The position numbers and the translations under genes are program-made. DNA of 64,000 nucleotides from Mycobacteroides saopaulense. Its GTDB lineage: Bacteria > Actinomycetota > Actinomycetes > Mycobacteriales > Mycobacteriaceae. The first letter of the stretch is position 1. Each line of letters starts with the position of its first letter. The notes under the pieces were generated by a model, which saw nothing but the letters and a program-made list of their open reading frames with translations, was not told where the DNA came from and searched no databases. The stretch covers positions 1,984,001 to 2,048,000 of the forward strand of contig NZ_CP010271.1 in assembly GCF_001456355.1 (NCBI RefSeq), in the 5' to 3' direction. Of the stretch, positions 1 through 64,000 are shown in pieces.

Positions 1-1
1 G

Positions 2-1504
2 TTGCTCGGGTGTACGGCCGTGGGCGCGGACGACTCTTTCATCGCGCTAGGCGGTCATTCACTGCTGGCAAGCAAGCTCTCGGCCGCGATCCTGACCGAA
101 TGCGGGGTCGGGATCGAGATCCGCGAAATCTTGGAGCAGTCCACCGTCGCATCTCTGGCGCAACTGATCGATCAGCGCCGAAACGCCGACGCCGACGACG
201 CCGACGACTGCATGTGTGAGGCTGACCCGATCCCGTTACTTCCCAATGGTCGTCGGATGTACGAGCACGGAAACCCGCGCCGGCTTGCCGAGACCGCTGT
301 TTTCTGGTTGCCGGAGGGCATCACGCGATCGATGTTGGAGGAACTGTTCGGCGCTGTGGTCGGCGAGCACGAGGTGTTGCGCAGCCGCCTGGACCGCGAC
401 AACATGGCGCTGGTTCCGAGGTTGCGGCCCGCCCTGCGATTTGTGGAGATCGTCGCGGCGGATCCCGCCGACGTCGCGGGCGCCGAGATCGATCGCGCAG
501 TGGATCGGCTTGATCCGGAACAGGGCTGGATGCTCTCGGCCGTGTGGCTGCATCCCGACGGAGGGCCTGGCGCCCTTGTCCTGGCCGTGCATCACCTAGC
601 CGCAGACCCGATGTCCTGGCGGACAATCGTCGAAGGGCTGGAATCCCGCTGGCAGAGCCTGGTAACAGGCTCGGTACAGCCGCCGGTCCTGGCCGCCTCC
701 GGATATCGGCGGTGGGCCAACTCGTTGGTGGCGGCTGCCGGGGATGTGCGCAGCCTGCCATTCTGGATTGCCCAGCTCGACGGTGACGACCCGGAAATCG
801 GTTCGCGTCGAATCGTTCCCGAACGTGATCGGGAGGGTGATCTGGCGGTCACCGTCGAAGCGGCGCCGTGCGAGGTCACCACGCCGCTGCTGAACTCGGG
901 AATCCCGATGGATCAGCTTCTGATGGCTGCGGCCGCGCGCACCGTGGCTCAGTGGCGGCGCCGCCGAGGGCAAGCCGCGGTTGAGCCACTGTTGGCGGTG
1001 CAGGTGCCTGGGCGCAAGCACGCCACGGCGGCAACCGTGGGACCGCTCAGCACGACATATCCATTGCGTGTCGGTGGCGCCGATCCACTCGGGGTGGGCG
1101 CGCGCGGTTTGGTGGAGCGAATTGTGCGGCAGCACAGCGCAATGCCGGGGCGGAATATCGACTATGGGCTCTTGCGGTATCTACGTGCAGATTCCAGTGC
1201 CGTGTTGCGCAAGTACCGCGATCCACAGATCTTGTTGAACTATCTCGGGCATGACTTCGGATTCGAGGGCGAGCTGCTGCGCCGCGACGGAATGCTTTCG
1301 GTATCGGGTTCGCCGGTGCCAGAACCAGATTCGGCGGTTCGGCACGAACTCGACATTTCGGTGCTGATTATGGAAACCACCGAAGGGCCGTCCATCGGCA
1401 CACTGTGGCGCGCGATTCCGGAGGTGCTTGGCCGCTCCGAGGTCGCTGAGCTGCAGGCGATATGGCACGAACAGCTGGGGATCTTGGCGAAGGAGCAATG
1501 GTGA
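2..1504 (+). CDS. mbtF: Non-ribosomal peptide synthetase, C-terminal part (mycobactin synthetase, MbtF-like), 5' partial
   Basis: About 500 residues of the end of an NRPS whose start lies outside the window. A peptidyl carrier domain comes first, with the phosphopantetheine serine in GGHSL at residue 20. A condensation-superfamily domain fills residues 95-490, with the active-site HHLAAD near residue 197. The following SWR context and a late NYLGHDFG motif are typical of epimerization-type C domains. The stop overlaps the mbtG start, so the two are translationally coupled. Placement next to mbtG and mbtH makes this the terminal mycobactin-assembly enzyme, which loads and joins the last hydroxylysine unit. 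The MbtF assignment rests on context and domain order; MbtE cannot be excluded from a fragment. Confidence 0.8.
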   Translation: MLGCTAVGADDSFIALGGHSLLASKLSAAILTECGVGIEIREILEQSTVASLAQLIDQRRNADADDADDCMCEADPIPLLPNGRRMYEHGNPRRLAETAVFWLPEGITRSMLEELFGAVVGEHEVLRSRLDRDNMALVPRLRPALRFVEIVAADPADVAGAEIDRAVDRLDPEQGWMLSAVWLHPDGGPGALVLAVHHLAADPMSWRTIVEGLESRWQSLVTGSVQPPVLAASGYRRWANSLVAAAGDVRSLPFWIAQLDGDDPEIGSRRIVPERDREGDLAVTVEAAPCEVTTPLLNSGIPMDQLLMAAAARTVAQWRRRRGQAAVEPLLAVQVPGRKHATAATVGPLSTTYPLRVGGADPLGVGARGLVERIVRQHSAMPGRNIDYGLLRYLRADSSAVLRKYRDPQILLNYLGHDFGFEGELLRRDGMLSVSGSPVPEPDSAVRHELDISVLIMETTEGPSIGTLWRAIPEVLGRSEVAELQAIWHEQLGILAKEQW

Positions 1505-2790
1505 CATCGACATTGGCAGTGATAGGCGCGGGCGCCAAGGCGGTCGCGGTCGCGGCCAAGGCAGCCGTGCTGCGCGAGTGTGGTGTCGAGGTGCCCGATG
1601 TGGTGGCGATCGAACGTCAACAGGTCGGCGCCAACTGGCAGGCATGTGGCGGCTGGACGGACGGACAGCACCGGCTGGGGACCAGCCCCGAGAAGGATGT
1701 GGGCTTTCCGTACCGGTCCGCGGTACTGCCCGGACGCAATGCAGAGATCGATGCCCGGATGATGCGGCTGAGCTGGCAGTCTTACCTGGTTGCCACCGGT
1801 CAATTCGCGGAGTGGGTCGATCGCGACAAGCCGGCGCCAACGCATAAGCGGTGGGCCGACTACCTGACTTGGGTGGCCAACACGGTCGACATGAAGGTCG
1901 TACACGGCGAGGTGACAGGTCTGTCCATCGACGACAATCGATGGGTGGTGGGCACCAACGATTGCACCATGGCCGCGGACGCCGTGATGGTGACCGGACC
2001 CGGTCAACCGGAGCGCTCGGTGCTGCCCGAACATCCGAATGTCCTGTCCATCGCCGAGTTCTGGCGCCGCTGCGCCGGACCTACCCGGCTCACGGCAGAA
2101 CGCGTTGCGGTGATCGGTGGCGGCGAGACCGCCGCCTCGGTGCTCAACGAACTTTTCGGACACCGGGTTGCGACGGTCACTGTCATCTCGCCGGGCGTTA
2201 CGCTCTTCACCCGTGGTGAGGGCTATTTCGAGAACGCGCTATTCAGCGATCCGACCGGGTGGCTGCACCACACCATGGAGGAGCGGCGCGACGCCCTGAA
2301 CCGTACCGATCGTGGGGTGTTCTCGGCACGGGTGCAAGAGTCGTTGTTGGCCGATGACCGTATCCGCCATCTGCGCGGCAGGGTCGCCCACGCCGTTGCC
2401 CTCGAAGACCGGATAAGGCTGACGCTGCGCAGCGATCGTGCGGGCGAGCCGTTCGAGACCGTGCACGGGTTCGACCTGGTGATCGACGGCGCGGGCGCGG
2501 ATGCGCTGTGGTTCCTGCCGCTGTTCGACCAGAGCGCGCTCGATCTCATGGAGCTCAAACTGGGTGCCCCCGTGGACGGAAACGTCTTGCAGGAGTCTCT
2601 CGGTCACGATCTGTCGGTGAACGGCCTTACCCCAAAGCTGATCCTTCCGACGCTCTCGGGCCTGACCCAGGGCCCGGGGTTCCCCAATCTGAGCTGTCTC
2701 GGGTTGTTGTCGGATCGTGTGCTCGGTGGCCATAGCAGTACCGAATCGGCTCGTCATGGAAGGAAAACAGTTGAGTACCAACCCATTTGA
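1498..2790 (+). CDS. mbtG: Lysine N6-hydroxylase (mycobactin lysine monooxygenase)
   Basis: A 430-aa flavin-dependent N-hydroxylating monooxygenase. It hydroxylates lysine side chains to make the hydroxamate iron ligands of mycobactin. The N-terminal FAD loop ([15 protein letters not shown]) and a second dinucleotide motif ([15 protein letters not shown]) are clear. Long stretches match what I recall of M. tuberculosis MbtG, for example [19 protein letters not shown] and [19 protein letters not shown]. The start is ATG at 1498, or GTG at 1501, just after an AAGGAG ribosome site; both overlap the NRPS stop. The stop lies inside mbtH. The identification is firm. Confidence 0.95.
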
Positions 2791-2986
2791 TGACGATAGC
2801 GGCAGCTTCTACGTGCTGGTGAACGACGAGGAGCAATACAGTCTATGGCCCAAGGCCATTGAAGTCCCGGCGCAATGGCGCGTGGTTTTCGGCGACGCAT
2901 CGCGTGCGGAGTGCGTGGAGTACGTCGACGCCAACTGGACCGATATGCGCCCCAAGAGCTTGCGCGACGCGATGGCGGGCAGCTAG
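2771..2986 (+). CDS. mbtH: MbtH-like NRPS adenylation-domain partner
   Basis: A 71-aa MbtH family protein that binds NRPS adenylation domains and is needed for their folding or activity. The family signature is present: NPFDDDSG at the start, EQYSLWP, and [10 protein letters not shown] at the end. I chose TTG at 2771 because AAGGA lies 6-7 bases upstream and family members begin just before the NPF motif; an in-frame ATG at 2756 would add five residues. It overlaps the end of mbtG by 20 bases, which indicates coupled translation with the siderophore operon. Confidence 0.95.
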
Positions 2987-2995
2987 ACAGGTCTG

Positions 2996-3820
2996 GTGAG
3001 CAGCGGCGAACCGGATCACACCGCAGTACGCACCGCGCTATGGCGGGCCTTGCATGTCGAGTTGGACCCCCCGCCGCACGTGCTGACCGATCTCGTCGGC
3101 TTGCAACTGGTGGCGCCCTCGGCGGATTGGCGTCGGCGCCCCGACATGGATCCGCGGGGTTCCACCGTGTCGCGCCTTGGCATGGTGGCGCGAGCCCGAT
3201 TCGTCGAGGACCTTGTCGACCGGCAGGGTGTCGGTCAATACGTCATTCTGGGCGCCGGGCTTGACACCTTCGTGCAGCGCCGCCCTGAGGCGGGGGAGCG
3301 GCTCACCGTCTTCGAGGTGGATCAGCCAGATACACAGGTGTGGAAGCGGAAGCGGCTGACCGAGTTGGGATTCGAGATTCCTGACTGGCAGCGGCTGGTC
3401 CCCGTCGACTTCGAAGCGGGCGGATCGTGGCGAGATCAGCTAGAGATCGCGGGCTTCCACCCCGGCAGACCGGCGGTGGTGGCGTCCACGGGTGTCAGCA
3501 TGTATCTGCACCGTGATGCCATCGTCGCGACTCTGCGCCAGTGTGCGTCCCTCGCGCCGGGTTCCATTCTCGCGATGACGTTTCTCTTGCCGTCGGAACT
3601 GCTCGATGAGCAGGACCGCGCGGTTCGGCAGGCAATCGTGGCGAGGGCGGCGGATTCGGGTACGCCCTGGGTCAGCTTCTTTTCACCCGCGCAGATGTTG
3701 TCCCTGGCGCAAGAATGCGGTTTTCCCGACGCATCCCACGTGCCCGGGCATGAACTCATCGAGCGTTACGTGCCCGGCACCGGGCTGTCCGCCGAGGAAT
3801 TCCTGGTGGCCACCACCTAG
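2996..3820 (+). CDS. SAM-dependent methyltransferase, leucine carboxyl methyltransferase-type family
   Basis: A 274-aa class I methyltransferase of the LCM/Omt family that is expanded in mycobacteria. Motif I is VILGAGLDTF, followed by the acidic ribose-binding segment FEVDQPDTQ. The GTG start lies nine bases after the mbtH stop, so it is probably cotranscribed with the mycobactin genes. A role in siderophore tailoring is possible but is inference from position only. Its stop codon interlocks with that of irtB on the other strand (four-base overlap), so the two operons converge with no terminator space between them. Confidence 0.85.
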   Translation: MSSGEPDHTAVRTALWRALHVELDPPPHVLTDLVGLQLVAPSADWRRRPDMDPRGSTVSRLGMVARARFVEDLVDRQGVGQYVILGAGLDTFVQRRPEAGERLTVFEVDQPDTQVWKRKRLTELGFEIPDWQRLVPVDFEAGGSWRDQLEIAGFHPGRPAVVASTGVSMYLHRDAIVATLRQCASLAPGSILAMTFLLPSELLDEQDRAVRQAIVARAADSGTPWVSFFSPAQMLSLAQECGFPDASHVPGHELIERYVPGTGLSAEEFLVATT

Positions 3821-5565
3821 TTGGATGCCGCTGCGATACGCCAGCCGGAGGTCGACTCCTGCTGGCGCCAGAACTCGGCGAAACGTCCTCCGCGGGCGCT
3901 GAGTTCTGGGATCGAGCCTTGCTCGACTACTTGCCCCTCATCCACGAACAACACATGATCTGCGTTGCGGATCGCGCTGAGCCGGTGGGCGATCATGACC
4001 CGCGTCCGGACTCGCGGATCGTTTCCGATGGCCTCGGTGACCGCAGTCTCGTTCTCGGTATCCAGGGCGCTGGTGGCCTCGTCGATCAACAGAATGGGAG
4101 CGGGTTTCACGAGAGCGCGCGCGATGCTCACCCGTTGGCGCTCGCCGCCGGACAATGCTGTGCCGGCCTCGCCGACCCGGGAATGCTCGGCGTCGGGTAG
4201 GCGGCCCACGATCTCGTCCACCCGCGCGAGTGCCATTGCCCGGCTGGCTTCTTCGTCTCCAGCAGTGGGGTGCCCGGCGAGAATGTTGTCCCGGATCGGC
4301 CCGTCAAACAGGTAGGGATGCTGGAAGACCATGCTGACCAAGGCACGCCGGGTGGCGGTGTCCACGGTGGCGACATCGGTTCCGTCGATCAGGATCTGGC
4401 CGCTGACCGGTTGCTGCAGGCCCGCGATGAGCGAGAGGATGGTGCTCTTCCCGGAACCGGAGGGTCCGACGATGGCGGTTGTGGTCCCCGGCTGCAAGGT
4501 GAAGTCGATGCCCTTGAGGACCTGTTCCTCGGCACCGTCGTAGCTGAACCCGACATCGCGGAATTCGATGCGGGGCGCAGGCGTCTCGGCAGAGGCAATC
4601 GCGTCTCCCGGCTGGTCCACGGCATCGGTCGAGATGATCGTGTGCAGGCGTTCGAAAACCCCACGCGAGTTCTCGACGGCGGAGGCCAGGCCCGCCAGTA
4701 CGGTGAACGGTTCCAAGAAGCGCACCACCACGACCATCAGAGCCACCGCCTCCGGCGCCCCGATTTCGCCGCCCAGCGCCAGCACCGTCGTGGTCCCGGC
4801 CAACAGGATGAGCGCAATTTGGCTCACGATGGTGAACATCAGCTGACCGGGGATCTGGAACAGCAGGAGCCGCATGGTCGCACCGCGGGCCACCGCGACC
4901 GCCTCGCCGGTCTGGCTGCGGGCGGGGGCGACGCGCCGGCTCGCCCGGAGTGCGGCCTGGGTGCGCGCAAACTCCAGGATTCGTTCGGTGAGCAAGCTGT
5001 GCGCCTTGGCGTCTGCCTCGTCGGCCGATCGCACGATCCGGATGCTCGCGAGCAACGCGCCCAGCAGCAATGGCAGGCTGATCGCTGCGGCCACACCGAG
5101 CTTCCAGGAGATGAAGAACAGCCCAGTCGTGATGGCTGCCGGCAACAACACGGCGCCGAGGAGCGGGGTGAGCAGATTCGCGATGAACCCCACCAGATCT
5201 GGGCCTCCGGAGGAGATGGCCTGGCGGGCCATGGCAGTGCGCTCGGCGGTGAACCATCCCAGCGGAATGTGGGTGAGCCGGTCGGCCACCCGATGCTGCG
5301 AGTCGTTCAGCAGCGCGAAACCGATGCGATAACCGATGCGCGCCTGCGCGGTATCCACGATCCATCCGCCCACCGTCACGGCCGTGAGCACGCCGAGCCA
5401 GGGCAGAGCATCGCTGGGGGTTGCGCCGAAGAGGGCACCGAGCAGAGGCACCAACAGAAGGCAGCCCGCTGCACGCAACGCGACCGACACCAGCGACAGC
5501 ACGATGTATGCCCACAGCGGCCCGCGGTGGCCGGGGGGAATCAACCGAATCAGGTTGGAAATCAT
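3817..5565 (-). CDS. irtB: Iron-siderophore ABC transporter, permease/ATPase subunit IrtB
   Basis: A 582-aa half-transporter with an N-terminal six-helix domain (about residues 15-300) and a C-terminal ABC ATPase. Walker [10 protein letters not shown] is at about 367-375, the signature LSGGERQR near 471, and Walker B ILLIDEA near 492. IrtA and IrtB form the inner-membrane heterodimer that imports iron-loaded (carboxy)mycobactin in mycobacteria. The ATG overlaps the irtA stop (ATGA), as in a coupled two-subunit operon. It converges on the mycobactin genes. Confidence 0.95.
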   Translation of the reverse strand: MISNLIRLIPPGHRGPLWAYIVLSLVSVALRAAGCLLLVPLLGALFGATPSDALPWLGVLTAVTVGGWIVDTAQARIGYRIGFALLNDSQHRVADRLTHIPLGWFTAERTAMARQAISSGGPDLVGFIANLLTPLLGAVLLPAAITTGLFFISWKLGVAAAISLPLLLGALLASIRIVRSADEADAKAHSLLTERILEFARTQAALRASRRVAPARSQTGEAVAVARGATMRLLLFQIPGQLMFTIVSQIALILLAGTTTVLALGGEIGAPEAVALMVVVVRFLEPFTVLAGLASAVENSRGVFERLHTIISTDAVDQPGDAIASAETPAPRIEFRDVGFSYDGAEEQVLKGIDFTLQPGTTTAIVGPSGSGKSTILSLIAGLQQPVSGQILIDGTDVATVDTATRRALVSMVFQHPYLFDGPIRDNILAGHPTAGDEEASRAMALARVDEIVGRLPDAEHSRVGEAGTALSGGERQRVSIARALVKPAPILLIDEATSALDTENETAVTEAIGNDPRVRTRVMIAHRLSAIRNADHVLFVDEGQVVEQGSIPELSARGGRFAEFWRQQESTSGWRIAAASN

Positions 5566-8147
5566 CAGATGTTCTCCCCGGCAAGTACGACCGACGGTTC
5601 TTCGAGGCGGCCTTCCCACAGTCGCCGGTACCGCCCTTGGGCGGCCACCAGCTCGGCATGGGTGCCGATCTCGACGACGTGTCCGTGGTCGAGGACCACG
5701 ATCTGGTCGGCATCGGCGATGGTGTGCAGGCGGTGGGCGATGACCAGCACCGTCCGGTTGTGGATCAGCCTGCCGAGCGCCTGTTGTACCAGGTACTCGG
5801 ATTCGGGATCGGCGAAGGCGGTGGCCTCGTCGAGGATCAGGATCGGGGTGTCCGCCAGCAGTGCGCGGGCGATGGTGAGCCGCTGCTTTTCACCCCCGGA
5901 AAGCTGGGTGTTGGTATCCAGCACGGTGTCGTATCCGTTGGGAAGACGCAGAATTCGTTCGTGTATCTGTGCGTCCCGGGCGGCCGATTCGACTTCGACG
6001 TCGGTGGCTTCGGGGCGGGCCAACGCGATGTTCTCCCGGACGGTGCCGGCGACCAGTTGCACATCCTGGAAGACGAATCCCACCTTGGTGTACAGCTCGT
6101 CAGGGCTGAGTGCTCGGATATCGGTGCCGTCGATTCGGATGGTGCCGCCCTCGACGTCGTGGAAGCGGGCGAGCAGGGAGGCCAGGGTGGACTTGCCCGA
6201 GCCGGACGGGCCGACGAGGGCGGTGACGGTTCCCGGTCGCAGCGTCAACGTCACGTCGTGAATAACGGGTGCTCCGGGCCGATAGCCGAAGGTCACGTTC
6301 TCGAAAGACACGGAGGAGACCTGGTCGGCGCCCGCAGGTGCCTCGATGAGGCCCAGTTCCGTCTCGTCCAGGACGACGGCGATATGCCGCGCCGCTTCGA
6401 CGCCGCCGCGAATGCCGCCGAGTCCGTATGCGATTCCCAGCAGCCGGGTGCCGAATGTGGTGCCGAGCACGAGGAACGGCAGCAGTGTCTCGGGCCGCAT
6501 CGTCCCCGCGACGACGAATAGGGTGCCGGCCGCGGCGATGATCCACAGGAATGTCGTGGGCCTGGTGGCCAGGTCCATGAATGTCTTCTTGCCGATGAAC
6601 GGCCGCTGCCATTCGTTGAGGAAGGTGATGTACTCGTCGAGCTTGCGCTTGAACGAGGATGCCGCGGCACCGCCGAACACGCGGATCACCGGTTGTCCTT
6701 CGAGATAGGCGGCCGATTCGCCGCTCATTCTCTCGGTCCATCGGGAGGCCTCGATGATCTTGGGGCCGCTCTGGAACATCATCGTCGCCGTCGTCACCAC
6801 GTGGATGAGAATCGGGATGAGAAGGATGAGAGCCATCCGCCAGTCGACGATGAACAGGTACACCAGCACGGCGACCGGCCCGACCACGGCTGCCACCGCG
6901 TCCGGGATCGCGTGGGTGATCAGGTAGTGCAGGGACAGGGTGTCGTCCTGGATGAGCTTTTTGACCGATCCGGAGCCGCGCTGGGTGAACCACCCCAGCG
7001 GAACTCGGGAGAGTTTGTCCAGTAGTCGGCGCCGGATGCTCGCGCTGAACCGGATATCCACCACGTGTAGCCACAGGGTGAGAGCGGTGCCGAGTGCTGC
7101 GCCCAGTACCAACAGCACGAGGAAGATGAATCCGGTATGCCACAAACGGGTTTCGTCGGCGCCGGCCAACAGCAACCGGGTGAGTTCGACGAGCACGACG
7201 AACGGGGCCAGTTCGACCAGGGTGATGATCACTTGCAATATGCCGCTGGCGATCATCTGCTTCTTGACAGGTGCCAGCAATTCACCCGCGGCCTGTGACC
7301 GCCACCGTCCTTGCGGGACAGCGGCTTCGGGCGCGGGCGCAGGCCTGGCCGCGGGAGTCGGGGCGGAGGGCTTCGGAGCCGGTGCCTGATGAGCCTCGGT
7401 GTCGCCGCGGCGGCTTCCCATCGCGCGGCCAAAGGTCCAGTAGGCCGCGGCGTGCAGCTCGCTCTTCGGGAAACCGAACTCGTCCTTCAATCGCTTGCGT
7501 AAATGCTTGAGCGATCCTGCCTCGGGTCCGGCCCACGCGTACCAGTTGGACCAATCGCGCGCCTCGATGGCGGCCGCGAGCGAGGTCTCGTCGATTCGGT
7601 CCACCCAATGCAACTGTCGCCGGGGATGGTCTGTCAGTGGAATGAGTTCGTCGTTGGGGTCGTGTCGTTCCAGGTACACCTCGACGTCTACGTCCGCGGG
7701 CAGCGCGGCCAGGATCGAGTTGATGGCGGGAATGGACGCGGCATCACCGATGAGAAGGAACCCGGCCGGCAGGTCCTCGGGGATCTCGAAGCGTGACGAG
7801 CCGAAGGACACCACCGGAATCGTCATTCCTGGTCGCACCGCCGCTGCCCACTGGCAGGCGGGGCCCGCCGGCTCGTGGATGACGACGTCGATGGTGAACT
7901 CGCCCGTGCCCTCGTTCGTGGACACGATCGTGTATGCGCGTTGGTGCTCGGTGCTGCCGCCGTCGGGGTCGGGGAACCAGAACCGGAGCCACTCGGCGGG
8001 GGTGTGCAGCAGGTCTTCGAAGAGCGTCGGTGCGGACATCTCGATCCGTACGCAGTTCGGCGCGACGGGTGTGGTGCCGACGACGGTCGCCACGTGATCG
8101 CGCGCCCCGAGCCCGCGCAGCACCGCGCCCTGGAACCCTCTACCCAT
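5565..8147 (-). CDS. irtA: Iron-siderophore ABC transporter with siderophore-interacting reductase domain, IrtA
   Basis: An 860-aa three-part protein. Residues 1-240 form a cytoplasmic siderophore-interacting FAD domain with the flavin motif RAYT at 70-73 and a GDAASIPA pyridine-nucleotide segment. An Ala/Pro linker (about 253-280) leads to the membrane domain (300-590) and an ABC ATPase with Walker A at 646-654, LSGGEKQR, and ILILDEA. In the family the FAD domain reduces ferric siderophore as it is imported. It is the first gene of the irtAB operon and has an IdeR-like box directly upstream. Confidence 0.96.
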
Positions 8148-8180
8148 GCTTATGTGACCTCTGTTCGTGCCCGCCTTTAC

Positions 8181-8199
8181 TTAGCCCATCCTAACCTAA
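8181..8199 (-). promoter_or_regulatory. IdeR-type iron box upstream of irtA
   Basis: On the minus strand the 19 bases begin TTAGGTTAGG and end GGGCTAA. This matches about 15 of 19 positions of the mycobacterial iron box TTAGGTTAGSCTAACCTAA. It lies 34 bases before the irtA start, where bound IdeR would block transcription under iron sufficiency. The left half-site is perfect and the right one is degenerate. Confidence 0.75.
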
Positions 8200-8214
8200 G
8201 CGGTATGGGCGGGG

Positions 8215-9585
8215 TCAGGCACGAACGACGTCATCCTCTGACTGGGGCGGTTCGGCGTCATCGGGATCTGCGCAGGGGATATCGGTGCCCGCGATGGAGG
8301 CTCCGGCCGTCTCGATGAGGAATGGCAGGGCACAGAGCCCGATCACACACGCCAGCATCAAGTAGGCGGCGGGGAACAGATCCCAGCCCGTCTTGTCCAC
8401 CATGAGGTCGTTCACCAGCGGCGCGGTGCCCCCGAAAGCAGCGGTGGACAGGTTGTAGGAGATCGCGAATCCGGCATAGCGAACCTGAGTGGGGAACATG
8501 CAGGGGAAGGTCGCGGTGATGGTGGACAGCTGCGGTATGTACAGCAACCCGAGAACCGCGAAACCAACTATGGCCCAGACGAATCCCTGCCCCATCAGCC
8601 AGAACATCGGTAGTGAGAGCGCGAAGAGGCCGGTCAGGGAAAACAGCCACATGGGCTTGCGCCCCACCCGGTCCGACAGCGCTCCGCAGAACGGCAGGAA
8701 CGCCATCATGGCGATCTCGCCGATCAGGATCACGATCTGGCCCTGAGTCTCGGTCATGCCGAGTCTGGTCTTGAGGTAGGTCGGCTGATAGCTGAGCAGG
8801 GTGTAGTTGGTGATGTTCAGTGCGATCACCAGCAGCATCATCACGATCATGGGCCGCTTGTATTCGCTGACGAGATCGCGGAGGCGGTGCAGTGCCGATT
8901 CTTGGCCCTCCGGCTCGTGCTCCTGCATGTCGACGAACAGCGGTGGATCGTCGAGGCGGCTGCGCAGATACCAACCGATCAGACCCATCGGCAGCGCGAC
9001 GAGGAACGGAATGCGCCAGCCCCATGAGTGCATCGCCTCGTCGCTGAGGGTGGCATCCAGGACGAGGACGAATGCGGCACCGGTTGCGAAGCCGCCCAAG
9101 GTCCCGAACTCGAGGAAGGAGCCATACTTGCCGCGCTTCTTGGCGGGCGCGAACTCGGCCATAAACGTTGCTGCGCCGCCGTATTCGCCGCCGGTGGAGA
9201 ATCCCTGCACGACACGCAGCAGAATCAACAGTGCAGGTGCGGCCATACCGATGCTTGCCCAACTGGGCAGCACGCCGATGAGTGTGGTGGACAACGCCAT
9301 CAGCACGATGGTGATGGCCATGACGCTCTTGCGCCCCAACCTGTCGCCCAGTGGTCCCCAGACCATGCCGCCCAGGGGCCGCAGCAGGAAGGAGATCGCG
9401 TACCCCAGCATGGTGAATGCGGTGCCCAGGGTGGGGAAGAAGGCCTGCGTCAGGAAGGTGGTGGTGGCCGCGTAGACGCCGTAGTCATACCACTCGGTGG
9501 CGTTACCCATCGCCGATGCCGTAATGGCCCGGTGTAGCTGCCGCCGGCCCTCTGGGGCCTCGAAGTCCGGGCCGGCGGCCGCCAT
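8215..9585 (-). CDS. MFS transporter, metabolite:H+ symporter (ProP-like) family, probable ectoine/betaine transporter
   Basis: A 456-aa, roughly 12-helix transporter. It shows the MHS signatures ASAMGNATEWYDYGVYA at the first helix, GDRLGRKSVM in loop 2-3, and RVVQGFSTGGEYGGA. ProP-type symporters take up compatible solutes with protons. The ATG start overlaps the ectD stop (ATGA), making it the last gene of the ectABCD operon, so recapture of leaked (hydroxy)ectoine is its likely job. Substrate is inferred from position; the C-terminal coiled coil of osmosensing ProP is not evident. Confidence 0.85.
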   Translation of the reverse strand: MAAAGPDFEAPEGRRQLHRAITASAMGNATEWYDYGVYAATTTFLTQAFFPTLGTAFTMLGYAISFLLRPLGGMVWGPLGDRLGRKSVMAITIVLMALSTTLIGVLPSWASIGMAAPALLILLRVVQGFSTGGEYGGAATFMAEFAPAKKRGKYGSFLEFGTLGGFATGAAFVLVLDATLSDEAMHSWGWRIPFLVALPMGLIGWYLRSRLDDPPLFVDMQEHEPEGQESALHRLRDLVSEYKRPMIVMMLLVIALNITNYTLLSYQPTYLKTRLGMTETQGQIVILIGEIAMMAFLPFCGALSDRVGRKPMWLFSLTGLFALSLPMFWLMGQGFVWAIVGFAVLGLLYIPQLSTITATFPCMFPTQVRYAGFAISYNLSTAAFGGTAPLVNDLMVDKTGWDLFPAAYLMLACVIGLCALPFLIETAGASIAGTDIPCADPDDAEPPQSEDDVVRA

Positions 9586-10493
9586 CAGATGCTGCTCGGC
9601 GATCGGGGGGTCAGCGGCGTGAAGTCTCGCGCGGCGATGTACTCGGGGCGCGGTTCGTATCCGGCGAAGGGTTTCTGCGGGGTGTTCTCCACCGAGTTGA
9701 ACACCAGGAACACGTTCGAGCGTGGATAGGGACTGATGTTCGACCCCGATCCGTGCATCAAATTGCAGTCGAACCACAGCGCATCACCGGGCTGGCCAAG
9801 GAATAGTTCGATGCCACTCGTGACGGCGGCCTCGGCAAGCGTTTGGGTAGACGGCACGCCGATCTCTTGTTCCACCAATGACTTCCGATGGTTGTCGCGC
9901 GGCGTCGCGCCTACACAGGGATAGAAGGTGCGATGCGTGCCCGGCATCACCTGCAGCGTCCCGTTGTAGGCGACGTTGACGGTCAACGCGATCGAGCACG
10001 ACACCGTGCGCATCTGGGGTAGCCCGTCTTCGGTGTGCCAGGTCTCGAAGTCCGAATGCCAATAGAAGCCGCGCCCCCGGAACGCGGGCATGGCGTTGAT
10101 GCGGGACTGATGCAGGTATACGGGCCCGCCCAACAGCTGTTCGGCGACATCGAGAACACCCGGCGAGCACGCCACATCCATCACCACCGAACTCAGCACG
10201 TGCGCCTCGAAGATGGAACGCACCTCCTGTGATCCGGCCTCCCTGATGATCCTCGGGTCATCGCCGAGTTGCGATGGAACCCTGTCGATCTCGCTTCTCA
10301 ATGCGGAGACGGTCGCGTCGTAGACGGTGCTGGGCCGGATCAGGAAGCCTTGCTCCGACATCTGAGTCAATGCCGGCGGGGCCAGCGGCCCCTCGTCGGC
10401 TGCGCCCCAGACGACGGGCTCGCTCCGCACGATCGGTGGCTGTTCGGCCTCCAGGCGGCTGGGGTAGCGATCGGTGATCGCGGGGGCGCTCAT
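9585..10493 (-). CDS. ectD: Ectoine hydroxylase
   Basis: A 302-aa Fe(II)/2-oxoglutarate dioxygenase of the phytanoyl-CoA hydroxylase family that converts ectoine to 5-hydroxyectoine. The iron-binding HxD is visible in YWHSDFETWHTEDGLP, and the distal His in LMHGSGSN. That segment (residues about 150-165) is the EctD signature. The start at 10493 is chosen because ATGA overlaps the ectC stop. It shares its fold with the solitary dioxygenase at 44804 but is clearly the true EctD. Confidence 0.95.
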   Translation of the reverse strand: MSAPAITDRYPSRLEAEQPPIVRSEPVVWGAADEGPLAPPALTQMSEQGFLIRPSTVYDATVSALRSEIDRVPSQLGDDPRIIREAGSQEVRSIFEAHVLSSVVMDVACSPGVLDVAEQLLGGPVYLHQSRINAMPAFRGRGFYWHSDFETWHTEDGLPQMRTVSCSIALTVNVAYNGTLQVMPGTHRTFYPCVGATPRDNHRKSLVEQEIGVPSTQTLAEAAVTSGIELFLGQPGDALWFDCNLMHGSGSNISPYPRSNVFLVFNSVENTPQKPFAGYEPRPEYIAARDFTPLTPRSPSSI

Positions 10494-10882
10494 GATAGGA
10501 CGGGCGCAGCCGGGTATGCGCCGGACTCGTCGTGGACCTCCCGTCCGGTGACGGGAGGATTGAAGACGCACATCATGCGCATCTCGGTGTCTGCGGAAAG
10601 TTGGTGTCGCTCATTGCCGTCGAGCAGATACATGCTGCCCGGCCCCAACGTGAACACGTCGCCGTTCTCCAGGTTCTTCAGCGTGCCGGTGCCGGCAGTC
10701 AGCCACACCGCCTCGATGTGGTGCTGGTAGTGGAAGACGTGGACAGTGCCTGCGTCGATGGTGGTTTCGTGGAAGGAGAATCCGACTCCGTCATCCGCCA
10801 GCACGATCCGCTTGCTGTGCCAGCCTTCACCGCTGACATCGCGTTCGGTACCCGTGATCTGTTGGGTAGTACGGACAATCAA
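10490..10882 (-). CDS. ectC: L-ectoine synthase
   Basis: A 130-aa cupin that cyclises N-gamma-acetyl-diaminobutyrate to ectoine. The family start MIVRTTQQITGT and the segments WHSKRIVLADDGVGFSFHET and HIEAVWLTAGTG are diagnostic. It starts with TTG at 10882, preceded by AAAGGGAA. It sits between ectB and ectD, overlapping ectD by four bases. A second, diverged EctC-like protein is encoded at 49621-49971. Confidence 0.96.
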   Translation of the reverse strand: MIVRTTQQITGTERDVSGEGWHSKRIVLADDGVGFSFHETTIDAGTVHVFHYQHHIEAVWLTAGTGTLKNLENGDVFTLGPGSMYLLDGNERHQLSADTEMRMMCVFNPPVTGREVHDESGAYPAAPVLS

Positions 10883-10918
10883 GATGTTCCCTTTCTCTCG
10901 TCGTACGCCTTGTCGGAG

Positions 10919-12199
10919 TTACTGGGCCGATTCCGTGATGGCCTCGCGTAGGGTCGCGATGCCGATATCGAGTTGTTCATCGGTGGTGGTGAGTGCAGGC
11001 AGCAGCTTGACCACTTCGTCCTTGGGGCCGGAGGTCTCGACCAGCAGTCCGCGTTCGAACGCGGCCCGGCTCACCCGCGACCCTCGCTCGGTGTCGGCGA
11101 ACGCGATGCCCTGCACCATGCCGCGACCACGCACCGACACCGAGTCGTCGTCGGCCACCAACGCGGTCAGCTCGGCATGCAGGCGGTCGCCCTTGCGACG
11201 CACATCGTCACTGAATGTGCTGTCCTGCCAATACTTCTGCAGTGTCGCGGTCGCCGTGACGAAGGCGGGGTTGTTTCCCCGGAAGGTGCCGTTGTGCTCG
11301 CCGGGAGCCCACTGGTCCAGATCAGGCCGGATCAGTGTCAGGGCCATCGGCAGGCCGTAACCGCTGATCGACTTCGACAACGTCACGATATCGGGCCGGA
11401 TACCCGCGTCTTCGAAGGAGAAGAACGAACCGGTTCGGCCGCAACCCATCTGGACGTCGTCGACGATCAGAATGATCTCGCGCTTACGGCACAGGTCGGC
11501 GAGCGCCTGCAACCATTCGGCGCGTGCGACGTTGACGCCACCTTCGCCCTGCACGGTCTCGACGATCACCGCGGCGGGCTTGTTGAGGCCGCCGCCCTCG
11601 TCGTCGAGAACCTTCTCGAACCATTGGAAGTCCTCGGTGACACCGCCGAAGTAGTTGTCGTACGGCATGGGGGTGGAATGCACCAGCGGCACCCCGGCCC
11701 CCGCGCGTTTCATCGAGTTACCGGTCACCGCGAGCGATCCCAAGGTCATCCCATGGAACGCATTGGTGAAGCTGATGATCGACTCGCGCCCTGTGATGTT
11801 CCTGGCGAGCTTGAGTGCGGCCTCTACGGCGTTGGTTCCGGTGGGGCCGGGGAACTGGACCTTGTAGTCCATCCCGCGGGGCGCCAGGATGGTCCGCTCG
11901 AACTCTTCGAGGAACTGTTGCTTGGCGACCGTGGCCATATCGAGGCCGTGGACCACGCCATCGGTCGTGAGGTAGTCGATGAGGGCGGTCTTGAGCACGG
12001 GGTTGTTGTGTCCGTAGTTGAGCGCGCCCGCGCCGGCGAAAAAGTCCAGGTAGCGCTCACCGGAGGTATCGGTCAGCCACGACCCTGAGGCGGACGCGAA
12101 GGTGGTGGGCCAGGTGCGGCAGTAACTGCGCACCTGGGATTCACGCTCGTTGATGACCTTCGGCAGCCCAGCTTCCTGAGCGGGCAAGGTGGCGGTCAT
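10919..12199 (-). CDS. ectB: L-2,4-diaminobutyrate:2-oxoglutarate aminotransferase
   Basis: A 426-aa class III PLP aminotransferase that makes diaminobutyrate from aspartate semialdehyde, the first ectoine step. The PLP-binding context is visible: GPTGTNAVEAALKLAR near residue 110, IIVDDVQMGCGRTG, and SKSISGYGLPMA with the Schiff-base lysine. ATG at 12199 is preferred over the upstream in-frame start because of GGGGAT upstream and the usual family length of about 420. It lies between ectA and ectC. Confidence 0.96.
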   Translation of the reverse strand: MTATLPAQEAGLPKVINERESQVRSYCRTWPTTFASASGSWLTDTSGERYLDFFAGAGALNYGHNNPVLKTALIDYLTTDGVVHGLDMATVAKQQFLEEFERTILAPRGMDYKVQFPGPTGTNAVEAALKLARNITGRESIISFTNAFHGMTLGSLAVTGNSMKRAGAGVPLVHSTPMPYDNYFGGVTEDFQWFEKVLDDEGGGLNKPAAVIVETVQGEGGVNVARAEWLQALADLCRKREIILIVDDVQMGCGRTGSFFSFEDAGIRPDIVTLSKSISGYGLPMALTLIRPDLDQWAPGEHNGTFRGNNPAFVTATATLQKYWQDSTFSDDVRRKGDRLHAELTALVADDDSVSVRGRGMVQGIAFADTERGSRVSRAAFERGLLVETSGPKDEVVKLLPALTTTDEQLDIGIATLREAITESAQ

Positions 12200-12227
12200 T
12201 TCTGTATCCCCTTTCGGCCCAATATTT

Positions 12228-12773
12228 TTAGGCACTGTTATTTGGGCGCTTCATGTGTTCTTGCGGAGTGAGCCGCAGTAATGGCTCTGCCTCATGTGCG
12301 TCGGGGAAGAGATCCACGCCGAATCCGTGGGACTCGGTGAGTTCCATGCCGCGCCGGCGGGCAAATCCGGCGAAAAGCGCACGTGAGGCTGTATTGGACT
12401 GTGTGACAGTGGTTTCCATGACCAGCGGTTCGCCTTGCAAGGTCGCGAGAGAATCCGCGAGCCAAGCCAGCATGCTGGCGGCAAGTCCGTTTCCGCGATA
12501 CGCCTCATCGACGCCGACCTGCCAGATCATCAATGACCCGGAGGGGCGTAGGTAACCGGTGACGTAGCCGATGACTTCGTCGCCGACCTTTGCGACGGCG
12601 GATGTAGAAGGAAAGTCGGTGCACCACAACACATATGAATAAGAGGAGTTGAGGTCAAGCACGCCGGAATCGCGCGCGATGCGCCACATGTGAAGGGCAT
12701 CCGACTGAGTCGGGTGGCTAATCGACCACACGGGGGTGCAACGTTTTTCAGTTTGCAGTTCAGTATCGACCAC
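12228..12773 (-). CDS. ectA: L-2,4-diaminobutyrate acetyltransferase
   Basis: A 181-aa GNAT acetyltransferase that acetylates diaminobutyrate using acetyl-CoA. The acetyl-CoA loop is in VDEAYRGNGLAASMLAWL, and the N-terminal block DSGVLDLNSSYSYVLWC is specific to EctA. A GTG start is used. It is the first gene of the ect operon, 28 bases before ectB, with a 225-base upstream region carrying a CRP-like palindrome. Confidence 0.95.
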   Translation of the reverse strand: MVDTELQTEKRCTPVWSISHPTQSDALHMWRIARDSGVLDLNSSYSYVLWCTDFPSTSAVAKVGDEVIGYVTGYLRPSGSLMIWQVGVDEAYRGNGLAASMLAWLADSLATLQGEPLVMETTVTQSNTASRALFAGFARRRGMELTESHGFGVDLFPDAHEAEPLLRLTPQEHMKRPNNSA

Positions 12774-12916
12774 TAAAAATCACCATCACGACAACGTGTT
12801 TCGTATCAACTCGGGTTTCGTACCGTTCGACCGTAACCACATTGACACCGGTATGGCCAGGACCCGCGGCGGCGATCCGGGTCAAGTCCCGGCGTTTGCC
12901 GAGGGTATCCACATGA

Positions 12917-12932
12917 TGTGACCCTCGTCACA
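12917..12932. promoter_or_regulatory. CRP-type palindrome upstream of the ectoine operon
   Basis: TGTGACCCTCGTCACA is a perfect TGTGA-N6-TCACA site, the consensus for bacterial and mycobacterial CRP. It lies about 144 bases before the ectA start and just beyond the FUSC gene stop, within the only non-coding stretch upstream of ectA (12774-12998). The rest of that stretch shows a TACGAAAC direct repeat at 17-base pitch on the minus strand and nothing else I recognise. Confidence 0.6.
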
Positions 12933-12998
12933 TTATTGCGGGACGATGAGAACTTGACGGGATCTTGACGGATGTGCATCGAGATTGCCCGGCAATCG

Positions 12999-14642
12999 TC
13001 ACGGGTTGCTGCTGAAGCAGCGCTCCCAACGGTCGGGATCGGCGAGCATCTGTCCGGGAGGTGTGGCCCAACAGGCGGCCACCAGGTCATAACCGTGATG
13101 AATGAGTGCTGCGTGCGCCGGCCAGTGCGACTGCAGCCAGGCGGGCTCGTTGTGTGCGGTGTCCACCCCGGCCCGTATGGCGCCCTCAAGTTCGAAGGAC
13201 AGGTCCCGGGCCTCCGCATATGCGGCGTCGTGGGCGGGCTCGACGCGTGCGGTCGCGATCAGCCCGAGGGCGGCCCTGCGGATACGGGCTTCGGTGAAGG
13301 CGAAGGTCCGGCGATGAGCGCGTGGTGCGATCAGATACATCGAGGCCATGGCCACGGCGACGCCGATGATCGTCTCGGCCAGACGGTCGCGCACGATCGA
13401 TGTCACCGACCCCTGCAGTGTGACCACACCCGCCGAGAGCAGCGCGATGGGGGTCACGAAGATGACGGCGACGGCGTAGTTGCGCGGCAGAAACAGCTCG
13501 GTGCAGAACTGCAGCGTCGCGACCGCTGCGATGAGTGCGTATCCGGTGAGGGAAAGCTGATACAGGACCGCGAAGAGGACGAGCCCGATCACCGTGCCCG
13601 CGAAGCGCTGTAAGCCGCGCACCGAGCCGTGCAACCGGTCCGGGCCCAGGTGAATGATCACGAGGGCGCTCAGGATCGCCCACTGGGGCCGTGTCAGGCC
13701 GACGGCGGCACTGAGGACGCCGGCTCCCAGGCAGGCGACGCCGACCCGTCCGGCGGTGATGGTGGCGTGCGAACGGAACCGCACCGAGCGGCGCAGCCGG
13801 TACCAGATGCTGGGCCGCACGACGAGGACGTGATCACCGGGGATGAGGTGATCGAGCACCGTCTTTCGGCCCACCGCAGTCTCGGTGAATCTGCGGTGGG
13901 TATCGAGCATGGTTGTCACCAAAGGTGAATCGGAACTCGTGGACAGCCCCGCGTCGTGCAGCGCGGTCCATGCCGACGAGATCGCGGCACCCGCGGCATG
14001 CCGGGCGTCGACCGTCGCGTTGCCCGGCCGCGCGTAGACATCGACCGCTTCGACTGCTCGCTGGACGGCGACGCGTTCGGGTTTGTGCCGGTCGATCGCG
14101 GCGCCCGCCATCGAAACGATCACGGCGGTAACCGCTCCCAGGCCCGCACAGACGAGAATCCGCATGGGGTCCACACCCCATTCGGTAGCGCCGAGCGCAC
14201 CACCGCACACCAGGACGAAGAACAGTGCGCCCGGGGGTCCAAGGCGAAGAGCATCGACGGTGTAGACGACCGGGATGGCGACCGCCGTCAGGGTGAGGAT
14301 GGTCGCCGCCTTGTTGGCGACACCGCCCGGGGCGTGGGTGCCGACCATGGCACCGATCGCGGCGACGAGCATCAGCGTGATACCCGCGGTGGCCACGACC
14401 GCGGCGCGCACCCGATAGGGGCGGCCTTCGCCGTACAGGACGGCGAAGGCGCCGTAGGTGACATAGAGCGCGGCATTCGGGTAACCGGCCGCGACGACCA
14501 TCGCGCCGGGAATCGCGACGGCCGCGGCGGCGCGCAGTCCGATGCTCCAGCGCCGGCCCGCCGGTGGTGCCGAAAACAGAATGGAACGAGCCCGGGCGAT
14601 CTGCGGAAGCGGATCCGGCGATTCAGGCGCGGGCGGGGTCAC
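12999..14642 (-). CDS. FUSC-family integral membrane protein
   Basis: A 547-aa membrane protein with two hydrophobic blocks (about residues 35-180 and 310-430) separated by soluble segments. This is the layout of FUSC/aromatic-acid-exporter-like proteins. The N-terminal half contains GRPYRVRAAVVATAG; the C-terminal half repeats the pattern with HLGPDRLHGSVRGLQRFAGT. It starts with GTG three bases after the MerR-type gene stop, so the two form an operon. Efflux of a small organic substrate is a family-level guess. Confidence 0.75.
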   Translation of the reverse strand: MTPPAPESPDPLPQIARARSILFSAPPAGRRWSIGLRAAAAVAIPGAMVVAAGYPNAALYVTYGAFAVLYGEGRPYRVRAAVVATAGITLMLVAAIGAMVGTHAPGGVANKAATILTLTAVAIPVVYTVDALRLGPPGALFFVLVCGGALGATEWGVDPMRILVCAGLGAVTAVIVSMAGAAIDRHKPERVAVQRAVEAVDVYARPGNATVDARHAAGAAISSAWTALHDAGLSTSSDSPLVTTMLDTHRRFTETAVGRKTVLDHLIPGDHVLVVRPSIWYRLRRSVRFRSHATITAGRVGVACLGAGVLSAAVGLTRPQWAILSALVIIHLGPDRLHGSVRGLQRFAGTVIGLVLFAVLYQLSLTGYALIAAVATLQFCTELFLPRNYAVAVIFVTPIALLSAGVVTLQGSVTSIVRDRLAETIIGVAVAMASMYLIAPRAHRRTFAFTEARIRRAALGLIATARVEPAHDAAYAEARDLSFELEGAIRAGVDTAHNEPAWLQSHWPAHAALIHHGYDLVAACWATPPGQMLADPDRWERCFSSNP

Positions 14643-14645
14643 ACG

Positions 14646-15278
14646 TCATTTCATACCGTGCCGGTGGCGGTAGGCGCGCTGTTTACAGGCGGGGGAGCAG
14701 TAGCGCGGGGGGCGGCCCTTGCCCTGGGTGCTCAGTTGGCCTCCGCAGAAAACGCAATTTCCGGAGCGGCTGCCCGTCATTTCGTCACAGGTCGCAGCAG
14801 ATTCGTAACAAGTGCCGCGGGCGGCGGATACCAAGTCTGGGCCGGCCGCGCGGCCACGCGGCGTACGGACGCGCAGCTCACCATCCAGGTAGGGGCAATC
14901 GACGATGTCCTCGTTCTGGCAGCTGAGTAGGTGATTGAGGTACTCGCGGGCATGGTCGAGCTGTTCGATCCGTGCGGAGATGTCCGCGACTTGCTCGGTG
15001 ACCGCATGGCGCCAGGTATCGGGTTGTGCAGAATGTGATGTCACGATGGCGGCCTGGCGTAGCGGCATCATCCCGGTGATGCAGCACAGATATGCGATGC
15101 CGATGCGCCTCAGGTCTCGCTCGGTGTAGGTGCGGCGGCCGCTGTGCTGTGTCGGCGAACTGAGAACGCCCTGCTTTTCCCACCAGCGCAGCGTGGACGG
15201 CGCCAGGCCATAGAGTGCGGCTGCCTCGCCGATGTTCACCGTGGGTTCGGCGGCGGCGGGTCTCGACATCAAGCTCAC
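14646..15278 (-). CDS. MerR-family regulator with C-terminal zinc-ribbon-like tail
   Basis: A 210-aa protein. Residues 12-80 are a MerR winged helix (TVNIGEAAALYGLAPSTLRW, then RRTYTERDLRRIGIAYLC). A helical region follows. The C-terminal 45 residues carry CVFCGG and RYCSPACKQRAYRHR, a four-cysteine ribbon found in some actinobacterial DNA-binding proteins. It is the first gene before the FUSC protein and probably regulates it. An IdeR-like sequence sits upstream. The effector is unknown. Confidence 0.8.
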   Translation of the reverse strand: MSLMSRPAAAEPTVNIGEAAALYGLAPSTLRWWEKQGVLSSPTQHSGRRTYTERDLRRIGIAYLCCITGMMPLRQAAIVTSHSAQPDTWRHAVTEQVADISARIEQLDHAREYLNHLLSCQNEDIVDCPYLDGELRVRTPRGRAAGPDLVSAARGTCYESAATCDEMTGSRSGNCVFCGGQLSTQGKGRPPRYCSPACKQRAYRHRHGMK

Positions 15279-15292
15279 TTCACCATTGAAAC

Positions 15293-15311
15293 TTAGGTAA
15301 CCCTAACTTGC
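15293..15311. promoter_or_regulatory. Weak IdeR-like box upstream of the MerR gene
   Basis: TTAGGTAACCCTAACTTGC matches about 14 of 19 positions of the mycobacterial iron box and lies 15 bases before the MerR start, in the gap downstream of the DyP peroxidase gene. The match is weaker than the one before irtA, so iron control of the MerR-FUSC pair is only suggested. Confidence 0.4.
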
Positions 15312-15336
15312 AAGGGGTTCATGCGGGCGCTGCCTG

Positions 15337-16545
15337 CTAGCCCAACAAGGAGTGGCCTAGATAGCCATCCTCGGCGGTGCCGGGCGGCATGACGAACACG
15401 GCCGATCCGACCGCGGTATTCCACTGGTTGAACTCGTCCTTGTCGGCCAGGCGTTGTTGGACGGGGACGAACTGCGTGGCGATATCTCGTTGGTATGCAG
15501 CGAAAATCAGCCCCGAGTTCGATGAAGCTCCCGGCATTGGTGCGTCGTCGAAGTTGTAGGGGCGTCGCAAGAACCTCTCGCTCGGGCTGCGGTGGCGCGC
15601 CAGGGCGATATGGGAGGTTGGCGGGATGACCGGGATGCCGCCGCGGGTCATCGTCAGGTCGGGCTCATCGGATTCCTTGTCGCCGGACAACGGCGCTCCG
15701 TTGTCCGAGCGTCGGCCCATCACCAGATCACGGAGCTTGCGGTCCAACTGGTCCCATCCGTCCAGGTCCATCCTGATCCGTCGAAGCACCAGAAGTGTTC
15801 CGCCCCTGAGCCACTGATGGTCTTCGCCCTGGTGCCACAGCAGGCTGTCCAGCTCCGCGACGCCGGGGTTCACCGTGCCGTCGACCTGGCCCATGAGATT
15901 GCGCATGGTGCCTCCGGACGGGTCTTCGGCGCGTGGCGTCCGGAATCCGGTCTGGCGCCAACGCTCGGAGGCCAGCGAGCGCACGTTCTTCAGTAGCACC
16001 CGCGCGGCGTGCGCCACCACAAGCATGTCGTCGGCGCAGATCTGCAGCAGGAGATCGCCTCCGCACCAACGTGTGTCGAGCCGGTCGGTGGCGAAGGCCG
16101 GGAAGTCGCGGGCCGAGGCGGGGCATTTGTCCGCCATACCGACCTTGGTGAACACCGACGGGCCCAGACCTGTGGTGATCGTCAACCGTGCTGTGGATGT
16201 GGCCAATTCCGGTTCGGTATCGGCCAAGGCGGGTTGGCCTTGGGTCAGCCTGGCCGCGTCGGTGGTCCACAGTCGCAAGATCGACCGCAGGTTCTCGCGG
16301 GCCGACCCCGGTTCCGCGGCGGCCCCGGACAGCAGGTCCAGCGCGAGGAACATGGCGTGCGATTGCGCGGCGGTGGAGATCCCTGCCTGATGCTCCCCGT
16401 AGAACGGTTCGACAGCCGGAACGCTTTGCGGGCGTGCGGCCTGGGATTGCGCGGACCAGGCGGACAGACCGGCACCCGCGGTGAGGGCGGCCGCAGCGCC
16501 GCCGCCGACGATGAGCCCCCGTCGAGAAAGAGAACGACGCGTCAT
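15337..16545 (-). CDS. Tat-exported DyP-type haem peroxidase (EfeB/deferrochelatase-like)
   Basis: A 402-aa dye-decolourising peroxidase. The twin-arginine signal reads TRRSLSRRGLIVGGGAAAAL. The catalytic aspartate motif appears as MGQVDGTVNP near residue 220, and the haem-ligand histidine in PTSHIALARHRSP. EfeB-type enzymes act outside the membrane on haem or ferrous iron. The gene is two bases after a PCu(A)C-type copper chaperone and downstream of a GntR regulator. This pairing replaces the usual EfeUO partners. Confidence 0.9.
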   Translation of the reverse strand: MTRRSLSRRGLIVGGGAAAALTAGAGLSAWSAQSQAARPQSVPAVEPFYGEHQAGISTAAQSHAMFLALDLLSGAAAEPGSARENLRSILRLWTTDAARLTQGQPALADTEPELATSTARLTITTGLGPSVFTKVGMADKCPASARDFPAFATDRLDTRWCGGDLLLQICADDMLVVAHAARVLLKNVRSLASERWRQTGFRTPRAEDPSGGTMRNLMGQVDGTVNPGVAELDSLLWHQGEDHQWLRGGTLLVLRRIRMDLDGWDQLDRKLRDLVMGRRSDNGAPLSGDKESDEPDLTMTRGGIPVIPPTSHIALARHRSPSERFLRRPYNFDDAPMPGASSNSGLIFAAYQRDIATQFVPVQQRLADKDEFNQWNTAVGSAVFVMPPGTAEDGYLGHSLLG

Positions 16546-16547
16546 GA

Positions 16548-17012
16548 TCAGGGCTGGTAGTTCTCGTTGCCGCCTGCGAAGTCACGGATCTGGGCTGTCA
16601 GGGGCTTTGTCGAGCCGTCCTGGAAGGACAGCGTGATGACGACGTCCTGGCCGGGGCGAAGGGGAGTGGTCAGTCCCATGAGCATCACATGGTCGCCCCC
16701 GGGGGACAGTTTGTGTTCGCCGTTGGCGGGAATGACGACCCCGCCTTCCTTGGGGCGCATCAACCCACCGGAGGTCACCTCGTGCAGTTCCACCGATCGC
16801 GCGGCGGGTGAGGTGGCGGAGACGATGCGGGCCTCGGTGGAACCGTTGTTGTGCACCGTGCCGAACACGGAGGTCATGGAGCCGTCGGGTGCGGACTTGG
16901 CCCACTGGTCGGTGATGGTTACTTCGGAGGCCTGCTCAGCGGGCGTGGACTCATGCGCCGAACAACCGGCGAGCAATGACAGCGCGACTGCTGCCGGGAT
17001 GACGATCTTCAC
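16548..17012 (-). CDS. PCu(A)C-family periplasmic copper chaperone, lipoprotein
   Basis: A 154-aa lipoprotein with lipobox SLLAGCSA. The copper-binding pattern of the family is present: histidine and methionine in ELHEVTSGGLMRP and again in GGDHVMLMGL, spaced as H-x(~8)-M-x(~20)-H-x-M. These proteins hand copper(I) to extracytoplasmic targets. It is encoded between the GntR regulator and the DyP peroxidase, with gaps of 6 and 2 bases, so a shared metal or oxidative role is likely. Confidence 0.88.
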   Translation of the reverse strand: MKIVIPAAVALSLLAGCSAHESTPAEQASEVTITDQWAKSAPDGSMTSVFGTVHNNGSTEARIVSATSPAARSVELHEVTSGGLMRPKEGGVVIPANGEHKLSPGGDHVMLMGLTTPLRPGQDVVITLSFQDGSTKPLTAQIRDFAGGNENYQP

Positions 17013-17018
17013 GTTGAG

Positions 17019-17735
17019 CTAGTCGTGCGGAAGGTGAGAAAAGTTCCGGCCGGGCAGTTTTCGGCGCAGGCTCAGCTCCGCGAAGAGCTGTTCGGTGGCG
17101 GCCTCTGCCGCTTCGATGTCGCCGGCGATGACGCCCTCGACGAGCTTGGTGTGCTCGTGCTCGAATGAGCACTCCGCGCCGATGGGATTTCCGCGCATGT
17201 AGTGATCCATCAGGCCCAGCAGTGAGTCGTAGAGCTCCAGGTAGAGCGCGTTATGGCTAGCGGCGACCACGGCCCGGTGGACCGCGATGTCGGTCGAGAT
17301 GGCGTCCTCGACGTGTTGTGGCGCGACATGCAGGGGCGCCCACAGTTCATTGCGTCGCCGCAGCAGCGCCCGCAGCTGCTCGATGTCATCCTCGTCACGT
17401 CGCTGTGCGGCGAGCCCGGCCGCGGTCACTTCGAGGGTCTGCCGTAGCTCGATGAGGTCGCGGTCGTTGGCGGCGGCGAAGTAGTCGGCGATGGCCGAGC
17501 CACCGCCGCCCAGGGAGAGCACATAGGTCCCCGAGCCCTGCCGTCGTTCCAGCATGCCCGCGTGGACCAGGGCCTGGACGGCCTCCCTAATTGTGTTGCG
17601 AGAGGTTCCCGTGAGCTCGCACAATTCGGGTTCGGTGGGAATGCGCGCACCGATGGCCCAGCGCCCCGACAGAATCTCCTCGCGGAGTTGCTCGGTGACC
17701 TGGCCAATCAGTGTTTGGCGACGTACCGGCTGCAT
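17019..17735 (-). CDS. GntR-family regulator, FadR/FCD subfamily
   Basis: A 238-aa regulator. The winged helix (residues 5-75) includes PTEPELCELTGTSRNTIREA and ERRQGSGTYV. The all-helical FCD ligand domain follows, with the metal-binding pattern D..H...H. It heads the DyP operon and is divergent from an MFS transporter starting 91 bases away, so it may control both. The gap contains two tcatcc direct repeats at 17779-17792 but no clear FCD operator. Confidence 0.88.
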   Translation of the reverse strand: MQPVRRQTLIGQVTEQLREEILSGRWAIGARIPTEPELCELTGTSRNTIREAVQALVHAGMLERRQGSGTYVLSLGGGGSAIADYFAAANDRDLIELRQTLEVTAAGLAAQRRDEDDIEQLRALLRRRNELWAPLHVAPQHVEDAISTDIAVHRAVVAASHNALYLELYDSLLGLMDHYMRGNPIGAECSFEHEHTKLVEGVIAGDIEAAEAATEQLFAELSLRRKLPGRNFSHLPHD

Positions 17736-17826
17736 GACGGCTCATCGTAGCGTGCGTCGGAAATCACGTTGAACCAATTCATCCATTCATCCTATGATTT
17801 GCCGGGCTGCTTAAGGAGGATGACCG

Positions 17827-19068
17827 GTGACCGCGACCATGCACGACGAAACCCACACCATCTCGGCTTCCGCGCTGCGGCGTGGGCGTGTGATGGTGCT
17901 GGTAGCGATTCTGCTGTTCGCGCTCTGCCTCCGGTCCGCGGTTACGTCGTTGACCCCGCTGCTGACCCAGATCTCACGCGAGATCGGGTTCGGATCCGCG
18001 GTGATCGGTGTGTTCGGGATGCTGCCGACGGCCATGTTCGCGGTCGCGGGGCTGGTGACGCCTGCCCTCACAGAGCGGTTCGGCCTGGAGCGCACGACGC
18101 TGGCCGCCGTGGTGGCCACCGTCATCGGTATGGCGGCACGGCCCGCGATGAACTCGACCGGCGGGCTGCTGGTGTTGTCCTGCCTGGCGCTGCTCGGCAT
18201 GGGCATCGGCAACGTGGTGATCCCCCCGTTGGTCAAGCGATACTTCTCGCATCGTGTCGCGCTGATGAGCGCGGCTTACCTGACGGTGTTGCAGATCGGG
18301 ACCACCGTCCCGGCGCTGACCGCGGTTCCGTTGGCGGATGCCTACGGATGGCGATTCTCGTTGGCGGCCTGGGTGCTGGTCCCGGTTGCGGCCCTGCTGC
18401 CCTGGATCGGTGTCGTGATCGCGCGCCGCGGCCATGACGTCGACGATCACTCTGCCGAGCCACGTGCGGATTCTGCTGCCGTTGGCCAGGTTTGGCGCTC
18501 GCCGCTGGCATGGGGAATGGCCGGCATGTTCGGTATGACGTCCCTGGTGACCTATTCCATGTTCACCTGGATTCCGGCGATCCTGACCTCGGCGGGCGGT
18601 AGCGCCTCGCTGGGTGGAGTGATGGTGGCCCTGTTCTCGGCGGTGGGATTCGTTGGCACGCTGACCATTCCTCCGTTGGCTGCTCGTATGCGCAATCCGT
18701 TCCCGCTCGTCGCGGCGTGCCTGGTGTGCTTCCTCGTCGGATTCGCGGGCCTGCTGTGGATGCCGATGACCGCCACCGCGGTGTGGGTGATCGCGCTCGG
18801 CTTCGGGCCGTCCACGTTCCCGCTGGGGCTGACGCTGGTCAACTTGCGTACGCGTACCCCCGCCGGTTCCGCGGCGTTGTCCGGCTTCACTCAGGGCGTT
18901 GGATACGCCGTTGCATGCGTGGGCCCCCTGCTGTTCGGTGTGCTGCACGATGTGAGTGGCAGCTGGTACGCACCGTTCGGCCTGTTGCTTGTCGCGATCA
19001 CCGTGCTGGGTATCGGCGCGTTCCAGGCCTGCAAGCCCCGGATGTTAGAGGACACTTGGGGACGCTGA
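17827..19068 (+). CDS. MFS transporter, CynX/NimT (cyanate permease-like) family
   Basis: A 413-aa transporter with about 12 hydrophobic helices. The CynX/NimT hallmark LCLRSAVTSLTPLL lies in the first helix. The start is GTG with a strong AAGGAGG seven bases upstream. It is divergent from the GntR gene. The family covers cyanate, nitroimidazole and other small anions; substrate cannot be called here. Its stop abuts the rskA stop on the opposite strand. Confidence 0.85.
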   Translation: MTATMHDETHTISASALRRGRVMVLVAILLFALCLRSAVTSLTPLLTQISREIGFGSAVIGVFGMLPTAMFAVAGLVTPALTERFGLERTTLAAVVATVIGMAARPAMNSTGGLLVLSCLALLGMGIGNVVIPPLVKRYFSHRVALMSAAYLTVLQIGTTVPALTAVPLADAYGWRFSLAAWVLVPVAALLPWIGVVIARRGHDVDDHSAEPRADSAAVGQVWRSPLAWGMAGMFGMTSLVTYSMFTWIPAILTSAGGSASLGGVMVALFSAVGFVGTLTIPPLAARMRNPFPLVAACLVCFLVGFAGLLWMPMTATAVWVIALGFGPSTFPLGLTLVNLRTRTPAGSAALSGFTQGVGYAVACVGPLLFGVLHDVSGSWYAPFGLLLVAITVLGIGAFQACKPRMLEDTWGR

Positions 19069-19776
19069 CTACTGGACAAGTGGTAGTTGTGCGATGACCG
19101 GGCCGGTCGGTGTGGCAGAACCCCGCCCGCTCTCGACGGTGAACGCCAACGAGGTGGAGTCGTCGAGGCGGGGTATGACCGCGGTCGTCGAGGGTGCGAC
19201 GGCCTGAGCGTCCATGGTGCCGGCCGATTTTGGTCCCCGGTCGTCGATCAGCCACATTTGGTACACGGTGCCGGGTTGTGGTGGTGCGACGTTGTTCATC
19301 ACGAGTACCGCGGTGTTCTGCTGCCGTGAGTAGACAACGGTCGCGGTACCGCCGGTGGGAATCGCCCCGGTGACAGTCCGGACGTCGCTTGCGCTGAAGA
19401 CCTGCTGCGCGGTCGGCGGCGGGGGGCGCAGGATGGTACCGATTCCGGCGGCGGCCAACCCGATGGCGGTGGCGGCCGCGACGGCGACCAGTGGAGCTCT
19501 CCATCGGTTGATATTTGTTGCCCCGGAGGTCCTTTGGGCGTCTCGCGCCACAATCTTGAGTAGTCGTGGACGGAGCCGGGCCGGGGGTTCGGTCGCGGTG
19601 CTCGCCGCCAAGGTGGCCATGGTTTCCCGTGTGGCGCGCACTTCCTGGGTAAAGGAGAGGGTTTGTTCGGTCGCGCCTGCGGACAGCCACCGGTCGATCT
19701 GGTCTCGTTCGTCATCGGGCAACGCGTGCAGTGCATAGGGGGTGGCGGCCGTGATGAGGTCATTGGGTTCGGTCAT
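19069..19776 (-). CDS. rskA: Anti-sigma-K factor
   Basis: A 235-aa membrane anti-sigma factor. The cytoplasmic N-terminus (TAATPYALHALPDDERDQID) is the SigK-binding zinc-finger-like domain. A single helix at about residues 92-115 follows, then an extracytoplasmic RskA domain with VYQMWLIDDRGPKSAGTM. In M. tuberculosis, RskA releases SigK after regulated proteolysis. The start overlaps the sigK stop by four bases, and the gene closes the operon that runs from 24457. Confidence 0.95.
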   Translation of the reverse strand: MTEPNDLITAATPYALHALPDDERDQIDRWLSAGATEQTLSFTQEVRATRETMATLAASTATEPPARLRPRLLKIVARDAQRTSGATNINRWRAPLVAVAAATAIGLAAAGIGTILRPPPPTAQQVFSASDVRTVTGAIPTGGTATVVYSRQQNTAVLVMNNVAPPQPGTVYQMWLIDDRGPKSAGTMDAQAVAPSTTAVIPRLDDSTSLAFTVESGRGSATPTGPVIAQLPLVQ

Positions 19777-20354
19777 GGTGTCCCCAGGCATCGGCGCAGC
19801 GCCTTGATTGCGTCACGCATCCGAGATTTTATGGTTGCCAGATTGGCGGCAAGCCGTTGCGAGACTTGGTTGTACGTCAAACCGTCGTAGTAGGCCAGAT
19901 GCAGGCATTGGCGTTGGGTGTCGGTGAGCGTGTCGAGGCATTCGGTGACTTGCCGCTGCTCTTCGTTGAGGATTGCCGATTCTGTGACCACGTCGGCGGC
20001 TCGTTCCATAGTGGCGGCGCCGTAACGTGACTCGCGGTCGGCTGCGGATTGTTCCGAGCGCACGCGGTCGATGGCGCGGCGGTGAGCCAAGGTCATGACC
20101 CAGGCCAGCGGAGATCCGGCGGTGGGGTCATAGCTTTGGGCTGAACGCCAGATCTGTAGGTAGATCTCCTGCGTCGTCTCTTCGCTATAGCCGGGGTCGC
20201 GTAATACCCGCAACACCAGCCCGTAGACGCGTGCGCGAGTGTGATCGTAGAGAGCGGCGAAAGCATCGGTATCGCGGTCGGCGACACGGCGCAAAAGGGC
20301 ATCCAGGTCGCCGGTCACGGACGTGAGCCTAAACGTATCGCGGAGAATGTTCAT
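19773..20354 (-). CDS. sigK: ECF RNA polymerase sigma factor SigK
   Basis: A 193-aa ECF sigma factor. Region 2 contains QEIYLQIWRSAQSYDP, and region 4 contains CLHLAYYDGLTYNQVSQRL. The ATG at 20354 overlaps the DUF1295 stop and fits the usual length near 190; the upstream open frame is not used. Gene order matches the M. tuberculosis Rv0449c-Rv0444c block. A SigK-like promoter lies at the head of the operon, so autoregulation is expected. Confidence 0.95.
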   Translation of the reverse strand: MNILRDTFRLTSVTGDLDALLRRVADRDTDAFAALYDHTRARVYGLVLRVLRDPGYSEETTQEIYLQIWRSAQSYDPTAGSPLAWVMTLAHRRAIDRVRSEQSAADRESRYGAATMERAADVVTESAILNEEQRQVTECLDTLTDTQRQCLHLAYYDGLTYNQVSQRLAANLATIKSRMRDAIKALRRCLGTP

Positions 20355-21136
20355 GGCATTGCGCGCTTCGGGGGTCGCGGGAGGAAAAAGGAGACCTGGC
20401 TCTGGTACTCGTCGAATCCGGGCCGCCCGGCCATGGCCTTCTCGGTGCGGCGACCTCCGGTGGCATAGACCAGGAAATAGGTCATCAGCACGGGGTAGGG
20501 GACAGTTGCCAACGATTGCCAACCGGTGACGGTGACGAGCCACAGCCCCCACCACACGCAGGCATCTCCGAAATAGTTCGGGTGCCGCGTCCAGGCCCAC
20601 AAGCCTTGGTCCATGATCTTGCCTTTGTTGGCAGAGACCTGCTTGAAACGGCGCAGTTGATGATCACCCACTGTTTCGAAAATCATTCCGAGCAGCCACA
20701 ATCCGAAGCCGACCGCCAACACGGGACGCAGCGAATCCGGAGTGGGCCCTTCGACGGCTGAACGTTGGATGGGTATGGAGACCAGCCACGTGGCGGCGGC
20801 TTGGATGGCGAAGATCTTGCGGAGCACATGCGGCACCGAGAAGTCACCGTCAAGCAAGTCGCGGTATCGCGGATCTTCGCCTTTTCCAGCCGATTTCACC
20901 AGCATGTGCCAGGAGAGCCGGGCGCCCCATATTCCGACGAGCACGAGCAACAGAACCCGGCGCTGCCAATCACCGCCGCCCAGTGCGGCGCACACCGCTG
21001 CCACTGCGATGAACCCGAGACCCCACGCGACGTCGACCACGTTGTAGCGCCCGATGCGGTAGCCGATCAGGAAAGTCACGCTGTGCACAACCACGACGGC
21101 GCCCAGAGAGCAGCCCATCACCATCAGAAAATTCAT
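20351..21136 (-). CDS. DUF1295 integral membrane protein, steroid 5-alpha-reductase-like fold
   Basis: A 261-aa protein with about six helices. The C-terminal catalytic-like motif WTRHPNYFGDACVWWG is characteristic of DUF1295 and isoprenylcysteine methyltransferase or steroid reductase relatives. In the conserved mycobacterial block it lies between ufaA1 and sigK. Both boundaries are ATGA overlaps. A role in a modified membrane lipid, together with the CFA-type methyltransferase and flavoprotein upstream, is inference. Confidence 0.88.
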   Translation of the reverse strand: MNFLMVMGCSLGAVVVVHSVTFLIGYRIGRYNVVDVAWGLGFIAVAAVCAALGGGDWQRRVLLLVLVGIWGARLSWHMLVKSAGKGEDPRYRDLLDGDFSVPHVLRKIFAIQAAATWLVSIPIQRSAVEGPTPDSLRPVLAVGFGLWLLGMIFETVGDHQLRRFKQVSANKGKIMDQGLWAWTRHPNYFGDACVWWGLWLVTVTGWQSLATVPYPVLMTYFLVYATGGRRTEKAMAGRPGFDEYQSQVSFFLPRPPKRAMP

Positions 21137-22407
21137 TGCTGGCCTCGCTGGAAAATCCATTGGTGGACATCGAGATACCCGGAACGAAATCCGGCTTCGG
21201 AGTAGGCGAGGTACAGCTGCCACATGCGGTAGAAGGCGTCGTCGAAGCCCAACGACGACACGGCCTCGCGCCGGGTCGCGAACTGTTGACTCCACAGCCG
21301 TAGTGTTTCGGCGTAGTGAGGACGCAGTGAGGTCATCTCGACGGTCCTCAGATGTGTTGCTTCAGTGGTTGTCTCGGTGATAGCTCGCACCGAGGGGAGC
21401 AGACCGCCAGGGAAGATGTACTTCTGTATCCAGGTATGAGTGTTGCGACTGGCCAGCATTCGCTCATGGGGCATGGTGATGGTCTGAAGGGCCAACCGCC
21501 CGCCCGGTTCAAGCAGCCTGTCGATGGTTTGGAAATACGTTGTCCAAAAATCGAATCCAACCGCTTCGATCATCTCCACGGACACGACGGCGTCATACCG
21601 GCCATGTACGTCTCGATAGTCGCGCAGCTCTATCTGCACCCGGTCGGACAGTCCGGCAGCTTGCGCCCGCTGCTGGGCCATTATCTGTTGTTCGCGCGAC
21701 AAAGTGACCGATCGGACCTGCGCGCCGCGGGCCGCTGCCGACAGGCACAGTTGCCCCCAACCCGTGCCGATCTCCAGAACGCGGGTGCCGGGGCCCACCT
21801 GCGCGTGATCTAGTAGGCGATCGATCTTGCGTCGCTGGGCGTGCACAAGTGTGTCCGTTGAGCCCGGAATGCGGTCGAACAGTGCGCACGAATAGGTCAT
21901 GGTCTCGTCCAGGAACAAGGCGAAGAACTCATTCGACAGGTCGTAGTGATGCGCAACATTGCATAGGGCTTGGGGCGGCTCGTTGTACTGTGCCCGTGGG
22001 ATACGCGGAACGGCGATACGCCGGAAGCGTTGCAGCACTGGCGGAACCAGCTCTTCCATCGATGCAGCCAACGGGGTGAGAAAGCCAGTCAGGTCGTCGC
22101 AATCCCAATCGCCGGCCATGTATGACTCACCGAACCCGATCAGGCCGGACTCGCCCAGGCGTCGTGCCAGTACCACCGGCCGCCGGATCCTCATCGTGGG
22201 CAGGGACGCATCGGCTGCACCGACAACGGAGCCGTCGGGGTATGCCAACCGTACTGGGAGCCGCGAAGCCGCCCGACGCAGCAGTTTGTCGGCCGCTGCC
22301 GCGCGTGCTGCCGCCAGCGGCCCCGAAGAAACTCGCCCGGTATCTGGCCGACGGCGCAATCCGCAATCTCCCAGATCAGTTGTTTCGCTGTCGATATGCC
22401 CGTTCAC
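21133..22407 (-). CDS. ufaA1: Cyclopropane-fatty-acid-synthase-family methyltransferase, UfaA1-like
   Basis: A 424-aa SAM methyltransferase of the CFA synthase family. The SAM loop is VLEIGTGWGQ near residue 200. HHYDLSNEFFALFLDETMTYSC precedes it and includes conserved residues that contact the acyl chain; EMIEAVGFDF follows. UfaA1 has been linked to tuberculostearic acid synthesis. A GTG start overlaps the DUF1365 stop. Its position fits Rv0447c exactly. Confidence 0.92.
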   Translation of the reverse strand: MNGHIDSETTDLGDCGLRRRPDTGRVSSGPLAAARAAAADKLLRRAASRLPVRLAYPDGSVVGAADASLPTMRIRRPVVLARRLGESGLIGFGESYMAGDWDCDDLTGFLTPLAASMEELVPPVLQRFRRIAVPRIPRAQYNEPPQALCNVAHHYDLSNEFFALFLDETMTYSCALFDRIPGSTDTLVHAQRRKIDRLLDHAQVGPGTRVLEIGTGWGQLCLSAAARGAQVRSVTLSREQQIMAQQRAQAAGLSDRVQIELRDYRDVHGRYDAVVSVEMIEAVGFDFWTTYFQTIDRLLEPGGRLALQTITMPHERMLASRNTHTWIQKYIFPGGLLPSVRAITETTTEATHLRTVEMTSLRPHYAETLRLWSQQFATRREAVSSLGFDDAFYRMWQLYLAYSEAGFRSGYLDVHQWIFQRGQQ

Positions 22408-23141
22408 GCTGTCTTCGTCCTCTCATGTTCGGGTGTGCGCTCTACCACCGGTAGCCCTTTCAGCCATAGCCTGACCCCTTCTATGCGGATGGCCAGCGCA
22501 CCCATCAGCGGCGCCGCGGGCGCAATGACCTGCAGCCGCAATAGTTCACCGATTCGGGCATTGCGCCGGGTGCCGCGGACTGCGGCGAAGAATGGCTGCT
22601 GACCGCTGCGCTGCAACGCGATGCTGATGTTCAGCGTGTCGCCGGGGAGGGGGGCACGGACGTGGTACCGCCCGTCTACGTCGTTGAAAGGTGACACGTA
22701 AAACCGTTTGGCTACTGCTGAATTCGCGACAGGAGGCAGAAGATATGCGTGTCGCCCGCCGTAAGTGTTGTGGACCTCGGCAATCACGTGCACCAGAGTG
22801 CCGTCGCGGTCGCGGCACCAATACAGACTCAATGGGTTGAAGACATGCCCCAACACCCGAGCTTGCAGCAGCGCGGTGACGGTGCCACCACTGAGATCGG
22901 CTCCGTGTGAAGCCAAGAATCGATCCACACGTTGTCGCATCGTGTCATCGACGTCCCCCCAGAAGTGGTCCCGCGCCTGGAAGCTTGCGAAGGCTCCGAG
23001 TCCGCGGGGTAGGCGCGGCGGCTTGTCGACATCGATATACCAGCAGTAGCCGCGATAGGTGAACCTATGTGCCACCGGGGAGCGCCGCACGTGGACGATC
23101 CGGGTGCGGTACAGGCAGGGAACCAAGGGCGCTGAGCTCAT
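22404..23141 (-). CDS. DUF1365 protein
   Basis: A 245-aa protein of DUF1365, a family of unknown biochemical function regularly encoded beside CFA-type methyltransferases and FAD amine-oxidase-like proteins. Typical blocks are RFTYRGYCWYIDVD near the start, VFNPLSLYWCRD, and EVHNTYGGRHAY. It overlaps its neighbours by four bases on both sides, so its product is made together with UfaA1 and the flavoprotein, probably for the same lipid modification. Confidence 0.92.
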   Translation of the reverse strand: MSSAPLVPCLYRTRIVHVRRSPVAHRFTYRGYCWYIDVDKPPRLPRGLGAFASFQARDHFWGDVDDTMRQRVDRFLASHGADLSGGTVTALLQARVLGHVFNPLSLYWCRDRDGTLVHVIAEVHNTYGGRHAYLLPPVANSAVAKRFYVSPFNDVDGRYHVRAPLPGDTLNISIALQRSGQQPFFAAVRGTRRNARIGELLRLQVIAPAAPLMGALAIRIEGVRLWLKGLPVVERTPEHERTKTA

Positions 23142-24457
23142 CGCGCGTCCACCCGCCGATCGCGCTGAGTGGCCGAAGGCGTCGCCCAGTATCGGCCCAA
23201 CGCCTGGGCCGCCCGCAGACCTGACGCTGCGCCGTCCTCATGGAAACCCCACCCGTGGTAGGCCCCGGCGAACACGATGCGGCCGTCGTTGAGGCTCGGC
23301 AGTCTGCGTTGGGCAGCCACAGATTGCGATGTGTAGACAGGGTGGTGATAGGTCATTTCGGCGAGTACTGCCGCGGGCTCGACCAGGCACTCGCCGCCGA
23401 GGGTGACCAGAAATCTTTGCGGTCCAGGCAATCTCATCAATCGGGTGATGTCATACGTCACCACGACGCCCTGGCTGTCGTCCTTGCTCAGATAGTTCCA
23501 GGACGCGCGGGCCGCTGCGTAGCGGGGCAAGAGGGACTCGTCGGTATGCAGTTGCGCCGAATTGCTCACGTAACCAATGGCTCCCAGCACTGCACGCTCG
23601 GCGGGGGTCGGCTGCGCCAGTAGGCTCAGCGCCTGATCGGAGTGCGTCGCAATTACGGCGGCATCGAACACTCTCGGTGGGTGTCCTGTCGCCGTTACCG
23701 TCACACCCCCTGCCGGGATGCGCTCGACCTGGGAGACCGAGGCACCTGCGAACGCCTCGTGTATGCCGCTGACCACGGCATCGACATACGTGTGCGAGCC
23801 CCCTTTGACCGTTTTCCACTGCGGCGATCCGAACACCGACAACATGCCGTGATGGTCGAGGAACCTGAACAAGTACTGCGCCGGATACGTCATGGCCTGC
23901 CCGGGCGGGCACGACCACACGGCCGCCACGAGTGGTGTCAGGAAGCGATCGACGAAGAACTGCGAAAATCCCGACTGCTGAACGAAATCCCCGAGTTGCA
24001 CCGCTTCGCCCCTTGGGTCGGCGAGCAGGCGCCGCGCGCAGCGGTGAAACCGCTTGATCTCTGCCAGCATCCACAGATAGCGGGGCCTCGCCGTGGCCGG
24101 GGACGCGAACAAGCCGCGCGGTCCGCGCGCGCCGGCGTATTCCAGGCCGATGCTGTCATCCCGCACCGACATCGACATGTCCGCGTCAGCGGTCTCGATA
24201 CCGAGTTCGTCGAACAGCCGGCACAGCGTGGGGTAGGTCCGGTCGTTATGCACCAAGAACGCGGTGTCGATCGCGGTCGGGGCACCTGGGCGGACGTGGA
24301 CGAACTGCGTATGAGCATGGCCGCCGAAACGTCGATCAGCCTCGTACAAGGTGACCCTGTCGTGGCCAGAGAGCACGTGGGCTGCGGTCAACCCGGCCAC
24401 ACCACTGCCGATGACGGCGATAGATCTCGCACCGGTGGGGGCTGATATTGCATTCAC
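23138..24457 (-). CDS. FAD-dependent oxidoreductase, amine-oxidase-like (Rv0449c type)
   Basis: About 439 aa from GTG at 24457. The FAD loop is VIGSGVAGLTAAHVL, followed by LYEADRRFGGHAHT. The C-terminal FAD-contact motif is VFAGAYHGWGFHEDGAASG. This is the first gene of the conserved sigK block; the family includes NAD/FAD proteins that act on cyclopropane or methyl-branched lipids. I place the start at 24457 because a SigK-like -10 ends seven bases upstream, implying a leaderless message. The open frame runs to 24625, but the extension lacks family features. Confidence 0.85.
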   Translation of the reverse strand: MNAISAPTGARSIAVIGSGVAGLTAAHVLSGHDRVTLYEADRRFGGHAHTQFVHVRPGAPTAIDTAFLVHNDRTYPTLCRLFDELGIETADADMSMSVRDDSIGLEYAGARGPRGLFASPATARPRYLWMLAEIKRFHRCARRLLADPRGEAVQLGDFVQQSGFSQFFVDRFLTPLVAAVWSCPPGQAMTYPAQYLFRFLDHHGMLSVFGSPQWKTVKGGSHTYVDAVVSGIHEAFAGASVSQVERIPAGGVTVTATGHPPRVFDAAVIATHSDQALSLLAQPTPAERAVLGAIGYVSNSAQLHTDESLLPRYAAARASWNYLSKDDSQGVVVTYDITRLMRLPGPQRFLVTLGGECLVEPAAVLAEMTYHHPVYTSQSVAAQRRLPSLNDGRIVFAGAYHGWGFHEDGAASGLRAAQALGRYWATPSATQRDRRVDAR

Positions 24458-24464
24458 ACCCAAT

Positions 24465-24491
24465 ATTCGGAGTAGACCGGCCCGCGGATGG
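24465..24491 (-). promoter_or_regulatory. SigK-type promoter of the Rv0449c-like/sigK operon, apparently leaderless
   Basis: On the minus strand CCATCC (24486-24491) is followed after 15 bases by CCGAAT (24465-24470). These resemble the -35 and -10 elements I recall for SigK-controlled genes. The -10 ends seven bases before the GTG at 24457, so transcription would begin at or next to the start codon and the mRNA would have no leader. Confidence 0.6.
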
Positions 24492-24687
24492 GTATGGCTG
24501 TTTCGGGCGGCGCCTCGGCATGGGCTCAGCTTTTTCCGCAACCGGCCCATCCGGAGGACGTTTGGCACCGAATTGACAACAGAGCCGCGCGCACATGCCC
24601 CCCGAGTGCGGCCACTGACGCGCACCCGCAGACGAAAGGCCTGCGGTCAGGAGACGTTGCCGTACCGCTATGAAAGGTTCCGCTCAG

Positions 24688-25581
24688 ATGTCAAAAGCAC
24701 CACGCCTGCGCCCGCATTTCAGCGATGTTCAAGCTCATTACGACCTGTCGGATGACTTCTTCCGGCTCTTTCTCGACCCGACCCAGACATATAGTTGCGC
24801 CTACTTCGAGCGCGACGACATGACCCTCGAAGAGGCACAGATCGCCAAGATCGACTTGGCGTTGGGCAAGCTCGATCTGGAGCCCGGCGTGACGCTGCTG
24901 GACGTGGGCTGCGGTTGGGGCGCCACTCTCAACCGGGCGCTGGAGAAGTACGACGTCAATGTCATCGGCCTGACACTGAGCAAGAACCAGAAGGCGCACG
25001 TCGAGGCCCTCTTGGCGGCATCGTCGAGCACCCGGTCAAAGGTCGTCGAGCTGCGTGGCTGGGAAGAGTTCGACGGCAGCGTCGACCGGATCGTGTCGAT
25101 CGGCGCGTTCGAGCACTTCGGCTTCGATCGTTACGACGACTTCTTCAGATTCGCTTACAACGCGCTACCCGATGACGGCGTGATGCTGCTGCACACCATC
25201 ACCGGGTTGCATCCCAACGAGGTCATCGCAAAGGGCCTGCCGCTGAGCTTTGAGCTGGCACGGTTCATCAAGTTCATGGTCACCGAGATCTTCCCCGGTG
25301 GTCGGCTGCCCACCATCCAGATGGTGCACGAGCATGCCGAGCGGGCGGGCTTCAGCTGTACGCGCACACATCAACTGCAGCCGCACTACGCGAAGACCTT
25401 GGACCTGTGGGCCACGGCGCTTGAGGAACACAAGGACCAGGCTGTCGCGATCCAGGACGAGACGGTTTACGCGCGCTATATGAAGTACCTGACCGGATGC
25501 GCCGACGCGTTCCGCACCGGCTACATCGACGTCGCCCAGTTCACCCTGCCCAAGCTGCACATCCCGTATCTCGAAAAATAG
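24688..25581 (+). CDS. Cyclopropane mycolic acid synthase family methyltransferase
   Basis: About 297 aa, very close to the CmaA/Mma/PcaA group that cyclopropanates or methylates meromycolic chains. YDLSDDFFRLFLDPTQTYSC is followed by the SAM loop LLDVGCGWGA, then LSKNQ and VSIGAFEHFG. ATG at 24688 (MSKAPRLRPHFSDVQAHYD) fits family starts; an in-frame ATG at 24670 is the alternative. It stands alone and divergent from the sigK operon. Which paralogue (CmaA1, CmaA2, PcaA, MmaA) cannot be decided by eye. Confidence 0.93.
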   Translation: MSKAPRLRPHFSDVQAHYDLSDDFFRLFLDPTQTYSCAYFERDDMTLEEAQIAKIDLALGKLDLEPGVTLLDVGCGWGATLNRALEKYDVNVIGLTLSKNQKAHVEALLAASSSTRSKVVELRGWEEFDGSVDRIVSIGAFEHFGFDRYDDFFRFAYNALPDDGVMLLHTITGLHPNEVIAKGLPLSFELARFIKFMVTEIFPGGRLPTIQMVHEHAERAGFSCTRTHQLQPHYAKTLDLWATALEEHKDQAVAIQDETVYARYMKYLTGCADAFRTGYIDVAQFTLPKLHIPYLEK

Positions 25582-25599
25582 CGACCGTTGGGCAAACGA

Positions 25600-26094
25600 C
25601 TAGCTATTCAGTTGCCACACCGAGAAATTCAGGACCGCCGCATATGTCGTCCACGCCACATACGGAAGCAGCAGAATTGCAGCCCATCGGCTCCGGTGCC
25701 AAAACAGCATCACTGTGGTGGCGATGAATCCCCACAGCACCAGGATTTCGATGAATGCCGTTCCCCGCCAGCCAAGGCCGAAGAACAACGGTGTCCACGC
25801 CATGTTCAGAAGGAGTTGTATGCCGTAGACCGCCAGAGGTATGCGGTTTTCCCGCGAGGGCTGAGATCGCCATACCAGCCATGCCGATACCGCCATCAAC
25901 GCGTACAGCGCCGTCCATACGGGGCCGAACAGGGATGCCGGCGGAGCCCACCCGGGTTGTTGCAGGCGTCCGTAGGATTCCGCAGCACTTGCCGCGGCCA
26001 TCCCGCCAACTCCCGCGACGATGGCCACCGCGATCACGGACACGGCGAGCCCGGCCCATTCTCTGGGCCATCTGCGTGAAACCCCTTGAGTCAT
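25600..26094 (-). CDS. TspO/MBR family membrane protein
   Basis: A 164-aa, five-helix protein of the tryptophan-rich sensory/peripheral benzodiazepine receptor family, which binds porphyrins and related ligands. Family motifs PGWAPPASLFGPVWTALYAL, LNMAWTPLFFG and PYVAWTTYAAVLNFS are all present. ATG at 26094 is the only start giving normal length. It converges with the mycolate methyltransferase. Confidence 0.93.
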   Translation of the reverse strand: MTQGVSRRWPREWAGLAVSVIAVAIVAGVGGMAAASAAESYGRLQQPGWAPPASLFGPVWTALYALMAVSAWLVWRSQPSRENRIPLAVYGIQLLLNMAWTPLFFGLGWRGTAFIEILVLWGFIATTVMLFWHRSRWAAILLLPYVAWTTYAAVLNFSVWQLNS

Positions 26095-26126
26095 ATCGAC
26101 ATAATAGCGCGATGTGCTGACGTCCC

Positions 26127-27488
26127 CTAGAAGGGCGGCGGATTGGCCTCGGCGTAGGCGGCCTGCACGTTCGCGCGTTCTAATCGGTCTTGCCGGTTGA
26201 GGTTTCGCTCGTCGCGTTGGCGTCGTTGACGGTCCTGGGTTCGCGTGCGGGCACGCGTGAGATTGTTGAACAGCAGCCCGCCGGCGGGGGTGGTGATGTA
26301 GGTGTGCCCGGTTGGTGCCTTCCATACGACGGTGCCATCGGGTTCCTGAACTTCTCGCCATCCGCAAAACGTCTTCAGTAGATGATGCTTGCGGCACAAT
26401 GCTTTGAGATTCTCGGCGTCGGTACGACCGCCGTCGGCGTAGGAGACGCTGTGGTCCAGGTCTGCGGTGTCGGCAGGGCGAGAGCAGCCAGGAAAGCGGC
26501 ACAACTGATCCCGGCACCGCACAAAGGTGTCGAGTTTCCGGGTAGGCCGGTAGCGATCTGTGCCGTCGGTCGCATCCAGGAGATGGACGCGGGCGCCGGG
26601 TTGTGCAGCGATCTGGCGAGCCTGACCGGCACTGATCACTCCGAACCCGGATACATGGCCCGGCTCAAGGCTTTCGGGGTCTTCCAGGGTGTCCTGGTTT
26701 GCAACCATGTGCACGATAACCTGTGTATCGGCGACACCGCGGCCGGTGCAGTCAGCGGCCGCGCAGGTGCACCGCATGCGATCGAGGCCTTGGGTGAGGG
26801 CGCCAATGGCATCGGCACGCCGCTGTGCCGTGGTGCGCGGGTCCGCGCTGCAGACGGTTCCTACAAGCTGCTCGAGACGTTTGTCGAGTGCGACAGCGTG
26901 CGGGGTCTGCAGCACGCCCCAGATCTCCGCGAGTGGGTCGCCGGTGTCTAGTGGCCTGATCTGGATGTGCCGGTCATCGGTGGCGGTCTTGGTGCGGCGC
27001 ACGGCATCACGATCGTGGCGGTAGACCAGGGAGTCCAGGGCGGCGGTGATTCGTTTGATCGACCAGCGTTCCCAGCGAGGCAGTGCTTCGGAGATCGCCG
27101 CGTCCACGGCGGCGACCACGCAGTCATCCTCGAGTAGTTCAGTGCGGCCGATGATCAGTGCGATGGTGCGAAAGTCGATGTCGCCCGCAGCGAATCGCTC
27201 GGCAACTGACCGCAGGCGATGTCGCAGCACATAGGCGTAACGCATCTGGTGTGAGGCCAACGCGTGGGTGATGCCTTGCGCGGCGGCCACCTGGGCGGCG
27301 ACCTCGTCCCAGCGGTCCACCGTGAACCGATCGCGTGGGTCCTCATGTTCGGGATCGGCATGGCGGTCTACCAAAACCCCAATAGCCGAGAGACGCCGCG
27401 AGGCAGCCTGCGCCTCGGCACGTTGGGAGGAACTGATCACGTCGATCAGTTCGCCATCCCCCAAGGTATCGAACATACATTCGAACAT
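26127..27488 (-). CDS. DUF222 and HNH endonuclease domain protein (13E12-repeat type)
   Basis: About 453 aa. A DUF222 region occupies roughly residues 20-260. A C-terminal HNH nuclease has CRFPGCSRPADTADLDHSVSYADGG, NLKALCRKHHLLKT, and a trailing basic tail. Such proteins belong to the mycobacterial REP13E12 family, whose copies serve as phage attachment sites and often carry SOS boxes. Possible starts are TTG 27512, ATG 27488 and ATG 27476; none has a clear ribosome site. A LexA-like box covers the first codons. Confidence 0.85.
   Translation of the reverse strand: MFECMFDTLGDGELIDVISSSQRAEAQAASRRLSAIGVLVDRHADPEHEDPRDRFTVDRWDEVAAQVAAAQGITHALASHQMRYAYVLRHRLRSVAERFAAGDIDFRTIALIIGRTELLEDDCVVAAVDAAISEALPRWERWSIKRITAALDSLVYRHDRDAVRRTKTATDDRHIQIRPLDTGDPLAEIWGVLQTPHAVALDKRLEQLVGTVCSADPRTTAQRRADAIGALTQGLDRMRCTCAAADCTGRGVADTQVIVHMVANQDTLEDPESLEPGHVSGFGVISAGQARQIAAQPGARVHLLDATDGTDRYRPTRKLDTFVRCRDQLCRFPGCSRPADTADLDHSVSYADGGRTDAENLKALCRKHHLLKTFCGWREVQEPDGTVVWKAPTGHTYITTPAGGLLFNNLTRARTRTQDRQRRQRDERNLNRQDRLERANVQAAYAEANPPPF
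27469..27484. promoter_or_regulatory. LexA/SOS-like box overlapping the DUF222-HNH start codons
   Basis: On the minus strand TCGAATGTATGTTCGA matches the mycobacterial SOS box TCGAAC-N4-GTTCGA at 11 of 12 fixed positions. It covers codons 2-7 if translation starts at 27488, or straddles the ATG at 27476. Repressor bound here would block initiation, suggesting DNA-damage induction. Confidence 0.55.
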
Positions 27489-27555
27489 ACTGGGGGAATG
27501 GCCAGCAGGCAAGGGGTTTCGACAACAACTTCCCGCGCGCCGGTAACGGACGGCA

Positions 27556-28716
27556 TCACGCGGTGGAATGGCTGTTTCTGGGCGCGACGATGAGAATCAC
27601 CAGTAGCGCGGCAGCCCCAGCGAACAGCAGCGGGACGCCGCGCGGTCCGAAGGCATCCAGGGTGGTGCCGACGGGGAGCGCCATCGCGGCACCGCCGAGG
27701 CTTGCCGAGGCCACGAAGTAGCTTGTCATGATCGGAATCGGGATTCCTCCGATTCGGGTGGCGAGGGTCAGTGCCACCGGGAACATCGCGGCCGCGAGCA
27801 GCCCGGCCGCGATCACCCACGGCAAGGCGGTTGCCAGTTCGTCACTGAAGCGCGCGAGGCCCAGCAGCGCGGTGGTAAGTCCAATAGCCAGTACCGCCAG
27901 AGCTTTTCGCCCAACAATCGTATGCACGACACTCACCGTAAGTAGGCGACCGGCGGTGATGCCGAACCAGAATCCGCTCACCGCAAGCACGCTGGTCGTT
28001 GCCTCGCCGTGGGAGTCGACGATTCGCGGCAGGAAGTTCGCGAAGTTGGTCTCAAACCCTGCGTAGACGACGGCGAAGACCAGCAACAGGCAGGCCGCGG
28101 TAGTCGGTATCCGGCGTACTGCAGGCCTCGGTGCTGCGGACGCCCCGGCCGTGTCGACCTGCGTGCGCGGACTCAAGGAGGCCCTGTGCGTGCGTGTCCA
28201 GACCACACACAGTATGGCCATCGCCGTGGCGGCGAGGGCCACCGGCGCACGCCAGGAGATTACCGGCGACAGCACGAACACCAAGACCGGAAACAGCAAC
28301 GCGGCAAGGCCAAAACAGGCCTCAAGCACCGTCAGGGCGCGAGGTCCGCGTGCGGGGTCCAAGGCCAGTGCCCCGATCTGTGTCTCCAGCGAGCCCGCTG
28401 CCGCGCCGAGAATGACGCTGGCTCCCAGGAGAATCGGAGGGCTCAGCACCCACAGCGGCGCAGACAGTGCGATCGCAAATAGTGCCAGCGCGATGGTGAT
28501 GTGCCGGCCGACGCCGATCCTGGTGCTGAGGCGAGGCGCCGACAGTACGCCGAGCAGGAATCCGGTGAACTGCGCGGCGATGAGTGCTGCCAAGGTCTGG
28601 CTGGCGGCCTCGACCGGCAGCGCATAGGGGGACACGGTGCCCCAGAACACATGTGCGGTGCCCACTCCGGCGTAGGCGCCGCACGATGCGAGATGGACGT
28701 GCCCGGAGCCGGTCAC
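27556..28716 (-). CDS. MFS transporter, FHS/GlcP-like, in the kanosamine-type operon
   Basis: A 386-aa, roughly 12-helix transporter. Two half-repeats are visible, with VSPYALPVEA early, GFLLGVLSAPRLSTRIGVGR as the loop 2-3 motif, and ETNFANFLPRIV at the start of the second half. Length and pattern resemble the fucose/glucose:H+ symporter group. The GTG start overlaps the oxidoreductase stop by four bases. In Bacillus subtilis the matching fourth gene is glcP; sugar import or export of the amino sugar are both possible. Confidence 0.75.
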   Translation of the reverse strand: MTGSGHVHLASCGAYAGVGTAHVFWGTVSPYALPVEAASQTLAALIAAQFTGFLLGVLSAPRLSTRIGVGRHITIALALFAIALSAPLWVLSPPILLGASVILGAAAGSLETQIGALALDPARGPRALTVLEACFGLAALLFPVLVFVLSPVISWRAPVALAATAMAILCVVWTRTHRASLSPRTQVDTAGASAAPRPAVRRIPTTAACLLLVFAVVYAGFETNFANFLPRIVDSHGEATTSVLAVSGFWFGITAGRLLTVSVVHTIVGRKALAVLAIGLTTALLGLARFSDELATALPWVIAAGLLAAAMFPVALTLATRIGGIPIPIMTSYFVASASLGGAAMALPVGTTLDAFGPRGVPLLFAGAAALLVILIVAPRNSHSTA

Positions 28717-29801
28717 AATTCGACGGGACTCGGCAACGTGTAGTCGACCGGCAATCGCTCCGACTGGGACTTGCTGCCGCGCAGCAGTGTCTCGAGCACC
28801 TCCTGGGCGGCCAGACCGTCCTCGAACGTCGCCAAGGTCTGACGATTCATCGATACTCCGCCGGTGGAGACGAGACGACTCCAGTGATCGATTTCCGAGC
28901 GAAACGAATCCGACCAGCCGTGTACTTCGTTGGCCGGGTCGGACAGCAAGGTACGTTCCAGCTCAACAGTTTCGGTCTCGGCACCGCGTGAGATGAGGTA
29001 GTGCCCGGGGTCGGCCGTGTGGTAGCGGAACACGGCATTGGTCCCCACGATCCGGATGGAGAATCCGCAGTCCGCGGTCGGTGCTGCCTTGGATGCGATC
29101 AGGGAGAAGATGCTTCCGGTATTCAGACGGCCGTAGATCTCGGCGTGGTCGTCGACCTCAACGGCCTCATCGCCTTTGTTGTTGACATGAGTGGTGATTC
29201 GCGCCTGGCATTCGTCGACGAGGATTCGGCCTCCCGATATGTAGGTGAGCAGGTCGAGTAGGTGAACCCCCAGATCGCCCAGCGCTCCGCTGGTGCCGTT
29301 GGAGCGGCCGCTGTCGCGCCAGGTGTGGTTCTTGCGGCGGTATGCGGAATCCTTTCGGAAACCGAGTTCTAGCGCGCAGATCGTGCCGAAGTCGCCGCGC
29401 TGGAGCCTGTGGCGCAGCTCGACCACGACCGGAAGATGCCGATAGTTGAATCCGACGAGCGCAGGGGACGTGATTTCGCCGGCGGCCGCCACCATCTCCT
29501 TGGCCTCGACTCGTGAGAGCGCCAAGGGCTTTTCGCACAGCACTGATCGTCCGGCGCGTAACGCCGAGAGCGAGTGGTCGCGATGCGTGAAGTTGGGTGA
29601 GGCGACGACGACAGCATCGGAAAGTCCCAGCAGGGCATCGACATCGGTCACCGGGGTGCCGCCATGGGCATGGGTGAACGTCGCGGCTGCGTGAGCATCG
29701 ATATCCAGGACCGCCACCAGTTCAGCGGATTTGAGGGTATTCAGGGCGCGCGCGTGTGCGCGGGCGACGCCGCCGGCGCCGATGATTCCGACTTTCAACA
29801 T
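28713..29801 (-). CDS. Gfo/Idh/MocA oxidoreductase, NtdC-like glucose-6-phosphate 3-dehydrogenase
   Basis: A 362-aa NAD-dependent sugar oxidoreductase. The Rossmann loop GIIGAGGVARAHARAL starts at residue 5. The family lysine is in CEKPLALSRVEAKEM, and the catalytic pair lies in GALGDLGVHLLDLL. ATG at 29801 follows AAGGAG. It sits between a HAD phosphatase (two-base gap) and the transporter. Together with the DegT aminotransferase this is the NtdABC set, where NtdC oxidises glucose 6-phosphate at C3. Specific substrate is inferred from the trio. Confidence 0.8.
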   Translation of the reverse strand: MLKVGIIGAGGVARAHARALNTLKSAELVAVLDIDAHAAATFTHAHGGTPVTDVDALLGLSDAVVVASPNFTHRDHSLSALRAGRSVLCEKPLALSRVEAKEMVAAAGEITSPALVGFNYRHLPVVVELRHRLQRGDFGTICALELGFRKDSAYRRKNHTWRDSGRSNGTSGALGDLGVHLLDLLTYISGGRILVDECQARITTHVNNKGDEAVEVDDHAEIYGRLNTGSIFSLIASKAAPTADCGFSIRIVGTNAVFRYHTADPGHYLISRGAETETVELERTLLSDPANEVHGWSDSFRSEIDHWSRLVSTGGVSMNRQTLATFEDGLAAQEVLETLLRGSKSQSERLPVDYTLPSPVEL

Positions 29802-29803
29802 GA

Positions 29804-30634
29804 CTACTGCTCCTTTGTGAGAATGTGGCGAATGGTGTCGAGGACTCCGCCGGCATGAGGCCGGGCGGTGATATGTGAATGCGCTCTGCGCGCCTCGGCG
29901 GTGGCATTGGAGACCAGCCATGCGTGACCGGCACACGCGAGCATGCCGAGGTCGTTGCCGCTGTCGCCGAAAGCCAGAGTGCGGGTGCGCGGTACCTGCC
30001 AACAGTCCTGCAGGAAGAGTGCTATCTCCTTTTTCCCTGCACCCAGCGGCAGAAAGTCGACATCCAGGAAGCCCTCGGGATCGCCGGCAGCGGGGTTGCA
30101 ATGGTTGACGTTGACGGCGAGAGACTGGGCTGCTACCAGACGACGCAACGAGCTGACCCGGCCGTCTTCGTCGAGGTCCTCCACAACCGCATGCAGATAG
30201 AAGTTGCGCTTGTAGACGCCGGCTCCGTGGGTCGACTGTGGTCTGAGATCAAGATCCGGCCGTGCCGCCAGCACGCGATCGACCCGTGCCGAAAACTCCT
30301 GGGGAGTGGGGAACCGGGCATGCCAGCGCGGGTCGGCGGTCAACTGTCCGTCATTGTCGGCGACGAGCAGGTCCGTGCCCAGGTTTCCGCCGATGAACGC
30401 GGGCCGCAGGCCACTGGCCAGTTCTTCGAGTCTCCCGATCACCGTGGTCGGGGCGCTGCCGGTGATGAATCCGAACCGCAGACCAGCGGACACGGATAGA
30501 TCGTTGACGAGTTCTGCCAGGTCGGTCAGGTCACGTTGGGAGCGGATCGCGGGGTCGTGTGCGAAGAATGTTTCATCGAAGTCGCACAGCACCAGCCAGT
30601 CCGTCTCGGTGCGGGTGTTAACGAAGGACGTCAT
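29804..30634 (-). CDS. HAD-superfamily sugar phosphatase, NtdB-like
   Basis: A 276-aa HAD hydrolase of the sucrose/trehalose-phosphatase-like (Cof) type. Motif I is LCDFDETFF with nucleophile D18 and D20. Motif II is GFITGSAPTT, and motif IV is FGDSGNDLGML. ATG at 30634 overlaps the aminotransferase end by 17 bases. Length is close to Bacillus NtdB (about 280 aa), which removes phosphate from kanosamine 6-phosphate. The assignment depends on the operon context. Confidence 0.78.
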   Translation of the reverse strand: MTSFVNTRTETDWLVLCDFDETFFAHDPAIRSQRDLTDLAELVNDLSVSAGLRFGFITGSAPTTVIGRLEELASGLRPAFIGGNLGTDLLVADNDGQLTADPRWHARFPTPQEFSARVDRVLAARPDLDLRPQSTHGAGVYKRNFYLHAVVEDLDEDGRVSSLRRLVAAQSLAVNVNHCNPAAGDPEGFLDVDFLPLGAGKKEIALFLQDCWQVPRTRTLAFGDSGNDLGMLACAGHAWLVSNATAEARRAHSHITARPHAGGVLDTIRHILTKEQ

Positions 30635-31943
30635 GCAGAGCACCGATCACGCGGTCTTGCTCGGCGAGTGTGAGCCCGGGGTAGAGCGGGAGCTGGAACA
30701 TTCGCGCATGTGTAGCCTCGGTGCGAGGCAACTTGACACCCTCGAATATGCCTGCCGCCGAGGGTGTCTGGTGTTTGTGCGTGAGTACCGGATAGTAGAG
30801 ATCTGTGGCGACTCCGGCCTCTCGCAGCGCGGAGGTAACGGTGTCTCGATTCTCCTGGGCTGTTTCTACGGTGAACAGGTGCCAGACATGATCGACGTCC
30901 CAGTCGGGGAGCCGAAGGCGCCCGTCGTGGCTCAGGTCGGTGAGACCTTCCACATACCGTCGGGCGAGGATGCTGCGGGCCAGGTTGTTCTGGCCCAGCC
31001 AGTCGAGACGGGCGCGCAGTACCGCGGCTTGCACGTTGTCCAGACGGGAGTTGAGTCCGTATCCACTTGCTTTGACGTTCTTTTGGCCTGCCGCGAAGCC
31101 GTGATAGAGCAGTTCGGTCACCCGTCGGGCAAGACCGGGTAGGCGGGTGGCCACCGCACCGGCTTTCCCTATTGCGCCGAGGTTCTTGTAGGGGTTGAAA
31201 CTGAGTATCGCGGCATCGGTGAAGTGCCCCAACCCGTCAAGGCCGATTCCCTGGCATGCGTCCTCCACGACGGGGATGCCATGGCGTGCAGCGACTTCCG
31301 TCAACGCGTGAATGTCGGCGAACGCACCGTACAGGTGCACCGGCAGTACCGCGACCGTCCGACTCGTGATGGCCGCCTCGACCTCTTCAGGGTCCAGCAG
31401 GTAGTTGTCTGCGCGGGTATCTACCAACACGGGCCGTGCGCCCGTGAGGAATACCGCGTTTTCGGTGGCTGCAAAGCTGTTGGCGGGCATGATGACTTCG
31501 GTACCGGGACCCGCGCCGAGCGCGAGCAGCACGGCGGTCATCGCATCGGTGCCGCTGGAAGCTCCGACAACGTGGTCGAGCCCCAGGTAGTTCGCGATCT
31601 CGTCTTCAAACGCATCGACGTGAGGGCCGGAGGTGAACTTTCCGGTCGGCAGCACACTCTCGATCGCCCCGCGAATAGCGGGTAGCTCCGCGGCGTTGAC
31701 CAACCTGGCCAGCGGTAGGAAATCGACTGTGTCAGGAGCTATTCCCGGTGCGAGCACATCGCCGACGCCCCGTAAGCCCGGGTGCGTGGCCAGGTCGCGG
31801 AGCGTGGTGTAGGCGCGACCTGCCGGGATTTCGTCAGGATGCACCCCTCGCCCGGAGAGTATGGCCTGGGTGAACGCGCGGGTTATCGAGGACGGCGAGG
31901 ACCCGGCGCGTGCCGGCAGATTTGTGGATTCTGCAATAGACAT
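30618..31943 (-). CDS. DegT/DnrJ/EryC1/StrS aminotransferase, NtdA-like sugar aminotransferase
   Basis: A 441-aa PLP enzyme with an N-terminal extension of about 75 residues before the fold begins, as in NtdA (also about 440 aa). Schiff-base lysine K253 lies in SFNPYKNLGAIGKAG, PLP-contact D228 in VVEDACQGIG, and GASSGTDAM binds the phosphate. ATG at 31943 has GGGAG upstream. It is the first gene of the operon. NtdA aminates 3-oxo-glucose 6-phosphate to kanosamine 6-phosphate. Confidence 0.8.
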   Translation of the reverse strand: MSIAESTNLPARAGSSPSSITRAFTQAILSGRGVHPDEIPAGRAYTTLRDLATHPGLRGVGDVLAPGIAPDTVDFLPLARLVNAAELPAIRGAIESVLPTGKFTSGPHVDAFEDEIANYLGLDHVVGASSGTDAMTAVLLALGAGPGTEVIMPANSFAATENAVFLTGARPVLVDTRADNYLLDPEEVEAAITSRTVAVLPVHLYGAFADIHALTEVAARHGIPVVEDACQGIGLDGLGHFTDAAILSFNPYKNLGAIGKAGAVATRLPGLARRVTELLYHGFAAGQKNVKASGYGLNSRLDNVQAAVLRARLDWLGQNNLARSILARRYVEGLTDLSHDGRLRLPDWDVDHVWHLFTVETAQENRDTVTSALREAGVATDLYYPVLTHKHQTPSAAGIFEGVKLPRTEATHARMFQLPLYPGLTLAEQDRVIGALHDVLR

Positions 31944-32263
31944 AGAGACTCCCGGAAAGAAAGCAGGTTAATCAATTTTGATGGCGACTTGTCGGTGCCC
32001 GCCGGGGCGTCATGCGTCGACGGATCTAATAGGCAACGTGTCATTTAATTGCGCTGCCGTCAATAGATATCGGCGCCGCTTTCACACAGCCATCATGCAT
32101 GCTTAACTTCTAATTAATCTGATCAGCGTGTGCTTAATTTATCCGCACAGTGACTTCCCAGGCATTCGGAAATGTGATGACTGCCATCCGATATGGCGAT
32201 AAATGCCGGTGTGGCTCGACGACAGGGCCAAGGCCTCAATATTTAGTCAAGATTTGTGCAGAT
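31944..32263. promoter_or_regulatory. AT-richer 320-base upstream region of the kanosamine-type operon
   Basis: This gene-free stretch is visibly richer in A and T than either neighbour. It holds a direct repeat TGCTTAA[C/T]TT at 32100-32109 and 32131-32140 (31-base pitch) and an inverted repeat GCCAT-N5-ATGGC at 32183-32197. These are candidate operator or promoter elements for the operon starting at 31943. No regulator gene is adjacent. No RNA gene or ORF is convincing here. Confidence 0.45.
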
Positions 32264-33847
32264 CTATTGAGATAGCGGATACATAGAGAAAAACTCGGCA
32301 CCGCGCTCTTCTCGATGCCACAATTCGTCGGCGCCCACATCGAGGCCGTCGGAAATTAGCGTGCGTTTGACAATCTTATTGGTAGCGGTGGACGGCAGGC
32401 GCTGAGTCAACCGGACATACCGGGGCCAGCCGATCCGTGGTAGGTCCTGCTGCGCGGAAAGAAATTCTGTGAGCTCCAAATATGTCAAAGGTGCCCGCAG
32501 CACCAACGCCGCCGCCACCGCGTCATTACCCCGCGCGTCCCGGATGGCGTATACCGCCACCTGACTCACTGCGGGATGTCTCTGCAGGATTCGCTCGATG
32601 GGTGCCGCCGCCAGATTCTCGCCGTTGATCCGCATCCAGTCGGCTGTGCGCCCCGCCAGGTAGATCCAGCCGTTGGCGTCTCGGTAGGCGAGGTCTCCAG
32701 ACCAGTACATGCCGTGGCGCATGCGCTCGCCGGTGGCGTCCTCGTCGTTGTAGTACCCGGAAAAGAACCCTGCTCCTTGGGTATTCACCAACTCGCCAAC
32801 TGCCTCATGCGGATTGGACAGGATGCCGTGCGCGTCGAACCGCGCCACCGGACACTCGGTCAGAGTGTCGGGGTCGTACACCCCGACACCGGGAAACCCT
32901 TTACCGATTGACCCTGCCGGTGTTCCCGCTTCTCGGGTGATGATTACCGCGTTCTCGGTCGAGCCGAACCCGTCGTACACCATGACATCGAAGCGTCGCG
33001 AAAACTCGGCGATGTCGTGGTCGGAGGCTTCGTTGCCGAACGCCACCCGCAAGGGGTTCGATGCGTCGTCGGCTTGCTCCTCGGTGGCCAGTACATACGC
33101 CAACGGCTTACCCACGTAGTTCATATAGGTGGCGCCTACTTCTCGGATATCGGTCAGAAACCTCGAGGCGGAGAACTTGGCCGGGGCCAGTGTGGCGCCC
33201 GCGGCGACAGCGACGCCCCATCCTGCCAAGACGGCATTCGAATGGAACAGCGGCATCGAGACGTAGCAGACGTCGGCGGGGGAGAGTGAGAAGCGGTCGA
33301 CCAGCGACTGCGCCGCGACGAGCACCATCGCGTGTGTCACCAGAACTGCTTTCGGGTCCCCGCTGGTGCCCGAGGTGAAGATCATCATGAACGGGTCAAG
33401 GGCTGTGGCGGTGCGATAGGGCCGCAGTTCACGAGCCGCATGCACCTGCGCATGCCACTGCGCACCGTCGACGTCTATCACCGTCACACCGGTCAGATTC
33501 AGGGTTTCGAGCAGGGAGCGGTGCTGATCGTCAACCAGCAGGATCTGCACATCCGCCTTGCGGATATCGCGTTCCAGTCCCTGATCGCGGCGGGTGTTGT
33601 TGATTGCGCACAAGATGTATCCACCCTGCGCTGCCGCGGCCATCGCGGTGGCCATCGCCGGCGTGTTGCCGAGAAGAGTCCCCACGTGCAACGGCCGGAG
33701 TGGATCCGCCAGCCGAATCAACGTTGCCGCCTGCCTGGCCGCCTCGGCCAGGTGTTCACGCCAGATCCAGGTCTGTCCTCGGTAGACGAGTGCGACGTTA
33801 TCGTCGGTCGTGCGGGCGTTGACCAGTTGCTGAATGGTCTCAGCCAT
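32264..33847 (-). CDS. AMP-forming acyl-CoA synthetase (FadD-type)
   Basis: A 527-aa member of the ANL superfamily. The AMP/phosphate loop is MIFTSGTSGDPKAV near residue 170. YDGFGSTENAV, GMYWSGDLAYRDANGWIYLAGR and the C-terminal catalytic lysine in PSTATNKIVKRTL are all present. It activates a carboxylic acid to its CoA thioester. The ATG overlaps the hydrolase stop by eight bases, so it closes the FMO-hydrolase-ligase operon, presumably activating the acid those two enzymes release. Confidence 0.9.
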   Translation of the reverse strand: MAETIQQLVNARTTDDNVALVYRGQTWIWREHLAEAARQAATLIRLADPLRPLHVGTLLGNTPAMATAMAAAAQGGYILCAINNTRRDQGLERDIRKADVQILLVDDQHRSLLETLNLTGVTVIDVDGAQWHAQVHAARELRPYRTATALDPFMMIFTSGTSGDPKAVLVTHAMVLVAAQSLVDRFSLSPADVCYVSMPLFHSNAVLAGWGVAVAAGATLAPAKFSASRFLTDIREVGATYMNYVGKPLAYVLATEEQADDASNPLRVAFGNEASDHDIAEFSRRFDVMVYDGFGSTENAVIITREAGTPAGSIGKGFPGVGVYDPDTLTECPVARFDAHGILSNPHEAVGELVNTQGAGFFSGYYNDEDATGERMRHGMYWSGDLAYRDANGWIYLAGRTADWMRINGENLAAAPIERILQRHPAVSQVAVYAIRDARGNDAVAAALVLRAPLTYLELTEFLSAQQDLPRIGWPRYVRLTQRLPSTATNKIVKRTLISDGLDVGADELWHREERGAEFFSMYPLSQ

Positions 33848-34754
33848 GGGCCGCTGCGGTCAGTGATGCTGCCTTCACACCCAGATGCCTTGTCAAAAAG
33901 CTGATTTGGTGGGATATCGCGGCATCGAAGTACTCCTGTCCCTGATACACGCCGAAGTGGTCACACGGATAGTGGCGCACTTCGGCGCGTGCCTTGAAGG
34001 CGGCTTTGGCCGCCGCATGCGGTGGTGCGGCACGATCGAAGTCGGCGATCTGCACGAGGGTGGGACAGCTGACCTCCGAGGCGTACCGAGTGGGGCGGTA
34101 GGAAGCGAGCTGGGTACCAACGGTCGCATCGATCTCATTGCGCCACGACGGACCCGCGATCGCGAGATGCGCCTCGTAGTAGCCCTCGCACGTCAATGCC
34201 GCCAGTTCGCCGGGGCGACCGACGATCGGGATCGTGTGCTGCTGACGGCCCACCCGGCTGCGGATACCGGTGAGCGCAGAACGCAGTAGGGTGCCGGCGC
34301 TGTGCTCGCCCATCGCCGAGCGCGCGGCGGCGACGCCATCCACCAGAGGAGTCACGGAGACGACGGCCGCCACGTCGTTACGCGAGCCGGCGACCGCTAA
34401 TACATGCCCGCCGGCCAGGGAAACACCCCACAGCACGACTCGGGTGGGATCGACGCCCGGCAGGCGTGCGGCCGTGTTCACCGCGGCGTGGTAGTCGTCG
34501 ATCTGATGGCTGAAGGAAACCTGTTGGCGGGGAAAGCCGTCCGAGGCGCCGAAGCCGCGGTAGTCGAATGCGAGCGCGTGCATGCCCACATCGGCCAGGC
34601 GCTCGGCGAATGGTTCCAGGCCCGAGTCCTTGGTGCCACCCACTCCGTGTGCCATCACCACCACGGGCGCCGTGTCGTCTGCGGTGTTGGCGCGGTACAG
34701 CCATGCATCGCAGTCGATCCCATGACTATTGAATCGGATGTTCTGTCGGTTCAC
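33840..34754 (-). CDS. Alpha/beta-hydrolase
   Basis: A 304-aa serine hydrolase. The oxyanion region reads VVMAHGVGGTKDSG, the nucleophile elbow GVSLAGGH near residue 117, the acid ADFDRAAPP, and the catalytic His CDHFGVYQG. The fold matches dienelactone or polyketide-type hydrolases with a lid. The GTG start overlaps the FMO stop (GTGA). If the FMO works as a Baeyer-Villiger enzyme, this would cleave the ester formed; that is inference. Confidence 0.85.
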   Translation of the reverse strand: MNRQNIRFNSHGIDCDAWLYRANTADDTAPVVVMAHGVGGTKDSGLEPFAERLADVGMHALAFDYRGFGASDGFPRQQVSFSHQIDDYHAAVNTAARLPGVDPTRVVLWGVSLAGGHVLAVAGSRNDVAAVVSVTPLVDGVAAARSAMGEHSAGTLLRSALTGIRSRVGRQQHTIPIVGRPGELAALTCEGYYEAHLAIAGPSWRNEIDATVGTQLASYRPTRYASEVSCPTLVQIADFDRAAPPHAAAKAAFKARAEVRHYPCDHFGVYQGQEYFDAAISHQISFLTRHLGVKAASLTAAAHG

Positions 34755-36073
34755 GCGGCACCTCCCGCCCGCGCGAATCCGCGCGGGATCTCCTTGGTTC
34801 TCATGTCGTGCTCATAGAGGAAGTAGTCCAACTGCTGGGTATGCCGTGGGCGATCCAGCATGTGCCCGGTGTACTTCCGATGCTCTGCCGCGATCACCTC
34901 GTGCATCTCGCCGACCGAGGGCAGTCGATACTTGCCCGCCGCATATGCGCCGACCAGACGTGCCTGGCATTCGACGAACGGGAACAGGGACGGAACGGCC
35001 TGCGCGAGGCCGACGAAGATCAGGTCGTCGAGGCCGGGCTTGAACATCCGCTTGTACAGGTCGATCCGATTGTCCGGGGCGCTCAGGAATTCCGGATCGA
35101 AGAAGGGGAAGGTGATGTTGTACCCGGTCGCGAAGATGATCACATCGAAGTCGGCGGAGGTGCCGTCCTCGAAGTGCACTGTTTGACCGTCCATGTGGCT
35201 GACGTCGGGCTTGGGAGCGATGTCTCCCGAGCCCAGTCGCAAGGGGAGTTCCACCGACTGGGTGAAGTGTGCCTCGCCGAATTTGTGGTTCGGCACCGGC
35301 AGTCCCAATTGATCGGGGCGACCGGCCATGAGTGGTTGCATCATCTGAAAAAGCTTGCGTTGCCAGGACATCGGTATGTGCGGGCTGGTGCGGAAGTACT
35401 TGTCCGCGGGTTGACCGGCGATGTATTTGGGGACGATCCAGGCGCCCGAGCGGGTGGAGAGGGCCACTGTGTTCCCGGTGGCACGAGATGACAGTTCGAC
35501 GGCGATGTCTGCCGCACTGTTGCCGAGGCCGACTACCAGGATCTTCTTGTCCATGAGATCGAGTGGGGTACGCGGATCGATGTAGTGGTGCGAATGCAAC
35601 GTGGTGCCGCTGAAAGTGCCAGGGAAGTGCGGATATCTGGGGTCCCAATGATGCCCGTTGGCCACGACCAGAAGGTCGAAGAGTCGTCGTTCACCCGTCT
35701 GGGTCAGCAGTTCCCATCCGCCGTCGGGTAGCCGCTCCGCGTGGACGATGCCGTTCTGGAACTCGATGTTGCGCTTGAGGTCGAAGGCCGTCGCGTAATC
35801 CTCGAGATACTGCTTGATGAGTGTGTGGTGCGGAAAGTGTGGGTAGCTCTCGGGCATGGGGAAGTCCCGGAAGGAGAGCTGATGCCGCGAGGTGTCGATG
35901 TGCAGGGAACGGTAGGCGCTGCTGTTCCCGTTGGGATTGCCGAACGCCCAGTTTCCGCCGATCCGATCCGAGGTCTCGAAGCACGTGTGAGGAATACCGT
36001 AGTCGGACAACATTTTCGCGGATGTGAGTCCGCTGATGCCGGCGCCGATGATCGCGGTATTGGGTCGGGTCAT
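34751..36073 (-). CDS. Flavin-containing monooxygenase (FMO/Baeyer-Villiger type)
   Basis: A 440-aa monooxygenase. FAD motif AIIGAGISGLTSAKML is at residues 6-21, the FMO fingerprint FSGTTLHSHHY (FxGxxxHxxxY) near 155, and the NADPH motif VVGLGNSAADIA near 178. The start at 36073 is the only one that places the FAD motif at the N-terminus. It heads a three-gene operon with a hydrolase and acyl-CoA synthetase, comparable in content to the mymA locus. It is divergent from a TetR gene with an operator-like palindrome between. Confidence 0.88.
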   Translation of the reverse strand: MTRPNTAIIGAGISGLTSAKMLSDYGIPHTCFETSDRIGGNWAFGNPNGNSSAYRSLHIDTSRHQLSFRDFPMPESYPHFPHHTLIKQYLEDYATAFDLKRNIEFQNGIVHAERLPDGGWELLTQTGERRLFDLLVVANGHHWDPRYPHFPGTFSGTTLHSHHYIDPRTPLDLMDKKILVVGLGNSAADIAVELSSRATGNTVALSTRSGAWIVPKYIAGQPADKYFRTSPHIPMSWQRKLFQMMQPLMAGRPDQLGLPVPNHKFGEAHFTQSVELPLRLGSGDIAPKPDVSHMDGQTVHFEDGTSADFDVIIFATGYNITFPFFDPEFLSAPDNRIDLYKRMFKPGLDDLIFVGLAQAVPSLFPFVECQARLVGAYAAGKYRLPSVGEMHEVIAAEHRKYTGHMLDRPRHTQQLDYFLYEHDMRTKEIPRGFARAGGAA

Positions 36074-36123
36074 GGCACTCCTCCGAATGCGGCCGCGGCG
36101 ATGCGGTCGCTTGTGAACAGTTT

Positions 36124-36160
36124 TCAAGATCTGTACATCCGCAGTGTACACAGATCTTGA
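36124..36160. promoter_or_regulatory. Long inverted repeat between FMO and TetR genes, probable TetR operator
   Basis: TCAAGATCTG at 36124-36133 pairs with CAGATCTTGA at 36151-36160, with an inner TGTACA/TGTACA pair (spacer of seven). The 37-base palindrome lies 50 bases before the FMO start and 31 before the TetR start. A dimeric TetR bound here would control both divergent units. Confidence 0.7.
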
Positions 36161-36191
36161 AATGTGTCTACACCTTGTTTACATTGAGAGC

Positions 36192-36821
36192 ATGACCGCG
36201 GTGTTCGACGAAGCCTCGATACCTGATCCCGATGGCGATTCGGTGGCCGCACGGCTGCTGGATGCTACCGAAAAGCTGCTGGCCGACAAGGGTATTCGTG
36301 CAACCACGATGACCGACGTGGCCGAGGAGGCGGGCGTTTCCCGGTCCTGGTTGTATCGCCACTTCCCGGACAAGCAGACCCTGGTGGGTGCCACGATCAT
36401 CCGCCTGATCGAGGTCAGCTGGGCGCAGTCGGCGGCCGAGCTCGCGGCCATCGAGGGGTTCGAGGAAAGGCTGGTGGCCGGCGTGAAGATCGGCCGCCGT
36501 GCCTATGACGATCCAGGCACCCTTCTCATGCGGATGCGGGTGCGCGAGCCGGAAGAGTTCATGGCTTGTGCCGGTGCGGGGGTTCAGGGATTGGTGCCTG
36601 ATCTAGCCGGGTTCTGGAGACCCTACGTGGAGGCGGCCCGCGATGCCGGAGAGATTCACGCGCGCACCGATGTCGATGAGGCCAGCGAGTGGATCGCGCG
36701 CGTGATGATCAGTCTGGGCAGCGTCCCCGGGAACTGCGTCGACCCCGACGATCCGGTCTCGCTGGGGCGGCACTTCCGGCGTTATGTCCTGCCGGCGCTT
36801 CGCATTGCGCCCGTGAAATAG
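36192..36821 (+). CDS. TetR-family regulator
   Basis: About 209 aa. The N-terminal helix-turn-helix is typical: LLDATEKLLADKGIRATTMT, then EEAGVSRSWLYRHFPDKQTL. The start at 36192 (MTAVFDE) is chosen over upstream codons because those would run into the palindrome. It is divergent from the FMO operon and 22 bases before the amidohydrolase gene, so it probably represses both. The ligand is unknown; a lipid or ketone processed by the operon is plausible. Confidence 0.88.
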   Translation: MTAVFDEASIPDPDGDSVAARLLDATEKLLADKGIRATTMTDVAEEAGVSRSWLYRHFPDKQTLVGATIIRLIEVSWAQSAAELAAIEGFEERLVAGVKIGRRAYDDPGTLLMRMRVREPEEFMACAGAGVQGLVPDLAGFWRPYVEAARDAGEIHARTDVDEASEWIARVMISLGSVPGNCVDPDDPVSLGRHFRRYVLPALRIAPVK

Positions 36822-36843
36822 CAGCAATACAAGGAGGAACCAG

Positions 36844-38634
36844 ATGGCTTCCCAGTTCGACACGGTGATACGAAACGGGCGATGGTTCGATGGAACGGGC
36901 GCTCGGTCCGCTGTTCGGAACATCGGTATCAAGGATGGTCATATCGCCGCGATCTCGGCGGAAACCCTTGAGGAAGCGAACTGTCCGAACGTCATCGACG
37001 CCACCGGAAAGTGGGTCCTGCCGGGCCTGGTCGACATTCATACGCATTACGACGTGGAAGTGCTGGCCGCTCCGGCGCTGTCGGAGTCGGTTCGTCACGG
37101 GGTGACGACCGTGCTGCTCGGCTCGTGCTCTTTGTCGGTTGTCCATGTCAACGGCGTCGATGCCGGCGACATCTTCGGCAGGGTGGAGGCCATACCGCGC
37201 GACCATGTGATCGGAGCCGTGGATCAGCACAAGACGTGGACCAACGCGCATGAATACGTCGCTGCGCTGGAATCGTTGCCGTTGGGGCCGAATATCGCCA
37301 CCTTTCTGGGGCATTCGGATATGCGGGCGGCGGTGATGGGGCTAGATCGGGCAACCCGAAAAAACGAGCGGCCCACGCCCGGCGAGCAGGCGCAGATGGA
37401 CCGGTGGCTGACAGAGGCGCTTGATGCCGGTTTCGTCGGGATGTCCTCACAGCAGTTGCTCTTCGACAAGCTTGACGGAGATATCTGTCGTTCCCGGACA
37501 CTGCCCTCTACGTATGCCAGGTCGCGGGAGCTACGCAAGCTCAAATCGCAGCTACGCCAAAGGAATCGGGCACTGCAATCCGGTCCCGATATCGAGAATC
37601 CGTTCAACGTGCTCTCTCAAGCCGTTCAGTCGCTGGGCATCCTACGTAAACGATTGTCCACATCGCTGCTCTCGGCGGCGGATATCAAGGCCAACCCCTA
37701 TGCGATCCGGGCGATGGGGCCGCTGGCTCGCGTGATCAACAAGTTGGGCGGAAACTTCCGCTGGCAACACCTGCCAGTGCCATTCGAGGTCTACGCGGAC
37801 GGTATCGACTTGGTGATCTTCGAGGAGTTCGGCGCGGGGGCCGCTGCGCTGCATCTACGCAACGAGGTCGAGCGCAATGAGCTGCTGCGCGACGAGACGT
37901 ACCGCCGCCGGTTCCGCAAGGAGTATGAGAGCAAGTTTGGCGTAAGGGTCTGGCACAGAGACTTTTTCGATGCCGAGATCGTCGCATGCCCGGAGGCCTC
38001 TGTCATCGGCAAATCATTTGGACAGGTCGGTGTGGATCGCGGTGGCCTACATCCAGTGGACGCGTTCCTCGATCTGGTTCTTGAACACGGCACCGCCATT
38101 CGTTGGCGGACCACCATTTCCAATCATCGCCCCGAGGTGCTCAAGCAGCTGGCGCGCGACCCCGGGATTCAGATCGGCTTCTCTGATGCGGGCGCTCATC
38201 TACGGAACATGGCCTTCTACAACTTCGGGCTGCGCCTGCTGCGTCATGTGCATGAGGCGCAGCGGGCGGGGCGGCCATTCATGACCGTCGAGCAGGCGGT
38301 GCACCGGCTCACCGGGGAGCTCGCGGACTGGTACCAGATCGATGCCGGTCATCTCCGGATCGGTGACCGCGCAGATCTTTTCGTGATCGATCCGGAGCGG
38401 CTCGACGGAACGCTGACCGAGTATGCCGAGCAGTCCGTTGCTGCGTATGGCGGACTGTCGCGGATGGTCAACCGCAACGACGCCACTGTCAGCACTGTGC
38501 TGATCGGTGGACAGGCCGTGGTGGTGGATGGGCGACCCGCCGACATTTTGGGCAAGCGGCGCACCGGGAGCTTCTTGCGGGCGGCGGAGAAGGTGCGCGC
38601 GGTGGCTAGGGGTCGAGTCTCCGTCGAGAATTAG
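36844..38634 (+). CDS. Amidohydrolase, N-acyl-D-amino-acid deacylase-like
   Basis: A 596-aa metal-dependent hydrolase of the D-aminoacylase/dihydroorotase group. Metal ligands are visible in LVDIHTHYDVE (near residue 65) and the late GFSDAGAHLRNM. The C-terminal beta-sandwich closes with LRIGDRADLFVIDPE. AAGGAGG lies seven bases before the ATG. It follows the TetR gene in the same direction. The natural substrate is unknown; an amide or ester in the same pathway as the divergent operon is a guess. Confidence 0.82.
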   Translation: MASQFDTVIRNGRWFDGTGARSAVRNIGIKDGHIAAISAETLEEANCPNVIDATGKWVLPGLVDIHTHYDVEVLAAPALSESVRHGVTTVLLGSCSLSVVHVNGVDAGDIFGRVEAIPRDHVIGAVDQHKTWTNAHEYVAALESLPLGPNIATFLGHSDMRAAVMGLDRATRKNERPTPGEQAQMDRWLTEALDAGFVGMSSQQLLFDKLDGDICRSRTLPSTYARSRELRKLKSQLRQRNRALQSGPDIENPFNVLSQAVQSLGILRKRLSTSLLSAADIKANPYAIRAMGPLARVINKLGGNFRWQHLPVPFEVYADGIDLVIFEEFGAGAAALHLRNEVERNELLRDETYRRRFRKEYESKFGVRVWHRDFFDAEIVACPEASVIGKSFGQVGVDRGGLHPVDAFLDLVLEHGTAIRWRTTISNHRPEVLKQLARDPGIQIGFSDAGAHLRNMAFYNFGLRLLRHVHEAQRAGRPFMTVEQAVHRLTGELADWYQIDAGHLRIGDRADLFVIDPERLDGTLTEYAEQSVAAYGGLSRMVNRNDATVSTVLIGGQAVVVDGRPADILGKRRTGSFLRAAEKVRAVARGRVSVEN

Positions 38635-38650
38635 TACATCTAGAAATGAA

Positions 38651-38666
38651 TACAGAATAGCCTGTA
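38651..38666. promoter_or_regulatory. Inverted repeat before the CmtR-like gene
   Basis: TACAG-AATAGC-CTGTA is a perfect 5-base inverted repeat ending 12 bases before the regulator start. It overlaps TACTAT (38665-38670), which resembles a -10 and would give a leaderless or near-leaderless message. It is the likely operator for the ArsR-type repressor. Confidence 0.5.
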
Positions 38667-38678
38667 CTATCTGGGTTC

Positions 38679-39002
38679 ATGGAGACCCTGGTTCATCGTG
38701 ATGCCCTGACGAGATTCGGGTGCGCGTTGTCGGACCCGACCCGGGCGGCGATTCTGTTGAGCCTCAGATCGCGCCCGGGCTATCCCTCCGAGCTTGCCGA
38801 GGAGGTGGGGGTGTCGCGACAGATCACCTCGAATCACCTTGCATGTTTGCGTGGTTGCGGGTTGGTCGTCGGTATTCCGGAGGGGCGACGCACCCGGTAC
38901 GAGCTGGCCGATGAGCGGATCGGCCACGCACTGGATGACTTGGTGGATTTGGTGCTGACGGTCGATCCGTCGTACTGCCCGGTGGACGAGGGCTGCTGCT
39001 GA
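38679..39002 (+). CDS. cmtR: ArsR/SmtB-family metal sensor, CmtR-like (cadmium/lead)
   Basis: A 107-aa winged-helix repressor. The recognition region VSRQITSNHLACLRGCGLVV carries two cysteines in the spacing of CmtR C57 and C61, and the extreme C-terminus SYCPVDEGCC offers the third thiolate. CmtR in M. tuberculosis senses Cd(II)/Pb(II) with exactly this set. It overlaps the downstream cation transporter (ATGA), so the pair is a metal-inducible efflux unit. Confidence 0.85.
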   Translation: METLVHRDALTRFGCALSDPTRAAILLSLRSRPGYPSELAEEVGVSRQITSNHLACLRGCGLVVGIPEGRRTRYELADERIGHALDDLVDLVLTVDPSYCPVDEGCC

Positions 39003-39670
39003 TGGTGCTCACCTCGCAGCGCCGGGACGTGCTGAATCGCCGGGTGCGTCTGTTCGTCGCCGCCACCATCACCTACAACGTGATCGAGGCCGTCGTGGCC
39101 CTCACCGAGGGCGCTCGGGTCTCGTCGACCGCGCTGATCGGCTTCGGTCTGGATTCTGTTATCGAAGTATCGTCGGCCGCGGCCGTCGCATGGCAGTTCA
39201 GTGCCAAGGACCCGGAGGCCAGGGAAAAGGCGGCGCTTCGTGTGATCGCGTTCTCCTTTTTTGCCTTGGCCGCATACGTGACGGTGGAATCGATCCGCGC
39301 GCTGGTCGGCTTTGGTGAGGCCAGACATTCGACGGTCGGGATCGTGCTGGCTGCGGCCAGTTTGGCGATCATGCCGGTGCTGTCCTGGGCGCAGCGACGC
39401 GCGGGCCGCGAGTTGGGGTCTGCCTCGGCGGTCGCCGATTCCAAGCAGACACTGCTGTGCACATATCTGTCGGCGGTACTACTGGCAGGCCTGCTGGTCA
39501 ACACGTTGTTTGGATGGTCGTGGGCCGACCCGATCGCGGCCTTGGTGATCGCGGCAATCGCGGTGCGAGAGGGCATGAACGCCTGGAAGGGAGAATCCTG
39601 CTGCGGGCCAGGGCTTACCTCGGGCGTGGACGTCATCGGCGACGACGCGTGTGGGTGTTGCGAACACTGA
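39002..39670 (+). CDS. CDF-like heavy-metal efflux protein
   Basis: A 222-aa membrane protein with about six helices resembling the transmembrane part of cation diffusion facilitators. Metal-site residues sit in ALIGFGLDSVIEVSS and SAVADSKQTLLCTYLS. It lacks the large cytoplasmic domain of classic CDFs and ends in a cysteine-rich tail (CCGPG, then CGCCEH) that could bind soft metals. Coupling to the CmtR-like gene points to Cd/Pb export. Confidence 0.82.
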   Translation: MVLTSQRRDVLNRRVRLFVAATITYNVIEAVVALTEGARVSSTALIGFGLDSVIEVSSAAAVAWQFSAKDPEAREKAALRVIAFSFFALAAYVTVESIRALVGFGEARHSTVGIVLAAASLAIMPVLSWAQRRAGRELGSASAVADSKQTLLCTYLSAVLLAGLLVNTLFGWSWADPIAALVIAAIAVREGMNAWKGESCCGPGLTSGVDVIGDDACGCCEH

Positions 39671-39687
39671 ACGTCTCAATGCTCTAT

Positions 39688-39709
39688 TATCTGCGTATCA
39701 ATGCAGATA
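39688..39709. promoter_or_regulatory. Inverted repeat before the KmtR-like gene
   Basis: TATCTGC and GCAGATA form perfect seven-base arms around GTATCAAT. The repeat ends 21 bases before the regulator ATG and just before its GTAGTAGAGGAG ribosome-site region. Position and symmetry fit an ArsR/SmtB operator controlling kmtR and the following CDF gene. Confidence 0.6.
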
Positions 39710-39730
39710 TGTAGTAGAGGAGCATCTGCG

Positions 39731-40105
39731 ATGGGGCAGACGGACAAGTCGTCGTTGGGCGACGAGCAGGTCGGGTTGGTGGTCGAGGTATTCCGAATGC
39801 TGGCTGACGCCACGCGTGTTCGGGTGTTGTGGGCACTGACCGCTGGCGAACTGTCGGTCAACGAGTTGGCGGACCTCGTCGGCAAGCCGGCGCCCTCGGT
39901 GTCGCAACACTTGGCCAAGTTGCGAATGGCGCGGCTGGTCCGGACGCGTCGGGACGGCACCACCGTCTACTACAGCCTCGAGAACGAACATGTCGAGCAG
40001 CTGGTGACCGATGCGGTGTACAACGCCGAGCATGCGGGTCCGGGTATCCCGCCGCATCACCGTTCGGAAGCGGCCCTGCGCACCGTGAAAGGGGTTGGGC
40101 GATGA
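39731..40105 (+). CDS. kmtR: ArsR/SmtB-family metal sensor, KmtR-like (nickel/cobalt)
   Basis: A 124-aa repressor whose core EVFRMLADATRVRVLWAL, PSVSQHLAKLRMARLVRTRR and EHAGPGIPPHHRSEA matches what I recall of M. tuberculosis KmtR. That protein senses Ni(II)/Co(II) through His-rich sites near its ends. ATG at 39731 is chosen for the GAGGAG upstream and for family length. ATGA overlap with the next gene shows a coupled sensor-exporter pair. Confidence 0.88.
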   Translation: MGQTDKSSLGDEQVGLVVEVFRMLADATRVRVLWALTAGELSVNELADLVGKPAPSVSQHLAKLRMARLVRTRRDGTTVYYSLENEHVEQLVTDAVYNAEHAGPGIPPHHRSEAALRTVKGVGR

Positions 40106-41109
40106 GTCATACCCGTAATGCGCCGGTGCATCATGACGACCACGACCACGAGCACCATCACCACCACCACGGGGGCGGTCTGCGGCGAATGCTTGCCGAG
40201 ATCGTGTCCCCGCATAGCCATGACGCCGCAGACAGCATCGACGACGCGCTGAGCTCCAGTGCGGCAGGCACCCGGGCCGTCAAGACCAGCCTCGCGGCAC
40301 TACTGGTGACAGCCGCGTTTCAAGTGGTCATCGTCGTGGTCTCGGGGTCGGTGGCGCTCGCGGCGGATACCATCCACAACTTCTCCGACGCGCTCACCGC
40401 GGTTCCGCTCTGGATTGCCTTTGCGCTCGGAACACGCGCTGCGACAAAGCGATACACATACGGATTCGGCCGCGCCGAGGATCTGGCCGGCTTGTTCGTG
40501 GTCTCGATGATCGCGTTGTCGGCGGTGGTCGCGGGCTACGAGGCGGTGATGCGCTTGATTCATCCCGTGCAGATCGGCCAGCTGGGCTGGGTGGCGGCGG
40601 CGGGTGTCGTCGGCTTCATCGGCAATGAACTTGTCGCCCTGTATCGGATCCGGGTGGGCCGCCGGATCGGTTCGGCGGCATTGGTTGCCGACGGCCTGCA
40701 TGCGCGCACCGATGGATTCACCTCGCTGGCGGTTGTCCTCGGAGCGGTAGGTGTCGCGCTGGGATACCCGTTGGCAGACCCGATCATCGGATTGGTGATC
40801 ACCGTGGCCATTCTCGCGATCCTGCGTACCGCGGTACGAGACGTGTTCCGGCGGTTGATGGACGGCGTAGATCCCACCCTGGTGGACGCCGCCGAAACAG
40901 CGCTGGCCGCTCAGCCCGGGGTGCGGACGGTACGCAGTGTCCGGTTGCGGTGGATTGGACATCGCCTGCATGCCGATGCCGAGCTGGACATCGATCCGGA
41001 TGTCAGCCTCGTCGAGGCGCACCGCATCGCCCATGTCGCCGAACACGAACTCACCCATGCGGTTCCCAAGCTCGACACCGCCCTCATTCACGCCTATCCC
41101 GGCCACTGA
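40102..41109 (+). CDS. Cation diffusion facilitator, nickel/cobalt/zinc efflux
   Basis: A 335-aa CDF transporter. The N-terminus is strikingly His/Asp-rich (HHDDHDHEHHHHHHGGG, residues 10-26). Metal-site helices are ALAADTIHNFSDALTAV and LVADGLHARTDGFTS (the HxxxD pairs), and a cytoplasmic domain follows from about 250. Coupling to KmtR suggests Ni/Co export. Its last 26 bases overlap the end of the convergent permease gene. Confidence 0.9.
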   Translation: MSHTRNAPVHHDDHDHEHHHHHHGGGLRRMLAEIVSPHSHDAADSIDDALSSSAAGTRAVKTSLAALLVTAAFQVVIVVVSGSVALAADTIHNFSDALTAVPLWIAFALGTRAATKRYTYGFGRAEDLAGLFVVSMIALSAVVAGYEAVMRLIHPVQIGQLGWVAAAGVVGFIGNELVALYRIRVGRRIGSAALVADGLHARTDGFTSLAVVLGAVGVALGYPLADPIIGLVITVAILAILRTAVRDVFRRLMDGVDPTLVDAAETALAAQPGVRTVRSVRLRWIGHRLHADAELDIDPDVSLVEAHRIAHVAEHELTHAVPKLDTALIHAYPGH

Positions 41110-42343
41110 CGCGACGGGCCGCATAGACTCCGACGCCGAGGGCCAACACCGTGCTGCCGGCGGCCACCGACGACAGCGGTAACGCGAGAGCCACCACCAC
41201 ACACCCGATCAATCCCAGTGCCGGGACGATGCGGGGGGGACGTCCCTCGGCAGGGGATAGCGTCCACGCCGAGGCATTGGCCACCGCGTAGTACACGAGC
41301 ACCGCGAAAGACGAGAAACCTATCGCCCCGCGCAGGTCAGCGATGGCCGCCAGAATCGAAACCACCAAACCGACAACAAGTTCAGCGCGGTACGGCACCC
41401 CATATCGGGAATGTACCGCGGCCAGGGCAGGGGGCAGGTGGCGGTCGCGAGCCATCGCGAAGGTCGTGCGGGATACGCCGAGGACGAGAGCCAGCAGCGA
41501 GCCCGTCGCCGCGACGACGGCGCCGATTCGTACCACCGGTTCCATCCACCGCACACCCGCGACGGTGACCGTATCCAGAAGAGGGGCTGCCGATGTGGCC
41601 AGCCGCGACGGACCCAGCGTTGTCAACACTGCCACGGCGACAACGGCATAGACGACCAGCGCGATGCTCAAGGCGATCGGGATGGCGCGTGGGATGGTGC
41701 GCGCCGGGTCACGCACCTCCTCGCCCAAGGTCGCGATGCGGGCGTAGCCGGCGAAGGCGAAGAACAGCAGACCGGAGGCTTGTAGCACGCCAGTGATCGA
41801 CACCTCGGTGACGTCGAGGGCCGCAGCATCGATTCCGCCGGAGCCGAACGCCGTGACCACAATCGCGGCCAAGACCGCCAGCACGATCGCCACGACGAGG
41901 CGCGTCAGCCATGCCGATTTCTGAACGCCCACATAGTTGATCGCTGTCAGTGCCACCACGGCGGCCACCGCGACGGCGTGCGCATGCGCCGGCCATGCGT
42001 AGAAGCCCACCGTCAATGCCATGGCCGCGCAGGAAGCTGTCTTCCCGACCACGAACCCCCAGCCGGCGAGGTATCCCCAGAAGTCGCCGAGACGCTCGCG
42101 GCCATATACGTAGGTGCCGCCCGAGGCGGGATACACCGCAGCCAGCCGGGCCGAGGACGTCGCGTTGCAGTAGGCGATCACGGCGGCGAACGCCAGACCG
42201 AGCAGGAGGGCGGAACCGGCTGACTGAGCGGCGGGGGCGAGGGCCGCGAAGATGCCGGCGCCGATCATCGAGCCCAACCCGATCATGACGGCGTCGAAGG
42301 TACCCAATTCTCGTCGAAGCGAGCCGGGCTGATCGGCGCTCAT
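41084..42343 (-). CDS. APC-family amino acid permease
   Basis: A 419-aa, roughly 12-helix permease of the amino acid-polyamine-organocation family. The first helix holds [16 protein letters not shown], and [23 protein letters not shown] follows. ATG at 42343 overlaps the YnfA stop (ATGA). Substrate is not determinable. Its 3' end overlaps the CDF exporter gene on the opposite strand by 26 bases. Confidence 0.88.
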
Positions 42344-42675
42344 GCGCTCCGGGGTGCGTACATGATGACCCCCACCCCGGCCAAGCAGATCAGTGCGCCG
42401 CTGATGTCCCAGCGATCGGGGCGAAAGCCGTCCAACGCCATTCCCCAGAGCAGCGATCCGGCCACGAATACTCCTCCGTACGCGGCCAGGATTCGGCCGA
42501 AGTGGGCGTCGGGTTGCAGGGTCGCGACGAACCCGTAGGCACCCAGGGCGATGACGCCGAATCCCACCCATGCCCACCCGCGATGCTCGCGTACCCCCTG
42601 CCAGACGAGCCAGGCACCACCGATTTCCAGGATCGCGGCCGCGGCGAACAAGATGATCGACTTTGCGACGGGCAT
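42340..42675 (-). CDS. YnfA (UPF0060) family small membrane protein
   Basis: A 111-aa, four-helix protein. [18 protein letters not shown] and [27 protein letters not shown] are the family signatures. YnfA relatives resemble small multidrug-resistance exporters. It is translationally coupled to the downstream APC permease. Confidence 0.92.
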
Positions 42676-42763
42676 GGGGTGAGCCTAATCGCCCAGATCG
42701 GGCCCGCGAGGTGCGCGCAGATCGTAGGATCTCGACTCGTCGAACTTCGGGGGAGGGGAAAAC

Positions 42764-43213
42764 ATGGGGATGCGATCTGCGTCGGTGGTCACCGGCATGT
42801 GGCTAGCGCTGTCGCAGCGAAACTGGGCGGCAGTTACCACGTTTCTGGCCGACGACTGCATCTATCTGGATATGCCGGTGGGGCCTACTGCAGCCGCGCG
42901 CGGACCGGGGAACATCGTGAAGCGACTGAAAATCGGGCTGGGGCCCTTGGCGGATTACGTCCACCATGACGGGCTGATCGTCGCGAACGGCGAGGACGTG
43001 ATGTACGAGCACTCCGAGACATGGACCTGGAGTACGGGTGAAACCGCACTGTTGCGCTTCGCTTCTGTGCTCAAGGTGATCGACGGAAAGATCGCACTTT
43101 GGAAGGACTATTGGGACATGGGAGCGCTGACCAATTTCGCGCCACCATCGTGGATGAATGACCTGATGAACGCCGATATGAGCTGGATCTATGACGCGAC
43201 TGGTGAGGTCTGA
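42764..43213 (+). CDS. NTF2-like / limonene-1,2-epoxide hydrolase-type protein
   Basis: A 149-aa protein of the SnoaL/LEH fold. NWAAVTTFLADDCIYLDMPV, and late LKVIDGKIALWKDYWDMG, match the LEH-type catalytic cavity. The ATG follows GGGAGGGG. It stands alone, its stop three bases from the convergent flavin/F420 gene. The reaction is unknown; epoxide hydrolase or isomerase activity is possible. Confidence 0.75.
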   Translation: MGMRSASVVTGMWLALSQRNWAAVTTFLADDCIYLDMPVGPTAAARGPGNIVKRLKIGLGPLADYVHHDGLIVANGEDVMYEHSETWTWSTGETALLRFASVLKVIDGKIALWKDYWDMGALTNFAPPSWMNDLMNADMSWIYDATGEV

Positions 43214-43216
43214 GCC

Positions 43217-43648
43217 TTAGCCCAATTTTTCGCCGTAAATCCGTTCGACGTTCAGCGCCATGAGTACGCGACGATCCGCCACCATGACCGATCGGTATTC
43301 ATCCCAATCGGGGTGTTCTCCGGCCGCACCCCGGTAATAGTCGACGAGCGCGTCGACCTCTGGCCCGTTCGGATCTGATCCGGGGCCGGTGAGCGTTACG
43401 GCTCCCTCGGCAGTGGCCCAGGCCCGCCCGTCGGCACTGGTGACTTCCAATGCGGCGCGGGGGTCGCGGCGAAGGTTCACCGTCTTGGCCCGCCCGTCCG
43501 TCATCGAGACATAGATGACGGCCTTGTCCCGGTCGAAGAAGGGTGTGACGGGGGAGAGCTGTGGCACTCCGCTGGACTTGATGGTCGCCAGTACACCGAT
43601 GCGGCTGCCGGCGATGAGCGCGTGCGGATCGAACTGATCAGTGGCCAT
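43217..43648 (-). CDS. PPOX-class F420/flavin-dependent oxidoreductase
   Basis: A 143-aa split-barrel protein of the pyridoxamine-oxidase-like FDOR family, common in mycobacteria as F420-dependent enzymes. GVLATIKSSGVPQLSPVTPF and RAKTVNLRRDPRAALEV are the family strands. The C-terminal DEYRSVMVADRRVLMALNVER is typical of the FDOR-B group. Cofactor and substrate are inferred from family only. Confidence 0.88.
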   Translation of the reverse strand: MATDQFDPHALIAGSRIGVLATIKSSGVPQLSPVTPFFDRDKAVIYVSMTDGRAKTVNLRRDPRAALEVTSADGRAWATAEGAVTLTGPGSDPNGPEVDALVDYYRGAAGEHPDWDEYRSVMVADRRVLMALNVERIYGEKLG

Positions 43649-43685
43649 GCCTGCACGAACTCCGTGCGTTGGACAGGTATTCCAC

Positions 43686-44120
43686 CTAGACGACGGTCAC
43701 CGTGCCGGTGCACCGGGCGAGGTTCTCGTCATTCCAGAAGAAGCCGGAACGGCCGCCGTATTCGGTGGTGATCTCGACCTGGCCGGGGCCGGTGACGACG
43801 TTGAACGTGGACGCTCCTGCAGTACCGCTGCCTTCGCCGTGTGCCTCACCGACGGCGCCCGTGGTGAGGTTGCGCCAATGAAAGTACGCCTGCTTAGGGC
43901 CGGCGAGCCCGTCCGTGGCATTCATGTTCACGGTGCCGGGAATCAGATCGCGTCGTTGATCGGCCTGACTCGCCTGCCAGGCGCTGACCCGCACATCGCC
44001 GTCAAAACAGAGGGCTACCTCGCCTGATGGTGCTGCCGCTGCCATCGGGCAGGTAAGCACGGCTGAGCCGGCAATGGTCAGGGCAAGGACGGCGCCTCGA
44101 CCCAGAATTGATGAACGCAT
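43686..44120 (-). CDS. Secreted protein of unknown function
   Basis: A 144-aa protein with a Sec signal peptide (RGAVLALTIAGSAVLTCPMAAAA, cleavage after about residue 30). Two cysteines of the mature part (CFDGD and ARCTG) probably form a disulfide. The rest is predicted beta strand with no domain I recognise. It stands alone between two minus-strand regulators or enzymes. Confidence 0.7.
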   Translation of the reverse strand: MRSSILGRGAVLALTIAGSAVLTCPMAAAAPSGEVALCFDGDVRVSAWQASQADQRRDLIPGTVNMNATDGLAGPKQAYFHWRNLTTGAVGEAHGEGSGTAGASTFNVVTGPGQVEITTEYGGRSGFFWNDENLARCTGTVTVV

Positions 44121-44179
44121 GCAGGGAGTATCGCTTATGTGCTCTCGGTCTGGCCTCGGTTTCCCGGGCTGTGCAGGTG

Positions 44180-44758
44180 CTAGATGGTTCCCAGTGCGGC
44201 GCCGATCAGGCGCCAGAGTCGCTGGGTGATCAGCTCGGGATCCGGCAGTGGTGAGAGCTGGAGCTGCTGTGCGATCCCATGACGGATGCCACCGATGATG
44301 AATGCGCCCGCACTATCCGGGTCGATGTCGATGGGCAGCTGACTCAGCTTCTGCCCGCGGCGGATGTTCTTGGCGGCGTTGTGGCTGATGCGTTGCAGGT
44401 ATGTCGCCTCCAACTCGGCGAGCTGTGGGTCGAGGGCTGCGCGATTGAGCAAGATCGGTGCTAGTGGGTCGGCGACGTGATAGTCCACGAATCGTCGGGT
44501 GCGCTCTAGCTCGTGAACGTGCCAGTCGGTCTCCAGGTCCAGGTGCGCGTCGGCAATGGCATGGAGGAGGCCCTCGTAGAACTCGTCGTAAATCACCACG
44601 AGCAAGCCACTTTTGGACCCGAAGTGGTGATAGAGCGCGCCGGTGCTCAGGCCCGCCCGCCGCGTCAGTCCACCCAGATCCATGACGCCGCTGCCGCGGA
44701 CGAGCTCGTCGCGTGCGGCGTCGAGCAGTTGTTGACGTCCTATCGGCGAGCGTGCCAT
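44180..44758 (-). CDS. TetR-family regulator of the divergent dioxygenase
   Basis: A 192-aa TetR protein. The helix-turn-helix reads GGLTRRAGLSTGALYHHFGSK. The C-terminal half is a ligand domain with no special feature. The ATG at 44758 (or 44761) lies 15 bases from a perfect palindrome shared with the divergent phytanoyl-CoA dioxygenase-like gene, so it very probably represses that gene and itself. Confidence 0.9.
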   Translation of the reverse strand: MARSPIGRQQLLDAARDELVRGSGVMDLGGLTRRAGLSTGALYHHFGSKSGLLVVIYDEFYEGLLHAIADAHLDLETDWHVHELERTRRFVDYHVADPLAPILLNRAALDPQLAELEATYLQRISHNAAKNIRRGQKLSQLPIDIDPDSAGAFIIGGIRHGIAQQLQLSPLPDPELITQRLWRLIGAALGTI

Positions 44759-44772
44759 CATGTGATTCTACA

Positions 44773-44793
44773 AAACATAATTACTTTATGTTT
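44773..44793. promoter_or_regulatory. Palindromic TetR operator
   Basis: AAACATAA and TTATGTTT form perfect eight-base arms around TTACT. The AT-rich palindrome stands out in GC-rich DNA, fills the 45-base gap between the divergent TetR and dioxygenase genes, and would cover the promoters of both. Confidence 0.8.
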
Positions 44794-44803
44794 AGGAGGC
44801 GCG

Positions 44804-45658
44804 ATGAGCGCGGAAGTTTCGTCATTGGTGAACCTCGCGGGTGATCTCGCGGGAACGTATCGCCGGACGGTCAGCAGTGGTGAGACCATCGACCCTGCTG
44901 TCGCAGAAGCGGATCTGGAGGCGTTGCGGCGCGACGGATACGTGATTCTGCCCGATCTGCTCACCGCGACCGAGCTTGCCGAGATACGGGAAGCTGTTGT
45001 GCCGCTGCTGGATCTGCATGGCCGGAACCGATTCGAGGGGCATACGACGCAGCGGGTGTACAGCGTGCTGAACAAGACGCGTGCCTGCGATCGGATCGCG
45101 GATCACCCTCGAGTGCTCGCCTTGTTGGATCGGCTGTTCATGCCCAACTATCTGCTGTCGATGCTGCAGGTCATCAACATTCTGCCGGGCGAGCGCGCGC
45201 AGATGCTGCATACCGACGACGGTTTCTATCCGCTCCCGCGACCCCGGGCGGCCCTTGGAGCGGCCACGATCTGGGCGATCGATGATTTCACCACCGATAA
45301 CGGAGCCACCGATATTATTGCCCGCAGCCATCTTTGGGGAGATCGCGCGCCGCAGGACGATGAGCGTGCGCCTGTGGTGATGACAGCGGGATCGTGCGTG
45401 TTCTTTCTCGGCACGCTGTGGCACGGCGGCGGTGCGAACAGCTCCGACGCTGCGCGTCTGGCGCTGACGGCCCAATACTGCGAGCCCTGGTTGCGCCCGC
45501 AGGAGGCATTCACGCTGTCCATGACTCGCGATACCGTTCGCGCTGTGTCCGAGGACATTCGACGCATGCTGGGATATAGCATCCATCCGCCCTTCATCGG
45601 GCAGGTCGACGGCATGCATCCCAAGCGACTGCTCGAGCCGGACGCGCCGTCGATCTAG
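44804..45658 (+). CDS. Phytanoyl-CoA dioxygenase (PhyH) family protein
   Basis: A 284-aa Fe(II)/2-oxoglutarate oxygenase. The HxD pair is in MLHTDDGFYPLP near residue 130, and the distal His in GTLWHGGGANSSD. The 2OG-binding Arg lies shortly after, in ARLALTAQYCEPW. ATG follows TAGGAGG. It is regulated by the adjacent TetR. Its substrate is unknown; it is related to but distinct from the EctD at 9585. Confidence 0.88.
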   Translation: MSAEVSSLVNLAGDLAGTYRRTVSSGETIDPAVAEADLEALRRDGYVILPDLLTATELAEIREAVVPLLDLHGRNRFEGHTTQRVYSVLNKTRACDRIADHPRVLALLDRLFMPNYLLSMLQVINILPGERAQMLHTDDGFYPLPRPRAALGAATIWAIDDFTTDNGATDIIARSHLWGDRAPQDDERAPVVMTAGSCVFFLGTLWHGGGANSSDAARLALTAQYCEPWLRPQEAFTLSMTRDTVRAVSEDIRRMLGYSIHPPFIGQVDGMHPKRLLEPDAPSI

Positions 45659-46419
45659 TGCTGGTAGACGTCGTTGAGCGTCACGGTTCGCAACTGCCGT
45701 TCGCCGATGACATCGAGTAGTTGGTGATAGACCGTGGTCACGGGCGGATGGTTGAGGTGCCCGATGACGATCGCCTGCGGATTGAAGTACTTGTGCGCCA
45801 TGTCCACGATGTATTGCGGAGTGACCACGCCAGAGTCCGACAGTGATCCGTACCAGAGCACCGGAGGTCCATAGCCGAGGCCCTGCGCCACTGAATCGGT
45901 TGCGGCGTTGTGCTTTCCGTACGGAGGGCGGAAGAACGGCGTCGGGTTGACGCCGTAGGTGTTGGTCAAGAACCTGGTGTTGCGGGTGAGCTGGTCGGCG
46001 ATCTGCTCGGCGGTCAATGTCGTCAGATCCGGGTGTGACCAGGTGTGATTGCCCAGTTGGATCTGCCCGCTGTCGACCAACGGCCGAAGCAGCGGAGCAT
46101 TCTGCGTCCACCCCGCGTTCACACCATTGACGAAGTAGGTCAGGCGAATTCCGGTGTCACGAGCCAGCCGGGTGTAGGCGGCAATGACGTTCGTATCGGT
46201 ACCGTCGTCAAGCGTCAAAGCAAGCAGCCGCTGGCCGTCGGTGCGAGCCGGCAGGGCGGTCAGAGTTCCACCTCCCGGCAGTGGGACACGCGTCAGCCCG
46301 CCTCCTGCGGCTCCGGTCGATGTGCCCGGGTCGGCTGCGGCAGAGGCGGATTCGACGACCGCTGCGCCCACTGCGGCAGCGCCTGCCAGCAGTGTCAGAA
46401 ACCTGCGACGGTCGAACAC
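45655..46419 (-). CDS. Exported polysaccharide deacetylase (NodB domain)
   Basis: About 254 aa with a Tat-like signal FDRRRFLTLLAGAAAVGAA. NodB motifs are clear: LTLDDGTD (catalytic and metal Asp), NHTWSHPDL (metal His pair), and RPPYGKHN. It would deacetylate cell-wall or capsular sugar polymers. I prefer GTG at 46419, which places the twin arginine at the N-terminus; a longer frame to 46497 would overlap the divergent gene. Its stop overlaps the dioxygenase stop. Confidence 0.88.
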   Translation of the reverse strand: MFDRRRFLTLLAGAAAVGAAVVESASAAADPGTSTGAAGGGLTRVPLPGGGTLTALPARTDGQRLLALTLDDGTDTNVIAAYTRLARDTGIRLTYFVNGVNAGWTQNAPLLRPLVDSGQIQLGNHTWSHPDLTTLTAEQIADQLTRNTRFLTNTYGVNPTPFFRPPYGKHNAATDSVAQGLGYGPPVLWYGSLSDSGVVTPQYIVDMAHKYFNPQAIVIGHLNHPPVTTVYHQLLDVIGERQLRTVTLNDVYQH

Positions 46420-46489
46420 AACGACAGGGTAGCGCCAGAACCTGGATATCCCGCGGCGTCGCTCGTGATGTCGGGCTACCGTTTCTCCC

Positions 46490-47260
46490 GTGATCAACTT
46501 TGCTCTGAGGTCGTGCGGTCTGCGGGGTCATGCCACATTCGACCCCGACGAACAGTCGTTGCGGGAGCGTCTACGCGTTGAGACCCCGGTGGGTGAGGCA
46601 TGGCGGTGCTTGCGCTGCGAGACGTTCGTGGTCGGAGCGCCCCGCTATCGGGGCCCGGCCGACACCGCACCGGAGATCCCTCGTGGCCGCCTGCTGCGCG
46701 ATCGGACCCTGATGCGAGTACTGGCCGTCGAGCGCGTGTTCCGTGGTCTGGTGTTCGTATTGCTCGCATTCGTGGTGGTGAAGGTGCGCGGGTCACGGGA
46801 GCATCTTCAGCAGGTCTTCGAGCAAGACATCCCGCTGATTCGTCCACTGGCCAATCAGGTCGGTTGGAATCCCGACAATTCCAAGATCATTCACCATATC
46901 GGCCAGGCGTTTTCGCTATCGTCCTCGACACTGATGTGGGTGGCGGTGGGCCTTGCCGCGTACGCCGCGATCGAGTTCATCGAAGCGATCGGGCTCTGGA
47001 TGATGAAGCGCTGGGGCGAGTACTTCGCCGTCATCGCCACGAGCATCTTCCTGCCGCTGGAGATCTATGAGCTCTTTGAAAAACAAACTTTTCTGCGGGT
47101 TTTGGCGTTGTTGGTGAACATCGTGGCCGTGGTGTGGCTGCTGTGGAGCAAGCGTCTTTTCGGGCTCAACGGTGGAGGTAAGGCGTATGAGGAAGAGCAT
47201 CGCGCCGAGAGTCTGCTGAGCGTCGAGCGTGCGGGACTGGCCGAAGAGCTGGATCGGTAG
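46490..47260 (+). CDS. DUF2127 membrane protein
   Basis: A 256-aa protein. A cysteine pair near residue 40 (WRCLRCETF) is followed by about four helices. AAYAAIEFIEAIGLWMMKRWGEYFAVIATS is the DUF2127 signature. The GTG start is divergent from the deacetylase. Function is unknown. Confidence 0.82.
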   Translation: MINFALRSCGLRGHATFDPDEQSLRERLRVETPVGEAWRCLRCETFVVGAPRYRGPADTAPEIPRGRLLRDRTLMRVLAVERVFRGLVFVLLAFVVVKVRGSREHLQQVFEQDIPLIRPLANQVGWNPDNSKIIHHIGQAFSLSSSTLMWVAVGLAAYAAIEFIEAIGLWMMKRWGEYFAVIATSIFLPLEIYELFEKQTFLRVLALLVNIVAVVWLLWSKRLFGLNGGGKAYEEEHRAESLLSVERAGLAEELDR

Positions 47261-47267
47261 GCCGCGC

Positions 47268-47807
47268 TCAGCCCCGTAGGCCGTGGCTGGTCAGCCAGTC
47301 GTCGACGGTGATGGTGGTCGTCACCTCGTCCAGGTCCAGGACCAGTCGGGTCTGCCGGTTGATCATGTCCACCGCGCGCTCGCAGACCGCGGTGGACTCG
47401 CGCCGCACCGCGGCGTGGATTGCCTCGTTCAGGCCCGAAGGGAGTTCCGCGGAGTCCTGCACGAGGCGTTCTGCGGTGCGTGCGGCGGTGGCGGTGATTT
47501 CATGCAATGTGCGTCGAACATAGCCGCGGACCTTCTCCACATTGGTGATTCCGTGGGCCAGCGCCAGGTACTTCTGGCGAGAATCCGCTTCGGGCGCATG
47601 CTCTCGACCCATCCGATCGGCGGCTTCACGGATCCGGTCGGAATCGTCCACCGCTTCAAAGGCCAGATAGAAGCCCGCGACGGCGCGCCCAAGGGGCGTT
47701 GACGTATCGACGGCAGGGGAGGGCGGACGCGGGGGCCGCTGGGCAGGTGCAGACTCGGCGACCAGAGATTCAACGAGCGCCGGTAGTTCGCACCGCGGGA
47801 CATCCAT
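47268..47807 (-). CDS. Hypothetical protein
   Basis: A 179-aa mostly helical soluble protein that I do not recognise. The first 40 residues are Pro/Ala-rich; LGRAVAGFYLAFEAVDD and the amphipathic EITATAARTAERLVQDSAEL suggest helical bundles. It starts with ATG immediately after a perfect inverted repeat, so the mRNA may be leaderless and self-regulated. It converges with the DUF2127 gene (seven-base gap). Confidence 0.6.
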   Translation of the reverse strand: MDVPRCELPALVESLVAESAPAQRPPRPPSPAVDTSTPLGRAVAGFYLAFEAVDDSDRIREAADRMGREHAPEADSRQKYLALAHGITNVEKVRGYVRRTLHEITATAARTAERLVQDSAELPSGLNEAIHAAVRRESTAVCERAVDMINRQTRLVLDLDEVTTTITVDDWLTSHGLRG

Positions 47808-47835
47808 CCGTCTATACTGCCCGAAAAATAGACGG
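47808..47835. promoter_or_regulatory. Inverted repeat abutting the start codon of the hypothetical gene
   Basis: CCGTCTAT and ATAGACGG are perfect eight-base arms separated by 12 bases; the inner arm directly touches the ATG at 47807. TATAGA within it resembles a -10 element placed for leaderless transcription. It is probably an operator. Confidence 0.5.
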
Positions 47836-47891
47836 ACTGTGCAGAAGTTCGCCGGGGAACATCCGGCGCGATGCGGCCGGTGACCATGACG

Positions 47892-48854
47892 TCAGCGTCG
47901 CTTAAATCGATCGTTCAGCTGCGGATCGTTCTCCCACCATAGCGTTGACGGAGCGTTGTCCTGCGCCGCTGCGTCGCCGGCCGAGTTCGTCGAGCTCCGG
48001 TCAATCCGGTCGAGCTCGGCGTCGATCTGCGCGGCATGGGCCTTGTCGTCGGCGGACAGTGCGCGCATGAGCAGCAGCAGGAACGGCAGTCCGAGGACAT
48101 CACCCAGTATCCAGAGGATGCCCGCTCCGATGCTCTGGTCGGTGCGCGGGTCGGGCCCCCAGGAACGGTGCAGCGCGCGATAGTAGGTAGTGGCTATCAG
48201 TGGTCCCTGCCAGAGCGCCAGTCCTAAGACTCCGTCGCCGATGGTCTCGGCCACGGAGATGAATAGCGATATCAGCTGAGGGTATTTACGCGGCACGGGG
48301 TCCAGCTGAAGGCGCGCATAAAAGTACGCAAAACCGATGGACGTCAACAATATTCGCGTGACGGCATCGAGAGAGCCATGCGTGAGCGAGGCCGTGTACC
48401 AGGGCGTCAGATACAACAGCCACGGCGCGGCCAGCATGGCGATGGATGTCGTCAATGGATGGGTCAAGAACCTTGTGGCCGTTGACGATATTGTCCTGTC
48501 AAACCGTGCTTGCCCGTCCGGCCGCAGTGCGCTGCGCACGACGGTCAACGGCCGGCCAAGGGCGAAGAAGAACGGTGCGACCAGTAGTAGCAGGACGACC
48601 TGCAATGCCCGCACCCAGAACAGTACGTGTGCGTAGGCGCCGATCATGCTGACGGATGCCAATGCCCAGCACCCGATTCCGATGAAGAAACAACTCACCC
48701 ACGTGGCACTGATCTCCACGTGGCGACGCCGCGCGTGCACCAGCGCCCAGCAGTACCCGATGCCCAGCACGGCGGTGAAAGTGGCAGTCGCGATATCGAC
48801 ATGCCAGGTCTGCCAGGCTGTCGCCCAGCTGAGCGGCTCGGTGGGGGAGAACAT
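47892..48854 (-). CDS. CtaG-type membrane protein (cytochrome c oxidase assembly family)
   Basis: A 320-aa, roughly seven-helix protein of the caa3_CtaG family, involved in copper insertion into terminal oxidases. WHVDIATATFTAVLGIGYCWAL, HVLFWVRALQVVLLLLVAPFFFALGRP and LYLTPWYTASLTH are the conserved blocks. ATG at 48854 is one base beyond the phosphatase stop, so the two form an operon. Confidence 0.88.
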   Translation of the reverse strand: MFSPTEPLSWATAWQTWHVDIATATFTAVLGIGYCWALVHARRRHVEISATWVSCFFIGIGCWALASVSMIGAYAHVLFWVRALQVVLLLLVAPFFFALGRPLTVVRSALRPDGQARFDRTISSTATRFLTHPLTTSIAMLAAPWLLYLTPWYTASLTHGSLDAVTRILLTSIGFAYFYARLQLDPVPRKYPQLISLFISVAETIGDGVLGLALWQGPLIATTYYRALHRSWGPDPRTDQSIGAGILWILGDVLGLPFLLLLMRALSADDKAHAAQIDAELDRIDRSSTNSAGDAAAQDNAPSTLWWENDPQLNDRFKRR

Positions 48855-48855
48855 C

Positions 48856-49539
48856 TCAGGCAGCGGGGTAGGGGGCCGGGGCGGTTGAGTTGGTGCGGTG
48901 CAGGATTGCGGCTGCAATGGTCACCACTGCGGTCGAGAGCACGATGCCCGCTAGGACATCCACCGCCCAGTGGTCTCCGAGGTATAGGCGGCTGGAGGCC
49001 ACGCAGATCACCGCGACAACCGATGCGGACAACGCCGCCAAGCGTTTCCAGCCGTTGTGGTTGTATCCGACAAGCACGGTCAGTATTCCCACAAGAGCTG
49101 TTGTGCCGGTGACGTGACCGGAGGGAAAAGACCAGCCTGTCTCTGCGACCAACTGCGCACTGCTGGGTGGACGATGTTCTCCTACAGACCATTTCGCCAG
49201 GGCGGCGAGGACGAATGCCGACACGACTGTCGCGGCTACAGTGGCCGCCGTTTTCATGGACCGTGTTGAATACCAGACTCCCAGTGTCGCAATGGCGGTC
49301 GCGATCGATACCAGGGTGGGGCTTCCCAGGTGGGTGACGCCGATTGCGGCTGAGGTGAGCCAGTCATGCCGGTGAATCTCCATCCAGCCGAGCGTGCGAT
49401 GGTCGACGGCCGAGCCCGAGTCGTAGTGGTGTGCGATTGCGGCGAGCGCCGCGAAGACGGTGAGCAGTCCCGCTGCGAGAATCGCGGCCACCCGCGTGTT
49501 CGTCGTTTCGGGTCGAAGATTGCGCAACCTGAAAGTCAT
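48856..49539 (-). CDS. PAP2-family membrane phosphatase
   Basis: A 227-aa, six-helix phosphatase. The three catalytic motifs are KWSVGEHRP, SFPSGH and SRLYLGDHWAVD, with the nucleophilic His in the last. It would remove phosphate from a lipid (phosphatidate or polyprenyl pyrophosphate) at the outer face of the membrane. It is upstream of the CtaG-type gene. Confidence 0.92.
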   Translation of the reverse strand: MTFRLRNLRPETTNTRVAAILAAGLLTVFAALAAIAHHYDSGSAVDHRTLGWMEIHRHDWLTSAAIGVTHLGSPTLVSIATAIATLGVWYSTRSMKTAATVAATVVSAFVLAALAKWSVGEHRPPSSAQLVAETGWSFPSGHVTGTTALVGILTVLVGYNHNGWKRLAALSASVVAVICVASSRLYLGDHWAVDVLAGIVLSTAVVTIAAAILHRTNSTAPAPYPAA

Positions 49540-49620
49540 CGTGCCCTTCTCGTCGATTTCCGGACCGACGAACCAGGCTAGAGGCCCTATCTGCGAATCT
49601 GCTGTGCGTGCGTGTTGGGC

Positions 49621-49971
49621 TCACGGGCTTCCTGGCGGAACTGCGGGCATGAAAACGCAGAGTGCTCGGATTTCTGACTCGGCGACGATGGTATGACGAT
49701 CATGCTTGTCGAGCAGGTACATGGTTCCTGGCGCGAGTGCGTATGTCCCGCCGCGATCACGATCGATGAGTTGTCCGTCGCCCTCGACGATCCATACCGC
49801 CTCAATGTAATCAGGGTAATGCAATGGAGTCTCCGTGCCGGCATGGATCGTCGTCTCATGAAACGAGAAGCCCACGCCGTCGTCGGCGAGGATTATGCGC
49901 TTGGATGTCCAGTTCTCGGTGTCGCGCTGCCTGTCGGTGCCGGTGATTTCCTGGGTTGTCCGAACGATCAT
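49621..49971 (-). CDS. Second EctC-like cupin (solitary ectoine-synthase homologue)
   Basis: A 116-aa cupin clearly related to the EctC at 10490. MIVRTTQEITGTDR, SKRIILADDGVGFSFHETTI and TMYLLDKHDRH match it nearly residue for residue. The middle differs: HYPDYIEAVWIVEGDGQL replaces HYQHHIEAVWLTAGTGTL, and the C-terminal tail is shorter. No ectA or ectB is nearby. The ATG overlaps the stop of an esterase gene (ATGA), so it belongs to that two-gene operon. Whether it still makes ectoine or acts on another substrate is open. Confidence 0.88.
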   Translation of the reverse strand: MIVRTTQEITGTDRQRDTENWTSKRIILADDGVGFSFHETTIHAGTETPLHYPDYIEAVWIVEGDGQLIDRDRGGTYALAPGTMYLLDKHDRHTIVAESEIRALCVFMPAVPPGSP

Positions 49972-50906
49972 GGCTGGCACGACTCTTTTCTGAAAGATGT
50001 TTCAGGGTAGGCATTCTCGGTAAGGAATTCCACCAGTTGCTTGCGCGCCTCTCGGGCCTCGGGGATGGGTTTCATCGCCCAGTTGTGGAACATGCCGTCA
50101 TAGATCTGCAGCCGCGACTCGGTACCCACGGTGCATGCGTTGAAGTGCAGGAGAAGTGCGTCCGGCAGGAGAATGTCGCGGGTGCCGACGAAGATACTCA
50201 ACGCCGCAATGCCGGTGAGGTCGGCGTGCTCGGGGCTTAGCTCGGGATCATCCAGGGGTCGGTCTGCGGCATACCAACGCCCCGCCTGCTGGAGTCCTTC
50301 AATGCCGAGTTCTGGGTCGTGACGCTCGATGACCCGTGATAGCTCATGGTCCACAGCCATGTTGAGCCACGGCGAAAACAGTGCGATACAGGCAGGTTGG
50401 GGCTCGCCACGATCTCGAAGCTCCTGTGCAATGCCCAACGAGAGGCTGCCGCCCGCTGAATCTCCGAACAACACTCGGCCGGCTTGTGGGGTATCTGCCA
50501 TCACTACGCGGTAGGCGCTCCGGCTGACCGCGGTGATCTCGCGATGGTCATGCTGAGGAGCGAGGGGATACATGAACAAGCTATATCGGCAACCGAGAGA
50601 TTTGACGAGGTTATCCGCGAACCGCCAGTGGTGCTTTTCCGGCTGCTCGACGAAGCCGCCGCCATGCAGATGAAAGACGTGTAAGCCGTTCCAATCGCCG
50701 TCAGGATGCAGCGTGTAGCAGGCATGTCCTTGGATGTCCCGTCGGGTAATCCGGCGGCGAAGCCTCACCGCACGTGGTGGCTCGCATCGGGCAGGGCGCT
50801 GGTGGATGCTCAGACGGCGACGCATTCCGACAGCGGTGGCATAAAACGACTTCTTACGCTGCAACTGCGCCATGCCGATGATCACCCGCGCTCGCGCGGA
50901 CACCAT
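49968..50906 (-). CDS. Alpha/beta-hydrolase, hormone-sensitive-lipase-like esterase
   Basis: A 312-aa HSL-family esterase. The oxyanion motif HLHGGGFVEQPEKHHW is near residue 80, the nucleophile GDSAGGS near 148, and the late Asp and His lie in TRDILLPDA and GMFHNWAMKPI. The first 60 residues are basic. It is directly coupled to the EctC-like cupin; the pair suggests hydrolysis of an ester or amide to feed the cupin, which is inference. Confidence 0.88.
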   Translation of the reverse strand: MVSARARVIIGMAQLQRKKSFYATAVGMRRRLSIHQRPARCEPPRAVRLRRRITRRDIQGHACYTLHPDGDWNGLHVFHLHGGGFVEQPEKHHWRFADNLVKSLGCRYSLFMYPLAPQHDHREITAVSRSAYRVVMADTPQAGRVLFGDSAGGSLSLGIAQELRDRGEPQPACIALFSPWLNMAVDHELSRVIERHDPELGIEGLQQAGRWYAADRPLDDPELSPEHADLTGIAALSIFVGTRDILLPDALLLHFNACTVGTESRLQIYDGMFHNWAMKPIPEAREARKQLVEFLTENAYPETSFRKESCQP

Positions 50907-51084
50907 GTGACCTCCTCCATTGTGCGAGTAGATATTCCGCCACCGACATAGCAGAACCGCACGGTGCTCCGTACAGATCGCAGTACGAGGTGAGTGGCAT
51001 TCAGCTCCGTTACCCGAATGTTCGGAGGCTAAACCTGCCTATGAAGCATCCCTGTGTCGAGGATTGGGCGTTTCGGAACGGGCG

Positions 51085-51112
51085 CAGATCAGCTGTCGCA
51101 GAAGCTGATCTG
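51085..51112 (-). terminator. Terminator-like hairpin in the 313-base gap 50907-51219
   Basis: CAGATCAGCT and AGCTGATCTG are perfect ten-base arms around an eight-base loop, downstream of the minus-strand gene at 51220-51651. There is no T-run, as is usual for mycobacterial hairpins. The rest of the gap is the upstream region of the esterase and shows nothing else I recognise. Confidence 0.55.
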
Positions 51113-51219
51113 GTCATCGCCGTGGCCCAGGAAGACGCGGTTGCTGGTGCTTCCCGGGCGATCGAGCCCAGCAGCAGCCGTAGTGCGTAGTTGCCGGAGG
51201 TGCCACAACCCTGGCGAAA

Positions 51220-51651
51220 TCACCTGGTGCCGGGGCCGCCGCCGACGGTGCCGTTCGTATCGGCGGGGCCGCTGGGGACCCCGCCCGCGGCCCCGTTCAC
51301 TCCGGCGGGACCGTTAGAGGAACCGCCTGCGGAACCGCCGCCAGGGCCACCAATGGGGGGAGCGTTGGTGTTGGCGGAATCGCTGACGGGACTGCTGGGT
51401 GAACCACCGATGGGTCCCGTCACGTCGGAACGGTCAGAATTTCCAATGGGACCGGTCACGTCCGAACCGTCGGAAGAATCGCCGTCGGGATCGGCCACCT
51501 CGGAATCGCCGGGGAGTGCCGCCACTGTGGAAAGGACTTCTGCGGGGCTGCCGTGATTGGTGGCGAGGGCGCCGCCGAGCAGAGTCACGACCCCGCACAC
51601 CACCAGTGCACGTCGCAACATCCGGTGGCGGTTTGAAGGCTCACCTGTCAT
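51220..51651 (-). CDS. Secreted low-complexity Gly/Pro/Ser/Asp-rich protein
   Basis: About 143 aa. A signal peptide (RRALVVCGVVTLLGGALA) is followed by an unstructured Ser/Asp then Gly/Pro region. An internal duplication (SDVTGPIGNSDR then SDVTGPIGGSPS) is visible. It probably lies in or near the cell envelope. The antisense frame 51191-51556 is a shadow. No family recognised. Confidence 0.6.
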   Translation of the reverse strand: MTGEPSNRHRMLRRALVVCGVVTLLGGALATNHGSPAEVLSTVAALPGDSEVADPDGDSSDGSDVTGPIGNSDRSDVTGPIGGSPSSPVSDSANTNAPPIGGPGGGSAGGSSNGPAGVNGAAGGVPSGPADTNGTVGGGPGTR

Positions 51652-51802
51652 AGCCACAACCCTAGTTTATTCTGTAAACAATTGCTAGCATCGTCGGGCA
51701 TCGGAGGTTCGTTCATAGATGTCTCGTGCCGGAGCAAGATCGGCATGAGTGCAGTGCGTGTTTGTTGCAGAAGATCGATCACACACCAAGGGAGAGAAGT
51801 AG

Positions 51803-52357
51803 ATGCGCATGAAAAATCTGCATGTCACCGCGTTGCCCGTAGCAGTAGGCGTTATTGCTTCAGTTGCGGTGGGCTGCTCACACAAGACTGGTGACGCGCC
51901 TTCGCTCAGTTCTGCTAGCTCGGCCGCTTCGTCGGCGATTTCTTCCATCACCGCCTCACCCTCTGAAAAACCCAGCACCACACAGATTCCGGGCAAGAAC
52001 GGCACTCCTTACACCGTGGAGGGGCCGATTCTCGCCAAGTGGAACACCCTGAATGATGTTCAGAAGAAGGACTTGGGCGCACCGTACGACAATCAGAAGG
52101 AGACTCTGGACCGTAGCGGCGTCTATCAGCAGTTTGATGGCGGCGTGCTGATCTATCGCAACGGAGAGCCGGTCTATTTCGTGTGGGGCAAGATCCGGGA
52201 CACATGGAATGACAATCAAGCCTCGCAAGGCAAGCTTGGCTATCCCACCGCCGATGAGGTGACCGAGGCCGACGGCTCGTTCAAGTCCACCTTCGAGCAC
52301 GGAACGATCACTTTCAAGCCCGGCGATGCCGATGCGAAAGTCTCACTTACAAACTGA
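51803..52357 (+). CDS. Lipoprotein with LGFP repeats
   Basis: A 184-aa lipoprotein with lipobox SVAVGCSH, then a Ser/Ala linker to about residue 60. Two LGFP-type repeats follow (KKDLGAPYDNQKETLD, and QGKLGYPTADEVTEADGS). LGFP modules are found in actinobacterial envelope proteins and are thought to hold the arabinogalactan-mycolate layer. GGGAGAGAAG lies before the ATG. Confidence 0.88.
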   Translation: MRMKNLHVTALPVAVGVIASVAVGCSHKTGDAPSLSSASSAASSAISSITASPSEKPSTTQIPGKNGTPYTVEGPILAKWNTLNDVQKKDLGAPYDNQKETLDRSGVYQQFDGGVLIYRNGEPVYFVWGKIRDTWNDNQASQGKLGYPTADEVTEADGSFKSTFEHGTITFKPGDADAKVSLTN

Positions 52358-52471
52358 GCAACCAGTAGAAGCGTCAACACTTGGCGCGGGTCGTCGGTGG
52401 CCCTCGTAACACCGCGGACGATCCGAGCTGCCGACAACAGCGGAATTTGACTGTGAGAAAGGTTGGGAAAC

Positions 52472-52684
52472 ATGGGAATTGCCGATGACGCCCAGAACAA
52501 GTTCGATGATCTGAAGGGCCGCGCTAAGGAAGCCGCTGGGTCCGTCACCAACGACGACGATCTGAAAGCTGAAGGACAAGCCGAGCAGGGTATCGCCTCT
52601 GCCAAGCAAAAGGTCGCTGACGCCGCCGATAAGGTCAAAGAGGGTGTTGATGCCCTCAAGGGCAAGCTAACTGGAAACGGCTAA
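52472..52684 (+). CDS. CsbD-like stress protein
   Basis: A 70-aa small charged protein (MGIADDAQNKFDDLKGRAKE and AEGQAEQGIASAKQKVADAA) of the CsbD family, in other bacteria induced by general stress. AAAGG lies about ten bases before ATG 52472. It is followed by a strong hairpin and then the mobile-element left end. Confidence 0.9.
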   Translation: MGIADDAQNKFDDLKGRAKEAAGSVTNDDDLKAEGQAEQGIASAKQKVADAADKVKEGVDALKGKLTGNG

Positions 52685-52702
52685 TAAACCGCTGTCCATA
52701 AC

Positions 52703-52753
52703 GCGGCTGACCTAGTGGGCCAGGCAATACCGTTGACCCACTAGGTCGGCCGC
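52703..52753 (+). terminator. Strong hairpin downstream of the CsbD-like gene
   Basis: Seventeen-base arms (52703-52719 and 52737-52753) pair with a single mismatch, centred on GACCTAGTGGG and CCCACTAGGTC around a 17-base loop. It lacks a T-run. It starts 19 bases after the stop codon and ends 12 bases before the proposed left tip of the transposon. Confidence 0.75.
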
Positions 52754-52771
52754 GGACAACAACGTTGTCCA

Positions 52772-52868
52772 TTCTCATCCGATCTGGGGCATGAGGTGAG
52801 GTCTGACCTGCGGTGCCCCAGATTCGATGAGAATTTGATCCGGGCGTTTTCTCACTGAATCTGCGGTA
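52772..52868. repeat. Left-end cluster of three 20-base motifs
   Basis: Copies at 52772-52791 (+), 52814-52833 (-) and 52849-52868 (+) share TTCTCA, a variable three bases, then ATCTGGGGCA (the third diverges to ATCTGCGGTA). The same motif occurs twice at the right end of the proposed element, consistent with binding sites for a TnsB-type transposase. Confidence 0.75.
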
Positions 52869-53029
52869 AGTCGGCGCCATGCCCAGGGCGAAAACCGGTA
52901 CGCGATCCCGCGATTCATCAACTGTGGACACAAGCGTGATAGCCCGGTTTGCCTGGGTTCCAGGTTTCGCGGTCCGGTGGGGTAGGTCCGGGAACCGCAC
53001 AGGTGGGGCTGGGTGCGGGCGCAGTCTTG

Positions 53030-53222
53030 TTACTGACCGACCTTGATTGTTCGGCCTTCGCTGATGGCTACTGCCAGGACTTTGGCTTGGGTTTCATCGA
53101 TTCCCTCGCATTTGAGGGCGGCTTCGATTTCTGTGACTGGCCGGTGTGCGTATTTGCGGGCCAGCTTTGTCGAGCTTTCTTTGAACCTCGCGGTCGATCT
53201 CGCGTTGAAACTTTGGGTTCAT
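53030..53222 (-). pseudogene. Frameshifted small gene inside the element
   Basis: From ATG 53222 (AGGA upstream, TATAAA further up) the frame reads MNPKFQREIDREVQRKLDK. It then continues only after a one-base shift at an AAAG run near 53164-53168 as LARKYAHRPVTEIEAALK and onward to a TAA at 53030. The two halves join into a natural 60-odd residue helical protein. An extra A explains it. It may be a true pseudogene or a sequencing error. Family not recognised. The flanks 52869-53029 and 53223-53452 hold no other convincing gene. Confidence 0.5.
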
Positions 53223-53452
53223 CTTGAATCCTATTGCGTTCCTTACTTTTATAGACATGTCTCATCCGAATGCGACACGGATCGTCGGGCGTGTCGGTCT
53301 TATGGGAGCGGCGGGAGCGATTAAGTGGGCTCCTCTGACCGAGCACCATGGCGTCTTGTTCTCTTGCCTTCTCAGTATGGAACGTATGTGCGAACAATGG
53401 CCGACGTGACGCGCCGGTCATGTGGTTGGCGCTTGGTGTAACGGGCCTTTGT

Positions 53453-53471
53453 TCTCAGCGAAGTCTCAGCG
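53453..53471 (+). promoter_or_regulatory. Response-regulator-type direct repeat, site 1
   Basis: TCTCAGCG-AAG-TCTCAGCG: identical eight-base halves at 11-base pitch, the spacing used by OmpR-family dimers. It lies 21 bases before the ATG of the anchored acidic protein. Matching repeats occur at 56430 and 56466. Confidence 0.65.
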
Positions 53472-53492
53472 CCTGATGGGCATTGTCGGGGC

Positions 53493-53954
53493 ATGTCGAA
53501 CATTGATGACACGAATGAGTCCCCTGAACCACCCGAGGATGCGAATGTTGAGGGCGCTGAACTGAGTCCGAATGCTGGCCGGGTACCGGAAAGAGCCAGG
53601 TGGGCTCTGTTTACCCGGGCGGCGGCCATTGCTGGTGCAGCAGCTGCTGTGGTGGCGGTGCTAGGTCTGACGTTCGGTGCCGGTGTGTGGGCTGGGAGTG
53701 AGTTTGGTGATGAGTATGGCCGAGACGGTCGCGGACATAGCGAGTCTCGATCGCATGGGTATGACGCCGACGATGATGACGAGATCGATGAGCGTGGAGC
53801 AGGTCGAGAGGCCGCCGACGGCGGACGTGCCGGCGATGATGAGGGCAAGTCAAGCGATGGTCAGCGGGTACGTCCGGGTACTGAACGTACTCAGGCGCCC
53901 GCCCCGTCCTCGGCTGCGCCTGTCCCTGCGCCGACGGCCTCCGGGCGGTCGTAG
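53493..53954 (+). CDS. Single-pass membrane protein with acidic extracytoplasmic domain
   Basis: A 153-aa protein. A 40-residue cytoplasmic segment leads into one helix (AAAIAGAAAAVVAVLGLTFGAGV). The exterior tail is charged, mainly acidic (HGYDADDDDEIDERGAG), and ends in Pro/Ala/Ser repeats. It precedes the sensor kinase in the same direction by 74 bases and has a direct-repeat box at its promoter. It may be an accessory sensor or a target of the system. Family not recognised. Confidence 0.7.
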   Translation: MSNIDDTNESPEPPEDANVEGAELSPNAGRVPERARWALFTRAAAIAGAAAAVVAVLGLTFGAGVWAGSEFGDEYGRDGRGHSESRSHGYDADDDDEIDERGAGREAADGGRAGDDEGKSSDGQRVRPGTERTQAPAPSSAAPVPAPTASGRS

Positions 53955-54028
53955 GACTGCAATGATTATGGGATGTCGTTGCCATCCGTGAGGCGGTACC
54001 CAATGGCTGTGATGCGTGGGTGGAGCCG

Positions 54029-55441
54029 ATGGTGAAGGGCCGCGTACGCATTGGCGCGTTGGTCTCCCGTTTGCGGCGCTGGTGTGGGGGGATCGCGACT
54101 CGCTCGGCGCTGGTGGCCGCCGTTGTGGTGCTGGCCAGCTTGGTAGTTGTGGGCTCGGCATCGGTGGTGCTGCTGTATCGGTCGATGTGTGCCGATGTTG
54201 ATGACGCGGCTAATTCGCGCGCGTTGGCTGTGGCCGCGCGGCTCAAGAAGGAACCTCCTGACGAACTGGAGTCGGTGCTGTTGGCCACCGATCAGCGGAT
54301 CGTGGCTGTCCAAGTCATCGATGCCAGAGGCCGGATCGTGCGACATTCGGACTCGGCGCCCAACGGGCCGCTAATGCCGTTGCGCGGCAATAACTTCCGA
54401 AATTCCCAGGTCGGTGTTTCTGCCACTGCCGATGATGATATTCGTGTGGCTGCGCTGACTGCGGATGGCCGCAAAGGCCGGTACACGGTGTTGGTGGGCG
54501 GCGGTATTGAACCGATCGAGTCGATGACCTCGACGGTCGCCACCATGCTGACGATCACCGCACCTGTTGTGGCCGTCGTGGCCGCAGGGGTGACGTATCT
54601 GCTGGTGCGGCGCTCACTGCGCTCGGTCGATGCGATCCGTTCCCGCGTTTCGGAGATCAGCGCCTCCGATCTGAGTGAGCGGGTGCCCGTGCCAGATCGC
54701 GCCGATGAGATTTCGGCGCTGGCGGCCACGATGAACAAGATGCTCGAACGGATTGAAGCCGGGCACACCGCCCAGCGCCGGTTCGTCGGGGATGCCTCCC
54801 ATGAGCTCAGAAGCCCACTGGCAACAGTTATTTCGGCCTTAGAGATCGCTCAAAGCCATCCCGAGGTGTTCGACAAGACTCTCGTGCAGACGGCCTTGCT
54901 GCCCGAAGCTCACCGAATGCAATCCCTGGTCGAAGATCTGCTGCTGCTTGCCAGAGCCGATGAGCACGGGCTGCCGATGCGGCGCACCGAGATCGATCTC
55001 GATGATCTGGCCAGCACCGAAGTCGCGCGGCTTAAACGAGAAACGTCGCTGCAGGTTTCCGGGAATCTGGCGGCGGTCAAAGTCACCGGAGACGCGCTAG
55101 GGCTGGCACGGGTACTGCGTAATCTGGCTGACAACGCGGCCCGGCACGCCCGCACTACTGTGTCCATCGCGGTCAGTGCCGACGCTGACAGCACATGTCT
55201 GCAGGTCTGTGATGACGGTCCGGGAATCCCTGTCACCGAGCGTGGGCGTGTGTTTGAACGGTTTGTGCGCCTGGATGCCGACCGTTCCCGGCACGGCGGC
55301 GGCAGCGGTCTGGGTCTGGCCATTGTGGCCGAAATCGTTGCCGCACATAAGGGCACGGTAGATATCAGCGACCGTACAGGCGGTGGGACGGTGATGACCG
55401 TCCGGCTGCCGCTGGTCAACTCGGCCGACGCAGGCCGCTAA
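54029..55441 (+). CDS. Sensor histidine kinase
   Basis: A 470-aa kinase. Two helices (about 25-50 and 165-190) flank an extracytoplasmic sensor region of about 110 residues. A HAMP domain follows, then the H-box FVGDASHELRSPLATV with His near 258. The ATPase has NLADNAARHA (N box), DDGPGIP (G1) and GGGSGLGLAIV (G2). ATG at 54029 follows GGAG. The cognate regulator is encoded convergently, 29 bases beyond the stop, an unusual arrangement. Confidence 0.93.
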   Translation: MVKGRVRIGALVSRLRRWCGGIATRSALVAAVVVLASLVVVGSASVVLLYRSMCADVDDAANSRALAVAARLKKEPPDELESVLLATDQRIVAVQVIDARGRIVRHSDSAPNGPLMPLRGNNFRNSQVGVSATADDDIRVAALTADGRKGRYTVLVGGGIEPIESMTSTVATMLTITAPVVAVVAAGVTYLLVRRSLRSVDAIRSRVSEISASDLSERVPVPDRADEISALAATMNKMLERIEAGHTAQRRFVGDASHELRSPLATVISALEIAQSHPEVFDKTLVQTALLPEAHRMQSLVEDLLLLARADEHGLPMRRTEIDLDDLASTEVARLKRETSLQVSGNLAAVKVTGDALGLARVLRNLADNAARHARTTVSIAVSADADSTCLQVCDDGPGIPVTERGRVFERFVRLDADRSRHGGGSGLGLAIVAEIVAAHKGTVDISDRTGGGTVMTVRLPLVNSADAGR

Positions 55442-55470
55442 CGCGTGCGGGGCGAACGCTGCGGACGTGG

Positions 55471-56148
55471 TCAGCCGTCGGAAGCGAACTCGCCCGATTC
55501 AAGCCGGTAGCCCACGCCGCGGACCGTGATAATCAGGTGTGCGCCGATTTTGCGGCGAAGATAGCCGACGTAGACTTCGACGACGTTGTCGGGGCCGTCA
55601 TAGTGGTTATCCCAAACATTCTGCAGGATATCGGTTTTGGTGACTGCCGCGTCTTTGTTACGTAACAGGTATTCGAGCAGACCGTATTCGCGCGGTGTCA
55701 ACGACACCGGGCTGCCGGCGCGTTCGACGACCCTGCGGGTGGGATCTAGTGAGATCTCGCCGGCGGTGAGCACGACGGGACGTTTGGGTGCGCCCCGGCG
55801 TATCAAGGCGCGCAGGCGTGCGGTAAGCACCATGAACGAAAACGGTTTGGTCAGATAGTCATCGGCGCCCAAATCGAAGGCATCGGTCTGGTCGTAGTCG
55901 CCGTCTTTGGCGGTCAGCATCAACACCGGGGTCCACACGTGCGCGGCCCGCATTCTGCGCAGCACCTCATAGCCGCTGAGCCCGGGCAACATGATGTCCA
56001 GGACGATCACGTCGAAGGATTCGTTGGTGGCCTGCCACAGTCCGTCGATCCCGTCGCCGACGGTAACCACAACAAATCCTTCGGCCCGCAGACCGGCTGT
56101 CACCGTGTCGGCAAGCAGCGGTTCGTCCTCAACGAGCAGAACCCGCAC
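55471..56148 (-). CDS. OmpR/PhoB-family response regulator
   Basis: A 225-aa regulator. The receiver has acidic pocket VEDEP, phospho-Asp D51 in VIVLDIMLPG, Thr in MLTAKD and Lys in YLTKPF. The winged-helix output (about 125-220) includes SLTPREYGLLEYLL and VEVYVGYLRRKI. It is downstream of a small secreted peptide gene on the same strand and converges with the kinase gene. Direct repeats at three local promoters are its likely sites. Confidence 0.95.
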   Translation of the reverse strand: MRVLLVEDEPLLADTVTAGLRAEGFVVVTVGDGIDGLWQATNESFDVIVLDIMLPGLSGYEVLRRMRAAHVWTPVLMLTAKDGDYDQTDAFDLGADDYLTKPFSFMVLTARLRALIRRGAPKRPVVLTAGEISLDPTRRVVERAGSPVSLTPREYGLLEYLLRNKDAAVTKTDILQNVWDNHYDGPDNVVEVYVGYLRRKIGAHLIITVRGVGYRLESGEFASDG

Positions 56149-56186
56149 CGTGCGCCCTTCCGTGTAGCTTTGATCGCTGTCCAGTC

Positions 56187-56351
56187 TTACAGCCCTGGAT
56201 GCGCGGCACCCAATACTGGTGCCGGTTCACTGACCGAGACCGCGGCACGTTCGTGTGCGCGCTCTTGTGCCTCGGCCACCGTGGCCGAGGCACCGAACAA
56301 CATCAAAGCACCGATGATCAGAATCGCTGTCTCGCGGCGGGCAGTGGTCAT
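56187..56351 (-). CDS. Small secreted peptide, first gene of the response-regulator operon
   Basis: A 54-aa product: MTTARRETAILIIGALMLFG is a signal sequence, ending near VAEA-QERA. The mature part is about 30 residues, Ala/Glu/His/Pro-containing. GAAAGGCC lies before the ATG. It is 38 bases upstream of the response-regulator start and has a direct-repeat box about 80 bases upstream. It may be a signal or feedback peptide for the kinase; that is a guess. Confidence 0.6.
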   Translation of the reverse strand: MTTARRETAILIIGALMLFGASATVAEAQERAHERAAVSVSEPAPVLGAAHPGL

Positions 56352-56429
56352 AATCGGGCCTTTCTGCGTATCTGCTGGCCTCCGGGCGCCGATCGCCCGG
56401 GGGAATGCCATATCAGGTTGACATCGCAG

Positions 56430-56448
56430 CGCTGTGAGAACGCTGAGC
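56430..56448 (-). promoter_or_regulatory. Response-regulator-type direct repeat, site 2
   Basis: Minus strand GCTCAGCG-TTC-TCACAGCG, pitch 11 bases, facing the secreted-peptide/response-regulator operon. It differs from site 1 by one base in each half. Autoregulation of the response regulator would follow. Confidence 0.6.
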
Positions 56449-56465
56449 GCCGACACCGCCCCGGT

Positions 56466-56484
56466 TCTCAGCGAATCCTCAGTC
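56466..56484 (+). promoter_or_regulatory. Response-regulator-type direct repeat, site 3
   Basis: TCTCAGCG-AAT-CCTCAGTC, pitch 11 bases, facing the COG4705 membrane gene that starts 57 bases on. With site 2 it fills the 189-base divergent promoter region 56352-56540. Confidence 0.6.
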
Positions 56485-56540
56485 CCGCGCCACTAAGGTG
56501 CGGCCGAGATCGCTGACACCTACAACAGATTTGGCAGGTC

Positions 56541-57350
56541 ATGGCCGTATCGAATTACAAACTTCCCCAAGTCACAGCCCTGTTCTGGGTTTTGAAGATC
56601 GCCGCAACCACACTCGGGGAAACCGGCGGGGATCTGATCGCCCAAACCTTGGACCTGGGCTACGCCGCCGCCTCAGTCCTGTTCATCGCGATCTTCGTGG
56701 TGAGTCTTCTTGCACAGCTGCGTGCCCGCCAGTTCCATCCGGCCTTGTACTGGACGGTGATCGCCGCGACCAGCACCGCCGGCACCACCATGTCCGATCT
56801 GATCAACCGCGGCCCCGGCTCAGACACCGACACCGCCGACGGCCTGGGCTACGGAGCCGGCGCAGTCCTTCTGATCACCGGACTCGTTGTCGTGTTTGCG
56901 ATCTGGAAACTGACCCGGGAAACTTTCGATGTCGCCAACATCACCACCTTGCGCGGTGAAGTCCTCTACTGGGCGGCGATCCTGCTATCCAATACCCTGG
57001 GCACCTCCCTGGGCGACTACCTCGCCGACAGCTCCGGGATGGGCTACTGGGGCAGCGCAGCCCTAATCGCCGCCGTGATGGCCACCATCTTGGCCGCTCA
57101 CTATCTCACCAACATCTCCGGAGTCCTGCTCTTTTGGGCTGCATTCATCCTGACCCGCCCCCTGGGGGCCACCGTGGGCGACTTGCTGTCCAAACCACTG
57201 GACAAGGGAGGGCTAGCGCTGGGGACCTGGGGCACCTCGGCAGCACTATTGGCGATCCTCGTCATCGGTATCGCCTTCGGATACCGCAAGACCCGCACCA
57301 CCACCACGGACAATCCCGACCCAGACCTCCACGAGCTGGCCCGCGACTAG
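56541..57350 (+). CDS. COG4705-type repeat membrane protein
   Basis: A 269-aa, eight-helix protein built from four copies of a two-helix unit. Each unit carries a T-x-G-x-x-x-(G/S)D motif: AATTLGETGGD, TAGTTMSD, NTLGTSLGD and LGATVGD. Conserved Asp residues in membrane segments suggest ion movement. Members are often encoded near two-component systems. Its promoter carries site 3, so it is a likely target of the neighbouring system. Confidence 0.75.
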   Translation: MAVSNYKLPQVTALFWVLKIAATTLGETGGDLIAQTLDLGYAAASVLFIAIFVVSLLAQLRARQFHPALYWTVIAATSTAGTTMSDLINRGPGSDTDTADGLGYGAGAVLLITGLVVVFAIWKLTRETFDVANITTLRGEVLYWAAILLSNTLGTSLGDYLADSSGMGYWGSAALIAAVMATILAAHYLTNISGVLLFWAAFILTRPLGATVGDLLSKPLDKGGLALGTWGTSAALLAILVIGIAFGYRKTRTTTTDNPDPDLHELARD

Positions 57351-57377
57351 CCCAAACGCGTTGAGCGCCAGTCAACG

Positions 57378-57542
57378 TCACAGCAGATATGCCTCGGCCA
57401 TCAGGCCGATGGCGGTGACAATCGCGGTCGCCGCACCGCAGAACAGCACGGATTTGGCGACCATCCAATTATCGTGCTCGATGGTTGGCGTTTCGGGGCG
57501 AAGATCGGCCGAGGTGAATCTGCTGGCATCGGGATTGTGCAT
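57378..57542 (-). CDS. Small single-helix membrane protein
   Basis: About 54 aa from ATG 57542 (GTGAGG upstream). A polar start (MHNPDASRFTSADLRPETP) is followed by one C-terminal helix (SVLFCGAATAIVTAIGLMAEA). The frame is open to 57620. Unknown function; it converges with the COG4705 gene. Coding status is moderate. Confidence 0.45.
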   Translation of the reverse strand: MHNPDASRFTSADLRPETPTIEHDNWMVAKSVLFCGAATAIVTAIGLMAEAYLL

Positions 57543-57654
57543 GATCCTCACCATGCCGAGCAGACCCTTAAGTTTGGCTGAGAGCCCGAACCCTGAACTG
57601 ACGAATCGCCAGCCAGTCATAGGATTCGGCCCGCGTAAACGCGGTGTTGATGGG

Positions 57655-57927
57655 TCAGATCGCCGTGGAATGAACGTCTTTCATCGTCCGGAACCTGGTG
57701 TTCTGACGGCACTGCCCGCGGTCCTTGATCCCATCTGCCGTCGGTGACTGAATGGCTGCGGTGAGCCGCTGATTGTGCACCCACTGTTCGATCGGGGTGA
57801 TGTCGGTGTGGGCGTGGCCGGTGCGTTCGTTGATCTTCTGCAGAAGCAACTGAGGCCAGGCGATTCGGCGCCTGATGGGATGTTGTGCAATCTGCTGACG
57901 ATGGATGGCCAGTGTCTCATCTCTCAC
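57655..57927 (-). CDS. Small ORF coupled to the TnsA-like gene
   Basis: A 90-aa frame whose GTG overlaps the TnsA-like stop (GTGA). It is polar and basic (ETLAIHRQQIAQHPIRRR, and IEQWVHNQRLTAAIQS), with no family I recognise. In complete elements the transposase TnsB would start here; this does not look like one, so it may be an unrelated or decayed remnant. Confidence 0.4.
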   Translation of the reverse strand: MRDETLAIHRQQIAQHPIRRRIAWPQLLLQKINERTGHAHTDITPIEQWVHNQRLTAAIQSPTADGIKDRGQCRQNTRFRTMKDVHSTAI

Positions 57928-58664
57928 CTGCCTGTACTTGGACTAACGATCGCGTCATCGGTCAATGTTGTCGCCGCAAGGTCGACGCTCAATTTGCGAT
58001 GCCAGAGCAGGTGAAACAGGACAGGCAGCACCACCAGGGGAGTGCCCACCGCCAATACCCCGGCCATCAAGGGCCGAGCCCGACCGAACGCCGACATCAG
58101 ATCATCGGCCAAACCAGGCCGAAACACGCGTGGATGCCGATATCCAGACAGCCACCGAAGATTGGCCCGCAGCACCGGATCAAGCACCCCGACCCGGCGG
58201 TAATCCCAGCCAACTGCCGCGCACTCAGCAGCCGAACGGTCAAATTTCTCCTGATCCGCTGCCTCGATCCGGCCATCATCGCGAACATCGAGCACGAGCG
58301 CTGAACCATCCCGGCGCCGCACGAAATAGTCCGGAGCATGACTTACACCATCTGCCCAACGGAACCAAAATGATTGTGATACAACGCCAATCACGTCCGG
58401 GTCAGCATCCAGCGCCATCAGCTGATCACGTTCCAGCCACGACTCATGGCCAACATGAATACCGGTACGGGAAAACCACCAAAAACCCGGGAAATTGCGT
58501 TGACCACGGTACGAAGGAAAATTCCGCACCGGTAAACAGTCAAGCTCAAACGGGAACGTCGCGCACCGGGCCAGCGGGAGGCACAAGCTGCCATCACGCC
58601 TGTCGAACTCCAGTTCAACGACACCCGCACTAACAGGCCAAGCCGACACCACCGACGTCAGCAC
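57924..58664 (-). CDS. TnsA-like heteromeric transposase endonuclease subunit
   Basis: A 246-aa protein of the actinobacterial TnsA-like family. RNFPSYRGQRNFPGFWWFSR, HVGHESWLERDQLMALDADP, SHAPDYFVRRRDGSALVLDV and the C-terminal PLMAGVLAVGTPLVVLPVLF are family blocks. Nuclease residues would be E74 or E78, D112, and the position of TnsA's catalytic lysine, here Arg (R128). TnsA cuts the 5' ends of Tn7-like elements. The gene starts 20 bases inside the right-end repeats, as tnsA does in Tn7. The Lys-to-Arg change hints at reduced activity. Confidence 0.85.
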   Translation of the reverse strand: MLTSVVSAWPVSAGVVELEFDRRDGSLCLPLARCATFPFELDCLPVRNFPSYRGQRNFPGFWWFSRTGIHVGHESWLERDQLMALDADPDVIGVVSQSFWFRWADGVSHAPDYFVRRRDGSALVLDVRDDGRIEAADQEKFDRSAAECAAVGWDYRRVGVLDPVLRANLRWLSGYRHPRVFRPGLADDLMSAFGRARPLMAGVLAVGTPLVVLPVLFHLLWHRKLSVDLAATTLTDDAIVSPSTGR

Positions 58665-58683
58665 ATCTAAAGGTTAAGCACCG

Positions 58684-58723
58684 TGCCCCAGATTCAATGA
58701 GAATGCCCCAACATCCGTGAGAA
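58684..58723 (-). repeat. Right-end tandem pair of 20-base motifs
   Basis: Two abutting copies (58684-58703 and 58704-58723), both oriented outward, share TGCCCCA and TGAGAA with the left-end copies. Six bases later the right tip CGGACA ends at 58729. TTCTCA-N3-ATCTGGGGCA is the consensus on the minus strand. Confidence 0.75.
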
Positions 58724-58729
58724 CGGACA

Positions 58730-59441
58730 TCCATCGCTGATGTATATGAAAAAGGTTGTGGGGCTGGCTGATTCATGATCATTACGTCACTGTGACGCAA
58801 TGGGCGTGCCTAAAGGGGTGGCGAAAGTGGTGGGGTAGCGCCGTTCATGGCGGTTTATGCGATTGTGCAGCTTCGGTTTGCGGGCGGCCTGCGCGTTCTG
58901 TGGGGTGCCCAGCGGTTAGAGGTGGAGCGTTGCCTGTGAGTGTTGAGTTGATGCCTGTTCTGATGATCCCTGTGCGGTCTAAATCGGATGGTTATCAATC
59001 GATTTCGGGCGACCGTCGAGGTGGGTCGGACGGCGCTGCATTACTCGTCGACCGACGGGGCCGGACAACGTTCCGATATGGACATATCGTCACAGTGACG
59101 TTTTTAGGCACGGGGGCTGGGCGTTGGAAGGGGTGCTCAATCTGCGAAATATGCTGTGGTCGAGTGATTTTGGCCGACGAAGCCGAAAGATCGGTCTCGC
59201 AAGGGGCGGTCGCGGCTATCGTCTGTGAGCCCAGGCGATCGGCGCGAAGGAACGTGTGGCGATAGCGTGGCTGATCTACCGGGGATGTGCGGACGCCAGG
59301 TGGGTGGTGGCCGGGTCGTCACAACGAAAAGTGCAGATAGGCGGCCTGTCGATGTGTGCTTGGCATATATCTAACGCCGATAAGACACATTATGTCAGAT
59401 AGAAGTCTGCTTATTGCGGCACATGTAGGATCTGCCCCTGC
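58730..59441. other. 712-base region without a convincing gene, with two CGTCAC-N-GTGACG palindromes
   Basis: The plus-strand frame 58756-59265 is open but Trp/Cys/Arg-rich and lacks protein character. Two 13-base palindromes stand out: CGTCACTGTGACG at 58785-58797 (extending to 58781-58801 with one mismatched pair) and CGTCACAGTGACG at 59088-59100. They look like binding sites for one dimeric protein. Base composition is lower in GC than the core genome. Confidence 0.45.
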
Positions 59442-60140
59442 TGTCCGTTCTCAATGGATATGGCAGTAATCTCAGCCATCATGGCAGTATCCGGAATCGG
59501 GGTGTTTTCTCTGAGATCTTGTCAGCACGAGGGCTGCTGATGACTCGGTGATGTCCTTAACTGCGATGTACACATCCGGAACGGTCTTGCCGCCCCACAT
59601 ACGCCACACCGCTACGCTGATTTGCCGGACACCCGGCATGTGAGCGTACGCGGCGTATGTTTCGAACTGTTGGATAGCGCCGCTAAGCGTGATGCGCGCA
59701 TCTCGTAAGACGCGTAGCCACCTTCTAGTGCGGCTTTGGAGGTACACCGGCCGACCCGCCCACTCTGTCAGAAACGTGCTAGTTGGCGCAATATACCAAC
59801 ATTGGCTAGCTAGGAGGCCACAGCTTCGAACCCAGCTACGCCACCAACCGGACGCGTGAACAGCGCAATACCTACTGCGGCCCAACCTTAGTAAACAGGC
59901 GGGGAATGCCGCGAGTTCGGCTACGCAAACGAGTTGATGCGCCGCAGTGCGACTCTCAACTTAAGCACGTTGCGCTGGTCCCCTAAGGCTATCCGCGTCA
60001 TCGCAGGACAAGAAGGCGTGCGCGTGCCTCCGTAGTTCATTCGGAACTGTCATCTTTACTGAGAAAGATATCCCAGGGATTGTCTCACAATTGATGTCAT
60101 CTTCCCAGATCGCTACTGACACAATCAGTTAGAACGGACA
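59442..60140. mobile_element. 699-bp mini-element with 5-bp target duplication
   Basis: The left tip reads TGTCCGTTCTCA and the right tip TTAGAACGGACA: ten perfect inverted bases, then further partial matches. CCTGC lies immediately outside each end (59437-59441 and 60141-60145). Left-end ATGGCAGTA units (two) resemble TGTCAGTAGC at the right. The tip is identical to the right tip of the larger element. The only inside frame of size (59472-59885, minus) is not a recognisable protein. It looks like a non-autonomous element of the same transposase family. Confidence 0.72.
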
Positions 60141-60150
60141 CCTGCTGTCC

Positions 60151-60241
60151 TTTCCGGTTTTAGTTGGCCAGTTTCCGGATAAACATGGCCATTTACGGAT
60201 GTGGTGTGGTTTCCGCGTATTGATGGCCAACCAGCTTCCGG
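60151..60241. repeat. Cluster of TGGCCA-TTCCGGAT repeats, possible IS21-like end
   Basis: Three related units occur in 80 bases: TTGGCCAGTTTCCGGATAAA at 60164, ATGGCCATTTACGGAT at 60185, and ATGGCCAACCAGCTTCCGG at 60223. Such arrays of partial repeats occur at ends of IS21-type elements. No transposase gene remains here; it lies between the mini-element and the helicase stop. Confidence 0.35.
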
Positions 60242-60283
60242 GAACGCCTGGTTGGGGCGCCTACCGGCTTGAGAGGTTTGTGG

Positions 60284-63200
60284 TCATTCGGAACACATGA
60301 CCACGAATGCGCCTTTCGTGACGGCTTGGACGTACGAGGCGGCGGCGGCGATGACTCTGAGCTGTTCGTCGCTGGTCTTCTTCTTGCTGAGCCCGGGCTG
60401 CGCGACGATGGTGACGAACCGCGGCCGAAGGAGCAGTGCTCGTTCTCGAAGGCTTAGCAAGACGGCCCGGTCCCCTACTTCGTAGGGCTGTTTTCTGTGC
60501 GTGCGGTAGTAGTCCTGAGTGCGTCGATCGAGGTGTTTGAGTAATGGCTCGGCGCATTGGTTTCGCCAGCGGGCGCCGCGGATTGCTTGTCCGCAGACCT
60601 CATAGATGTCTTTGAGTCTGCCGCCAGCGGTGTCTTCTGATGAGTACTTGCAGTGCACGAGTGTGACCAGCAGTTGGTCGCGGTCGATACGCAGTCCGAC
60701 GAGGTCGGCGGCCTCGCCGGCTCGATCATCGTCAATGAGGACGTCAAACTGTTGGCTTTGTTGCAGGTATCTGCTCATGTGGGCCTGAATTGAGTCCTGT
60801 CGACGATCCACTCCTTGGGACTCAACTCGAATGTTGGTAGTGCCCCAGTCGATTACGGTGAACTTGTCCTTGTCGTAAGGAGCGATGTCGGTGCGCGGCT
60901 CGAGTAGGCGATCGTCGCCGGTGATCAATCGGTCGGACCCAAGGAACAGCGTAGGTTTGTTGTCGTTGAACCATTCAGATAGTGGTTTGAGCTTCCCGCC
61001 ACGGGAAATGACGTCTACGTCGTCATGCACTGCTTGGTAGTGCAGGCCGGTGTCGCCGACGGTCGCGGTATATGGAACCGTCCACTCAGGCGACACCACA
61101 GAGAAACGAAATGGGCCGGTGTCGGAATAGTCGTCGACCTGGAACCCGACGTCGGTAAGCAGATACGTCGCATCCTTGAAACGGGCGCGTTGGGCTGCGC
61201 CGGTACCAAGATAGAGCTCCCATGGCCATTCCAGGGCAAGAAGTGGCCATGGTGGCCGTTCTTTCACGTCGACTGGGATTATCATGTCGCCGAACAATGT
61301 TCGGACGTCAACTGATTTGTCGATTAGTTTGGATGCTTGTCGCTTGCACCAGTCTCGCCATTCGGAAAGGCCGGTTGCGGTCTGCATGGACCAGAATCGC
61401 CCGGACAGCGCAGCGGCGATGGTGACACGTTCGCCGTCATCAAATGCTCTGGCCGCTACGTGGGTGTTGGTTTTGTGTTCTCGCTCAGCCTCACTTAGGG
61501 CGAACCCGATATCACTGCCGACGAACATCGAAAACCGTTTGTCGCGGTCTCGGGCATCGAGCAGGCCCATGTTGGTTGGTATCAGCCTGTCGAGACGGGC
61601 GAAAACCCGGAACGGGTCTAGTCCGCGAATCTGGTCTGGGGCTTGATCTAGCACTGCTTCAGCGAGCTTGATGTACTTCTTTTTAGTATCCGAGCCATGT
61701 ATAAAGAGCAGCCCGTTGTCTCGATCGAAATACATGATCACCAGGGTGTAGCTCACCGGCTGCAGCCCGGGAACATCGCCCCAGCGAAGGTCTCCTTGCG
61801 CTTCGAGGATGAACCAAGCGACATCATCACGAGAGCTGACACTCACTACACCGTCAAGGATGTCCTCTCCGTACATGATTGCAGCGTTGTCTGGTTCCCA
61901 ATCGGAGGCGTCCGTCCGGAACGCTATGGCGCTCATCTTCGGCTCCAGTAGCCCCACGGGGACCTGTGATGGCGTCAGGGTGAATGCTGCATCGAATTCG
62001 CTGATCTCGACAGCACGTTCGGCTGCCCGGTCGGTGATGTTGCTGAGCACCTTGTCCCAGTCTGGATCCTCACGTAGCAAGGTCCGCAGCGGAGACAGCG
62101 CAGCTTCGGGGTCCTGGCTGACGAAGACACTTGCGGTACCGACTGGAGTTGGCGACTCGGTCCGAGCTATTCGCCCGATGAGTTGAATCGTAGGGCTAAG
62201 CGACTTATGAGTCTCATGTATCGCGGCGATCTTGAGAGTCGGAAGATCATAGCCCTCTCCAAGCATGTTGACACACACCACGATCCGAGAGGCACCAGCG
62301 CGCAGCGCCGCCAGGGCCTCCTTTGTCTTCTGTGGTGCTACCCGATCGTGCACCAGGCGTGGCGTGTACTGCGGGCCCAAGCGCGAATATATGGCGTGTA
62401 CTACTTCTGCCTGTGCCTGAGTTTTGACCCTTGCGAGCAGGATGTGATCTAGCCCTTTGTCGAGGTCCTTTTTCAAACGTGCGATCGCTGCTCGCGCGAG
62501 CTCCTCATCAGAGTCCTCCAGCGCTACAATAGATGTGAAATCTATCTTGCTGAAGTACTTTTCACGTTGCGCTTCTCTGAGCGGAAATCGAAAGATGGTT
62601 CGGCCAGGCAGGCTTCGTCCATCCGTGCGAAATGGAGTAGCGGTGAAGAGAAGCACAGGCCGATCGGCGAACGCGCGAATCACGCTGGACCACATCGGTG
62701 CCGGTGCGTGATGGGCCTCGTCAACAACCAGATGGGTGCAGCTGTCGAGCAGGATCGACTTCGACTCGGCATCGCAGGCCAGGATTGAATTAGGTGTCGC
62801 GACAACCACGTTGGAAGCGGCGAGGAACCCCCTGGCATCATCGGGATCACTGAAGCCGTGCTCAAGTCGGCCGACGCAAGGCCTGAGTGCCGTGTGAGCC
62901 ACGATACGTTCGCGCTGGAGTATGCCAAGTGTTTCGAACTTCTCCGCGATCTGATTCCGTAGCGCTGTTGTTGGTACAACGACTAGCAGCTTTTCGGGAC
63001 GTGCGGCGACCATCCATGCGAGCATCGTTTCGGTCTTACCCGTGCCAGTTGGCATGATGACCAATGCTGGATCAGTCAGCCCTGATGACTGATAGCCGAC
63101 GATCGAGTGCAGGGCAGCAATTTGGGGGCGCCGCAGGCTGTGTGGATCTTCGTGCGGCCGGAATCCAATGGATCCCTGATAGGACGCGAGTACGTCAGAA

Positions 63201-63460
63201 GGAGCGGTCAGCGCGCGATTGCCCGCCCATCCCAATCTGATTCGTGACTGCTTTATTACCGGAAGCACGGCAGTCAGGGGACCGTCACTGCCCGCGAGGG
63301 GGCCACGGTGCGCGGGCCAAGACCCGTACGGGCCCGCCACTTCCAGGAGTTCGCCGTCGTGAATGGTCATCTGATTGCATACCGGGACCAAAAGTTGCCG
63401 AACCTTGTTACCGCTGAAAACGGTCGGGCGTGCCCACTCATTGGCCGTGCTAACGGTCAT
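60284..63460 (-). CDS. DEAH-box helicase with C-terminal PD-(D/E)xK-like domain, candidate defence protein
   Basis: A 1058-aa protein. An SF2 helicase core spans about residues 105-460: Walker A MPTGTGKTE at 136-144, DEAH at 247-250, LFTATPFR as motif III, and QLIGRIARTES as motif VI. A long middle region without known motifs follows. Near the end, D919 (EAADLVG) and the H-C-K938 triplet after a hydrophobic strand form a PD-(D/E)xK-type nuclease pattern. It stands alone in accessory DNA, as single-gene antiviral helicase-nucleases do. Defence is inference; repair or plasmid control are alternatives. Confidence 0.85.
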   Translation of the reverse strand: MTVSTANEWARPTVFSGNKVRQLLVPVCNQMTIHDGELLEVAGPYGSWPAHRGPLAGSDGPLTAVLPVIKQSRIRLGWAGNRALTAPSDVLASYQGSIGFRPHEDPHSLRRPQIAALHSIVGYQSSGLTDPALVIMPTGTGKTETMLAWMVAARPEKLLVVVPTTALRNQIAEKFETLGILQRERIVAHTALRPCVGRLEHGFSDPDDARGFLAASNVVVATPNSILACDAESKSILLDSCTHLVVDEAHHAPAPMWSSVIRAFADRPVLLFTATPFRTDGRSLPGRTIFRFPLREAQREKYFSKIDFTSIVALEDSDEELARAAIARLKKDLDKGLDHILLARVKTQAQAEVVHAIYSRLGPQYTPRLVHDRVAPQKTKEALAALRAGASRIVVCVNMLGEGYDLPTLKIAAIHETHKSLSPTIQLIGRIARTESPTPVGTASVFVSQDPEAALSPLRTLLREDPDWDKVLSNITDRAAERAVEISEFDAAFTLTPSQVPVGLLEPKMSAIAFRTDASDWEPDNAAIMYGEDILDGVVSVSSRDDVAWFILEAQGDLRWGDVPGLQPVSYTLVIMYFDRDNGLLFIHGSDTKKKYIKLAEAVLDQAPDQIRGLDPFRVFARLDRLIPTNMGLLDARDRDKRFSMFVGSDIGFALSEAEREHKTNTHVAARAFDDGERVTIAAALSGRFWSMQTATGLSEWRDWCKRQASKLIDKSVDVRTLFGDMIIPVDVKERPPWPLLALEWPWELYLGTGAAQRARFKDATYLLTDVGFQVDDYSDTGPFRFSVVSPEWTVPYTATVGDTGLHYQAVHDDVDVISRGGKLKPLSEWFNDNKPTLFLGSDRLITGDDRLLEPRTDIAPYDKDKFTVIDWGTTNIRVESQGVDRRQDSIQAHMSRYLQQSQQFDVLIDDDRAGEAADLVGLRIDRDQLLVTLVHCKYSSEDTAGGRLKDIYEVCGQAIRGARWRNQCAEPLLKHLDRRTQDYYRTHRKQPYEVGDRAVLLSLRERALLLRPRFVTIVAQPGLSKKKTSDEQLRVIAAAASYVQAVTKGAFVVMCSE

Positions 63461-63491
63461 TTACCCCCCTTTGCACGCCCGCGCTGATTAA

Positions 63492-64000
63492 CTTGCGGCT
63501 GGGCACGCGCTATCGTCGGTGTCGCTTGGACAAGCCTTTATCATACTGCTGGCCAGCCCTATTCCGGTGGCGAATGGTGTGGCGAACCCTCTTCGAGCGG
63601 CTCGCGGCGGCGTTGCTCTGGTGTCAAGAGTCAAAGCCAGCCGCATCCAACTGTTCCTGATCAACTGGGTCGCGGTGATACTGCTCGCGGTAGTGCTGCC
63701 CGCGGGCTACCTGCTCGTGCTGACCACCATCGGCGTCGATCTGCCGCACCTGCTTGCCCTCTACGGATTCAGCGTCCTGACCATCGCCGCGGTCGGCATG
63801 ACCGCCATCTCAATCCTGACAGTGGTCGGCGCCTGGGGCATGCGCATCAACCTGATCTTCTTCATCGCCCTGGGCCTCCCCTCATCAGGCGGCGTGATCG
63901 CCCTGCAGGCCGCCCCACCCATCTACCGGTACCTGTCAACCTTCGAACCCATGCACCAGATCTACCTGGGCACACGATCATTGCTCTACTTCGACGCGAA
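63492..64000 (+). CDS. Membrane protein, DUF3533/YhgE-like, apparently 5'-truncated and 3' partial
   Basis: The frame is open from 63492 (after TAA) to the window edge. SVSLGQAFIILLASPIPVAN at the start already looks like the middle of a membrane protein. Helices follow (LFLINWVAVILLAVVLPAGY, and LTIAAVGMTAISILTVVG), ending in MHQIYLGTRSLLYFDA, a pattern seen near the C-terminus of YhgE/DUF3533 proteins. No good start or ribosome site precedes it; GTG 63580 or 63619 would be short starts. It may be a gene broken by the accessory insertion. Confidence 0.55.

Follow-up and report, generated by a model that had tools for sequence, protein, structure and literature searches.

Tn7 (TnsABC with TnsD and TnsE) carries tnsA next to its right end, places that end towards the attachment site and is bounded by asymmetric repeats, while Tn5053 lacks TnsA. 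The elements described here possess TnsA and share the three features of Tn7. They differ from it in that neither a glmS-targeting TnsD nor a TnsE was recognised by eye among the listed open frames of two intact relatives, that the target is not glmS, and that one landmark serves both the chromosome and plasmids.

A 5-bp duplication is made by Tn7, as here (PMC11406308). The Tn5053/Tn402 'res-site hunters' rely on one TniQ to direct their insertion to sites of site-specific recombination (PMC11406308). Those targets are resolvase sites of Tn3-family elements, whereas here they are dif, a site of tyrosine recombinases, and a palindrome; with this difference in targets, our two subfamilies appear most like the res-site hunters in their mode of working. 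Actinobacterial Tn7-like transposons (NF033179), such as Tn7706 of Rhodococcus (PMC12915292), likewise contain tnsA, tnsB, tniB/tnsC, tniQ and terminal inverted repeats. The excerpted description of Tn7706 gives no attachment rule, in contrast to the two landmarks found here; the likeness is in gene content and end structure. Tn6022-like elements also link Tn7-like targeting to tyrosine recombinases, through a TnsF with an inactivated recombinase domain, and their target is comM (PMC10293859). The Legionella IMEX LME-1 uses dif as well, integrating by site-specific recombination through a dif mimic (PMC9765430), which differs from transposition beside dif. Our literature search found no description of Tn7-like elements aiming at dif-side landmarks.

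Tn7-like ends and remnants near dif

The window analysed is a 64,000-nucleotide stretch of the Mycobacteroides saopaulense genome, and its features are collected in Table 1. The initial annotation had proposed an unrecognised Tn7-like element at 52766-58729, with five copies of a 20-base motif confined to its ends. Five copies are indeed present at up to 3 mismatches, all at the two ends (0.34 expected; none of 100 shuffles reached five), but with an N4 spacer; the N3 spelling given earlier has no match in the window. The arrangement of three repeats on the left and two abutting on the right was confirmed, as were both tips, just inside which the repeats lie; a third exact tip, at 59442, had been overlooked. 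At up to 2 mismatches the whole genome holds six matches, four of them at this locus and the remaining two equal to the control count of 2. The orphan left end has the +,-,+ layout and 42/35 spacing of the left ends of intact relatives. The right end is short by one 31-bp repeat unit, with 65 bp from the tip to the start of tnsA versus 96 bp in the closest relatives. The target duplication is missing, and the reported mismatch of the flanks (AACGT versus TCCAT) was borne out. Positions 52874-53435 gave no DNA-level match in the other genomes fetched for comparison.

Table 1. Features of the locus (positions in the window)
Feature	Position	Strand	Remarks
Left tip TGTCCATTCTCA	52766	+	Exact
Orphan left end	52766..52868	+	Tip TGTCCATTCTCA and three 20-bp repeats (52772+, 52814-, 52849+)
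N4 motif copies	52772, 52814, 52849, 58684, 58704	+, -, +, -, -	Up to 3 mismatches
Block read as chromosomal	53436..57585		Family matches; colinear outside element in G091; tblastx
ORF in this block	53493-53954
Sensor kinase	54020-55441	+
Response regulator	55471-56148	-
Small peptide ORF	56187-56456	-
DUF347 protein	56541-57350	+
Small ORF	57378-57620	-	Start uncertain
Truncated palindrome-homing (type I) Tn7-like element	57586..58729	-	TniQ tail, tnsA, right end
TniQ C-terminus remnant	57724..57915	-	tblastn E 3e-10; HMM E 5e-13
tnsA	57924..58664	-	246 codons, open; NF033179 275 bits; alignment
Right end	58684..58729	-	Two abutting repeats and tip TGTCCGTTCTCA
Right tip TGTCCGTTCTCA	58718-58729	-	Exact
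Palindrome CGTCACTGTGACG, type I target landmark	58785..58797		55 bp from right-end tip
Second palindrome CGTCACAGTGACG	59088..59100		About 290 bp from dif
dif (XerC/XerD site)	59374..59400	+	One exact core in genome
dif-homing (type II) mini-element, 699 bp	59442..60140	+	Right end towards dif, 44 bp from dif core
Right end of another element of type II layout	60146..60229	+	Repeats 60151, 60172, 60210; offsets 0, 21, 59
DEAD/ResIII helicase, 1058 aa	60284..63460	-

The TnsA-like gene that had been noted reading inward from the right end is a genuine actinobacterial tnsA, whose product belongs to NCBIfam TnsA_like_Actin (NF033179; 275 bits against a cut-off of 110). Since NCBIfam names this protein and plasmid annotations name relatives, the element is not an unrecognised one. 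Its left border was set by eye against the related genome G091. This copy no longer has a left end, tnsB or tnsC and keeps only the tail of tniQ, so that the statement that no TnsB, TnsC or TniQ remains was right for the first two and missed this remnant. No TnsB match was found in the whole genome; this is a better test than the Pfam rve search, also with no matches there, because the TnsB of a relative scores below the rve cut-off. A Pfam TniQ search of the genome was uninformative, its controls being silent. With neither TnsB/TnsC nor a paired left end, this copy is expected to be inactive. It had been called old, rearranged or mobilised in trans: an old rearranged copy fits, whereas mobilisation by a resident element finds no support, the genome having given no TnsB match.

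The intact relatives that were to be looked for, with tnsA-tnsB-tnsC between the same ends, do exist. They share the asymmetric multi-repeat ends seen at this locus and contain tnsA-tnsB-tnsC-tniQ. Target site duplications (TSDs) of 5 bp flank nine relatives of type I measuring 8.1-10.3 kb, another of type I with 2,991 bp, and one type II copy. In one relative, Mu-transpos_C (35 bits) and TniB (60.5 bits) scored above their cut-offs, and rve (24.4 bits; cut-off 32.6) and Pfam TniQ (18.3 bits; cut-off 27) below. The TniQ of intact relatives lies in the expected place and has the CxxC...CxxH pattern.

On the other side of dif, the type II mini-element is flanked by the duplication CCTGC (59437-59441 and 60141-60145), and flank alignments to G091 and to another genome, G168, end at 59441, its insertion point. 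The second type II right end sits at the same CCTGC position, and the helicase is possibly cargo of that element, for which the repeat scan found no left end. Both type II copies in the window are remnants, and neither yielded a tns gene.

Origin of the two-component block

The kinase, regulator, secreted peptide and two membrane proteins encoded between the two ends had been taken for cargo that moved as a unit. On this reading, a single Tn7-like element at 52766-58729 carried the two-component system, and its core genes and target duplication disappeared afterwards. Both ends are indeed properly oriented and belong to the same repeat family, with no further left end of that family between them in the window. 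Comparison with G091 points the other way: there, 53436-57349 is colinear and external to an intact tnsA-B-C-tniQ element of 9.4 kb with TSDs, situated immediately past the left end of that element, with order and orientation relative to dif kept. The G091 stretch holding the block gave a single match to the motif, with 4 mismatches, in a search allowing that many, and no end cluster. In G168 the DUF347 part (56183-57477), not the kinase and regulator, is also found near dif, and the flanks of the supposed element do not match. A single cargo-bearing element thus seems unlikely, and by this colinearity the block is chromosome and not cargo. A simple inversion behind the left end at 52766 was also rejected, as the orientation relative to dif is preserved in G091.

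Target landmarks of the two subfamilies

The position of the locus beside dif and a palindrome had escaped the initial annotation; dif was assigned with the suggested Frankia dif quoted in the excerpted text of PMC3025954. The 13-bp palindrome CGTCACWGTGACG lies on the XerC-arm side, at -226 to -344 bp relative to dif. Of 30 mycobacterial dif loci, 25 have it in that range, or 27 if one mismatch is allowed, and because it is kept there it was regarded as a host feature. Across 14 genomes there are 0-6 exact sites per genome; the W form is missing from two, and in a third it is not at dif. Literature retrieved for the palindrome deals, by title, mostly with the oestrogen receptor or unrelated subjects, and those titles yielded no binding protein.

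In the mycobacterial type I clade, 20 of 39 entries have the palindrome at the right end (16 exact, four with one mismatch), compared with 2 of 68 other entries. Another 16 of the 39 do not have it there, so other targets are used or the sites have decayed. One of the two copies in genome G101 has no palindrome at its right end. All four close plasmid copies examined lie beside one. Relatives are inserted next to copies of the palindrome on plasmids and, within chromosomes, both at dif and in other places. A blind palindrome-spacer-tip search of 396 genomes returned 19 matches in 19 genomes against roughly 0.12 expected and none in controls; three have the left end towards the palindrome, and one (L280) looks like chance. 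Spacing is loose, at 40-68 bp within the gap searched and 164 bp in locus L146. As a type I target, dif itself was rejected: several type I insertions have the palindrome without dif in the fetched flank.

Type II right ends lie 41-53 bp from dif-like sites. The corresponding blind dif-spacer-tip search of the 396 genomes gave 20 matches in 19 genomes, with roughly 0.03 expected and none in controls. In only four of the 20 does the locus, at most 3 kb long, include a type II TnsA, the others being ends known by repeats alone, read by eye and in some cases cut by contig ends. In one genome (G169), two different dif-like sites are each accompanied by the same right end. A sister group of type II (four entries) is found 4-12 kb from dif, with no fixed spacing. 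Among 74 TnsA matches, 42 share a contig with dif, a requirement that in draft genomes biases the set towards short distances. Those lying no more than 15 kb from dif number 23, and all but one of them, 22, point away from it.

Proposed targeting and its alternatives

We consider it probable, from these comparisons, that dif and the palindrome form the terminus landmark of a mycobacterial chromosome that two actinobacterial Tn7-like subfamilies, aimed by TniQ, have entered repeatedly. The comparisons show the anatomy of the elements, their target duplications and motifs, and how insertions are spaced and oriented, and a target rule for the two subfamilies appears well supported by them; the roles of TniQ as selector and of bound host proteins are what we infer. 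Type I inserts with a 5-bp duplication and the right (tnsA) end usually towards the palindrome, mostly at 40-100 bp, wherever that palindrome occurs. Type II inserts on the opposite side of dif, at its narrower distance from the core; this holds for chromosomes and for dif-like sites of further contigs, of which some are probably plasmids. The single compact TniQ of each element most likely recognises its landmark, either directly or via a protein bound there, for which XerC/XerD at dif and a further factor at the palindrome are candidates. TniQ would then load TnsC, which would set distance and orientation for TnsA/TnsB.

Could the terminus be merely a permissive hot spot, entered without sequence recognition through, for example, a preference like that of Tn7 TnsE for replication termination? 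Tn7 itself is said, in work by Peters and Craig from 2000, to be able to insert where chromosomal replication terminates, and several other insertions crowd at this locus. Such a hot spot would hardly account for the 41-53 bp spacing, for the single orientation at dif, with a tip at the mirror position in none of 49 dif occurrences in the fetched loci, or for the same motifs marking insertions on plasmids and far from dif; we regard it as very improbable. Position and orientation are common to several genomes, as one ancient, vertically inherited insertion would also predict. Yet target duplications differ among the elements of 11 relatives, as do distances, eleven insertions in differing contexts share a TnsA without a single change in the aligned portion, flank alignments in G091 and G168 end precisely where the type II element is inserted, and plasmid copies exist, which leaves common descent a negligible chance.

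A more specific proposal is about as likely to hold as not. In this proposal a single compact TniQ would aim a Tn7-like element at a 13-bp palindrome common to mycobacterial replicons, dif-side on chromosomes and also on plasmids, one selector replacing the separate chromosome and plasmid pathways of Tn7. The palindrome would serve the host as a segregation or Xer-accessory site not described before, and the sister subfamily would aim at dif itself.

The comparisons give a group of actinobacterial Tn7-like transposons an attachment-site rule and tie Tn7 targeting to the site of chromosome dimer resolution. They have also brought to light a palindrome conserved next to dif. Compact TniQ selectors whose targets are short and defined would lend themselves to in vitro study and help in comparing the ways in which DNA is read by TniQ proteins.

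Remnants of Tn7-like elements in the window

The five end repeats described in the initial annotation are real, occur only at the two ends and lie far above chance expectation, but they are built around a spacer of N4 and not N3; the tips at both ends are exact. The TnsA-like gene encodes an actinobacterial TnsA. Its frame is open and, in an alignment, its product keeps the residues invariant in eight relatives, including D112, D126 and R128, which we take to be the catalytic residues of this nuclease family. As had been claimed, the window lacks tnsB and tnsC; of tniQ the greater part is missing, but a TniQ tail directly adjoins tnsA. No TnsB match was found elsewhere in the same 4.65 Mb genome, which, judging by named relatives, belongs to the Mycobacterium group. 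Searches of 148 genus genomes returned TnsA matches in 47 and TnsB matches, weak ones counted, in 57.

In one compared genome (G091), an intact 9,438-bp element lies at nearly the same place. Past its left end the two-component block follows at 78-79% identity with its order kept; past its right end there are matches to 58746-58802, 59363-59441 and then 64606 onward. Compared by eye, the stretch beginning CTTAAGTTTGGCTGAGA is unbroken outside the G091 right end but interrupted in the window at about 57586/58750, which places the truncated element at 57586-58729. Since the two-component block lies outside the intact element of G091, it belongs to the chromosome and is not cargo. In G168, only the DUF347 part of this block is found near dif.

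Next to the orphan left end is a CsbD-gene block, which in G087 lies 2.4 Mb from dif, in G219 only 19 kb from it, and in G168, G189 and G242 on a different contig. Most simply, this end would be the remnant of a second insertion.

Coordinates of the features within the window
Feature	Position	Remarks
Orphan left end	from 52766	tip and three repeats
Two-component block	53436-57349	sensor kinase, response regulator, DUF347 protein
Truncated type I element	57586-58729
TniQ tail	57724-57915
tnsA	57924-58664
Palindrome CGTCACWGTGACG, two copies	58785-58797 and 59088-59100
dif	59374-59400	one exact core in source genome
Type II mini-element	59442-60140	699 bp
Further right end TGTCCTTTCCGG	from 60146	same CCTGC as mini-element, directly beyond; repeats TTTCCG..TGGCCA at offsets 0/21/59

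dif and the neighbouring palindrome

The dif site of the window agrees with the suggested Frankia dif as quoted in a passage of PMC3025954. Its exact core was found in 89 of 98 genus genomes, with no match in controls. GC skew is mostly positive before 56 kb and near zero or negative across much of the next 28 kb. The two sides of dif are named here after what we take to be its XerC and XerD arms. On the XerC-arm side, the 13-bp palindrome CGTCACNGTGACG occurs 226-344 bp (around 280 bp) from dif in 25 of the 30 mycobacterial loci returned by the dif-core search (L093-L122); two others carry it with one mismatch, and three, including one truncated where its contig stops, lack it. A second copy is often present. 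The W form of the palindrome is rare: 14 genomes together contain 38 such sites, compared with 5 of the reversed pattern. Twelve of these genomes have it, 11 of them at dif. It also occurs on second contigs and, in five chromosome records, shortly (a few kb) before the record ends, where parS-like sites stand about 2 kb away. Further contigs (G040:C59, G178:C7, G054:C2, G169:C79, G043:C220, G043:C221, G095:C3 and G139:C8) carry dif-like sites that differ in their core bases, some of them probably plasmid Xer sites.

Orientation relative to dif was assessed for both types together. Of 74 TnsA matches, 32 lay on another contig than dif or had no dif and were left out; 23 of the remaining 42 lay within 15 kb of dif, and all but one of these (22/23) pointed away from it. 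When matches are grouped by identity to the TnsA of the window, this proximity was seen for 9 of 11 at 55% or above, 12 of 16 at 37-55% and 2 of 15 below 37%.

Target sites of the two subfamilies

Intact relatives with tnsA-tnsB-tnsC between the same ends, a check suggested at the outset, were found (loci L040 and L044 among them). Elements whose TnsA is 60-72% identical share the order tnsA-tnsB-tnsC-tniQ followed by cargo; by eye, from translations, L040 carries mercury-resistance-like genes and L044 an oxidoreductase. Their left ends have the same layout as that of the window (+,-,+ with 42 and 35 bp spacing). Scanning 47 loci, window included, with fixed tip forms gave nine type I copies of 8.1-10.3 kb with 5-bp duplications (CTTAG, CTTGC, GCCAC, GCACG, GTGGG, GCATG, CTGGT, GGATT and GCGCG) and one 9,917-bp type II copy with such a duplication. 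The same scan gave a 2,991-bp type I copy of M. frederiksbergense (L175), which has a tnsA match and an intact CGCAT duplication and is presumably internally deleted; no palindrome was found at its right end.

Type I, to which the window tnsA belongs, targets the palindrome, which in the window lies 55 bp from the right-end tip. With at most one mismatch, the palindrome is in the right place in 22 of 107 TnsA rows: 20 of the 39 that form the type I clade of mycobacteria, 16 of them without mismatch, and 2 of the 68 outside it. The other type I rows comprise 16 without the palindrome, two at contig edges and one rearranged. Eleven rows have TnsA identical over the aligned part, each in different surroundings, and eight of them sit at palindromes. 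Several type I insertions at palindromes have no dif within the fetched flank. Related TnsA occurs in 99 records of the plasmid collection, the best place reaching 60-80% identity in five; all four inspected among these (from M. aubagnense, M. avium and two plasmids of M. intracellulare subsp. chimaera) have an exact palindrome beyond the right-end tip, at a distance of 54-90 bp, and none was found in two further records with TnsA at 49% identity. The pattern palindrome-N38-68-tip, searched blind in 396 genomes, has 19 matches, each in a different genome, and none in controls; by eye these are 15 right ends, three left ends and one probable chance match, with type I TnsA in the locus for ten. 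In G101 the flanks of two copies are exchanged (CTATC/TCTCG), so recombination between element copies happens. When they are restored in thought, one copy stands between dif (~212 bp) and a palindrome lying 61 bp beyond its right end; the palindrome, not dif, is therefore the point faced.

Type II targets dif. In five genomes (G002, G059, G086, G087 and G113) tnsA starts ~300-360 bp past dif on the XerD-arm side and reads away. Right ends could be aligned in four of these elements; no TGTCC tip was found at the expected distance in the inspected stretch of the G086 copy. The mini-element of the window has a matching right end, lies 44 bp from the dif core and is flanked by a perfect CCTGC duplication, the same five bases as in G059; flank alignments with G091 and G168 end exactly at 59441, the start of the insert. 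A blind search of the 396 genomes for dif-N38-60-TGTCCNNTCTC gave 20 matches in 19 genomes and none in controls, with spacers of 41-53 (mean 47.2) and, by eye, subterminal repeats in all 20. Because an exact core and a single tip form were required, G059 and G113 were missed. Type II TnsA lies within the locus (at most 3 kb) for only four; many of the matches are remnants or small elements, or run into the end of a contig. No tip was found at the mirror position in 49 dif occurrences (L093-L142, some genomes twice). Several of the 20 matches adjoin dif-like sites on other contigs whose core bases differ (G054:C2, G040:C59, G178:C7 and G169:C79), and G169 has the same right end at two different sites.

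Behind the further right end of the window, which is that of another Tn7-like element, a 1058-aa DEAD/ResIII helicase (to 63460) shows weak likeness to defence helicases. In G087 a full type II element lies to one side of dif, and to the other a ~3.8 kb stretch (L125:11075-14843) with type I-like ends beside the palindrome, in which no tns gene was found by HMM. In L131 and L141, an ORF ~400-800 bp from dif, resembling a tyrosine recombinase by eye, separates dif from a Tn7-like element that lies farther off and belongs to the sister group of type II.

Candidate target selector

Among the matches listed in open-licence literature, no title concerns this palindrome or dif targeting; as the search covered only that literature, a description may exist elsewhere. 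Faure et al. 2023 do not use dif as a whole word and mention Xer only in a reference. The only candidate selector recognised beside tnsABC is TniQ, of ~280 residues with a CxxC...CxxH motif; TnsD is far longer. In Nocardia (L177, L181), a TniQ-like N-terminus is fused to quite different C-terminal parts, a domain layout that suggests other target selectors there. By analogy with the TniQ-aimed targeting of Tn5053, as excerpted from PMC11406308, TniQ would read the palindrome or dif, directly or via a bound protein. The palindrome beside dif may be an accessory site for Xer or a segregation site, in either case an undescribed one.
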